From Bacillota bacterium (GTDB taxonomy: Bacteria; Bacillota; Limnochordia; DTU080): a stretch of DNA of 39,078 nt. The notes beneath the pieces were generated by a model. The model saw only the letters and a list, made by a program, of their open reading frames with translations. It did not search any database and was not told where the DNA came from. The DNA is taken from NCBI GenBank assembly GCA_012840225.1, contig DULU01000042.1:1-39078 (forward strand), written 5' to 3'. Positions 1 through 39,078 of this stretch are shown here, one piece after another (within the stretch, counting starts at the first letter, position 1; every line of letters starts with the position of its first letter). The position numbers were made by a program, and so were the translations under genes.

Positions 1-926
1 GCGGCCGCCTCCACCAGGTGCTCTTCTTCCAGGGCCTGCATGGCGGCCAGCGCGGCGCTGGTGGCGAGCGGCCCGCCGCCGAAGGTGCTGCCGTGCGTAC
101 CCGGGCTGAAAGCCTGCGCCACCTCTTCCACGGCCAACACCGCCCCTATGGGCACCCCGCCGCCCAAGGCCTTGGCGATGGCGATGATATCAGGCTTCAC
201 CTCATAGTGCATAAAAGCAAACCATTTACCCGTGCGGCCCAACCCGGTCTGCACCTCGTCGAAGATGAGCGGGATACCGGCCTGGGTACAGAGGCTTCTT
301 GCCGCCTGCAAATACTCCCTGGTGCATGGATGGACGCCGCCTTCGCCCTGGATGGGCTCAAGCAGCACCGCCGCCGTTTTGCCGTCCACCGCTTTTTCCA
401 GGGCGGCCACATCATTCAAAGGCACCTGGATGAAGTCGGGCACCAGCGGCTCAAAACCTTCGTGGTATTTCGGCTGGCCGGTGGCGGTCAAGGCTCCCAG
501 GGTGCGCCCGTGGAAGCTGTTGAAGGCCGATATGATGACGGTGCGCTCCGGGCCGGCATATAATTTGGCATACCGCCTGGCCAGTTTAATGGCTCCCTCA
601 ATGGCTTCGGCGCCGCTGTTCATGAAGACGGCCCGGTCCATCCCGGCCTTGGCGGTCAAAAAGGCGGCAAGCCGCGCCTGGTTTTCTATATGATAATGAT
701 TGGAGCAGTGGATCAACCGCCCGGCCGCCTCCCTGATGGCCGCCACCACCTTGGGATGGCAATGACCGAGTGAATTGACGGCCACCCCCGTGACAAAATC
801 CAGATACTCCCGGCCGTCGGCATCCCACACCCTGGTGCCTTCCCCCCGCACCAGCGCGATGGGCTGCCGGCTGTAGGTGCTCATCAGATAACGGTCGGTT
901 AAGGCGATTATCTCTTGATTATTCAT
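1..926 (-). CDS. argD: Acetylornithine aminotransferase ArgD, 3' end missing
   Basis: PLP-dependent class III aminotransferase that converts N-acetylglutamate semialdehyde to N-acetylornithine in cytoplasmic arginine synthesis. About 308 residues are present; the C-terminus lies beyond base 1. Visible family features are the NSGAEAIEGAIKLAR stretch near residues 103-117 (phosphate and cofactor site), FNSFHGRTLGALTATG at 135-150, the cofactor aspartate in IFDEVQTGLGRTG at 221-233, and the Schiff-base lysine in AIAKALGGG (K252). I place the start at the ATG at 926; an in-frame ATG at 938 has a GGGAG directly against it, with no room for a ribosome site, so 926 (about 12 nt after GGGAG) is preferred. 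It lies 19 nt after argB as the last visible gene of argCJBD. Family assignment is firm; separation from succinylornithine or other acylornithine transaminases rests on the operon. Confidence 0.95.
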   Translation of the reverse strand, partial: MNNQEIIALTDRYLMSTYSRQPIALVRGEGTRVWDADGREYLDFVTGVAVNSLGHCHPKVVAAIREAAGRLIHCSNHYHIENQARLAAFLTAKAGMDRAVFMNSGAEAIEGAIKLARRYAKLYAGPERTVIISAFNSFHGRTLGALTATGQPKYHEGFEPLVPDFIQVPLNDVAALEKAVDGKTAAVLLEPIQGEGGVHPCTREYLQAARSLCTQAGIPLIFDEVQTGLGRTGKWFAFMHYEVKPDIIAIAKALGGGVPIGAVLAVEEVAQAFSPGTHGSTFGGGPLATSAALAAMQALEEEHLVEAA

Positions 927-945
927 CTTGATATCCATCTCCCGC

Positions 946-1830
946 CTAGCTGATCACCATGGTGCCGATGCCTTCATCGGTGAATATCTCCAAAAGCAGG
1001 GAATGCATTTTCCGCCCGTCCAGGATGTGGGTGCGGGTCACTCCGCTCTCCAGAGCGCGGATACAGGCTTCCACCTTGGGTATCATGCCGCCGGCAATGT
1101 CGCCCCGGCTGATCATCTCCCGCGCCCGTTCCACCTTCAGGGCGGAGATGCGTTCGGCGCCGGCGGCCTGACTCTCCCTGATGCCGTCCACATCGGTCAG
1201 CATGATGAGCTTCTCGGCTTTCAGCGCCGCCGCCAGCTCGCCGGCCACGGTGTCGGCGTTGATGTTATAGCTCTCCCCGTCCAGACCGACGCCGATGGAA
1301 GAGATGACCGGAATGTAGCCCTCCTGGTTCAGGGTGTGGATCATCTCCGGATTGATCTTTTCCACATCGCCGACAAAGCCCAGATCGGCGGCGGCCGGAT
1401 CGCTGTTGAGCATGGCGGGACGATGCAGATGTTTCCTGGCGAGGATGAGATTGCCGTCCTTGCCCGACAAGCCCACGGCCCGGCCGCCATATTTGTTGAT
1501 CAAGCTGACGATCTCCAGGTTTAGCTTTCCTACCAGCACCATCTGCACGATTTCCATGGTTTCCCGGTCGGTCACCCGCAGGCCGTCCACAAAATGCGGC
1601 TTCTTGCCCATCTTCTGCATCATGTGGTCGATCTCGGGGCCGCCTCCGTGCACCAGGACGGGATCCACGCCGACATACTTAAGCAAGATGACATCGAGCA
1701 TGACGGCCTTCTTCAGCTCGTCGTTAAGCATGGCGTTGCCGCCGTATTTAATGACGAAAGTTTTTCCGTAAAATGTGCGGATATAAGGCAAGGCTTCGAT
1801 CAAAACTTCGGCCTTTTCCAAGACATCCAT
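946..1830 (-). CDS. argB: Acetylglutamate kinase ArgB
   Basis: Amino-acid kinase family enzyme that phosphorylates N-acetylglutamate with ATP, the second step of arginine synthesis and commonly the point of arginine feedback control. The 294-residue protein has full family length. It shows the nucleotide-binding FVIKYGGNAM near residues 26-35, the substrate loop VLVHGGGPEID near 58-68, the substrate-contacting NINADTVAGELA near 190-201, and TDVDGI near 212-217. The N-terminal helix that precedes the kinase fold (about residues 1-22) is of the kind found in arginine-sensitive hexameric forms, so feedback inhibition is possible, but that is inference. The gene sits between argJ (33 nt gap) and argD (19 nt gap) in one transcript. 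Confidence 0.97.
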   Translation of the reverse strand: MDVLEKAEVLIEALPYIRTFYGKTFVIKYGGNAMLNDELKKAVMLDVILLKYVGVDPVLVHGGGPEIDHMMQKMGKKPHFVDGLRVTDRETMEIVQMVLVGKLNLEIVSLINKYGGRAVGLSGKDGNLILARKHLHRPAMLNSDPAAADLGFVGDVEKINPEMIHTLNQEGYIPVISSIGVGLDGESYNINADTVAGELAAALKAEKLIMLTDVDGIRESQAAGAERISALKVERAREMISRGDIAGGMIPKVEACIRALESGVTRTHILDGRKMHSLLLEIFTDEGIGTMVIS

Positions 1831-1863
1831 CTGCCTTTCCCCCTCGCCGGTACCCGAGCTGGC

Positions 1864-3078
1864 TCAGGTACGATAACTGGCATTGATTTTAATGTAATCA
1901 TCGGTAAGATCGCAAGTCCAAGCCAAGGCTTCTCCTTCCCCCTGATGCATGGCCACGGTGATGAGCACTTCATCACCCTGTAGGACCGCTTTGGCCCGGG
2001 CTTCATCAAAGGGCAGGGCGGAGCCTGCGGCGGCCACCTGCACCTCATTCAGATAGATATCGACTTTGTCCGGATCAAAGGGCACCCCGGCATAACCGGC
2101 GGCGCAGAAGATGCGGCCCCAGTTGGCATCTTCGCCGTATATGGCGGTTTTCACCAGATTCGAGGTGGCGATGGAACGGGCTATCTTCCTCGCTCCCTCC
2201 ACTCCCGGCGCCCCGGTGACCTTCACCTTGATGAGTTTGGTCGCTCCTTCCCCGTCGCGGGCGATCTGCTCGGCCAAAGCACTGCAGACGGTGAACAGGC
2301 CCGCCGTCATGGCTTCCTGGTCCCGGTGGCTCTCCACCCTTGTCCCGGCGGCGCCGTTGGCCATGATGATCGCCATATCGTTGGTGCTGGTATCGCCGTC
2401 TACGCTGGTCATGTTAAAGGTGGCATTGGTGGTTTCCCGCCACGCCGCCGCCAGCCAGTCTTTTTCCACGGCGGCATCGGTGGTGATGAAGGCCAGCATG
2501 GTGGCCATATTGGGATGGATCATGCCCGAACCTTTGGCCATGCCGCCGATGCGCACCCGGCCGCCGGCGAGCTCCACGGTCAGAGCAGCGGTCTTGGGAC
2601 GGGTGTCGGTGGTCATGATGGCTTCGGCGGCCGCCTGCCCGCCGGAGGCCGAGGCGGTCAATTGCGCTTTGGCCATCTCTATCCCTTGGGCCACTCTATC
2701 CATGGGCAGCGGCTGGCCGATCACGCCGGTACTGGCCACCAACACCTCTTCCGGCGGGGTCTCTGTCGCCGCTCCGGCGAGCTCTGCCATCTGCACGGCG
2801 TCCTGCCAGCCTTTGACCCCGTTGCAGGCATTGGCGTTGCCGCTGTTGATCACCAGCGTCCTGGCGACGCCTCTTTTCACCACTTCCCGGCTCCAGATCA
2901 CCGGGGCCGCCACCACCACGTTGGTGGTGAACACCCCGGCGCAAACGGCAGGCCCGGCCGATTTAATTATTGCCAAATCCGGCCGACCGGTTTTCTTCAG
3001 GCCGCAATGCACCCCGGCGGCTGAAAAGCCCCGGGCGTAGGTGACACCAGCTGCGGCCGGAGGAGTAATTTCGCTCAT
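1864..3078 (-). CDS. argJ: Bifunctional ornithine acetyltransferase / N-acetylglutamate synthase ArgJ
   Basis: ArgJ recycles the acetyl group from N-acetylornithine to glutamate (cyclic arginine pathway) and in bifunctional forms also uses acetyl-CoA. The 404-residue protein carries the self-cleavage signature KGSGMIHPNMATMLAF; cleavage is expected between Ala192 and Thr193, leaving Thr193 as the nucleophile of the beta chain. LVINSGNANAC near 75-85 and the Thr-Gly pair in VASTGVIG (114-121; oxyanion hole) are also present. I chose the ATG at 3078 because a run of G residues lies just upstream and the residues match the family N-terminus. The frame stays open to an ATG at 3108 that overlaps the argC stop as TGATG, so a coupled start ten residues longer cannot be excluded. 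No separate argA or argE is seen here, which fits the cyclic route. Confidence 0.96.
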   Translation of the reverse strand: MSEITPPAAAGVTYARGFSAAGVHCGLKKTGRPDLAIIKSAGPAVCAGVFTTNVVVAAPVIWSREVVKRGVARTLVINSGNANACNGVKGWQDAVQMAELAGAATETPPEEVLVASTGVIGQPLPMDRVAQGIEMAKAQLTASASGGQAAAEAIMTTDTRPKTAALTVELAGGRVRIGGMAKGSGMIHPNMATMLAFITTDAAVEKDWLAAAWRETTNATFNMTSVDGDTSTNDMAIIMANGAAGTRVESHRDQEAMTAGLFTVCSALAEQIARDGEGATKLIKVKVTGAPGVEGARKIARSIATSNLVKTAIYGEDANWGRIFCAAGYAGVPFDPDKVDIYLNEVQVAAAGSALPFDEARAKAVLQGDEVLITVAMHQGEGEALAWTCDLTDDYIKINASYRT

Positions 3079-3107
3079 CATCCCATCCCCCCATCTGCAG
3101 AGCACCA

Positions 3108-4160
3108 TCAGGGCAAGAGGCCCGGCACCATGAGGCCTTCCGTCTCGGGTAAGCCAAAGAGGGCGTTCATGCTCTGCACCGCTTGTCCCGACGAGCCCTT
3201 GACCAGGTTGTCCAAGGCCGATTGCACGATGATCCGGCCGACTCTCCGGTCATAGCGCACCGTCACATGGCAGAAGTTGCTGCCGGCCACCGCTTTGGTC
3301 TGAGGCAGCCTGTCTTCGCCCAGCACGACCACGAACGGTTCTCCGGCATAATACTGCCGGAAGAGGTCTATCAGCGCCGCCGTGGTCCAGTCGTCGGCAA
3401 GCGGGCGGCAGACCACGGTGGTCAGGATGCCCCGGCTCATGGGCACCAAGTGCGGGATGAAGGTCACCTGCACGGCGCCGCTCCCCGAGAGGAGCTGCAA
3501 GCCCTGTTCGATCTCCGGCGTGTGGCGATGACCGACGGTGGCATAGGCCTGGACATTCTCCGTGCAGTGGGGAAAATGGAAGTTGGGCTTGGGCGTAGCC
3601 CCGGCCCCTGAGACCCCGGTCATGGCGTTAATGATGATCTGGGACATATCGATCAGCTTATGGGCGGCGAGTGGGGCCAAAGCCAAAAGGGCCCCGGTGG
3701 GGAAGCAGCCCGGTTTGCCGATCAGTTTCGCTTTTTTTATCTCCTCCCTGAACAGTTCCGGCAGCCCATAAGCCGCTTTGGCATTCAGGTCGGGGGCGGT
3801 GTGCGCCTGTTTATACCATTGTTCATAAACCTTAATATCGCGCAGGCGAAAATCGGCGCTCAGATCGATATAATAGCAATCGGCCTCCACAAATGTGCGG
3901 GCCAGCTCCATGGAAGCCCCATTGGGCACGGCGGCAAACACCACATCGCAGCGGCGGGCCATAGCTGCCAAGTCCTGCGGTTCATAGCTCCAGGGCGCCC
4001 AACCGGCCCATTGCGGATGCACATCGGCCAGCTTTTTTCCTCCCAGAGTTCTCGATGAAAGAAATTCCACCTTCACTTGCGGATGTTGCCCCAACCACCT
4101 GAGCAGTTCGCTGCCGGTGTAGCCGGAGGCTCCTATAATTCCTGCTTTAATCATATTCAC
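3108..4160 (-). CDS. argC: N-acetyl-gamma-glutamyl-phosphate reductase ArgC
   Basis: NADPH-dependent reductase converting N-acetylglutamyl phosphate to the semialdehyde, third step of arginine synthesis. The 350-residue protein begins with a Rossmann nucleotide loop (AGIIGASGYTGSELLR, residues 6-21) and carries the catalytic cysteine in GKPGCFPTGALL (C152). The histidine-containing VGHRHTPEIEQ segment near residue 210 matches the family's second catalytic region. It is the first gene of argCJBD, and its stop overlaps a possible argJ start. A sigma-A-like promoter with an arginine-box-like operator lies about 55-80 bp upstream (4212-4240). An alternative ATG two codons downstream of the first gives the same protein less two residues. 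Confidence 0.97.
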   Translation of the reverse strand: MNMIKAGIIGASGYTGSELLRWLGQHPQVKVEFLSSRTLGGKKLADVHPQWAGWAPWSYEPQDLAAMARRCDVVFAAVPNGASMELARTFVEADCYYIDLSADFRLRDIKVYEQWYKQAHTAPDLNAKAAYGLPELFREEIKKAKLIGKPGCFPTGALLALAPLAAHKLIDMSQIIINAMTGVSGAGATPKPNFHFPHCTENVQAYATVGHRHTPEIEQGLQLLSGSGAVQVTFIPHLVPMSRGILTTVVCRPLADDWTTAALIDLFRQYYAGEPFVVVLGEDRLPQTKAVAGSNFCHVTVRYDRRVGRIIVQSALDNLVKGSSGQAVQSMNALFGLPETEGLMVPGLLP

Positions 4161-4211
4161 ATTCTCCTGGCATCTCCCCGGTCGGGCCGCAGGCCGCCGG
4201 GTATTGGTATG

Positions 4212-4240
4212 ATTATAATTGTCATTGCATAATTATGCAA
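4212..4240 (-). promoter_or_regulatory. argCJBD promoter with ARG-box-like operator
   Basis: On the minus strand there is a -35 TTGCAT (4235-4240), a 17-nt spacer and a perfect -10 TATAAT (4212-4217). The -35 lies within a perfect 16-bp palindrome, TTGCATAATTATGCAA (4225-4240). ARG boxes bound by ArgR/AhrC are AT-rich 18-bp palindromes with TGNAT-type half sites, and this element resembles them in shape, composition and place. Repression by arginine through an ArgR/AhrC hexamer blocking RNA polymerase is the simple reading. The regulator gene itself is not in the window. Confidence 0.75.
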
Positions 4241-4258
4241 GACGAAAATGAAACCGCT

Positions 4259-5536
4259 TTAAAAATCCTCCGGTCCGGGTTTTTCCAACCATTCCACGGC
4301 GGCTCCCAGTCCTCCGAGGTGCCCCACCGGATCCTCAAGGGTCTCTTCCAGCCAGCCGGCCTCATGCACGATGCTTTCCCCGCCGGCCATCAGGGCGGCG
4401 ATCACCAGAGCCTGAGCAGAGGCGGCATCCTTGGCTCTGAGGCGCGCCCCGCTGAGGCGACCGGGGCCGCGGATGACGGCCAGCGGTCCGTCCTGAGAGA
4501 TCTGACCGCCCAGGCGTTGCAGCTCGTCCAGGTGCAGCGGCCGTCCTTCCCGGTAAGTTTCGGAGACGAGGCTGGTGCCGTCGGCGGCCAGCAGCACGCT
4601 GCACATCACCGGCTGGAGGAATGAGGGAAAGCCGGGATAAAAGGAAGTGCGCACCGTGACCGGGTGGAGGGCGGCCGCGACTCTGATGCCGATCTCCTGC
4701 TCCCCGGCTCTTATGGCGACGCCCATCTCTTCCAGCTTGGCGGTGACCGCCCGCAGGTGTTCGGCAATCACTCCTTTGACCTTCACTTCTCCCCCCGTGC
4801 CGGCTGCCGCCAGCAAATAAAAGGCGGCCGCCAAGCGGTCGGGAACCGCTTCGTGCACCCCACCTCCCAACTCTTCACCGCCGGTGCCGATGACGGTGAT
4901 GCGCTCCGTGCCGGCGCCGGAGACCCTGGCGCCCATACAATTCAGCAAGGTGACGGCATCGACCAATTCCGGCTGCCTGGAGCAGCCGAGAATCTGGGTG
5001 CGGCCTTTGGCGGCGGTGGCGGCGGTGACGGCGGTCCAGGTGGCGGCAAAACCGGGAACATCCAGGACGATCTCGGTCCCTTCCAGTTTTTCTCCCTCCA
5101 CCAGCAAACGGCCGCGCTCCACCGCCACGGACGCTCCCAGTCGGCTCAAGGCTTTCAGGTGCAGGTCGACCGCCTGGTTGTGGCCGACGCCGCCTTCCGG
5201 AAGAGGCATCTCCACCCGCCTCCATCTGGCCAGAAGCGGTCCCAAAAGCAGAATGGCCTGCCGCAGCGTGCCGCTGTCGGTCTCGGGAAAGACCGGCAGG
5301 GTGGGAGCAGGCTCAATCACCCAGGTCCCCGCCGTGTTTTCCATCCTGTGCCCCAGCCGGCTGAGCAAAGCCAAAAACCGCAGCACGCCCCGGGTGGAAG
5401 GCAGGTTGTGCAACACCACCGGGCGTTGGGCTGCCGCCGCCGCCGCCAGAAGCGTCAATGCCGCCTCATAACTGCCGCCGATGGAAACAGTCCCACCGAG
5501 GCTTCTCCCGCCGCGTATCAACAAAGTCCCAGGCAT
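4259..5536 (-). CDS. MurA-like enolpyruvyl transferase fold protein lacking catalytic residues
   Basis: A 425-residue, full-length homologue of UDP-N-acetylglucosamine 1-carboxyvinyltransferase (MurA), the first committed enzyme of peptidoglycan synthesis. The two-domain pattern is clear: a VDLHLKALSRLGA segment (123-135), a PDRLAAAFYLLAAA segment (232-245) and a SETYREGRPLHLDEL segment (325-339) align with MurA. By eye alignment to E. coli MurA the key residues are changed: Lys22-Asn23 become Tyr23-Glu24, Cys115 becomes Gly116, Arg120 becomes Gln121 and Asp305 becomes Phe306. The known natural Cys-to-Asp variant is not what is seen. Counterparts of Arg91 and Arg331 remain. This suggests a non-catalytic relative, perhaps a binding or regulatory protein; function unknown. 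The frame is intact, with a good G-rich ribosome site 8 nt before the ATG, so it is not obviously a pseudogene. The arg promoter begins just after its stop. Confidence 0.85.
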   Translation of the reverse strand: MPGTLLIRGGRSLGGTVSIGGSYEAALTLLAAAAAAQRPVVLHNLPSTRGVLRFLALLSRLGHRMENTAGTWVIEPAPTLPVFPETDSGTLRQAILLLGPLLARWRRVEMPLPEGGVGHNQAVDLHLKALSRLGASVAVERGRLLVEGEKLEGTEIVLDVPGFAATWTAVTAATAAKGRTQILGCSRQPELVDAVTLLNCMGARVSGAGTERITVIGTGGEELGGGVHEAVPDRLAAAFYLLAAAGTGGEVKVKGVIAEHLRAVTAKLEEMGVAIRAGEQEIGIRVAAALHPVTVRTSFYPGFPSFLQPVMCSVLLAADGTSLVSETYREGRPLHLDELQRLGGQISQDGPLAVIRGPGRLSGARLRAKDAASAQALVIAALMAGGESIVHEAGWLEETLEDPVGHLGGLGAAVEWLEKPGPEDF

Positions 5537-5696
5537 ATCGGATACCGCCCCCCTGTCGGCAAATTGGTGATATCGCCCGGCTCACACCGGCCGGCAGGCA
5601 GCCGGCTCACCGCTCCGCACACCCGTCGCCACCCTGCCGGTCCGGCACAATAGCATCTTCGGCGCCGGAGACCATCCACCTGCCCTCCAAAGCAAA

Positions 5697-6293
5697 TCAG
5701 GGGCGGGCCAGGTAAATGCGGTAGCCTGAGCCGCGGCCGACCTCCTCCACTTCCCGGTAATAGGCCTGCACCGCTTCAGCCAAGGTCTTCGCCCCTTGGT
5801 TGGTGCGCACCACAAAAGCCAAAACACCGTCGGGAGCCAGATGCTGCCGGGCTTCGGCCAAAAGAGCCAGCACCTGACTCCGGCCGGCTCTGATGGGCGG
5901 ATTGGTGACGATCAGCCTGAACACGCACCCGGCCACAGGACGCAGGTCGGCGCCCTGATACACCCGCACATTGGCGAGCCCGAGGCGCGCCGCATTTTCT
6001 GCCGCCAAGGCTACCGCTCTTTCATTGACGTCCAGCAGGTGCACCCGGCACTCCGGTCTGATTTTGGCATAATAGAGGCCGATCACCCCATAACCGCATC
6101 CCAGGTCCAGGATGTCTCCCGCCGGCGGTGGGGGGACGGTGGCCAACAATAGCCTCGTGCCCTTATCCACTTTGCGGCGGGAGAAGACGCCGGTGTCGGT
6201 GACCAGCGCCATATGCACGTCACCCAGCCGAAATTCCACCACCTGCCGGCGGTGAGCAGCGGCGGGGCGGGAAGTGAAATAATGCTCGCTCAA
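5697..6293 (-). CDS. Class I SAM-dependent methyltransferase, RsmC/RlmG-like
   Basis: A 198-residue protein of the small-subunit rRNA guanine-N2 methyltransferase type (YbxB/RsmC-like single domain). The N-terminal SEHYFTSRP matches the motif that opens this family. The SAM loop is ILDLGCGYGVIGL, acidic motif II lies in LLDVNERAVALA, and the catalytic motif is TNPPIRAG, the NPP(F/I) type used by methylases that act on exocyclic amino groups of bases. I place the start at the TTG at 6293, which overlaps the upstream stop (TTGA) and follows GGGGAGG by 8 nt; a longer reading from the ATG at 6341 lies inside the upstream gene and lacks such a site. Substrate is likely rRNA, but that is inferred from the family. 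Confidence 0.85.
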   Translation of the reverse strand: MSEHYFTSRPAAAHRRQVVEFRLGDVHMALVTDTGVFSRRKVDKGTRLLLATVPPPPAGDILDLGCGYGVIGLYYAKIRPECRVHLLDVNERAVALAAENAARLGLANVRVYQGADLRPVAGCVFRLIVTNPPIRAGRSQVLALLAEARQHLAPDGVLAFVVRTNQGAKTLAEAVQAYYREVEEVGRGSGYRIYLARP

Positions 6294-7141
6294 GCGACCG
6301 ACCTCCCCGCACCGGTGGTCAGAAGATCGAAGAGGCGGCATAAATCCACCATATCCGCTTCGTTGTGGCGCAGCACCGGCATAATGCTCTCTTCCTCGCC
6401 TTCCGCCATGTAGCGCAGGTATAGCTCCGGGACGCGCTCGCCGGGAATGTCGGCGGTACGCCGGCAGGAAAGGAGGTGCCCGGCCACGGTGGAGAGCCGG
6501 AAATCGGGCAACTCCTCCCGGAAGAGGCGCCTGATCTCATGATAGAGATCCACATGGATGAGAAAATGAGGCCTCTCCAGGCGATGGTAGGTAAGCCGTT
6601 CGGCAACGAAAGGTTCGTCGAAAGCCCGGCCGTTGTAACTCACCAGGCCGCTGAAACGCTGGAGAAAGTCGAGGGCCAGGTAAAGCAGGGCTTTTTCCTC
6701 TTCAAAGCCCCGGGCAAAATATTGTCTCACCCGCCAGGAGCCGTCCTCCTGCCAGCCCAGCCCGATCAGAAAGACCGGCCAGCCGCGGAAGCCGGCCGTT
6801 TCGATATCGATCACGGCCAAATCGGCCGAGTCGAAATAGGACAACAACTCATAATCGCGCGCCCCCGCTTGGCGCAAAGCCGCCAGATCACCCTGTTCCA
6901 GGGCCTGCAGCACTTTCCTGGCCTCGGCGCCGAAGCGGGGATGCCGGCTTAAGGCCACCAGATCGGAAAAGCCTTCCCGGCGCAGCCGCTCCTCGGTGTG
7001 CGGTCCTATGCCGTATACCAACTGGAGCTGCCTCAACAAGCTCTCGCTCGGGCCCGGCCGCCAAGCCTCTCCTGCCGGCCACGACGGGCCCTCAATGGAG
7101 CAGGCCTCGCCGTAAGGCGTGTGCAACCGCAGCACCAACAA
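6290..7141 (-). CDS. YprB-like ribonuclease H-fold exonuclease domain protein
   Basis: A 283-residue protein with an N-terminal helix-hairpin-helix-like region (VYGIGPHTEERLRREG near residues 42-57, typical of DNA binding) followed by a DEDD exonuclease fold. The acidic motifs are visible: VIDIETAG (first D and E), SYNGRAFDEPF (second D), and HNEADMVDL near the C-terminus (H and last D). This combination matches the YprB/RNase_H_2 family of Bacillota, often found near DNA helicase or methyltransferase genes; its cellular substrate is unknown. The stop overlaps the methyltransferase start, so the two are probably translated together. Confidence 0.8.
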   Translation of the reverse strand: MLVLRLHTPYGEACSIEGPSWPAGEAWRPGPSESLLRQLQLVYGIGPHTEERLRREGFSDLVALSRHPRFGAEARKVLQALEQGDLAALRQAGARDYELLSYFDSADLAVIDIETAGFRGWPVFLIGLGWQEDGSWRVRQYFARGFEEEKALLYLALDFLQRFSGLVSYNGRAFDEPFVAERLTYHRLERPHFLIHVDLYHEIRRLFREELPDFRLSTVAGHLLSCRRTADIPGERVPELYLRYMAEGEEESIMPVLRHNEADMVDLCRLFDLLTTGAGRSVA

Positions 7142-7164
7142 ATCCCCTTTCCGTCCTCAGGCCG

Positions 7165-8673
7165 TCATGGCTCGTCTTCCGGACCAGACACCCCGGTCGC
7201 TACCTCCGGGGTGAAAAGCCGGTATTCATCCCTCAGGTTCAGGGGGATCTGCATATCAGGATAGAGAGCCAACGCCCGCCTCATCAGCTCCGCAGCTCCT
7301 TCGGCATCGCCCTGGCGATAGCGAGCCAACGCCAGGTGGGCCAGGCCGACAGCCAGATCCTCCGGGCAATCCTCGCCGCATTGCTCCCACACTTCGAGAG
7401 CCAGGCTCATCACTTCCTCGCCTTTTTCCGGCTGCCCGGACAGTATCAAAACCCAGCCCAAAGTGTCTATATAAGCCGGATTATTAGGTTCGACCATGAG
7501 ACTCATCTCCACCAGCCGGCGCGCCTTTCTCAGGTCCAGCTGGTCCTCGGCCAGGGCATAAGCCAAATTGTTCATCACCCTGACCAGCATGGGATTGAGC
7601 ATCAGAGCTTGTTCATAGCGCACCCTGGCCTGGTGCAGGCGGCCGGCGGCAAAGAAGGCATCTCCGGCGTCGGCATGGGCTGCGGCCAGATACGGTGCTA
7701 CGGCCGTCGCCGCAGACAGGACTTGCGCCGCCCCGGTATAATCGCCTGCGGCCAAAAGGGCGTAACCTTCGTCTCTCAGCTGGAGATATTTCGTCAACGC
7801 CGGCTGGGACGGCAAATCTATCTGCCGCTCGCCGACTTCGCTATAAACCAGGCGGAACCAGCCGCCGTTCACTGCCTGCCACCGCCAACTTTCCCGGCCG
7901 TCTTCCACCACCCTCAGTACCGCCAGGTCTATCGGCCTGTTCCATCCGGGAGGTTTCACCCAGAAACAGTGAGCCCCGGCGGCGCAGGCGGCCCCGCCTT
8001 CTTCATCAATCCCCAGCACCTGCTCTTCGCCATCTGCGGCCGGGACCATATATGCCAGGGGCAATCCCGTAGCCTCATCAAGCAGGAGGCGATGCCGACC
8101 GTCCGGCTCCTCCCAGATCAAAGCCACCGCCGGCCTCTGCGCCTCCCCGGCCCGGCCGGCGCCGCCGTTTGCTCTTTCCTCTTCAGATGCCCCGGCCGGC
8201 AGGCTTTCCTCGGCCACAGCAGCCTCCGGCCCGGGCATAGGCAGCCATTGCTGCACAGCCGCCAGGACCTCGGTGACCATGGCCTGCTCAATGCGCCCTT
8301 CCTGGTTCGGCCGGCTCACCCAGGCCAAGCCGCCTTGCCACAGATGCTCTTGCCCGACGAGCGCCCCACCGGTATATAAGGCCTGCAGCTGCTCCGGGCC
8401 GGCGACGATCACTTCCGCCTGATGGTTTTGGCAAGTGTCCTCATCCAGGCACAGGATGATCTCCACCGCCGCCTGGTAACTGGTCAGCCAGCGATAGGCG
8501 GCCTGCCAGCGCTCCAGGAATTCGCCGGCGCCGGCCTCCGTCGCCGGCACCAGGAGAAAAGCGGCGATCAGCCAAGCGATGAGCCCGCGGCTCAAGCGCC
8601 GTCCACCGGCTGCCCGTGCGCTCCGGCCATGTCGATAATCATCACTATATTTAAGAAATTGTTTCGCTTTCAT
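7165..8673 (-). CDS. Membrane-anchored or secreted TPR protein with LolA-like N-terminal part
   Basis: A 502-residue protein. Residues 30-45 (LSRGLIAWLIAAFLLVP) form a hydrophobic signal or anchor after a basic N-terminus, so most of the chain should lie outside the membrane. The section from about 50 to 290 resembles the LolA/outer-membrane-lipoprotein-sorting fold in style (aromatic, strand-rich, ending with GGWFRLVYSEVG); an Ala/Glu/Gly-rich loop near 150-180 interrupts it. From about 300 to 480 there are TPR-type repeats, seen as GDYTGAAQVL, GRLHQARVRYEQALMLNP, LDLRKARRLVEMSL and GDAEGAAELMRRALALYP. The start at 8673 has GGAGAGGGAAG directly upstream and overlaps the deoC end by 23 nt. 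Exact role unknown; TPR domains usually bind other proteins. Confidence 0.75.
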   Translation of the reverse strand: MKAKQFLKYSDDYRHGRSARAAGGRRLSRGLIAWLIAAFLLVPATEAGAGEFLERWQAAYRWLTSYQAAVEIILCLDEDTCQNHQAEVIVAGPEQLQALYTGGALVGQEHLWQGGLAWVSRPNQEGRIEQAMVTEVLAAVQQWLPMPGPEAAVAEESLPAGASEEERANGGAGRAGEAQRPAVALIWEEPDGRHRLLLDEATGLPLAYMVPAADGEEQVLGIDEEGGAACAAGAHCFWVKPPGWNRPIDLAVLRVVEDGRESWRWQAVNGGWFRLVYSEVGERQIDLPSQPALTKYLQLRDEGYALLAAGDYTGAAQVLSAATAVAPYLAAAHADAGDAFFAAGRLHQARVRYEQALMLNPMLVRVMNNLAYALAEDQLDLRKARRLVEMSLMVEPNNPAYIDTLGWVLILSGQPEKGEEVMSLALEVWEQCGEDCPEDLAVGLAHLALARYRQGDAEGAAELMRRALALYPDMQIPLNLRDEYRLFTPEVATGVSGPEDEP

Positions 8674-9461
8674 CTTCCCTCTCCAATAACTGCGGACCCC
8701 GGCTGGTGCCGATCCGGCTGGCACCGGCGCCGATCATAGCCCGGGCTTCTTTTGGTTTCCTGATCCCTCCGGCAGCCTTCACGCCCATCTTGTTCCCGAC
8801 CACCGCCCGCAACAGCTGCACGTCGGCGGTAGTGGCGCCGCCGGCCCCAAATCCTGTCGATGTTTTGACGAAATCCGCCCCCGCCCACATGGCGAGCAGG
8901 CTCCCCATCAACTTTTGCTCGGCATTTAATACCGCCGTCTCCAGAATCACCTTCACCAAAGCCGCCGACCCCGCCGCCTCCACCACCGGCGGCAATGTCT
9001 TCATACACCGTCGCCAGATCCCCGGCCAGGAGAGCGCCCAGAGGGATCACCATGTCGATCTCCTGCGCTCCCCGGGAGACCGCCTCGGCGGCTTCCACCG
9101 CTTTCACCAAACTGCGCTGGGCCCCGAGGGGAAAACCGACGGTTGAGACCACCCTGACGTCGCTCCCTCTCAACACCGAGGCCGCCAGATCGATCCAGAG
9201 TGGGTTCACGCAGACCGCCCTGAAGGAGTGCGTCAAGGCCACCCGGCACAGCTGCTCAATGTCCGTCGCCGTCGCTTTGGCCTCCAGCAGAGTGTAATCG
9301 ATCAGGCCCGGCAAGGGGGCATCCGGGGGCACCTGCCACGGTTCGGCGGCAAAATGGACGGCCCGCCGCTTGGCCCGTACGGCCTCCCCCTCAGCAGCCA
9401 ACACCGGCAGGCTGCGTTTCAGCCTGGCCGCTGCCGCTTCGGCTATTTCCCCAATGGTCAT
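8651..9461 (-). pseudogene. deoC: Deoxyribose-phosphate aldolase DeoC, split by a frameshift
   Basis: DeoC cleaves 2-deoxyribose-5-phosphate to acetaldehyde and glyceraldehyde-3-phosphate in deoxynucleoside breakdown. The first part (ATG at 9461, after a purine-rich ribosome site) carries LIDYTLLEAKATATDIEQL and STVGFPLGAQ, then runs to VYEDIAA and leaves frame. The rest is in another frame to 8651: VKVILET and GADFVKTSTGFGAGGATT hold the two lysines used in catalysis, followed by GVKAAGGIR and GASRIGTS. One extra G in the coding strand within about 8954-8993, most likely near 8987-8990, would explain the break; removing it restores a normal junction (DIAA then VVEAAG). Because the downstream part is well conserved, a sequencing error is as likely as recent decay. 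If real, the active site is lost. Confidence 0.85.
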
Positions 9462-10468
9462 GTCCCGTCTCCCTCCTCCACCTGCGGCCAGACAAAGGTG
9501 GGGCATCCTTCGTCTTCTCCCGCTGCGCCGCCGGATGAGGCGCCCGGCACCGCCATAGTCTCGGCGCCTAATTCTTCCCCACAGCGCAGCCCTATGCTCC
9601 GGGCGCCGGCAATGACCAGGCAGTCCTCCGGCCGGGCACCAAGCCGCTGCAGGGCGGTCGTCAGCCTCTCCCGCCAGCGCCTGCCGCTCTCTTCCTTCCC
9701 GACGCCGGCTCCCGGCACCAGCAAAAGCCGCTCCCGTTCCGGAGCAATTTCTTCAAGGTAGCGGCGAATACCTGTATGCCGGCTCTCCCAGATCTCTTCG
9801 GCCACCGCATAACAGGCATAGAACCTGTCCGGTTTCATCACCCGCGGCTGGCGGATCAATCCCTTCTCGGTCGCTATGTACAACAGGCGCTGGTCCTCCG
9901 TCCGGCGGGGCACCCTGGATCTCATCTGCACGGAGAAGGCAATGCCCACCGCTGCCGCCCCGTTCCGCAAGCCGGCCAGGAAACCGTCGTAATAACCGGC
10001 GCCATAGCCCAGGCGATAGCCGGTGTAGTCGAACACCACCCCAGGCACCGCCACCACGTCGATAGCCGTCGCCGGCACCAGCGCCGCATCAGGCGGCGGT
10101 TCCGGTATGCCGTAAGCGCCGGCGGTCAACTCCCCCAAACTTCGCACGACGGCGCACTGTAAGGTACGGCTTTCTTTGATGGTGCGGGGCAACACCAGGG
10201 TAAGGCCGGCAGACAAAACGCGCTCCATAGCCTTATAAGTCGGCACCTCGCCCTGCACCGAAGCATAAAGCATGATGGTGCGGGCCGCTGCCACCTCCGG
10301 CATGGTAAAAAAGTTTTTCCAGATCTTTTCCGCGGCCGCCTCTCTTTCCGTTGGCGACAAGCGGCGGCGGGCCTCCAGCCCGGCCCGGCGGACGGCGGCT
10401 TTCTCTTCCCGGACGAGCCGGACGGCGAGGCCGGAGCTCGCCCCGCCGCCTCCGGACAGGCTAAACAT
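9458..10468 (-). CDS. 5-formyltetrahydrofolate cyclo-ligase with extra C-terminal domain
   Basis: Residues about 17-206 match the 5-FTHF cyclo-ligase (MTHFS/YgfA) family, which converts 5-formyl-THF to 5,10-methenyl-THF with ATP. Visible signs are KAAVRRAGLEARRRLSP at the N-terminus, MLYASVQGEVPTY (67-79), and the nucleotide/folate loop GYRLGYGAGYYDGFLA (150-165). Family members usually end near residue 190-200; here about 130 further residues follow. That tail contains RPEDCLVIAGARSIG and GAETMAVPG, which look like the end of a HAD-type fold without its expected aspartates, so I do not assign a function. The ATG at 10468 follows AAGGGTAGG and overlaps the peptidase stop by 8 nt. The stop overlaps the deoC start by 4 nt. 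Confidence 0.85.
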   Translation of the reverse strand: MFSLSGGGGASSGLAVRLVREEKAAVRRAGLEARRRLSPTEREAAAEKIWKNFFTMPEVAAARTIMLYASVQGEVPTYKAMERVLSAGLTLVLPRTIKESRTLQCAVVRSLGELTAGAYGIPEPPPDAALVPATAIDVVAVPGVVFDYTGYRLGYGAGYYDGFLAGLRNGAAAVGIAFSVQMRSRVPRRTEDQRLLYIATEKGLIRQPRVMKPDRFYACYAVAEEIWESRHTGIRRYLEEIAPERERLLLVPGAGVGKEESGRRWRERLTTALQRLGARPEDCLVIAGARSIGLRCGEELGAETMAVPGASSGGAAGEDEGCPTFVWPQVEEGDGT

Positions 10469-11759
10469 GGCGCCTACCCTTCGGCCACAATATCGACATG
10501 GCGGTCGTCCCCGGATAGACATGCTCCATATACCGCTTATTCAAATCATCGAGGCTCAACTCTTCCATAATGGAAATATAGTCGAAGAGCGAGGTACCGC
10601 GGAAATAATGGCTGACGAAGCTGTTGGCAATGAACTCCAGGGAATTGAAGGCTTCAAGAAACTGGCCGATCAAAGCCCGCCGGCAGCGCAGGAAATCCTC
10701 TTCTCTAAGCCCTTCTCCGGCCACCCGCTCCAGACCCGCCCTGATGGCTTCGGCGAGCTTCTCCGGGTGTTCCGTCTCGCCGCCCAAAACGGAAAAGGCA
10801 TAGGTTGGTGCGCTGGAATAGCGGGCCGAGAAACGGTCATCCAAGAGCCCTTCTTCATAGAGCTGATTATATAGCGGCGAACTCCGGCCCAACACCATGC
10901 GCCAGACCAGCGAGGTGGCCAGCTCCCGCTTCAGCAGCTCGCGGCCCTGGCAGTCGGTCCGGTCCTTGAAACCAAGCAGGAGGCGCGGCCGGGAGATGAC
11001 CAACTCATCGTGGACCACCGCCTGGTGAACTTCCGGAGGCTCCTCCGGGGTGAGGCGCTCCACCGCTTTCTGCTGCCGGTAGCCGCGCTTTCCCAAGTTG
11101 GCTTCCACCTGAGAGGCCACCAGAACGGCTTCCACATCGCCGACCACCATCAGCGCCATATTGACGGGATGGTAGAAGGTGCGGTGGCAATCATAGAGGC
11201 CCTCCTTGGTGATCCGCCTGATCGACTCCACCGTGCCGCCGATATCCACCCGCACCGGATTGACGTGATAGAGCGCCTGCATCAGGTTCATGAAGACGCG
11301 ATGGCCGGGATCGTCTTCATACATGCGCAGCTCCTGCTCAATGATGCCCTGCTCTTTTTGCACGCTGGCATCGGTGAAATAGGGCTCCTGCACCATGTTG
11401 AGCAAAATCTCCAGATTATCCCGAAAACCGGTGGTGCAGGAGAAAAGGTAGTTGGTCAGGTTATAGGTGGTATAGGCGTTGGCCGAGGCACCGTTTTTGG
11501 CAAACAGCTGAAAGACGTCGCCCTCGGGCTTTTCGAACATCTTGTGTTCCAGGAAATGGGCAATACCCTCGGGAACCGTCATCTGCCGGCCGTCGGCGGT
11601 GATAAACTGGGAATCGATGGAGCCATAGTTCACGGCCAGCGCCGCATAAACCTTTTTATATTCCGGTTTGGGCAAGACGAACAACCGCAGACCGGCAGCG
11701 GACACCAGCGTCAAGAGCTTCTCTTTTAGCAGACTGTTCTCCAATGTTTCGAACTTCAC
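10461..11759 (-). CDS. M16 zinc peptidase, YmfH type (active subunit)
   Basis: A 432-residue M16 peptidase. The inverted zinc motif HFLEH (within AHFLEHKMFE, about residues 67-76) and the third ligand glutamate in IIEQELRMYEDDP, about 75 residues later, are both present, as expected for the catalytic partner of the paired YmfF/YmfH-type peptidases of Bacillota. The two-lobed structure is suggested by the second half beginning near residue 240. The gene overlaps the preceding M16 gene by GTGA, with a GTG start, so the two are probably made in equal amounts and act as a heterodimer. No signal peptide is seen, which suggests a cytoplasmic role. The substrate is not known from sequence. Confidence 0.85.
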   Translation of the reverse strand: MKFETLENSLLKEKLLTLVSAAGLRLFVLPKPEYKKVYAALAVNYGSIDSQFITADGRQMTVPEGIAHFLEHKMFEKPEGDVFQLFAKNGASANAYTTYNLTNYLFSCTTGFRDNLEILLNMVQEPYFTDASVQKEQGIIEQELRMYEDDPGHRVFMNLMQALYHVNPVRVDIGGTVESIRRITKEGLYDCHRTFYHPVNMALMVVGDVEAVLVASQVEANLGKRGYRQQKAVERLTPEEPPEVHQAVVHDELVISRPRLLLGFKDRTDCQGRELLKRELATSLVWRMVLGRSSPLYNQLYEEGLLDDRFSARYSSAPTYAFSVLGGETEHPEKLAEAIRAGLERVAGEGLREEDFLRCRRALIGQFLEAFNSLEFIANSFVSHYFRGTSLFDYISIMEELSLDDLNKRYMEHVYPGTTAMSILWPKGRRHV

Positions 11760-13051
11760 TTGGTAATCCCGTCCTTCCGGCTCTGGTCGGATAGAAAGTA
11801 AATGGTATCGAGTGTAGCGCCGGCGGCCACCCGCATCACGTCTTCCACCGTGACCTGGTTCACCCGGACCAGCGTCTCTTCTATCCGCCGCGGTTTGTTG
11901 TTCACCTGCCCCAGATAATCGGCGTCGATGATCTGTCCGGCATCGTCCCGGGAAGAGAGGAAATCGTTGGTAATGCTCTTTTGCGCCGCCTCCAGTTCTT
12001 CTTGGCTGATCTTCCCGGCTTTAGTCTCTTCCAGCTGGGCGGTGATCAGATCCAAGGCTTCCTGGAAGCGGGCGGCATCGATGCCGGCCAGAAGGAACTG
12101 CAGCCCCTTGGTGGTGTCCAGGCGGCTGTAGGCGAAATAGGCCATGCTGTGCTTTTCCCGCACATTGATGAAAAGCTTGGAATGAGGATACCCGCCGAGG
12201 ATGCCGTTCTGCACCAAAAGAGCCGGGTAGTCGTCGGAGGTATAGGTGGTAGCCTGGCGCAGGCCGATGGCCAGCACCGCCTGTTTCACATCCTGCTCCT
12301 CCCGCACCAGGCGGGTCTCTCCGGCCGGTTGCCGGCCGGCCGCCGGGAAGGAGAGGGGTTCCCGCTTCGGCAGCCGCCACAAGTCGGCCACCAAGGAAAC
12401 CGCCCGCTCCGGCTCCACACCGCCCACGATATAGAACTCCATGACGGCCTGTTCGATCAGGCGGTAATAATGCGCCCCCAGGCGCTCCGGGGTGATGGCG
12501 TCCAGATCGGCCACCCGGCCGTAACGATAGAGGGAGAACGGCTCATGGCGGCACATGTTTTCCAGGAGCCGGGTCAAGGCATAGCGGGGTTTGTCGTTAA
12601 TCAAGGCTTCTATCTTGCGCCGCAGGATAGCCTTCTCACCTGTCACGTACTCTTCCCGGAAGGCCCCCTGAGGCAGGAGAGGCTGCATGGTGACGGCGTG
12701 CAGGAATTCCAAGCCCTGTTTCAGGAGGTCGACGCGGCGCTCTGTCGATCCGATGTAGGAATCGTCCGCCACTTCCAGATCGAACTCAATGTTCTGGGTT
12801 TCGCCGATCTTGGTCACATCCATGCCGAAGCCGGCGCCGTACAGGCTTTCCAGGCGGATGGCGATGTCACGGTTGGTAGGCCACGGCGCGCAGCCGCGCT
12901 TCATCACCATAGGCAAAAGGGCCGTTTTGGTGACGCTTTCCTCGGCCAGAGGCCAGCGCCAGAACAATTTGATGCGGATCGTCTTGAATTTGGCCGTCGG
13001 CAATACGTTGATATGTACTCCCGGCAACACAGATAGCCTTTTAAATTCCAT
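11756..13051 (-). CDS. M16 peptidase-like protein, YmfF type (non-catalytic partner)
   Basis: A 431-residue M16-fold protein that lacks the HxxEH zinc motif: the corresponding region reads PLAEESVTKTALLPMVMKRG. Its second half contains the M16 substrate-binding style segment GGYPHSKLFINVREKHSMAYFAYSR, here split as GGYPHSKLFINVREKH and SMAYFAYSR. This is the usual arrangement in two-gene M16 systems, in which one subunit holds zinc and the other holds the peptide. The start is the ATG at 13051, 8 nt after GGGAGG; the open frame runs further upstream but that part lies in lipA. It overlaps lipA by 11 nt and the active subunit by 4 nt. Confidence 0.82.
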   Translation of the reverse strand: MEFKRLSVLPGVHINVLPTAKFKTIRIKLFWRWPLAEESVTKTALLPMVMKRGCAPWPTNRDIAIRLESLYGAGFGMDVTKIGETQNIEFDLEVADDSYIGSTERRVDLLKQGLEFLHAVTMQPLLPQGAFREEYVTGEKAILRRKIEALINDKPRYALTRLLENMCRHEPFSLYRYGRVADLDAITPERLGAHYYRLIEQAVMEFYIVGGVEPERAVSLVADLWRLPKREPLSFPAAGRQPAGETRLVREEQDVKQAVLAIGLRQATTYTSDDYPALLVQNGILGGYPHSKLFINVREKHSMAYFAYSRLDTTKGLQFLLAGIDAARFQEALDLITAQLEETKAGKISQEELEAAQKSITNDFLSSRDDAGQIIDADYLGQVNNKPRRIEETLVRVNQVTVEDVMRVAAGATLDTIYFLSDQSRKDGITK

Positions 13052-13856
13052 GCCAGATGCCTCCCACCATCGTCTGCAAAGCTTCACCGGCTTTATATGA
13101 GCTGCGCACCAGCGGGCCGCTGGCCACGAACCTGAAACCTGCCGCCAAAGCCCTTTCCTTATAGAGTGCAAATTTTTCCGGGGTCACATACTCACTGACC
13201 GGCACATGCTGCCTCGTGGGGGGCAGATATTGCCCTATGGTGAGGAAATCGCAATCCACCTGCCGCAGATCGGCAAAAGCCCCGACCAGGTCTTCCTCGC
13301 TCTCTCCCAAGCCGACCATCAAGCTGGACTTGGTGAAGACCTGCGGCGCCATCTCCTTGGCGCGCCGGAGAAGCTCAAGGGAGCGCCGGTAATTATATCC
13401 CGGCCGGATGCGGGCATGCAGCCTTGCCACCGTTTCCAGGTTATGCGCCAGCACATCGGGCGCCTCGGCCAGCACCACGGCCAGATCTTCCTTCCGGCCG
13501 CCGAAATCCGGTATCAGCACTTCCACCGTGCAGCCGGGACAGTGCCGTTTGACGGCCCTGATGGTGGCGGCAAATTGCCCGGCACCGCCGTCGGGCAGAT
13601 CGTCCCGGCTCACCGAGGTGATCACCGCATGCTTCAGTCCGAGTTCCCGAACGGCCTCCGCCACCTGTTCCGGTTCCTTTGGGTCGGGCGGCACCGGCCG
13701 CCCCGAAGTGACCTTGCAAAAACCGCAGTTCCTTGTGCAAATATGGCCCAGGATCAGGAAAGTGGCCGTGCGGGCGGCCCAGCATTCCCCCAGGTTTGGG
13801 CAGCCGGCGTTTTGGCAGATAGTATTGAGGTGCAGCCTGTCGAGCATCGTCCGCAT
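13041..13856 (-). CDS. lipA: Lipoyl synthase LipA
   Basis: Radical SAM enzyme that inserts two sulfur atoms into octanoyl groups bound to lipoyl domains. Both iron-sulfur clusters are encoded: the auxiliary cluster cysteines in CQNAGCPNLGEC and the radical SAM CxxxCxxC in CTRNCGFCKV. The C-terminal RSSYKAGE supplies the conserved RSSY serine that ligates the auxiliary cluster. The first ATG of this frame is at 13856, but family-like sequence (RKPPWLTRPLPPAQALGR) precedes it without any ATG, GTG or TTG back to an in-frame TAG at 13926-13928; immediately before that TAG are ATG ATT with a GGGAG ribosome site. The true N-terminus is therefore uncertain. Substrates would include the E2 encoded at 26070-27281. 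Confidence 0.93.
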   Translation of the reverse strand: MRTMLDRLHLNTICQNAGCPNLGECWAARTATFLILGHICTRNCGFCKVTSGRPVPPDPKEPEQVAEAVRELGLKHAVITSVSRDDLPDGGAGQFAATIRAVKRHCPGCTVEVLIPDFGGRKEDLAVVLAEAPDVLAHNLETVARLHARIRPGYNYRRSLELLRRAKEMAPQVFTKSSLMVGLGESEEDLVGAFADLRQVDCDFLTIGQYLPPTRQHVPVSEYVTPEKFALYKERALAAGFRFVASGPLVRSSYKAGEALQTMVGGIWHGI

Positions 13857-14018
13857 GCGGCCCAGCGCCTGCGCCGGAGGTAGCGGTCTGGTGAGCCAGG
13901 GTGGTTTTCTTTGCGGGGTAGCCGTCTAAATCATCTCCCAGGAATAGTCTCGCGTCTTTTTGCCATTCGTTTTCAGTTCGGCGCTTGTTCCCGGTTTTCC
14001 TTGCCGTAAAGCGTAAAT

Positions 14019-16316
14019 TTACAACAATAGCGAAACTTCGTTGCGGTCCACCCGCCGTATGCAATTTTGCATCTTTACCCTGAGGAAGGGATCGTCCCCG
14101 GCGGCATTCCGCACCTGCCGCAGAATATCGATGGCCCGGCGGAAAGCATAGACCAAGTCGCCCTCATCCACCTGGAGGCCGGACAAGATCTCCTGGAACG
14201 ACGCGCCCTCGCTCCAGCGATAGGCGGCATCGGCCAGTTGCACGTGAAACTTGACCGTAGAATAACCGAGATAGGTCTCTTCCATCTGCCTGAGGAAATT
14301 GAACAGGCGGCGCACCTGGCTGTCGTCGAAAGCATGCTGCACCTGGCGCCCCTCGCCTTTGCGCGGCTCATAATCCAGGGAAACAGCCAGCGCTACCAAT
14401 TCGCTTTCCGGCCAGTCGTGAAACACGCCCCGGAAAAAGAGTTCGGTCACCATCAGTTCCTGGCCGTTGAGGCGGGAGGAGAATTCGCCCCTGGCCGTCA
14501 GCTTGTCATCCCGGATGTAATCCAGAGCCACCAGCAAGGCCTTCTTCTCCAGGTATTCCTGGAGGTAGATGTCGGGCGGAGCCAGCCCGGCGAGCTCCTG
14601 GTCCAGGCGCTCCAGTTGGACGGTGGCCGAGCGGTATTCCCGCAGAGCGGCGCGGCATTCCTTGATCATCTCCGGCGGACAATCCCCGACTTTCCCTTCC
14701 AGTTCCCGCTCCAGCCGGGTGATCCTCTGCCGCAGCGATTTTATCCCCTCCAGCTGTTGCTCCGCCATGCGCTTGGCTAACCGTTTCTGCAGCTGGCGCA
14801 GGCGCCTTTCCTTTTTGTCCCAAAGAATGGGACAGCGCTCGGTCGCCATGAACTCGCAGCCGGCGAGTTCCTCCCGCACCTTGAGCAAGGATTCTTTGGT
14901 CTTTTCCAGGCGCTCCCTTTTCTCGTCCGTCTGGTAGGTGGCGAAATTGAGCACCAGGATGTCGGCAATCTCGTCTTCCGTATAGTTGGCCGTCAGGTTC
15001 AGCACCGAATTATAGGTGAGGGCAAAGCGGCTCTGCAGGGGCTCCACTTCTTCTTCCTTCCGGGAGGGAAATTCCTCCGGGTTGAAAGTGGTCATGTCGA
15101 CTAAGGCGATGACACAGCCTTCCCTGTCGATGCCGCGGCGGCCGGCCCGCCCGGCGATCTGGAAATATTCCCGGTTGGTGAGCGGCCGGAAATTATAGCC
15201 GTCCCATTTGGTCATGGCATCAAAGCATACGGTGCGGCACGGGAAATTCAGCCCCACGGCAAAGGTTTCGGTGCAATAGAGCACATAGATCAGTTTGCGC
15301 TCGAAGAGTTCCTCCACAATATCCTTGGCCACAGGCAAAAGGCCGGCATGATGATAGCCGATGCCCTTCAGGAGCAGCCCGGTCAAATCTTTGAGGCGCG
15401 GGCCCCCTTCGGTGCCGTAGCGATCAAGCTGGCTTTCGATCACGGCATAAACTTCATTCCGTTGTTTCTCGTTCAGAAAGTTTTGCCCCTCAGCCAGCTG
15501 GCGAGCGTAGACCTCGCAGCGCCGCCTGCTGAAGGTGAAAAACAGGCAAGGCAGGTAGCTGCGGTTAAGCTGCCGCAAGAGGTCCATGTGCGTGGTCGGC
15601 TCCACGTCGCCGCCCAGCCGGCCGGAGGCAGGATGGCCCAGCCGGTGCGCCAAGCGCCGGTAACGCTTCTCCACCTGCTTGAAGGTACAAAAACCCAGAC
15701 CCTGCTCAAACAGGTGATGAATCAGGGGCACCGCCCTTTTGTGATGCCTGACCACCTTCACCGGCTTTTTCAGCACGCTCTCGATCCAGCCGGCGAGCTG
15801 CATCACGTTGGGAATGGTCGCCGACAGCCCCACAAAGCGCATGCCGGGAGGCATAAAGATCAGACTCTCCTCCCAAACACTGCCTCTTTCCAGATCGTCG
15901 ATGTAGTGAATTTCGTCGAAAATGGTGTAGGTCACACCGTCGAGCCGGCCCGGGCTCTGGTGCAGGAGGTTGCGGAAGATTTCCGTGGTCATGATCACGA
16001 TGGGAGCGTCGGCATTGATCACCACGTCGCCCGTCAGTATACCGACATTCTCTTCCCCCAGGAGCCTTTTGAATTCTTTGTATTTCTGGTTGCTGAGCGC
16101 CTTGATGGGAGCGGTATATATAGCTCTTTCGCCTCGGTTGTGGCAGCGCTCGATCACATAGTCAGCAATGAGCGTTTTACCGGTGCCGGTGGGTGCGGAG
16201 ACCAAAAGCGACATATTCTGCTCCACATAGCCGATGGCCTCAAGCTGAAACCGGTCCAGAGTATAGCCGCGGTAGACCCCATCGGTCAAAACCGCGGCGA
16301 GATTGTTGTTTTCCAT
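14019..16316 (-). CDS. Ski2/Mtr4-like superfamily 2 helicase
   Basis: A 765-residue ATP-dependent helicase. Motifs in order are Walker A SAPTGTGKT (40-48), motif Ia TAPIKALSNQKY, DEIH box (134-137), SATIPN of motif III, and motif VI QIAGRAGRRG near residue 390. The YTLDRFQLEAI start and the long coiled-coil-like insert (about 480-620, rich in Glu, Arg and Leu) followed by a helical C-terminus resemble Ski2/Mtr4/DSHCT architecture, which is best known from eukaryotic and archaeal RNA decay, with scattered bacterial members. The ATG at 16316 follows AAAGGAAG by 8 nt. A plus-strand promoter for queG lies just upstream. RNA or DNA as substrate cannot be told from sequence. Confidence 0.87.
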   Translation of the reverse strand: MENNNLAAVLTDGVYRGYTLDRFQLEAIGYVEQNMSLLVSAPTGTGKTLIADYVIERCHNRGERAIYTAPIKALSNQKYKEFKRLLGEENVGILTGDVVINADAPIVIMTTEIFRNLLHQSPGRLDGVTYTIFDEIHYIDDLERGSVWEESLIFMPPGMRFVGLSATIPNVMQLAGWIESVLKKPVKVVRHHKRAVPLIHHLFEQGLGFCTFKQVEKRYRRLAHRLGHPASGRLGGDVEPTTHMDLLRQLNRSYLPCLFFTFSRRRCEVYARQLAEGQNFLNEKQRNEVYAVIESQLDRYGTEGGPRLKDLTGLLLKGIGYHHAGLLPVAKDIVEELFERKLIYVLYCTETFAVGLNFPCRTVCFDAMTKWDGYNFRPLTNREYFQIAGRAGRRGIDREGCVIALVDMTTFNPEEFPSRKEEEVEPLQSRFALTYNSVLNLTANYTEDEIADILVLNFATYQTDEKRERLEKTKESLLKVREELAGCEFMATERCPILWDKKERRLRQLQKRLAKRMAEQQLEGIKSLRQRITRLERELEGKVGDCPPEMIKECRAALREYRSATVQLERLDQELAGLAPPDIYLQEYLEKKALLVALDYIRDDKLTARGEFSSRLNGQELMVTELFFRGVFHDWPESELVALAVSLDYEPRKGEGRQVQHAFDDSQVRRLFNFLRQMEETYLGYSTVKFHVQLADAAYRWSEGASFQEILSGLQVDEGDLVYAFRRAIDILRQVRNAAGDDPFLRVKMQNCIRRVDRNEVSLLL

Positions 16317-16341
16317 CAAATCAACTTCCTTTATTACCTTC

Positions 16342-16370
16342 TTTACCCTCGCCATCGCCGGGGTTATAAT
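16342..16370 (+). promoter_or_regulatory. Predicted sigma-A promoter of queG
   Basis: A -35 TTTACC (16342-16347), a 17-nt spacer and a perfect -10 TATAAT (16365-16370) stand 24 bp before the queG ATG, divergent from the helicase. The -35 matches four of six consensus bases. Confidence 0.6.
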
Positions 16371-16393
16371 TTAGTGTCCGGACCGACCGGGGA

Positions 16394-17545
16394 ATGTATG
16401 AGAGACGGAGGCAGGAGCTGGATATCAAAACCAATATCAAAGCCAAAATCAAGTCGTTTGCCGCCTCTCTCGGCTTGCCGCTGGTCGGGGTAACCTCAGC
16501 GGAACCTCTGGCTGAAGAGGAGAAAATTTTCACCCGGCGCCAAGAGGAGGGTACCTATCCTCCCCTGGCCGAGCAGCGGATGCCCCGGCGCACCCGACCG
16601 GCGGCGCTCCTTTCGGAGGTGCGCTCCATCATCTCCCTCGCCGCTCCCTATTTTACCGACCCCATCACCGCCATCGACCGCCTCCCGGAGGCCGGCGTGG
16701 GCGTGATCGCCCGCTATGCCATCAACCGGGATTATCATGCGGTGTGGCGGGAAAAACTGCACCGCTTAACCTTATTTATAAAAGCGCAACTCCGACAGCC
16801 GGTCAATACCAAGTTTTGGGTCGACAGCGGGCCGCCGCCGGAGAAGGCGCTGGCACAAAAGGCCGGCCTGGGATATGTCGGTAAAAACACCCTTCTATAC
16901 ACGGCATTGTTCGGCTCCTTCGTGCATCTTGGGGAGCTCTATACCTCTGTCGACCTGGAACCCGACCCGCCCTGCCGCCGGGAGGAATGCGGCGCCTGCC
17001 GGCGTTGCCTCTCGGCCTGTCCGAGTGGAGCCCTTTCCGCTCCTTATTTTATCCGAGCCGAGCTGTGCCTTTCTTACCTGACGCAGATGCGCGGGCCCAT
17101 CCCGCGGGAAAAGCGGCGCCTTTTGGGCAACCATCTCTGGGGCTGCGATGTGTGCCAGGAAGTGTGCCCCAGAAATCAAAGCCTCTCCGCTGCACCTGCT
17201 GTGCCCCTCTCGGATCCCCTCCTCCCCCGCTTCCTGCCGGCGGCGGACATCCTGCGCCTCTCGGAGGAGGAGTATATCGCCCGCTTCGGCTCCACTGCCA
17301 TAGGCTGGCGACCGGTGGCGGTGCTGCAGCGCAATGCGGCCATCTGTCTCGGGAACTGCGGCGATCCGCGGTATATACCAGTATTGGCGACCTCCTTAAG
17401 AGAAAATCCGCATCCCATGGTCAGAGGGGCCTCAGCCTGGGCACTGGGAGCTATCGGCGGCCGAGAGGCGCATCTCTTGCTCCTCAAGGCTAAAAGCCGC
17501 GAACACCATGCTCAGGTGCTGGAGGAAATTGAAGCCGCTCTCTGA
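16394..17545 (+). CDS. queG: Epoxyqueuosine reductase QueG
   Basis: Cobalamin- and iron-sulfur-dependent enzyme that reduces epoxyqueuosine to queuosine in the wobble base of tRNA. The 383-residue protein has the reductive-dehalogenase-like fold region with YVGKNTLLY, then two [4Fe-4S] motifs, CGACRRCLSACP (about 199-210) and CDVCQEVCP (about 252-260), and a C-terminal HEAT-like repeat (NAAICLGNCGDPRYIPVL and RGASAWALGAIGGREA) that binds tRNA. The length is normal for the family. The ATG at 16394 has only a weak ribosome site (CGGGGA). It is the only plus-strand gene in the first half of the window and converges with the HAD gene. Other queuosine genes are not nearby. Confidence 0.93.
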   Translation: MYERRRQELDIKTNIKAKIKSFAASLGLPLVGVTSAEPLAEEEKIFTRRQEEGTYPPLAEQRMPRRTRPAALLSEVRSIISLAAPYFTDPITAIDRLPEAGVGVIARYAINRDYHAVWREKLHRLTLFIKAQLRQPVNTKFWVDSGPPPEKALAQKAGLGYVGKNTLLYTALFGSFVHLGELYTSVDLEPDPPCRREECGACRRCLSACPSGALSAPYFIRAELCLSYLTQMRGPIPREKRRLLGNHLWGCDVCQEVCPRNQSLSAAPAVPLSDPLLPRFLPAADILRLSEEEYIARFGSTAIGWRPVAVLQRNAAICLGNCGDPRYIPVLATSLRENPHPMVRGASAWALGAIGGREAHLLLLKAKSREHHAQVLEEIEAAL

Positions 17546-17574
17546 AACCGGAGCCTGTCCACGTAAACCATAGG

Positions 17575-18357
17575 TCAAGAGGGACGAGGCAGGGAAAAAA
17601 GCCTGCACAGCAAAGCGGGCACCTCACGGAGAGAAGACACGGGATGATAATTCTCGTGCCGGTGATCGATTTCCGCCTGGTCATAGCCCCAGGTGCTCTG
17701 CAGCACATGTATGGCCTTGGCCCCGACCGCCAACGCCGGCAGCACGTCGGCTCGCGGGCTGTTGCCGACGACAGAGCACAAGGCCGGATCTCTCCCCCCC
17801 AGAGCTTCCTTTAAGGTCTCCGGCGTCTTTTCCGCCACCACCACCAGGCGGTCGATGAGCGGCGCCCAGCCCGAACGTTCTACCTTGCCGGTCTGAATAT
17901 CGCTGTTCCCGGAGGTCCAGATGGTGATTTCAAATTGGTGCCGGCGCAGGAAATGCAGCAGTTCCGGAGCGCCCGGATAATCGGGTTGAGGGAGCCGGCT
18001 GACGGTTTCGGCATTGGCGGCGAGGAGCCGGGCCACCTCTTCCAGCGGCTCCACCCCTAAGGAAGCGGCCACTTTCCGGTAGCAGTCGCGCCACGAAGAA
18101 GGATAATTCTCCGCTCTCAGTCCAAAGCGCCGGGCTTTCTCCAGATCAATCTCATGCACCATATGAACCAGATCGGCGGGGGTCAGGCCGGCCCCGGGCA
18201 GGTGAGACAGCACCAGCTCGGCGTTTTTCCGGCTGATCTGATAGTAGAGGTCGTTGGTCACCTTCAGGGTATCATCCCAGTCGATAAAAGCAAAAAGCCT
18301 GCCTTGCGGCAATCCGGGCCACCTTTCTAGGTCAATAGCCTTCCGGCACCGGCGCAT
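17575..18357 (-). CDS. HAD-superfamily phosphatase-like protein
   Basis: Haloacid dehalogenase fold hydrolase. The nucleophile motif is FIDWDDTLK (first D nucleophile, third acidic residue as acid/base), motif II is the serine/threonine of IWTSGNSD, the lysine is in VVAEKTPETLKEA, and the motif IV aspartate is in GNSPRADVLPA. A helical cap of about 100 residues lies between motifs I and II. The first ATG (18357) has no clear ribosome site; a TTG at 18312, 6 nt after AGGTGG, gives a start three residues before the beta-1 strand and may be the real one. The substrate is not recognisable. It ends 30 bp from queG, with the two genes converging and no obvious terminator hairpin between. Confidence 0.75.
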   Translation of the reverse strand: MRRCRKAIDLERWPGLPQGRLFAFIDWDDTLKVTNDLYYQISRKNAELVLSHLPGAGLTPADLVHMVHEIDLEKARRFGLRAENYPSSWRDCYRKVAASLGVEPLEEVARLLAANAETVSRLPQPDYPGAPELLHFLRRHQFEITIWTSGNSDIQTGKVERSGWAPLIDRLVVVAEKTPETLKEALGGRDPALCSVVGNSPRADVLPALAVGAKAIHVLQSTWGYDQAEIDHRHENYHPVSSLREVPALLCRLFSLPRPS

Positions 18358-18369
18358 TTGGCCGGGGAG

Positions 18370-19320
18370 TTAATCCACCACAAACACAATGGCCAGGCGT
18401 TCCAGGAAATCGTATACCGCCACCGCTTCCCTGATGCGCTTGGCATCCTCGGCGCCGACCACGACGCTGGTGGGCGGGAAGTTGGGATTGGGATAACCCA
18501 CCGCTTTCTGCGCATCGACCACCAAGGGCAGGACCAGCCGGTAGTCGTCGCTCACTCTCAACCGCGGATGCTTGACGGCGATGTCGAGGTCGCGTTCGTA
18601 AGCTACCAGACCCTGGGAAAAAAGCTGCACCTCAGAGGCCTCCACGCCTTTGAAGATGAGCCGGCCGAACTCGTCGAGGATCTTCGGGCTCATGCCACGC
18701 TGCAGGCCGGTACCCTTGGCATTGATCACCAGGCCGGTATATATTTTCTCCCCGCTTTTCAACCTCTGCTCCCATTCGGAGGCCAACTGCTCGGAGAGAA
18801 TGGTACTTTCCTTCAGGGTCACATCGTCCCACACCAGCTCAACTCCGGCGCCGCCGCTCAGGACCACCTGCGCCCAGCCGACATCGGGAGTGAAAGCCAG
18901 CTCCAGGCGCTCCCATTTGCCGGGAGGAATATCGCGAAATAGGCGGGGAAAATCCTTCTCCTGGCGCAAACCGATCATGGCTTCTCCAGTCGTCCCGGCG
19001 AGATTCTTCACATAGGCGGAGAGAACATATTGCCGCCCGGCGGTCAACGGCAGGAGAGGCTGGATGATCTCACAGGTATAATCGGCAGCCGGCCGGGTCA
19101 CTGCCGCGGCGCCCTCCGCCGCCTCCCCGGCGCCTCTCCCCATTCCTGGAGCCAAAGACGCTCCCTCCCCGCGGAAGATCCAGAAGACCCCTTTCCCGGC
19201 CGCCGTCATTTCGAAGCCGCCGTCCATCACCATATTTTGGGCCCCTTCGCCGGCCGGGACCACCAGGAAAACGGCCCAGATGAGCAACGGGAACAGAAAC
19301 AATGCTGATTTCCCAGGCAT
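18370..19320 (-). CDS. Secreted protein with CBM-like and FlgT/LPP20-like regions
   Basis: A secreted protein of about 316 residues. The N-terminus has a signal peptide (SALFLFPLLIWAVFLVVPAGEG). The mature part begins NMVMDGGFEM and continues to ELVWDDVTL near residue 180, the pattern of carbohydrate-binding modules of the CBM4/9-like beta-sandwich type. The C-terminal part (TGLVINAKGTGLQRG, MSPKILDEFGR) resembles the FlgT/LPP20-type envelope domain, where SPKILDE followed by a reference to the previous product is common. I know of no enzyme activity here. The start may be the ATG at 19320 (GGTGG 7 nt upstream) or the ATG at 19338 six codons before. Confidence 0.6.
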   Translation of the reverse strand: MPGKSALFLFPLLIWAVFLVVPAGEGAQNMVMDGGFEMTAAGKGVFWIFRGEGASLAPGMGRGAGEAAEGAAAVTRPAADYTCEIIQPLLPLTAGRQYVLSAYVKNLAGTTGEAMIGLRQEKDFPRLFRDIPPGKWERLELAFTPDVGWAQVVLSGGAGVELVWDDVTLKESTILSEQLASEWEQRLKSGEKIYTGLVINAKGTGLQRGMSPKILDEFGRLIFKGVEASEVQLFSQGLVAYERDLDIAVKHPRLRVSDDYRLVLPLVVDAQKAVGYPNPNFPPTSVVVGAEDAKRIREAVAVYDFLERLAIVFVVD

Positions 19321-19359
19321 AGGTCGACCACCAGCCATCTTAACTTATCGGTCGCTTGT

Positions 19360-19677
19360 TTATTTCAAGGCTGCCTTGATGCGCTGAATCAATTCCTCTT
19401 TGGCCACGACGCCGACCGTTCTGCCGGTCTCATTACCTTTTTTGAACACGGCCACGGTCGGGATGCTCATAATGTCGTATTTGGCCGGTGTATCAGGGTT
19501 CTCGTCGATGTTCATCTTCACTACTTTTACCTGCCCTGCGAGCTCTTTGGCCACCTCTTCGAGGATCGGGGCCAAAGCGCGGCAGGGACCGCACCACGGC
19601 GCCCAGAAGTCGACGGCGACGGGAAGGTCGGATTCCAGGACGGTTTTGGCAAATGTGGCATCGGTTACGTTTTCCAT
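19360..19677 (-). CDS. trxA: Thioredoxin TrxA
   Basis: A cytoplasmic thiol-disulfide oxidoreductase of 105 residues with the active site FWAPWCGPCRALAP, the cis-proline loop SIPTVAVF and the KMNIDENP strand found in all thioredoxins. The ATG at 19677 gives the conventional N-terminus (MENVTDATF); the frame is open further upstream to a GTG at 19713, but that would add residues atypical of thioredoxin. The ribosome site before the ATG is weak. The upstream neighbour is a HEAT-repeat protein 99 nt away. A thioredoxin reductase is not seen in the window. Confidence 0.93.
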   Translation of the reverse strand: MENVTDATFAKTVLESDLPVAVDFWAPWCGPCRALAPILEEVAKELAGQVKVVKMNIDENPDTPAKYDIMSIPTVAVFKKGNETGRTVGVVAKEELIQRIKAALK

Positions 19678-19776
19678 CAATCGGCTCGCGGCTACCCCGG
19701 CCGCAAGCAGCACCCCCTTGTCGTGTTTGCTGCGCTTGTTCTTTCTGTTTTTTGCTTCGTTATACCTTTTGGCAGA

Positions 19777-21063
19777 CTAAGTGTCGTGCCGCCACCACTC
19801 CACGCTGGCGGCGAAGCGGTCCAGTGCCGCCTGTCTCCGTTCCATGCGCCGGCTGATCCCCTCCTTGATGGTGTGCACCTCTTCCGGGGTAAGAGTATCC
19901 ATCAACAGGTTGGCGGCATCGGTGGCCTCCCGTCCCGGGGCATCGGCGGAAAACAGCTCGATCAGCGCCGTCATCATCTTTTCCCGGTCGATGTCGGCCA
20001 GGGTCCACAAAGCGGCGATCTGCACGGAGGCGGCATGATCCTCGGTGACCAGGCGGCGCAGCTGGGAACCCAGCTCGACGGCGGCGGGAATCAACCGGGC
20101 CATCTTCGCCGCCACCTCCCGCACCACCGGGTTTTCATGGCGAAGGAGGATATGGCGGAAAGTGTTGATCAGGGCTTCCTGCTTGGCGGTGGCGGTGATG
20201 CTGCGGATCCGCGCCGACTTCTCATCGCGGCGGTCCCAGCTGATGATCCCGGCCTGCTCATAGCTCAAGAGCACGCCGGCCGCCCTGGGTCCGGTCTTCG
20301 GGTCGATCAACACCAATTTGACCAGATCGGTAACCGCTTCGGGATCCATCCTTTCCCCGACCAAAGTGAGGGCCATCTCCCGGATGCGGGCGTTCTTGTC
20401 CCGCAACCAGCGGAGAATCCGGTCCAGGGAAGCCATCCGCCCGCCTTCGATCAGGGCGTCGTAAGCCTTCTTTTCCAGACGGTCCACCTTATCGCCTTCC
20501 GGCTTTCGGTAGAAATCGGCCAAGGATTGCAGTAGCTCCTCATCACCCAGCTTGCCGATCAGATAGATGGCCAGGCACTGCAAGAGATAGTCGTTGGAGT
20601 GCAGGTGAGCTTTGATGGGCGGCCGCAGCTCTTTGATATCGGCGGAGAGCACGATGCGGATCAACTCGCCGGCCAGCCAACCTTCCTCGGTCAGGGCGAT
20701 CACCCGGAATATGGCGGGAAGGGTACTGGCCTTGACCAGGGCGGCGAGCATCTCCTTCGCCTCTTCGCGGGATTCGTAAAACATATGGCGGATATGCCGC
20801 TCCAGGTCCGTGAAGGCATCCTGGTTTTTGGAGCGGGCCATGTAATGGCCGTAAAAATGAAGTTGTACAGGACGGGGTTGCGTGCTGACCACCCGCAGGA
20901 AATACCGGCCTTTGCGCGCCGATAAAGCCAGATGCTCCAACTCGGACTGAATATCCTGACGCCAACTACCGTTTTCCCCCGGCAACAGGGTGAATAGATT
21001 CTCCACTTTCAGCCGGTAAGTTTCATTATCCATACGCATGCCGGCCACAACCTCACTGCTCAT
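19777..21063 (-). CDS. HEAT-repeat protein of unknown function
   Basis: A largely helical protein of about 428 residues. Repeated helical pairs typical of HEAT/armadillo proteins are visible, for example LIRIVLSADIKELRPPIKAH, QCLAIYLIGKLGDEELLQSL, ARIREMALTLVGERMDPEAV, PVVREVAAKMARLIPAAVEL and VQIAALWTLADIDREKMM; these give at least six units between about residues 140 and 400. No catalytic motif, signal peptide or membrane segment is seen. Such proteins usually act as binding scaffolds. I choose the ATG at 21063; a later ATG at 21033 is also possible, and both have only weak ribosome sites. A good extended -10 promoter lies at 21221-21226. Confidence 0.65.
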   Translation of the reverse strand: MSSEVVAGMRMDNETYRLKVENLFTLLPGENGSWRQDIQSELEHLALSARKGRYFLRVVSTQPRPVQLHFYGHYMARSKNQDAFTDLERHIRHMFYESREEAKEMLAALVKASTLPAIFRVIALTEEGWLAGELIRIVLSADIKELRPPIKAHLHSNDYLLQCLAIYLIGKLGDEELLQSLADFYRKPEGDKVDRLEKKAYDALIEGGRMASLDRILRWLRDKNARIREMALTLVGERMDPEAVTDLVKLVLIDPKTGPRAAGVLLSYEQAGIISWDRRDEKSARIRSITATAKQEALINTFRHILLRHENPVVREVAAKMARLIPAAVELGSQLRRLVTEDHAASVQIAALWTLADIDREKMMTALIELFSADAPGREATDAANLLMDTLTPEEVHTIKEGISRRMERRQAALDRFAASVEWWRHDT

Positions 21064-21220
21064 AATGATAGGGGACGGCTCTCCCCTTCTTCCCGATAGT
21101 TTTTTACCCAAGAATAGAGAACAAAGAAAAAGACATAACTCTCCCTAAAAGCGCTTGCCCTTTCGCACATACCGGGAGATGCCTTCGCTTGTCGTATCGT
21201 TTTCCGGCGTTCTCCCCTAC

Positions 21221-21250
21221 ATTATACCAGAATTTACGTCAAGAGCCAAA
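21221..21250 (-). promoter_or_regulatory. Predicted extended -10 promoter of the HEAT-repeat gene
   Basis: On the minus strand, TGG followed by TATAAT (21221-21226) forms an extended -10 element. The -35 about 18 nt further up (TTTGGC, 21245-21250) is poor, as is usual with an extended -10. A transcript would start about 150 nt before the HEAT-repeat start codon, leaving a moderately long leader. It overlaps the last codons of the upstream LolA-like gene. Confidence 0.5.
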
Positions 21251-21916
21251 AGGCTGCTCCTCAAACCAATAATTCCGGTATTCCACCTCAAGCCGCACTC
21301 CCAGGGGGGAGATGACTGCTTCCTGCCTGTTCAGCACCTTATATGGACCCGAGTTCATATACTTTTGCTCCACCACCACCCGGCCCCAGTTATACCTGGC
21401 TTCGATGCGCGTGATGGTCAGAGTCTCTTTGTCGATCCAGATGAGGCCCGCCGTCGCCCCGCTGTAGAGTCCAGAGCGGCGTTGCCCTTCGATCACGAAA
21501 CAAGAACGGCCGTCCAGGATCCTCTCACCGGTATATTTCAAATCAAAACGAGCCAAAGCCTTCTCAAAATCGGCTAAATCGGCCATAAAATCCTTGTTGA
21601 CGAAGGAGGGTGCTCCCTCCATCTCCACCTCAACCCGGCCGGGTTCCTTCCGCACTTCGCTGGTAAAATGCCAGCGTCCCAACCAACTCCTGGCTTCGAC
21701 TTCCTGCCGGAAGCCCATAGTCTCCGGTGTTTTTAATATTTCCCGCATTCCAGCCAGAATATCAGCAAGTTGCGGCTCGGCCGGCAGGACCGAGAGCACC
21801 GCGCCGGCGGCGGCGGACGGTGCCGCCAGGACGGCGGTGAAGAGCGCGCCACAGGCGGCGGTGAATACCGCCGCTAAAGTTACGACAGTAAAAAAAGGGA
21901 CTGTTTTTCCCGGCAA
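21239..21916 (-). CDS. LolA-like secreted protein (outer-membrane-lipoprotein-sorting fold)
   Basis: A 225-residue exported protein. Residues 1-35 form a signal peptide or anchor (PFFTVVTLAAVFTAACGAL, with a cysteine at 22 that might be a lipoprotein site, though the context is not a clean lipobox). The mature part is of the LolA-like sort: SWLGRWHFTSEVRKEPGRVE, the CFVIEGQRRSG strand pair and GLIWIDKETLTITRIEARY, where lipid-binding beta sheets of this family typically read D-T-L-L-P-R. The TTG start follows GAGGTGAGG closely. In Gram-positive-type cells such proteins are found as envelope stress or sporulation factors; the role here is unknown. It is divergent from the RING-finger gene. Confidence 0.55.
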   Translation of the reverse strand: MPGKTVPFFTVVTLAAVFTAACGALFTAVLAAPSAAAGAVLSVLPAEPQLADILAGMREILKTPETMGFRQEVEARSWLGRWHFTSEVRKEPGRVEVEMEGAPSFVNKDFMADLADFEKALARFDLKYTGERILDGRSCFVIEGQRRSGLYSGATAGLIWIDKETLTITRIEARYNWGRVVVEQKYMNSGPYKVLNRQEAVISPLGVRLEVEYRNYWFEEQPFGS

Positions 21917-21971
21917 ACAGCCTCACCTCGCTCCCATGTTCGCCGCTGCATCGGCCTCTCCCTGCTCAAAC

Positions 21972-22000
21972 TTGCCGTTTTCACGGGCTCGTGATATTCT
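21972..22000 (+). promoter_or_regulatory. Predicted promoter of the RING-finger gene
   Basis: TTGCCG (21972-21977), a 17-nt spacer and TATTCT (21995-22000) form a plausible sigma-A promoter about 70 bp before the plus-strand gene at 22072. Confidence 0.4.
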
Positions 22001-22071
22001 TTATTTCAGAGGCCATACGCACCACGGCCTTTGCGCAGCAAGGCGAGGTGAATCCGGCACTCCGTTAAGAT

Positions 22072-22866
22072 ATGAAAGAAACAGTGACCATCCTGGACAA
22101 TAGCTTCGAGGAGAAAGCTACCTGCCCGGCGTGTGAACAACCTCTGCAAGCCGGCGATAAGGTGGTACGTTGTCCTCGATGCAAAGCGCTGCACCATTTT
22201 GCTTGCTGGATCGGTCGCGGCAGCTGCTCCACCCTGGGTTGCCGGCAACTGGCCGATCCTTCTCTCATGCCTGATCGCCCCCGGCGAGTTGACCCTCAAG
22301 TTAAAGACAATCTTCTGGTTCCCAAAATAGCCACCGTGGCGGCCCTCTTATTGGTGATAGGCGGCCTTTTGTGGAGCATTTTCGGCCCGAATCCGCCGTC
22401 GGAGTCGCGCCTTATCATCCTGACCAAAGCCGGCGACTATGCCATGCAGCTGGTGAAGCTGGGCGAGGAATTCGCCGCCGGCCTCGAGGAGCTGGATAAG
22501 GTCGACGTGGTAGCCGTACCTACGGAATCGCCCTTTGCCGAGGCCCAGAATGTTTTCGATCAAAAGATGGTTTTGATGATCGTCGGCAAGGAACCGCCCG
22601 ACATAGTGGTCATCCCGCGCTCGAAAATGAACATCTATGTACAAAACGAGGCTTTACAGCCTCTGGACGATCTGCGCGCCGCTCTCCTGGACACACCTGT
22701 TGGTTCCCTTCTGGAAAGAGGCGAGATCGACGGCCATTTATACGGCGTTCCTTCCGGCCATCCCGACAACTACCTCTGCCTCCCGACCGTAGCCCAAAAT
22801 AGCGAACCGGCCCGCCGCTTCATCCTCTACCTGGCGGAAAAGTTACCATGGGCGGAGGAACCTTAA
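22072..22866 (+). CDS. Membrane protein with prokaryotic RING-like zinc finger and solute-binding-like domain
   Basis: A 264-residue protein with three parts. Residues 15-60 form a RING/treble-clef-like zinc finger of the prokaryotic RING type: C18 and C21, C34 and C37, H41/H42, C45, then C52 and C57. Residues about 83-104 (VPKIATVAALLLVIGGLLWSIF) are one membrane span. Residues 115-260 look like a shortened extracellular solute-binding protein: ESPFAEAQNVFDQKM, PPDIVVIPRSKMNIYV, LQPLDDL and YGVPSGHP are the sort of segments seen around the ligand cleft of ABC binding proteins, though the usual length (over 300) is not reached. The zinc finger is thus predicted inside and the binding-like domain outside. 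No partner permease is nearby. Its 3' end overlaps the converging gene by 47 nt. Confidence 0.65.
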   Translation: MKETVTILDNSFEEKATCPACEQPLQAGDKVVRCPRCKALHHFACWIGRGSCSTLGCRQLADPSLMPDRPRRVDPQVKDNLLVPKIATVAALLLVIGGLLWSIFGPNPPSESRLIILTKAGDYAMQLVKLGEEFAAGLEELDKVDVVAVPTESPFAEAQNVFDQKMVLMIVGKEPPDIVVIPRSKMNIYVQNEALQPLDDLRAALLDTPVGSLLERGEIDGHLYGVPSGHPDNYLCLPTVAQNSEPARRFILYLAEKLPWAEEP

Positions 22867-23137
22867 GCCGGTCCGGCGTTGGTGGACTGCCGCCCGGGAG
22901 AGCCGCCATATCCGCTTCCGTCTCGGACTCTCTTTTGGCCAAGGGTAAAAGGGAAGCATCGATGATCTTCATGGTGCAAAGATCAATGCGCTGGCGCCAC
23001 GGCAGCACCGTCTGGCTCAGCGCTTCTTTTATCTGCCTTTGAGTAGGCTCGAAACCTGGCGGCACATCCAGTTCCATATCGGCTTCTATTTCATATACCT
23101 GGATATGGCGGGCGCGCACGCGGTATCTGTTGATCAA
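22820..23137 (-). CDS. Small hypothetical protein
   Basis: A 105-residue protein not recognised. It has a compact N-terminal part (RYRVRARHIQVYEIEADMEL, then PPGFEPTQRQIKEAL, VLPWRQRIDLC and MKIIDASLL) and a low-complexity, Pro-rich tail. I start it at the TTG at 23137, because AAAGGAGACGGAGC stands just before it. Its tail overlaps the convergent RING-finger gene by 47 nt, which is unusual, so the tail or the gene may not be real; the strong ribosome site and protein-like first 70 residues support it. Confidence 0.45.
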   Translation of the reverse strand: MINRYRVRARHIQVYEIEADMELDVPPGFEPTQRQIKEALSQTVLPWRQRIDLCTMKIIDASLLPLAKRESETEADMAALPGGSPPTPDRLKVPPPMVTFPPGRG

Positions 23138-23502
23138 GCTCCGTCTCCTTTCGCACCAAGCAAACGGCAATAAGAAAGGGAGCGTTCCGGCTCCCTGTGG
23201 CACGACCGCACTGCCGCTGCATTTCGACTATGAGAACCCAACCACTACGGTGGTTGTCCTGAGGACGGCCTTCGGCTTCCGGATCATCCGCATCAATTCC
23301 GGCCTGCCGGCCGCACGCCCATCGGATTCCCTTGTCTGCACTTGTAGGTTCCAATTACGAAGTGTGCCGGCGGACAGCGCAGTCTTCATCCCTATCATAA
23401 CGTCACCACCGCCACTTTGGCAAGAGAGAAAGAGCTACCAGCCGCTCTTTGGCCTCCCCTTCGGCCTTTTCACTCTTGCGCTTTCACCGCTCCTGCCTTA
23501 AC
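23138..23502. other. Intergenic stretch with several hairpins, no clear gene
   Basis: About 365 bases between the small minus-strand gene and the MBL-fold gene. Both strands contain open frames, but none reads like a protein. On the sequence I see GGGAGC/GCTCCC (23178-23195, 6-nt loop), AACCAC-TACG-GTGGTT (about 23238-23253), GTCC/GGAC and GGCC-TGCC-GGCC pairs, and GCACTT with AAGTGTGC (about 23338-23367). On the minus strand the first of these is followed by a T-rich run TTTCTTATT, which could be a weak terminator or attenuator before the small gene. I could not match it to a riboswitch, 6S, SRP or RNase P RNA. Confidence 0.4.
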
Positions 23503-24165
23503 ATGATTACCATGGACGACGAAAGAAGTTTGCCACAGATAGACATCGCTACCATCGTGGTGGGAGAGCTGGAGACCAACTGCTATCTCCTCATCCGGCA
23601 GGACACCAAGGAAGCCGTGGTCATAGATCCAGGAGCGGACGAGGCGCCCTTGCGGGAAGCTTTGCGCGGCCTGGTGGTGACCGACATCCTCCTCACCCAC
23701 GCCCATTTTGACCATATCGGCGGCCTCTTGGCCGTCTGCGCCGCCGCCCCTTCAGAGGTGAAAATCTGGGGGCATCAGGCCGAAGCCCGCTGGCCGGCCG
23801 ATCCCCGGCTGAACCTCTCCGCCTTCATGAACCCGGACGCCGAGATCAAGATGCCTACCCCCACTCACATCTTAGAGGGAGACGGTTGCCTGTCCTGTCT
23901 GGGCGGGAAGATAGAATATTTCCACACTCCCGGCCATACCCCGGGGCACATGGTATATCGCCTGGGAGAGGCGGTGTTCACCGGCGACCTGGTGTTCTCC
24001 GACGGCGTCGGCCGCACGGACCTGCCGGGCGGCAGCCATGACGCGCTGCGGCGGAGCATCCGGCGGGCTGTCAGGCCTATGGCCGGGAGCACCAGGCTTT
24101 ACCCCGGCCATGGCCCTGCCACTACCGTCGAAGAGCAAAAGCTCTATAATCCTTATTTCGTCTGA
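23503..24165 (+). CDS. MBL-fold metallo-hydrolase, glyoxalase-II-like (YqgX type)
   Basis: A 220-residue zinc hydrolase of the metallo-beta-lactamase superfamily. The metal motif THAHFDHIGG (about residues 65-74), the HTPGHTPGHMVY region (third histidine), the bridging aspartate in FTGDLVF and the last histidine in YPGHGPATT are all present. The pattern GELETNCYLL and VVIDPGAD near the N-terminus is that of YqgX/glyoxalase II-like proteins, which hydrolyse thioesters such as S-lactoylthiols; the substrate is not certain. No clear ribosome site precedes the ATG at 23503 or the one at 23512. It converges with the M42 gene, 6 bp between stops. Confidence 0.87.
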   Translation: MITMDDERSLPQIDIATIVVGELETNCYLLIRQDTKEAVVIDPGADEAPLREALRGLVVTDILLTHAHFDHIGGLLAVCAAAPSEVKIWGHQAEARWPADPRLNLSAFMNPDAEIKMPTPTHILEGDGCLSCLGGKIEYFHTPGHTPGHMVYRLGEAVFTGDLVFSDGVGRTDLPGGSHDALRRSIRRAVRPMAGSTRLYPGHGPATTVEEQKLYNPYFV

Positions 24166-24171
24166 CAGCCA

Positions 24172-25239
24172 TCAAAGCAGCCGAGCCAGCGCTTTCTCGT
24201 CCAGGCGCCGGATAATGGCCAAGAGGAGCTTCACGGCATTCTCCAGGTCGTTCCGATGCAAAACCGAGGCATGGCTGTGGATGTAACGGGTGGGAGCACA
24301 GATCACGAGCGACGGCACCCCCCGCCTCGCAAGATGGATCCGGCCGGCATCGGTGCCGCCTCTTTCCAAAGCGTCAAGCTGTACGGGCAGGCCTTCCTCC
24401 CGGGCCACATCCAGCACAAAATTGCGCAGGCCCAGGTGAGGTATCATACTGGCATCATATAAGAGCACCGCCGGCCCGCCGCCGAGGCGCGCCTGCAGCT
24501 GTCCCCCTTTCAGGCCGGGGGTGTCGGCGGCGATGGTGACGTCGAGAGCCAAGCCGATATCCGGATCGATGCCGAAAGCGCTGGTGGTCGCCCCGCGCAG
24601 CCCCACCTCTTCCTGCACCGTCCCCACGGCATATACGGTGTTGGGGTGCGGAATATCCTTTAATGCTTGTATCACTTCGATCAGCACCAGGCAGCCGAAG
24701 CGGTCGTCCCATGCCTTGGCCATCAGGTATTGCTCATTGGCCAAGGGTGTGAACGGGCAGACCGGTATCACCGGATCGCCCGGGGTCACCCCTTTGGCTT
24801 CCGCTTCCGCTTTATTGGCCACGCCGATGTCGATATACATATCTTCCTTCTTCACCACTTTTTTCCGCTCATCCTCAGTGAGGACGTGCGGCGGCTTGCT
24901 GCCGATCACCCCGGGTATGTCGCCGAAGCGGCCTTTCACCACCACCCGCTGCGCCAACATCACCTGCTCCCACCAGCCGCCGAGGGTCTGGAATTTCAGG
25001 AAGCCTTCCTCGGTGATGCTTTTTACCATGAAGCCGATCTCGTCCATATGCGCCGCCAGCATGATGCGGGGCCGCGCCGAGGTACCTTCCTTGCAGGCGA
25101 TCACATTGCCCAACCTGTCGGTCTCCACCGCCGCCCCGGAGCCGAGATATTTGCCCATCAGGCTCCTGATCTCCCCTTCGTAGCCTGGAAGTCCCGCCGC
25201 TTCCGTAATTTCCTTCATCAAATCCAGGCTGATGGCCAT
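24172..25239 (-). CDS. M42 family metallo-aminopeptidase
   Basis: A 355-residue M42 (glutamyl aminopeptidase/TET-like) peptidase. Metal ligands and active-site motifs are visible: AHMDEIGFMV (about 63-72), AWDDRFGC (bridging aspartate, about 185), VQEEVGLRGA (catalytic and ligand glutamates), ALDVTIAADTPG (ligand aspartate) and RYIHSHASV (last histidine). These proteins form large tetrahedral cytoplasmic particles that trim peptides after the proteasome or other proteases. It lies about 108 nt downstream of lipB on the same strand; a GAGGAGG site stands 11 nt before the ATG. Which amino acid it prefers cannot be told from sequence. Confidence 0.92.
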   Translation of the reverse strand: MAISLDLMKEITEAAGLPGYEGEIRSLMGKYLGSGAAVETDRLGNVIACKEGTSARPRIMLAAHMDEIGFMVKSITEEGFLKFQTLGGWWEQVMLAQRVVVKGRFGDIPGVIGSKPPHVLTEDERKKVVKKEDMYIDIGVANKAEAEAKGVTPGDPVIPVCPFTPLANEQYLMAKAWDDRFGCLVLIEVIQALKDIPHPNTVYAVGTVQEEVGLRGATTSAFGIDPDIGLALDVTIAADTPGLKGGQLQARLGGGPAVLLYDASMIPHLGLRNFVLDVAREEGLPVQLDALERGGTDAGRIHLARRGVPSLVICAPTRYIHSHASVLHRNDLENAVKLLLAIIRRLDEKALARLL

Positions 25240-25347
25240 CTCAACAGTCGCCTCCTCTTCGTGTTTATGTTATGGTTTCTATTATTTTTATCGGTATCAG
25301 CCGCCGGATCGGCACCGCCTTGAGTTCCGGCCTCATCCTCCACTCGA

Positions 25348-26058
25348 TCAACCATCCGCCATCCCCGCCAACTGCTTCAGGACAGCCGGGGGAACATAGC
25401 GACATTCCCGCAGGGAAAGCATTCTGGACAGATGTCTGGCCACCACAGCCGCCGCCTCCCTTCCGCCCGGCACTCTCACTCCCAGCTCCAGCAAGGAGGT
25501 GACCCCGCGCCCCTTGATGCCGCAGGGTACGATATCGCGCAAGCCGCTCAAATTATTGCGCAGGTTGAGGGCAAAACCGTGCAAAGTCACGCCCTTGCTA
25601 ACCTTGATGCCGATGCTGGCGATCTTGGCCGCGCCCACCCACACGCCGGTGTAGGCTTTGTCCCGCTCGCCGGTGATGCCCCAGTCGGCCAGGGCGCACT
25701 GCAAGGAATCCTCAAGAATGCGCAGGTAGCGATGGAGATCCGCGCCGAAGCGCGAGATTCTCACGATGCAATAACCCACCAGTTGCCCGGGAGCATGAAA
25801 AGTGATGCTGCCGCCCCTGTCGGCCCAGATCAGGCTGGCCCCCTGTCTGGTCAACACCTCCGGACCGGGAAGGAACTCCGGGCTGGTGCGCGTGCCTGCT
25901 GTGTAGACCGGTGGATGTTCCAGCGCCAAAAGCAGATCGGGCAAGCGGCCGGCGGCTCTCAACTCGGCCAGCTTGGCCTGCAGACTCCTGGCCTGATGCC
26001 AGTCCATCCGGCCGGCCCAGGTATATAGAAAGGTACGTTCTTCACTGAATTTGCTCAT
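25348..26058 (-). CDS. lipB: Octanoyl-(acyl-carrier-protein):protein N-octanoyltransferase LipB
   Basis: Transfers octanoyl groups from ACP to the lysine of lipoyl domains; LipA then adds sulfur. The 236-residue protein contains LALEHPPVYTAGTR, RGGSITFHAPGQLVGY (substrate pocket), the catalytic lysine in KIASIGIKVSKGVTLHG and the catalytic cysteine in IVPCGIKGRGVTSL. The ATG at 26058 follows GAGGAAGG by 5 nt and overlaps nothing critical; a start at 26073 lies in the E2 stop and is less likely. It is the fourth gene after E1alpha, E1beta and E2, which would provide its substrate. An Lpl-type ligase is not seen here. Confidence 0.94.
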   Translation of the reverse strand: MSKFSEERTFLYTWAGRMDWHQARSLQAKLAELRAAGRLPDLLLALEHPPVYTAGTRTSPEFLPGPEVLTRQGASLIWADRGGSITFHAPGQLVGYCIVRISRFGADLHRYLRILEDSLQCALADWGITGERDKAYTGVWVGAAKIASIGIKVSKGVTLHGFALNLRNNLSGLRDIVPCGIKGRGVTSLLELGVRVPGGREAAAVVARHLSRMLSLRECRYVPPAVLKQLAGMADG

Positions 26059-26069
26059 TAATACCTTCC

Positions 26070-27281
26070 TCAATAAATCGGCGTAGAAGCATCGAAAGAC
26101 TCGAGGCGGTTTTTCACCAGCCGCAGGAACCGGCCGATCACCGCTCCGTCCAGCACCCGGTGGTCCAGGGAGACACAGAGATTCATCATGTCCCTGATGG
26201 CGATGCCGTCGCCTACCACCACCGGCCGGCGGGTGATGGTTTCCATGCTCATGATGGCCGCCTGAGGATAGTTGATGATGGGCGCCGACATGATGGAACC
26301 GAAAGCCCCGGTGTTGTTGATGGTGAAGGTGCCACCCTCCACGTCTTCGGGCCGCAAGGTGCCCGTCCTGGCCCGCGTTGCCAGGTCGTGAACGGCCTGG
26401 GCCAGCCCGATGATGCTCATCTGATCGGCATCCTTGATCACCGGCACGATCAGGCCGTCGTTCAGGTCCACGGCAATCCCGATATTAATGTGTTTCTTGA
26501 CGACAATGCGATCGTTGTCCCATTGGGAGTTCAAAATAGGGTAGGCTCTTAAGCCTTCCACGGCGGCTTTGATCACAAAAGGCAGGTAGGTGAGGTTTAC
26601 CCCCTCGCGCTTCAACACCTCTTCTTTGATGGCCCGCCGGTAGGCCACCAGCTTAGTGACATCCACCTCCACCATGGTCCAGGCATGCGGCACCAAGCGT
26701 TTGCTCTCGCACATGCGCGCCGCAATATGCCTTCTCATGCTGGTGAGCGGGATCACCTCATCGCCGGAAAAGAGGCGGGCCACCTTCTGCTCCACGGCCT
26801 TCTGCTCCATGGCCTTCTGCTCCATGGCCTGCTCCACGGCCTGCTCCACGGCCTGCTCCATAGCCCGTTCCATATCCCGGCGGGTGACCCGGCCTTCCAA
26901 ACCGCTCCCCACCACCGTGGCCGGATCTATGCCCGACTCGTCCGCCAGGCGCCTGACGGCGGGTGAATAGCGCGGCGGCTCGACTGCGCCGTTGCTCTTG
27001 CCGTTGGCTGTGACGAGCGCCGGGTCGCTTTGTTCCTCCCGCTCGTCGCTCTCAATCAAGGCGATGGGCGTGCCCACCGCAATGGTCTGCCCTTCTTCCA
27101 CCAATAGGCCGGTGATATATCCGCCGACCGGTGAGGGGATTTCCGTATTGATCTTGTCGGTATCCACTTCCACCAGTGGTTCGTCGCGTTCCACCCGCTC
27201 GCCGACCTTCTTCAGCCAGCGGCCGATGATCCCTTCCACAATGCTCTCGCCCAGTTTGGGCAAGGTGATTTCCGTAATCAT
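26070..27281 (-). CDS. 2-oxoacid dehydrogenase E2 (dihydrolipoamide acyltransferase)
   Basis: Core subunit of a 2-oxoacid dehydrogenase complex, 403 residues. It has one lipoyl domain (1-80; lipoylated lysine in EVDTDKINTEIPSP), a hinge, a peripheral subunit-binding domain (SPAVRRLADESGID through GSGLEGRVTRRDME) and an inner acyltransferase domain ending with the catalytic SLDHRVLDGA. The linker between the binding and catalytic domains holds six imperfect AMEQ/AVEQ units encoded at 26784-26864. The ATG at 27281 follows AAAGGAGG with ideal spacing. It sits after E1alpha and E1beta and before lipB. The E1 partners look branched-chain like, so this is probably BkdB-type, but pyruvate or 2-oxoglutarate cannot be excluded. 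Confidence 0.93.
   Translation of the reverse strand: MITEITLPKLGESIVEGIIGRWLKKVGERVERDEPLVEVDTDKINTEIPSPVGGYITGLLVEEGQTIAVGTPIALIESDEREEQSDPALVTANGKSNGAVEPPRYSPAVRRLADESGIDPATVVGSGLEGRVTRRDMERAMEQAVEQAVEQAMEQKAMEQKAVEQKVARLFSGDEVIPLTSMRRHIAARMCESKRLVPHAWTMVEVDVTKLVAYRRAIKEEVLKREGVNLTYLPFVIKAAVEGLRAYPILNSQWDNDRIVVKKHINIGIAVDLNDGLIVPVIKDADQMSIIGLAQAVHDLATRARTGTLRPEDVEGGTFTINNTGAFGSIMSAPIINYPQAAIMSMETITRRPVVVGDGIAIRDMMNLCVSLDHRVLDGAVIGRFLRLVKNRLESFDASTPIY
26784..26864 (-). repeat. Tandem repeat coding AMEQ/AVEQ in the E2 linker
   Basis: Eighty-one bases made of three 12-base units (GCxxTGGAGCAG) followed, in the coding direction, by three 15-base units (the same plus AAG). They encode two related repeats, AMEQ/AVEQ and AMEQK/AVEQK. 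The near identity of units at the DNA level points to recent expansion by slippage. The flexible linker tolerates length change. Confidence 0.9.
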
Positions 27282-27295
27282 ACCTGGCCTCCTTT

Positions 27296-28285
27296 TCAAA
27301 AACGGGCCAGTTCCCGCATAGCTTTCTCTAAAGCGGCCCGCCCGGGGACCACATGCTCTTCCAGGTGGCGGCTATAGGGAGCGAGCGGGATGTCCGGAGC
27401 GGCCACCCTCATCACAGGAGCATCGAGATGGAAAAAGCACTCTTCCATGATGACCGCGGCGATTTCGCCGCCTATACCGCCGCTGAGACAATCTTCGTGA
27501 GCGACCAACGCTTTGCCCGTCTTCCGCACCGAGCGGCAGATGAGCTCTTTATCCAGCGGCTTTAAGGACCTGAGATCCACCACTTCGACATCGATGTGGC
27601 TCTTCGCCAGTTTCTCTGCGGCGGCCAAGGCCTGATGCAGCATCAGGCCATAGGCGATCACCGTCAGGTCCCGTCCTTCTCTTTTTACATCGGCTTTGCC
27701 GATGGCGATGGTATATTCCTCGTCCGGCACCTCGCCGCTCACCGCCCTGTAGGTGGCTTTATGCTCCAGAAACAGTACCGGATCGGGATCGCGCAGGGCG
27801 GCGATGAGCAGACCTTTCGTGTCGTACGGCGTGGCGGGAGCCACAATCTTCAGCCCCGGCACGCCGCAGAACATCCCCTCCACGCTCTGGTTGTGGTACA
27901 ACCCGCCGCCGCCCCCAGGGGCCACGCCATATGGGGTGCGGATGACCAACGGGCAGTGATAACCATTGTTGCTGCGGTAGCGCAGGCGGGCGGCTTCATT
28001 GATGATCTGATCCATGGCCGGGTAGATGAAATCGGCAAACTGGATCTCCACCACGGGCCGCAAACCGGCGGCGGCGGCGCCGACGGCGATCCCCACCAGA
28101 CTTGATTCCGCCAGCGGCGCGTCGATCACCCGTTCCGGGCCGAACTCGGAGAGCAGGCCTTTGGTGGCCTGGAAGACGCCGCCGATCTTCGCCACGTCCT
28201 CGCCGATGACGATGATCCGGCTGTCGCGGCGCATCTCCTCCCTCAGGGTGTGCGCCACAGTCTCCACAATGTTCCGCACGGCCAT
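27296..28285 (-). CDS. 2-oxoacid dehydrogenase E1 beta subunit
   Basis: Beta subunit of the thiamine-diphosphate-dependent E1 component, 329 residues. It has IVIGEDVAKIGGVFQAT, DAPLAESSLVGIAVG (the activating glutamate of ThDP), QFADFIYPAMDQI and the C-terminal AHEDCLSGGIGGEI, in the order of family members. The ATG at 28285 follows GGGAGG with about 10 nt and shares context with the end of E1alpha (1 nt between); the frame is open further upstream, but that lies in E1alpha. Tight junctions on both sides suggest one complex made together. Branched-chain keto acids are the likely substrates, from the partner E1alpha. Confidence 0.94.
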   Translation of the reverse strand: MAVRNIVETVAHTLREEMRRDSRIIVIGEDVAKIGGVFQATKGLLSEFGPERVIDAPLAESSLVGIAVGAAAAGLRPVVEIQFADFIYPAMDQIINEAARLRYRSNNGYHCPLVIRTPYGVAPGGGGGLYHNQSVEGMFCGVPGLKIVAPATPYDTKGLLIAALRDPDPVLFLEHKATYRAVSGEVPDEEYTIAIGKADVKREGRDLTVIAYGLMLHQALAAAEKLAKSHIDVEVVDLRSLKPLDKELICRSVRKTGKALVAHEDCLSGGIGGEIAAVIMEECFFHLDAPVMRVAAPDIPLAPYSRHLEEHVVPGRAALEKAMRELARF

Positions 28286-28286
28286 C

Positions 28287-29303
28287 TTAATGCTCCCTCC
28301 CGCTTTCCGGCTCGGCGTAAACGAAACGGCCGGCGGTTTCCGGCAGCGGCTCGGGAGCCAAAAGAGCCCGTCTGGCGGCAGCAGCCACCTCGGCATGTAC
28401 CTGGCGGGCCAGCTCCGCCCCGGCTTCCGGGGACAATATTCCGCACTCCGCCAGGTATCCTCCAAATCTCTTGATCGGATCCTTGCTTTTCCAGGCGGCT
28501 ATCTCTTCCTCGGAGCGATAGAGGCGGTCGTTGTCGTTGGAGGTATGCGGGGCGAACCTATAGGTCACCGCTTCGATCAAAGATGGCCCCTCGCCCGCCC
28601 TGGCCCGCCCGGCCGCCGCCCGCACCGCTTCATACACCGCCAACACGTCGTTGCCGTCCACCGTGATCCCGGGGATACCATAGGCCGCCGCTCTGTCGGC
28701 GACCCGGGGCACCGGCGACTGCAGGCGAAAGGGCGTGGAAATGGCGTATTGATTGTTTTCACAGAAGAAAATCACCGGCAGCCGGTATATGGCGGCAAAA
28801 TTTAAAGCTTCGTGAAAATCGCCCTTGCTCACCGCCCCGTCGCCGAACGACACCCAGGCGAGCGCTTCTTCTCCGGAGAGGCGGGCGGCCAGGGCGCAGC
28901 CCACGGCATGCGGCAGCTGTGTGGCCACCGGGCTGGAACAGGAGAAGATGCGCAACTCCGGCCGGCTCCAGTGCTTCGACATCTGGCGACCGCCGCTGTT
29001 GGGATCATTTGCTTTGCCGAATTCTGCCAGAAAAACCTCTTCCAGGGTCATGCCCAAAGCCAGGACCACCGCCGTGTCGCGGTAATAGGGCAGCACCCAG
29101 TCCACTCCGGGCTTCAGGGCCATGGCCGCACCCACCTGAGCGGCTTCCTGGCCTTCCCCGCCGACGGTGAAGGCTATTTTCCCCTGACGCACCAAAACCC
29201 AAGCCCGCTCATCCAGCGCCCGGGCGGCCAGCATCAGATAATACATACGGCGCAGGTCGCTCTCTGAGAGGCCGAGCGTTTTATGGCGATCGATTGACGT
29301 CAA
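28287..29303 (-). CDS. 2-oxoacid dehydrogenase E1 alpha subunit
   Basis: Alpha subunit that binds thiamine diphosphate, 338 residues. The ThDP motif begins SFGDGAVSKGDFHEALNFAA and ends ENNQYAIS, and the phosphorylation-loop region is ITVDGNDVLAVYEAV and APHTSNDN. The segment PYYRDTAVVLALGMTLEE with QMSKHWSRPEL is closer to branched-chain 2-oxoacid dehydrogenase (BkdAA) than to pyruvate dehydrogenase alpha, which I infer only from eye comparison. It starts at a TTG directly after GGGAGGGGTAGT. It is the first gene of E1alpha-E1beta-E2-lipB. An E3 (lipoamide dehydrogenase) is not in the window. Confidence 0.93.
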   Translation of the reverse strand: MTSIDRHKTLGLSESDLRRMYYLMLAARALDERAWVLVRQGKIAFTVGGEGQEAAQVGAAMALKPGVDWVLPYYRDTAVVLALGMTLEEVFLAEFGKANDPNSGGRQMSKHWSRPELRIFSCSSPVATQLPHAVGCALAARLSGEEALAWVSFGDGAVSKGDFHEALNFAAIYRLPVIFFCENNQYAISTPFRLQSPVPRVADRAAAYGIPGITVDGNDVLAVYEAVRAAAGRARAGEGPSLIEAVTYRFAPHTSNDNDRLYRSEEEIAAWKSKDPIKRFGGYLAECGILSPEAGAELARQVHAEVAAAARRALLAPEPLPETAGRFVYAEPESGREH

Positions 29304-29325
29304 ACTACCCCTCCCTGCCGGCCGG

Positions 29326-29880
29326 TTAACCGCGCCAGTTAAAGCTGTGAATGGCTTTCATCCACTGATCCTTGATCACTCCGGCATACTCCTTCTCCTC
29401 GCAGAAAAGCTGGATCGTCACCACATCCCGCCCTTTGATATAGACTACATAGCGGATCATGCCGGTTTTTCCGGTCGGGGTCTTGCCGGTGATCTCGATA
29501 AACCTGAATTTCAGATTGCGTTCGCTGGTATATTCCCGTTCCATATTTATCTTTAGACCGCTCAGCACATGGCGCCAGCGGATCAGGAGCGCCTCTTTCA
29601 GGCTCTCGTAGCTGCCGGAGAAATTGGACACTCCGGAGATGCGCAGAATGGGTCCGTCTTTTTTCAGGGTGAGATCCAACGTGCGCTCGTCAAAGATGAC
29701 GCTGGGTGCGTATGAATCGCAATTTGACGGGATGAGGAGCTCATATCTGGGAGCGTCATCCCAATACCACCAATATGATTTGTCGTCGGAGATGTAAAAT
29801 TCACCCGCCGCCGCCATGCTGGACACGGCTGCCGTGATAAAGACCGCCAGAAACCAAATCAGCCGGTGTCGCATCCTCAT
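29326..29880 (-). CDS. Small secreted protein of unknown function
   Basis: A 184-residue exported protein. The signal peptide is RLIWFLAVFITAAVSSMAAAG, with a likely cleavage near A-A-G. The mature part is rich in aromatic residues (FYISDDKSYWWYWDDAP) and beta-strand segments, ending KAIHSFNWRG, which is a common end of DUF-type envelope proteins in Bacillota. No family named. GGGAGG lies 9 nt upstream of the ATG. It ends 22 bp before the E1alpha TTG on the same strand, so it may be cotranscribed with it, but there is no functional sign for that. Confidence 0.6.
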   Translation of the reverse strand: MRMRHRLIWFLAVFITAAVSSMAAAGEFYISDDKSYWWYWDDAPRYELLIPSNCDSYAPSVIFDERTLDLTLKKDGPILRISGVSNFSGSYESLKEALLIRWRHVLSGLKINMEREYTSERNLKFRFIEITGKTPTGKTGMIRYVVYIKGRDVVTIQLFCEEKEYAGVIKDQWMKAIHSFNWRG

Positions 29881-30015
29881 ATAATCCTGCCTCCCACACT
29901 ATGCCATAATTTCCTTTTTATACTTACTAGTTTCCCCAAAAGAGGAATGATGTCCTTCCATATGAGGAAAAGGAACGGCCACTCGGCATCAACCGCCATT
30001 GCTATTATGCTTTTT

Positions 30016-31356
30016 TCAGCGTGGCTCTAGCCATCTGCCGGCCGGTGCGGCCACAATCCGGCCGTTTTCGGCCACCAGTTCGCCCCGCAGATAGGTGGCG
30101 ATCACCCGGCCTCTGCCGCGGCGGCCGCGGAACGGTGTGGCCTTGGCTTTACTGTGCATTTGGGTTGGATCCACCACCCAGTCGGCGGCCGGATCGACCA
30201 GCACCAGGTCGGCGTCCTTGCCGGGCTGGAGATCGCCCTTGGCCGACAGCTGGAAAATGGCGGCGGGACGGGCGGCGCACCAAGCGGCGATGTGCGCCGG
30301 AGTGAAGCGGCCGCCAATAGCGGCATCCAGGAGAAGGGGAAACATGGTTTCCAGACCTGGGGCACCGGCAGGAGCGGCCCACGGATCGGGGTTCATCTTC
30401 TCTTCCATTGTGTGGGGGGCATGATCGCTCGCCACCATGTCGATCACACCGGATAAGAGGCCTTCCCATAAGGCGGCCTGATCATGCTTTTCTCTTACCG
30501 GCGGCAATATCTTCATCGCCGGACCGATCTCCGCATAATCGGCCGCGGTCAAAAAGAGGTAATGAGGACAGGTTTCGGCGCTCACCTTGAAGCCGGCTTT
30601 TTTCGCCTCTTTTACTATAGTTACGGCAGAGGCGGAGCTAAGGTGCGCCAGATGAATAGGCGCTCCGGTGAGACCGGAGAGGCGGCAGATCAGGGACACG
30701 GCCATATCTTCAGCCCAGGCCGGCCGGGTGGCCAGGAAATGGTCATAATGCCACTTTTGCCCGGCGGCCTGCCGGGCGCTCTCCAGGTACTCTATCACGC
30801 TGCCCATCTCGGCGTGCACCACCACCGGTAAGCCAAACGGCGCCAGAAACTCCAGCGCCGCCGCCAGCTCGCCCCAGCCGGGAGCGGTCAGATGGCCGGT
30901 GGTCGGGCCCAAAAACACTTTAAAGCCGGTGCAGCCGCCGGCGCTCAAGCGGTGGAGCCGCTCCTGATCCGCCCCGGTGAGCACGGCGAAGAGGCCGACA
31001 TCCACAAAAGCCCGGCCCGGAATCAAAGCCGCTTTCTCTTTCAGCCGGTCAAGGCTGTCCACCGGCGGCACGGTGTTGGGCATGTCGAGGACGGTGGTCA
31101 CTCCGCCGCAGGCTGCCGCCGCCGTGCCGCTCATCAGGGTCTCTTTGGCCGCCGCTCCCGGTTCTCTGAGGTGCACGTGAGCATCGATCAGCCCCGGAAA
31201 AACCAGCAAGCCGGCGGCATCAACCACTTTTTTGGCGGCAAAAGGGGCTCCTGAGGCCAAGAGTGCCCTGATGCGGCCGTTCTCCACGGCGATATCTGCC
31301 CGGAACGATCCTCCGGCAGTGACGGCCGTGCCGCCCCTGATCAGCAAATCAAACAT
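30016..31356 (-). CDS. Dihydroorotase/allantoinase-family cyclic amidohydrolase
   Basis: A 446-residue zinc amidohydrolase. DAHVHLREPG (about 57-66) holds the first metal histidines, FKVFLGPTTGHL contains the lysine that is carbamylated in this family, VVVHAEMGSV and HLAHLSSASA hold the next histidines, and the catalytic aspartate is in MVASDHAPHTMEEK. AETCPHYLFLTAADY is common to both dihydroorotases and allantoinases. The match with PyrC-type dihydroorotase is the most common; however, no pyr gene is in the window, and the GAPGLETMFPLLLDAA segment is also usual in hydantoinase/allantoinase enzymes. The substrate is therefore open. GAGGTAG lies just before the ATG. Confidence 0.85.
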   Translation of the reverse strand: MFDLLIRGGTAVTAGGSFRADIAVENGRIRALLASGAPFAAKKVVDAAGLLVFPGLIDAHVHLREPGAAAKETLMSGTAAAACGGVTTVLDMPNTVPPVDSLDRLKEKAALIPGRAFVDVGLFAVLTGADQERLHRLSAGGCTGFKVFLGPTTGHLTAPGWGELAAALEFLAPFGLPVVVHAEMGSVIEYLESARQAAGQKWHYDHFLATRPAWAEDMAVSLICRLSGLTGAPIHLAHLSSASAVTIVKEAKKAGFKVSAETCPHYLFLTAADYAEIGPAMKILPPVREKHDQAALWEGLLSGVIDMVASDHAPHTMEEKMNPDPWAAPAGAPGLETMFPLLLDAAIGGRFTPAHIAAWCAARPAAIFQLSAKGDLQPGKDADLVLVDPAADWVVDPTQMHSKAKATPFRGRRGRGRVIATYLRGELVAENGRIVAAPAGRWLEPR

Positions 31357-31409
31357 TTGACTACCTCATTGCTACCTCAAAATTTAGCCGGCGGCGGTGC
31401 ACCGTTGGT

Positions 31410-31447
31410 CAGGCGCCGGCGCACTTTGAGCCTGGCGCCGGCGCCCT
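31410..31447 (-). repeat. Inverted repeat downstream of kamA
   Basis: AGGCGCCGGCGC (31411-31422) and its near complement GCGCCGGCGCCCTG (31434-31447) can form a stem of about 12 pairs with an 11-nt loop, between kamA and the amidohydrolase gene. There is no T tract, so it is not a standard terminator; it may stabilise or separate the transcripts. Confidence 0.6.
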
Positions 31448-31477
31448 GTGGTCGACATCACTGTGGCTCGGTGCCGC

Positions 31478-32671
31478 TTATAGCATAGCGGCCACACCCC
31501 GCTCGGCGGTGCCGGCTTCCCGGCAGAAGGGGCAGGCTTCCGCCTCGTGCCTGTAGGGTTCCCTGGTTTCCGTATATACGGCCAGACGGCCTTCGTAATT
31601 CCGCAGCACCACTTTTTCCGGCGATTGCGACACCAGGTAGTTCGGGGAGAGCGGGATTTTGCCGTAGCCTCCTGGGGCATCCACCACGAAAGTGGGCACG
31701 GCATACCCGGAAGTGTGTCCTCTGAGATGCTCGATGATCTCGATGCCCACCGAAAGAGGCGTGCGGAAATGATCCAACCCCGTCACCTGATCGCACTGGT
31801 ACAGATAATACGGGCGCACCCTGGCGGCCACCAGCTTCTGCACCAGTTTTTTCTGCAGGTGCGGGCAATCGTTGATCCCTTTCAGCAGTACGGTCTGATT
31901 GCCGAGCGGGATGCCGGCATCCGCCAACCGGCTGCAGGCGGCTACGGACTCTGCCGTCAGCTCCGCCGGGTGATTGAAATGGGTGTTCACCCACAGCGGA
32001 TGATATTTCCTCAGCATGGCGCACAACTCCGGGGTGATGCGGAAGGGATTGGTCACCGGCGCCCTGGTGCCGATGCGGATGACTTCCACATGCGGGATGG
32101 CCCGCAAGCTGGATATGATATATTCCAGGCGCTCGTCTCCCTGGGTGAGCGGATCGCCGCCGGAGATCAGCACATCCCTCACTTCCGGATGAGCGGAAAT
32201 ATAGGCCAGCGCCTTATCTATCGTCTGTTTGGCTATACCGCCTTCCTGGCCTCCCACCAGTCGCCGGCGGGTGCAGTGGCGGCAATACATGGGACACATC
32301 TCGGTTACCAGGAAGAGAACACGATCAGGATAACGATGGGTGAGAAAAGGAACGGGGGAGTGCAGTTCTTCGTGCAGGGGGTCTATCATACCGGTGGTGT
32401 CGGCTGCGGCCTCTGCCGGCAGTGGAATCGCCTGCCTGCGGATGGGACAGTGCGGATCGTCCGGGTCCATCAACAGCGCATAATAAGGCGTGATAGCCAC
32501 AGGCAACCCTTGCGCGGCGGCAGTGAATCCCGCCTTCTCCTCGGCGGTGAGGTTGATCACCTGTTCTATTTCCTCAGGCCGCCTCAGGCGATGGCGCATC
32601 TGCCATTTCCAGTCCCGCCACTGTTGGGGCGTCACATTCCGCCATAACGGAACATCGCCATATTCTCGCAT
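31478..32671 (-). CDS. kamA: Lysine 2,3-aminomutase KamA
   Basis: PLP- and radical-SAM-dependent enzyme converting L-lysine to beta-lysine, 397 residues. The cluster motif is C126-x3-C130-x2-C133 (CPMYCRHCTRRRLVG). The lysine-recognising aspartates expected in this family are visible in YQCDQVTG and FVVDAPGG, and the PLP lysine is in GGYGKIPLSPNY. These aspartates favour lysine over glutamate as substrate. Full length with C-terminal region, so it is not the shorter EpmB type. It is preceded by an ATP-grasp-like gene 58 nt away. A beta-lysine acetyltransferase (AblB), which often follows KamA in osmolyte clusters, is not seen. Confidence 0.93.
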   Translation of the reverse strand: MREYGDVPLWRNVTPQQWRDWKWQMRHRLRRPEEIEQVINLTAEEKAGFTAAAQGLPVAITPYYALLMDPDDPHCPIRRQAIPLPAEAAADTTGMIDPLHEELHSPVPFLTHRYPDRVLFLVTEMCPMYCRHCTRRRLVGGQEGGIAKQTIDKALAYISAHPEVRDVLISGGDPLTQGDERLEYIISSLRAIPHVEVIRIGTRAPVTNPFRITPELCAMLRKYHPLWVNTHFNHPAELTAESVAACSRLADAGIPLGNQTVLLKGINDCPHLQKKLVQKLVAARVRPYYLYQCDQVTGLDHFRTPLSVGIEIIEHLRGHTSGYAVPTFVVDAPGGYGKIPLSPNYLVSQSPEKVVLRNYEGRLAVYTETREPYRHEAEACPFCREAGTAERGVAAML

Positions 32672-32729
32672 TGTAGGGTGGTCATCTCTCTTTCGCTCTC
32701 TCTTTTTCCGCTATTAACGTTCCAGCCGG

Positions 32730-34184
32730 CTAACGGCGCAGCGCAACAGGGACCATTACGGCATCAACCATACCATGAATGGCCTTCTTGTCAAGAGGAA
32801 CTATAGTCGCTAGAACACCGGAGAGGTGCGCCTGATCATGATGCACGAAATAATACGGGCACAGGCGAACCCGCCCTTGCATAATCTTGATAGCCCCTTC
32901 CGTAAAGTCATAGTATGGCATTTTCACTCTCTTACTTTTGTGGAATCTTTGCAGGATGTGGGGTACCTGTGAAAAAGAAGCGAGAGCGTCCTCAATAGCT
33001 TTAGCCCAGACCTCTGAGGGATGATCGGCGCCTATCACCACTCCCCTGCTGCCCCAGGCCAAGGGGGAGAACCCCGACGGCTTGATCACCAGTTGCCGCT
33101 CCTTTTGCGTAGCCTCGCCCAGTTCCCGGAAGTCGGTGAGGGGCCGGCCGCCTATGGAAAGGCCGGGGATGACGGCCTGCGGCGGCAGGGGGCGCGGATC
33201 AAGTATCCAGGTCTCCGGCAGCAGTTTCTTCAGCAGGTGCAGGCGACTGTCGCCCAAAAGCTCCGCCCAGTAATGCTGCAGCACCGGGTGATGCAGCAGG
33301 GCGAAGAGAGATTTCTCCTCCAGATGGGCCTTCACCGGTGGGGTGAAGGCCGCCATCTCCTTGCGGGCGGCATATAGGATGAGATCGATCTGGGGGATGT
33401 TCTTCAGGTCGAAGAGTTCGAAAAAGCGATAGAGAATGTCCACTTTCTGCCGGCGCTTCTCCCCGGCGGCGCCGACGGGCACATCGAGATAGAGAGCATC
33501 GGCAATAAAAAGGAGATCCCGCGGATGACAGACGCAGATGCGCATGAGGCTCTGCATCTGCTGGGCCAGCCACTGCATCTCGCCGCGAAAATCCCCGGAC
33601 TCATCGCTGACCACCACCGCCGCCAGGGGATCAACCACTTCCGGACAGAGCCCGGTCAAGGCGGCAGCGAAGTTTTTGGCCAGGCCGTCGGGACCGCCCA
33701 CGATGCGGTAGCCCATAGCGGCATATTGTCGGGAGAGAAAATCCAGGAGGCCCATGCCCCCGGGCACGGCGTCCAACTCGGTCACCACCGGCCCTTCCTC
33801 CGTCAGGAGGATGTCGGGCCGGATCACCAGCGGCAAGCTGCGGCGGAACCGCTTTTGCCTGGCGAAATCCAGCACCTGCTCCGGCTTGCCCTGGTCGAGA
33901 TATTCATGAAAAAATGCCGGTATATGCTGGCGCCGGCTTTGCAGGTAAAGATGATCGGCGGCTTTGAGGAAGGCCAGGAAATGCTCACCGAGGAGGCTGA
34001 GTTCCTCAATGAGCTGCTCATCGGCGAAAAATGGCTCCGGCGCCAGGCGAAAAGTGCTGTTTTGCCCCGGAGGTGGGGTAGCGCGGGCCCCGCTGAACAA
34101 TTCCACTCCTTCCATAGCTTGATTGATGGTCAACACCCGCTCGCGCGCCGAGCGTTCTTCATTGACGGCAGTGTTAAGCGGCAT
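32730..34184 (-). CDS. ATP-grasp-like protein of unknown function
   Basis: About 484 residues. The N-terminal half contains LPLVIRPDILLTEEGPVVTE and LDAVPGGMGLLDFLSRQYA, similar in style to the glutathionylspermidine-synthase/circularly permuted ATP-grasp group, where D-h-h-T-E-G precedes E-N-D-P-type loops. The C-terminal half contains the lysine of QLVIKPSGFS, the flexible Gly/Ser loop WGSRGVVIG, ILQRFHKSK and KIMQGRVRLCPYYF, which can hold ATP and metal. This would make it a carboxylate-amine ligase, but the acceptor is unknown. The ATG at 34184 has AAAGGAGG 12 nt upstream; a GTG at 34238 overlaps the ArsR stop (GTGA) and is an alternative start that would couple translation. Cotranscribed with kamA and the ArsR gene by position. 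Confidence 0.65.
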   Translation of the reverse strand: MPLNTAVNEERSARERVLTINQAMEGVELFSGARATPPPGQNSTFRLAPEPFFADEQLIEELSLLGEHFLAFLKAADHLYLQSRRQHIPAFFHEYLDQGKPEQVLDFARQKRFRRSLPLVIRPDILLTEEGPVVTELDAVPGGMGLLDFLSRQYAAMGYRIVGGPDGLAKNFAAALTGLCPEVVDPLAAVVVSDESGDFRGEMQWLAQQMQSLMRICVCHPRDLLFIADALYLDVPVGAAGEKRRQKVDILYRFFELFDLKNIPQIDLILYAARKEMAAFTPPVKAHLEEKSLFALLHHPVLQHYWAELLGDSRLHLLKKLLPETWILDPRPLPPQAVIPGLSIGGRPLTDFRELGEATQKERQLVIKPSGFSPLAWGSRGVVIGADHPSEVWAKAIEDALASFSQVPHILQRFHKSKRVKMPYYDFTEGAIKIMQGRVRLCPYYFVHHDQAHLSGVLATIVPLDKKAIHGMVDAVMVPVALRR

Positions 34185-34234
34185 TAGTGCCGAGGACCTC
34201 CTTTTACCACTCCAGCGGAGCGGCGAAGTTTTGT

Positions 34235-34516
34235 TCACCGGCTTTCTGCGACTTCTTTCAACACCATAGCTAGATCTATTCCCCGCCGCTTGAAGCCTTC
34301 ATGATTGACGCGGCAGTGCACCAGTGGTCCTTCCTTTTCTCCCAGCACCAGATCCGCCTCTCTTAATATCTTCAGATGATGGGAAATGGTCGGCTGAGGC
34401 ATGTCCAAAGCCTTAGCCAGTCGGCAGACGCCGCAGCTTCCCTTATTCAGCTCTGCCAGAATGCGCAGGCGGTTCTCATCTCCCAAGGCCTTGAAAGCTC
34501 TGACCAGATCGTCCAT
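34235..34516 (-). CDS. ArsR/SmtB-family transcriptional regulator
   Basis: A 93-residue winged-helix repressor. The fold is clear from FKALGDENRLRILAEL (helix 2-3) and MPQPTISHHLKILREADLVLG (recognition helix and wing), ending in a C-terminal helix. The stretch SCGVCRLAKAL aligns to the ELCVCDL metal site of ArsR, with a CGVC in place of CVC, so arsenic or thiol-metal sensing is possible, but a metabolite sensor is also possible. It is first in the ArsR/ATP-grasp/KamA unit and has an AT-rich promoter with repeated TTGATATATA elements, a probable self-control site. Confidence 0.87.
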   Translation of the reverse strand: MDDLVRAFKALGDENRLRILAELNKGSCGVCRLAKALDMPQPTISHHLKILREADLVLGEKEGPLVHCRVNHEGFKRRGIDLAMVLKEVAESR

Positions 34517-34580
34517 ATTTGCTTACCTTCCAATCATATTCCCCGCCGTAAGGCTGAGCCGGCCGCGGCGGCGAACGGTC

Positions 34581-34616
34581 AATATACTTATATATCAATA
34601 TATATCAATATGTCAA
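34581..34616 (-). promoter_or_regulatory. arsR-type gene promoter with repeated TTGATATATA operator
   Basis: On the minus strand there is a consensus -35 TTGACA (34611-34616), a spacer of 17-18 nt and ATATAA/TATAAG (34587-34593) as -10. The spacer is filled by direct repeats TTGATATATA (two full copies) between TTGACA and a further TTGACC end. This AT-rich island in a GC-rich window resembles binding sites of ArsR-family dimers (ATATCAA-like halves) and is probably bound by the gene product of 34235-34516. The -35 and -10 fit very well. Confidence 0.65.
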
Positions 34617-34634
34617 TATATGCGGCGCCTGCCC

Positions 34635-34664
34635 TTGATATTCCTTCCGGCTCCTGCGTAATAT
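34635..34664 (+). promoter_or_regulatory. Predicted ispH promoter
   Basis: TTGATA (34635-34640), an 18-nt spacer and TAATAT (34659-34664) make a good sigma-A promoter. Transcription would start near 34671, directly before the GGGAGGGAGG ribosome site, so the leader is very short. It is divergent from the ArsR-gene promoter, 18 bp between -35 elements. Confidence 0.6.
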
Positions 34665-34689
34665 TTAAAAAGGGAGGGAGGTTTTCTAT

Positions 34690-35583
34690 TTGCAAGTGAT
34701 CAAAGTGACCCCCCGGGGTTATTGCTACGGGGTGGTCGACGCCATAGAGATGGCCAAGCGGCTGGCCAAAAGCGACAATGTGCGCCGACCGATCTACATC
34801 CTGGGCATGGTGGTGCACAATCAGCATGTGGTGGACATGCTGCATGCAGAATACGGCATCATCACCCTGGACGGCGCCGACCGCCTGGAACTCCTCAAGC
34901 AAGTGCCCGACGGCAGCACTGTCCTATTTACCGCCCACGGCATCTCCCCAGAGGTGAGGGCGGCGGCAATGGAGAGGGATTTGGACTGTTACGACGCCAC
35001 CTGCCCGGACGTCACCCGCACCCACGATCTGGTGAGGGAGCTCTGCGCCGCCGGGTATCACATTATCTATATCGGCCGGGCCGGGCACCCGGAAGCGGCA
35101 GGCATCCTGGGGGAGGCGCCGGACCGCATTCACCTGGTACAAAGGGAAGAAGACCTTCTCAGGCTGAAAGATAAGTTACCGCCCGGCGTGGCGATTGCCG
35201 TCACCACCCAGACCACCATGAGCCAGTGGGATACCCAGGAGCTGATCGACAAAATAAAAGCCATGTACCCTGGGGTGCTGGTGAAAAACGAAATTTGCCT
35301 CGCCACCCAGGAGCGGCAGGAGGCGGTGGTGGCGGCGGCGGCTCAGGCGGATGTGGTGATCGTCGTCGGCGACCGCCGTTCCCACAACTCCACCCGGCTG
35401 GTGGAAGTGGTGCGCCGCCGGGCAGGGAAACCGGCTTACCTGGTGGACGGGGTGGAAGAGATCACGCCGGAGATGCTGGCCGGCTGTCGGGTGGCGGCAG
35501 TCACTTCCGGCTCCTCCACCCCCACCTACCTGACCCGCCAGGTGATTTCTTATCTGGAACAATACGGTGAAGAAAACGGCTGA
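34690..35583 (+). CDS. ispH: 4-hydroxy-3-methylbut-2-enyl diphosphate reductase IspH
   Basis: Last enzyme of the MEP pathway; it makes IPP and DMAPP from HMBPP with an iron-sulfur cluster. The 297-residue protein has the three cluster cysteines in RGYCYGV (C12), DATCPDV (about 104) and NEICLAT (about 201). The substrate histidines are in GMVVHNQHVVD and TAHGIS, and GHPEAAG gives the proton-donor glutamate. TTQTTMSQWDT and SHNSTRLVE are also typical. It starts at a TTG (34690) 8 nt after GGGAGGGAGG. It is upstream of the squalene genes on the same strand. Confidence 0.96.
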   Translation: MQVIKVTPRGYCYGVVDAIEMAKRLAKSDNVRRPIYILGMVVHNQHVVDMLHAEYGIITLDGADRLELLKQVPDGSTVLFTAHGISPEVRAAAMERDLDCYDATCPDVTRTHDLVRELCAAGYHIIYIGRAGHPEAAGILGEAPDRIHLVQREEDLLRLKDKLPPGVAIAVTTQTTMSQWDTQELIDKIKAMYPGVLVKNEICLATQERQEAVVAAAAQADVVIVVGDRRSHNSTRLVEVVRRRAGKPAYLVDGVEEITPEMLAGCRVAAVTSGSSTPTYLTRQVISYLEQYGEENG

Positions 35584-35590
35584 ATTTGAA

Positions 35591-35625
35591 GGACGGCAGT
35601 CTCCGGCGGCAGGATCGCGCCGTCC
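35591..35625 (+). repeat. Hairpin after ispH
   Basis: GGACGGC (35591-35597) pairs with GCCGTCC (35619-35625) across a loop of 21 nt with weak internal pairing. No T run follows, so it is unlikely to be a strong terminator; read-through to hpnCD is plausible. Confidence 0.4.
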
Positions 35626-35673
35626 CGTCTGGAAGAACTCCATATTTATGCCACTTGGTGACGGAGCAAGGTC

Positions 35674-37401
35674 GTGTTGATACATCGCCTGTTTACAAAA
35701 GCCGGAAGAACTCATAAATCGGCTGCCGTAGAACTGGCCGGGAGCCATTATGAGAACTTCCCGGTGCTCTCCTTTTTGCTTCCCTCCCGCCTGAGGCTGG
35801 ATGTGGCCAGGCTATATGCCTATTGTCGCACCGTCGACGACCTGGGCGATGAAGCCGCCGGGGACCGGACGGCTCTTTTGGACGAGTGGGAAGCCGATGT
35901 GCATCGCCTCTTTACCGGTCGCCCTGAACACCCGGTACTGAGGGAACTGCAGGAGACCGTCGATAGGCATCGGCTGCCCCCGGCCCCGTTTTTTCATCTG
36001 ATCGAAGCCAACCGGCGCGACCAGCGGCAAAACCGCTACGACACCTGGGAGGAACTCCTCGATTACTGCCGCTATTCGGCCAATCCCGTAGGCCGGCTCT
36101 ACCTTCATCTCTTGGGCTATGACGATGCCGAACGGCAGTCCCTGGCCGACGCCACCTGCACCGCCTTGCAGCTGGTCAACTTCTGGCAGGACATCTCCGT
36201 GGACGCCGCCCGCAACCGGATATATATCCCCAGAGAGGAACTGCAAAAAGCCGGGATGGCGGAAGCCGACGTGCTGGCAGGGGTGAATTCCCCGGCTGCC
36301 GCCGCTTTGATCGACCGCCTGGCGGAACGCACCGCTCCCTTTTTCGACAAGGGACTGTTTTTGCTGCCGCTGCTGAAAAAGGAAGAAGCCAGGTGCATCC
36401 GCCTCTTCACCCTGGGCGGGCAGGCGGTGCTGCGGGCGGTGGTCCGGGCGAAGGAGGAAGCCTTCACCCGCCGGGTCATTCTCTCCCCGCCGGCCAAACT
36501 GCGGCTTTTGTGGCAGGGCCTCCTGCCCTATCGCCCGGATCACCGTCTGAAGGAAGCGTTGGCTTATACCAAGCGCATCACCAAAGAAAGTGCCCGGCAT
36601 TTTTACCCGGCCTTCCTGACTTTGCCGGCGAAGAGGCGGCTCGCCATCTGTGCCGTATATGCCTTTTGCCGCCGGGTGGACGATGCCGTCGACCTGGCGC
36701 CGAGCAAAGAAGAAGGCCAAAAGGCGCTGGCCCACCTGAAACAGAAGCTTCTCTCCTGCCTGGAAGGGGTGGCCAAGGATCCTTTGTTCACGGCCCTCCT
36801 TGCCGCCAAGCAATTCTTTCCCCTCAAGAATGCCCATCTCTTTGCTCTGCTCGACGGGGTGGCCAAGGATCTGGAAAAGGTCAGCTTCACCGACTGGCCG
36901 CGTCTGAAACAATACTGCCTGGAGGTGGCCGGCGCTCCGGGACTTTTGGCGCTGAGCATCTTCGGTCGGCGCTCCGAGCAGGCGGAAGATTACGCGGCGG
37001 ATTTAGGGCTGGCCATGCAGATCACCAATATCATCCGGGATGTGGGAGAAGACTATCAACAGGGGCGCATCTACCTCCCCGGCGATGAACTGCAGCAGTT
37101 TGCCGTCACCCCGGAGATGCTGGCAGGAGACAGCACGCCGCCCCCGCTGCAACGTCTCCTGGCTTTCCAGGCCGCCCGGGCCCGCGCCTATTATCAAAGC
37201 GCCACCAAATTGTTCACTCTTCTGCCCCGCCGTTCCCGTTTCTGCCCGATGGCCCTGCACGCCGTATATGAAACTCTCCTGAGCGAAATGGAAAAATATG
37301 GTTTCGATGTGCTGGGCCGGCGCTACCAGCTTTCCGGTAAAAGAAAAGCCGCTATCATCATAAAGGTGGGGTGGCAGTGGCTGCTGTCGATGCGCACCTA
37401 G
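35674..37401 (+). CDS. Fused HpnC-HpnD squalene/phytoene synthase-like enzyme
   Basis: A 575-residue protein made of two squalene/phytoene-synthase domains. Residues 20-275 are HpnC-like: HYENFPVLSFLLPSRLR, CRTVDDLGDE (first Asp-rich motif) and LQLVNFWQDISVDAARNR (second). Residues 285-560 are HpnD-like: KESARHFYPAFLTLP, CRRVDDAVDLAP (first) and ITNIIRDVGEDYQQGRIYLP (second). In the three-enzyme route to squalene, HpnD couples two farnesyl diphosphates to presqualene diphosphate and HpnC turns it to hydroxysqualene; here both are in one chain. The GTG start at 35674 follows GGAGC by about 7 nt. The next gene is HpnE and overlaps by about 25-30 nt. No shc gene is in the window; it may lie beyond. 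Confidence 0.92.
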   Translation: MLIHRLFTKAGRTHKSAAVELAGSHYENFPVLSFLLPSRLRLDVARLYAYCRTVDDLGDEAAGDRTALLDEWEADVHRLFTGRPEHPVLRELQETVDRHRLPPAPFFHLIEANRRDQRQNRYDTWEELLDYCRYSANPVGRLYLHLLGYDDAERQSLADATCTALQLVNFWQDISVDAARNRIYIPREELQKAGMAEADVLAGVNSPAAAALIDRLAERTAPFFDKGLFLLPLLKKEEARCIRLFTLGGQAVLRAVVRAKEEAFTRRVILSPPAKLRLLWQGLLPYRPDHRLKEALAYTKRITKESARHFYPAFLTLPAKRRLAICAVYAFCRRVDDAVDLAPSKEEGQKALAHLKQKLLSCLEGVAKDPLFTALLAAKQFFPLKNAHLFALLDGVAKDLEKVSFTDWPRLKQYCLEVAGAPGLLALSIFGRRSEQAEDYAADLGLAMQITNIIRDVGEDYQQGRIYLPGDELQQFAVTPEMLAGDSTPPPLQRLLAFQAARARAYYQSATKLFTLLPRRSRFCPMALHAVYETLLSEMEKYGFDVLGRRYQLSGKRKAAIIIKVGWQWLLSMRT

Positions 37402-38729
37402 GGGCAGTCGCCGATGTGGTGGTGATCGGTGCCGGACCGGCGGGCATTGCCGCCGCCCTGGAATTGATGGAGCAGGGACGGCGGGTGGTCTTGCTGGAGC
37501 GGGCGGCCCGGCCCGGCGGCCGGACGCTTTTGTCGGTGGCCGGCCCAAGGACCCGCGGGCACATCTACCTGGGCTGCTGCCGCTCTTTCCGGGATTTGCT
37601 GGACCGGTTGGGCACCAGTACCCTGGCCCCCCTTCCCGACCGCCTGCAGGTCAAGATTTTCGATCAGGGCCGGGAGGCCGCCATCCATGCCGCCCCCTGG
37701 CCGGCTCCCTGGCATCTGTGGCCTGCTTTACGGCGCTATCCATTTTTGTCGGCCGGAGAAAAAGGGCACCTCGTCAAGGCCCTTGTGGCTGTAGCGAGGG
37801 GAGACGCCGGCGCGGCAGGGGAAACCTTTGCCGCCTGGCTTGAGCGGCGCCGGCAGACGGCAGCGGCGAGGAGCTATTTTTGGGACCTGATCGCCGCTCC
37901 GGCGCTCAATGCCCCGGCCGAGTTGGCCTCCGCCCAGCTGGCTCTCATGGTCTTTCGCCTGGCTTTGCTAGGTGATCGCCGGGCCTCCGCCATCGCCCCC
38001 CTGCCGGCGGACAGCGCCGGGCTTTTCTCCCCCATAGCCGCCAAGCTGGCAGAGACCGGTGGGGAACTGGTCACCTCATGTCCCGTCAAGCAGCTGGAGA
38101 TCTTGCCGGGAGGAGGCGGCTACTGCGTGGTAGCCGGCCCACCTCACCGGCGCTGGCGCTGCCGGGCGGTGGTGGCGGCGGTGGCCCCCGGCGACTTGGT
38201 CGCCATCCTGCCGGAGCGAGTAGGACGGCTACCCTTTTTCCACTCGGCGACGCAAATTCCATACCGGCCGCTCCTCGATCTGCGCCTCACATTGGCAGGA
38301 ACGGCCGTCCAGGCTCCGGTGTGCGCCATTCCCGGCAGAGCGCCGCAACCGGCTCTCTGGATCTTTCCGCAACCGCCGGGAACAGACGGCCGACAGGACT
38401 GGGTGATATCCATCAGCAACCCGGAACACCTGATCGGCCTGACCGAGGCAGAGATAGCCGCCTGGGTGGAAAAGCGCGTGCTGGACGCTTTGCCTGTCGG
38501 ACACCGGAGCCACATCCTGCACCTCAAGGTTTTCCGCCGCCCCCAGGCCACCTTCTCCCCCGCTCCGGAACACCAGACCTGGCGCCCGCCGCAGGAGACA
38601 CCTCTACCGGGCCTGTTTGTGGCCGGCGACTGGACGGCCACCGGTTGGCCGTCCACCATGGAAAGTGCCGTCCTGAGCGGCCAAAGCTCTGCCGGGAAAG
38701 CCGGCCGGTTTCTCGCCGCCTCACAATAA
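37371..38729 (+). CDS. hpnE: HpnE, hydroxysqualene dehydroxylase (FAD-dependent)
   Basis: A 452-residue flavin enzyme of the amine-oxidase/phytoene-desaturase type that removes the hydroxyl group from hydroxysqualene to give squalene. DVVVIGAGPAGIAAALELM at the N-terminus and VLLERAARPGGRT form the FAD site; GLFVAGDWTATGWPSTMESA at the C-terminus is the typical closing FAD motif of HpnE. The GTG at 37371 lies almost on AAAGGTGG; a second GTG at 37377 has a better spacing of about 7 nt and may be the real start. It overlaps the hpnCD end, so coupled translation is probable. Together with hpnCD and ispH it forms a squalene operon. Confidence 0.92.
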   Translation: MAVAAVDAHLGAVADVVVIGAGPAGIAAALELMEQGRRVVLLERAARPGGRTLLSVAGPRTRGHIYLGCCRSFRDLLDRLGTSTLAPLPDRLQVKIFDQGREAAIHAAPWPAPWHLWPALRRYPFLSAGEKGHLVKALVAVARGDAGAAGETFAAWLERRRQTAAARSYFWDLIAAPALNAPAELASAQLALMVFRLALLGDRRASAIAPLPADSAGLFSPIAAKLAETGGELVTSCPVKQLEILPGGGGYCVVAGPPHRRWRCRAVVAAVAPGDLVAILPERVGRLPFFHSATQIPYRPLLDLRLTLAGTAVQAPVCAIPGRAPQPALWIFPQPPGTDGRQDWVISISNPEHLIGLTEAEIAAWVEKRVLDALPVGHRSHILHLKVFRRPQATFSPAPEHQTWRPPQETPLPGLFVAGDWTATGWPSTMESAVLSGQSSAGKAGRFLAASQ

Positions 38730-38769
38730 ATCCCATGATCGGCACCAGCCGCCCATAATCGGTTTTAGT

Positions 38770-39078
38770 CTAGACCCAAGACCATTGCCGGAACTCCGGT
38801 AAAATCAGCGCCGGTTCCCGGCAGGCCGGAGGAAGGATGGGAAAATAGATCAGGTGCGCCGGGCAGCGGCAGTCCGAGGCCCCAAAGCCGGGGACAGGCA
38901 CCGTCGCCTCCGGGATGGAGATGAGCCGGCGGGCGGCGAGGCATTCCGCCGCCCTGTCCAGACAGGCGACGGCACAGCTCACCACCACCACGTGCGGGCG
39001 CAGGTAGTCGATATGCCAGCGGTGCTTCTTCTCCATCGCCAGATGCCGCTTTAGACGCGCCGGCAGCGCTCGTTGAGC
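38770..39078 (-). CDS. DUF123 (GIY-YIG-like) protein, 5' end missing
   Basis: The frame is open to the right edge, so the N-terminus is missing; 102 residues are seen. ARLKRHLAMEKKHRWHIDYL, ECLAARRL and GFGASDCRCPAHLIYF match the DUF123 family (GIY-YIG-like fold, found alone in bacteria and fused to endonuclease III in archaea), in which the HWHIDYL and GFGSSDC-C-HL signatures are strongly conserved. The activity of this family is not well defined. The last 20 residues (CREPALILPEFRQWSW) follow the family core. It converges with hpnE. Confidence 0.8.
   Translation of the reverse strand, partial: AQRALPARLKRHLAMEKKHRWHIDYLRPHVVVVSCAVACLDRAAECLAARRLISIPEATVPVPGFGASDCRCPAHLIYFPILPPACREPALILPEFRQWSWV

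Follow-up and report, generated by a model that had tools for sequence, protein, structure and literature searches.

A predicted MurA pseudoenzyme maintained by selection in two genera of a Bacillota lineage

Introduction

Extra MurA copies in several bacteria have second jobs that are unexplained; the Listeria paralog MurZ, for example, has a part in MurA degradation whose route is unexplained (PMC7286690). In a crosslinking study of B. subtilis, MurAA–MurAB was among the high-scoring paralog dimers (PMC10090944). MurA in Bacillota is controlled by IreB/ReoM, a small target of the PASTA kinase, and IreB of E. faecalis binds and inhibits MurAB (PMC12077105). Binding of ReoM is lost when Listeria MurA carries N197D or S262L (PMC8959180). 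Among the catalytic positions, Lys22, Cys115, and Asp305 are listed as important for MurA activity (PMC4062475). The phosphonate of fosfomycin is held in E. coli MurA by Lys22, Arg120, and Arg397, and Asp at position 115 gives an active enzyme where Glu does not (PMC4790336).

Here we describe a MurA homolog, pMurA (pseudo-MurA), encoded in a 39,078-nucleotide stretch of DNA from a Bacillota bacterium (contig DULU01000042.1), which we refer to as the window. A first-pass annotation, made from the letters of the window, had proposed that it is a pseudoenzyme of peptidoglycan synthesis retained for another job, such as a regulatory contact or the binding of UDP-GlcNAc. In a MurA that selection keeps without its chemistry, the non-catalytic job stands apart from the catalytic one, and the parts of the fold required for the former can be recognized. 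Our searches of open-licence papers found no described MurA pseudoenzyme, and to our knowledge pMurA, as one maintained by selection, has not been described so far.

Results

The pMurA gene and the parts of it discussed below are as follows.

4259–5536, minus strand: pMurA, 425 amino acids, MurA fold without catalytic residues
5159–5206, minus strand: codons 111–126, position of the MurA catalytic loop (Cys115, Arg120)
4721–5062, minus strand: codons 159–272, constrained block, 69% identity between orthologs versus 41% elsewhere
4937–4972, minus strand: helix 189–200, including T196, equivalent of Listeria MurA N197
4727–4765, minus strand: helix 258–270 (AEHLRAVTAKLEE), including A263, equivalent of Listeria MurA S262

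The reading frame is open for 425 codons on the minus strand (5536 to 4259) and lies among densely packed, co-oriented genes. A G-rich stretch, ACAGGGGGGCGG, is found a short way 5′ of the ATG, in agreement with the intact frame and ribosome site seen in the first pass. The homology to MurA that had been claimed over the full length was borne out by domain and profile matches, by end-to-end alignment, and by a two-domain fold of the EPSP-synthase type. Sequence identity to MurA is 34–41%, and structural Gly and Pro positions are kept. Against the murA model TIGR01072, pMurA scored 326.5 bits and its ortholog from a second genus (described below) 282.9 bits, both under the curated cut-off of 392.7; all eight other MurAs that were scanned reached 482–553 bits, with 482–548 for the three that share a genome with pMurA. 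The subfamily cut-off of PRK09369 was exceeded (326 versus 297). Mis-assignment of an AroA was ruled out by the AroA model TIGR01356, which gave 71.8 bits against a cut-off of 287.25.

We aligned pMurA with 39 reference MurAs, 38 from relatives in the class or phylum plus that of E. coli. Every replacement that had been called by eye was confirmed: Lys22-Asn23 is Tyr-Glu, Cys115 is Gly, Arg120 is Gln, and Asp305 is Phe. The alignment added G113E, I117G, S162G, V163F, E188Q, E234A, L370A, R371A, and R397E to this list, while R91, D123-L124-H125, R331, and D369 are retained. AlphaFold modeled pMurA with a pLDDT of 91.9 and a pTM of 0.92. The low-confidence parts were residues 116–119, in the former catalytic loop (pLDDT <50), and the last three residues. 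The predicted fold is intact, with a TM score of 0.93 to a solved MurA, in keeping with the earlier observation that fold-defining segments are kept. Foldseek matched the model to NikO and AroA (E-values of 2e-35 and about 1e-25). Judged by alignment and predicted structure, pMurA is a MurA-family pseudoenzyme, with a homologous fold and the catalytic signature missing.

A genome from a second genus in the family (G001; contig C30, locus L040) carries a pMurA ortholog that is full length, has an open frame, and is 49% identical. Its substitutions include K22H, N23E, R91W, C115S, R120G, D305E, R331S, R371N, and R397T, so the survey of neighboring genomes suggested in the first pass found the active site ruined here too, with several losses common to both proteins. 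R91, L124, H125, and R331, which the window's pMurA keeps, are lost in this ortholog. At the positions for PEP binding and proton transfer, the two proteins (window/G001) have Y/H for Lys22, Q/G for Arg120, A/N for Arg371, E/T for Arg397, and F/E for Asp305. Position 115 is Gly in the former and Ser in the latter, neither Cys nor Asp. Both genomes share the gene order RNase_H_2 protein, MTS methyltransferase, pMurA, palindrome with TATAAT, argC. Chance or a sequencing or assembly artefact was ruled out, because the second genus carries the ortholog with this same gene order and similar losses.

The 39 MurAs have 79 near-invariant positions. Both pMurAs keep 42 of these, largely Gly, Pro, and other fold positions, and both have lost 22, including K22, N23, C115, R120, S162, D305, L370, R371, and R397. 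Since 28 residues (N23E, V163F, and E234A among them) are common to both pMurAs and present in 0 of the 39 MurAs, the catalytic losses probably predate the split of the two genera. We consider it very likely that the function of pMurA is a non-catalytic one.

When 73 genomes of the class and a sample of 398 from the phylum were searched with a profile built from the two sequences, no further pMurA turned up; the two themselves scored 842 and 830 bits and the next protein 345, a value that ordinary MurAs also reach. Named genomes, scanned with the single protein, gave only catalytic MurAs from distant taxa. Additional pMurAs could emerge from wider genome sampling.

The chromosomal slot occupied by pMurA is marked by the following features.

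6290–7141, minus strand: RNase_H_2-domain protein, upstream slot marker
5697–6341, minus strand: MTS-type methyltransferase, upstream slot marker kept across the class
4225–4240, minus strand: palindrome TTGCATAATTATGCAA, ARG-box-like, adjoining a −10-like TATAAT 5′ of argC
3108–4160, minus strand: argC, downstream slot marker
1864–3108, minus strand: argJ
946–1830, minus strand: argB

We read TTGCATAATTATGCAA as a putative ARG-box. A counterpart palindrome, TTGCATAATTATGCA(A), precedes argC together with a TATAAT box in the second genus (L040, about 4138–4152). Because palindrome and TATAAT are arranged alike in both genera, the arg operon probably has a start of its own downstream of pMurA.

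A MurA fills the slot between methyltransferase and argC in four further families of the class (G016, G019, G022, and G025), and all catalytic residues are present in the MurAs of this slot clade where checked. G006 and G007 have a MurA after the methyltransferase, with argC absent there. The methyltransferase directly adjoins argC, leaving the slot empty, in G002, which represents the third genus of the window's family, and in three further genomes of the same order (G003, G004, and G005); tblastn searches of these four empty slots for MurA remnants gave chance matches only, and pMurA was not found elsewhere in the four genomes. An Amidase_3 gene stands directly before the slot murA in several other families (L108:6397–7182, plus L106:4363–5589, both on the minus strand, and L109:5787–6539 on the plus strand), fused to a Germane domain in L106. 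It is absent at the slot in the pMurA genomes.

We propose that an ordinary slot MurA would have lost substrate binding and chemistry in the common ancestor of the two pMurA genera and been kept as a folded protein, and that it would have been lost outright in the relatives whose slot is empty. pMurA is thus probably the MurA that belongs to this slot, and its change into a pseudoenzyme probably came before the two genera diverged. This descent rests on gene order, because the pMurA pair sits on a long branch of the protein tree whose placement is equally allowed with the slot clade (p-AU 0.44), with mB (0.35), and with mA, and because diagnostic residues favor none of the candidate clades. 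The best tree unites the pair with mA at a support of 31/56.

Between the two pMurA genes, identity is 0.677 at second codon positions (0.256 when shuffled) and 0.369 at fourfold sites (0.303 expected from composition). As second positions are well conserved while fourfold sites are near saturation, pMurA has been under purifying selection since the genera split. Amino-acid identity between the genera is 0.489 for pMurA, 0.526 for the MTS methyltransferase, and 0.475 for the RNase_H_2 protein, and second-position identity of these two neighbors is 0.706 and 0.670, respectively. Selection on pMurA is less tight than on catalytic MurA, for which second positions are 0.81–0.84 identical and amino-acid identity is 66–67% (versus 49%). 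The earlier suggestion of a pseudoenzyme retained by selection for another job is therefore well founded on purifying selection, presence in two genera, and shared losses, and the relative shows an open frame and constrained second positions rather than decay.

The constraint is unevenly distributed along the protein. We compared 24 cleft positions that we take, from general knowledge of MurA structures, to hold UDP-GlcNAc and PEP; they were listed independently of the pMurA comparison. The pMurA pair is identical at 5 of these 24 (21%) and at 198 of 391 positions elsewhere (51%; p = 0.0055), whereas active MurA pairs are 88–96% identical in the cleft (about 22–23 of 24) and 45–68% in the rest. 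Residues 76–150, with the catalytic loop inside, are 22% identical between the pMurAs, compared with 52–79% in active pairs. Residues 159–272 are close to active pairs in their identity; this block was picked after viewing window-by-window identities, so its p-value is optimistic, and what the analysis offers is a comparison with active MurA pairs rather than a calculation over the protein surface. Because several active pairs also conserve the block somewhat better (odds ratios of 1.1–2.5 versus 3.1 in pMurA), its conservation may be partly due to the fold. The inverted pattern of constraint would fit a folded body serving protein contact.

The genome that holds the window (G000) is 3.55 Mb and 97% complete. 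Five of its proteins belong to the superfamily: three full-signature MurAs (contigs C50, C150, and C143), one member without MurA similarity that is taken as AroA (C35), and pMurA. Since three MurAs with a complete signature are present, the cell would not need pMurA for catalysis. One of the three (G000:C143:14564–15805, minus strand) sits on a long branch (1.02) and carries a C-terminal extension with many Met, Gly, and Asp residues; its catalytic residues are intact.

IreB/ReoM is encoded in all six genomes of the order. In five of them an IreB gene immediately precedes a catalytic murA (G000:C150:12263–12493, minus strand; G002:C51; G003:C288; G004:C30; G005:C124), which suggests an operon of a regulator with its target; each of these five has a second IreB elsewhere. 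PASTA-domain proteins occur in all three genomes of the window's family, and LpxC in all six of the order (G000:C64:31926–32729 and five relatives). The window itself holds tandem YfmH- and YfmF-type M16 peptidase homologs (10461–13171, minus strand) adjoining a radical SAM protein (13041–13856). The combination of LpxC and IreB with the PASTA proteins and YfmF/YfmH suggests that the lineage is one of diderm Bacillota. Elsewhere in the window, a 278-residue ORF (8670–9506, minus strand) matches deoC at 116.5 bits (cut-off 117.3) over residues 68–173 only and has no Pfam match; it is perhaps a frameshifted or wrongly started gene.

Discussion

Several explanations keep a small molecule in the cleft. 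That pMurA still works as MurA through an unusual active site is hardly conceivable from its sequence: it passes the PRK09369 cut-off, but K22, C115, R120, D305, R371, and R397 are lost in both orthologs, and three full-signature MurAs are already there to do the work. It would be less strange, although still improbable, for the EPSP-synthase fold to have been reused as a new enzyme, with a different reaction or different substrates in the cleft. The superfamily has changed substrate before, NikO being a solved relative, and a few cleft positions have shared new residues (N23E, V163F). However, a new active site should be conserved, and here it is the most variable part, under a loop predicted at low confidence; the basic residues that bind PEP (K22, R120, R371, R397) are gone from both proteins. 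We give similarly little credence to a sensor that would bind UDP-GlcNAc or another cell-wall nucleotide without turnover. The window's pMurA keeps D123, D369, and some of the R-P-V-D-L-H segment, but its ortholog has lost L124, H125, and R91, and S162, R120, and D305 are missing from both. Either a sensor or a new enzyme would keep the cleft residues, which are the least conserved, and this disfavors both. UDP-GlcNAc sensing was accordingly set aside as a first choice, and that part of the first-pass proposal did not hold.

A slot MurA that is simply decaying, its frames intact by chance, would account for the empty slot in the family's third genus and in three other genomes of the order, which shows the gene to be dispensable more widely, and for the faster evolution of pMurA relative to active MurA. 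This explanation was already disfavored and we consider it highly improbable, given conserved second positions beside saturated fourfold sites, open frames in both genera, constraint similar to that on neighboring genes, and the 28 shared derived residues. A dead MurA might instead serve as a dedicated activator of LpxC, split off from a dual job of the P. aeruginosa type. LpxC is encoded throughout the order, and its activation by PaMurA does not depend on catalysis, since the catalytically dead C117S variant still activates it (PMC9995270). Yet G58 and E406, which PaMurA requires, are S/R and V/C in the two pMurAs, unconserved and in less conserved parts of the protein, and the interaction has been analyzed in proteobacteria only. 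We regard an LpxC activator as unlikely, if somewhat less so than a sensor or a new enzyme.

The most likely reading, which we hold at about even confidence, is that pMurA is a non-catalytic regulator controlling the MurA step through protein contact; the regulatory contact named in the first pass is still the best guess. Such a protein would act at the first committed step in making peptidoglycan. It could pair with the catalytic MurA copies, or it could offer IreB/ReoM the docking face of MurA and thereby titrate that regulator off the active enzyme. Either role, that of a decoy or that of a mute partner for active MurA, is plausible because IreB and PASTA proteins are present and because Listeria, E. 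faecalis, and B. subtilis offer precedents. The equivalents of Listeria N197 and S262 fall in two helices of the conserved block 159–272. These helices are conserved between the pMurAs, but the two positions themselves vary, with T/N and A in the pMurAs and no fixed residue among active MurAs. The pMurA gene is carried by two genomes only and has no genetic linkage to ireB; there is no co-occurrence signal with IreB or PASTA proteins, because G002, without pMurA, has both. On this analysis, docking of IreB by pMurA is possible but doubtful. The same tentative standing applies to the fuller proposal of a dedicated decoy or adaptor in PASTA kinase–IreB(ReoM)–MurA control in an LpxC-bearing, Bacillota-like lineage, with its regulator-facing part constrained and its cleft drifting. 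If true, a decoy or adaptor of this kind would be a pseudoenzyme layer of control on the first committed step of cell-wall synthesis.

Among known systems, MurA itself (TIGR01072, PF00275) is the closest, sharing with pMurA the full-length fold, 34–41% identity, and the slot that a full-signature MurA occupies in related families. pMurA differs in having no catalytic or PEP- and UDP-GlcNAc-binding residues, in falling below the equivalog cut-off, and in a cleft that is free to vary. MurZ of Listeria monocytogenes likewise accompanies a main MurA as its paralog, and its role in the stability of MurA is called unclear by the authors (PMC7286690); pMurA lacks the catalytic signature, and its own regulatory role is a predicted one. 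MurA of P. aeruginosa provides the example of a MurA-fold job that is independent of catalysis (PMC9995270), although it is an active enzyme and pMurA is without the residues mapped to the LpxC face. CwlM is a cell-wall enzyme homolog that acts as a regulator of peptidoglycan synthesis, through mycobacterial MurA (PMC4946905), but it has an amidase fold, is controlled by phosphorylation, and is unrelated in sequence. NikO and AroA share the superfamily fold with pMurA; they are active enzymes with other substrates, at 18–23% identity to it.
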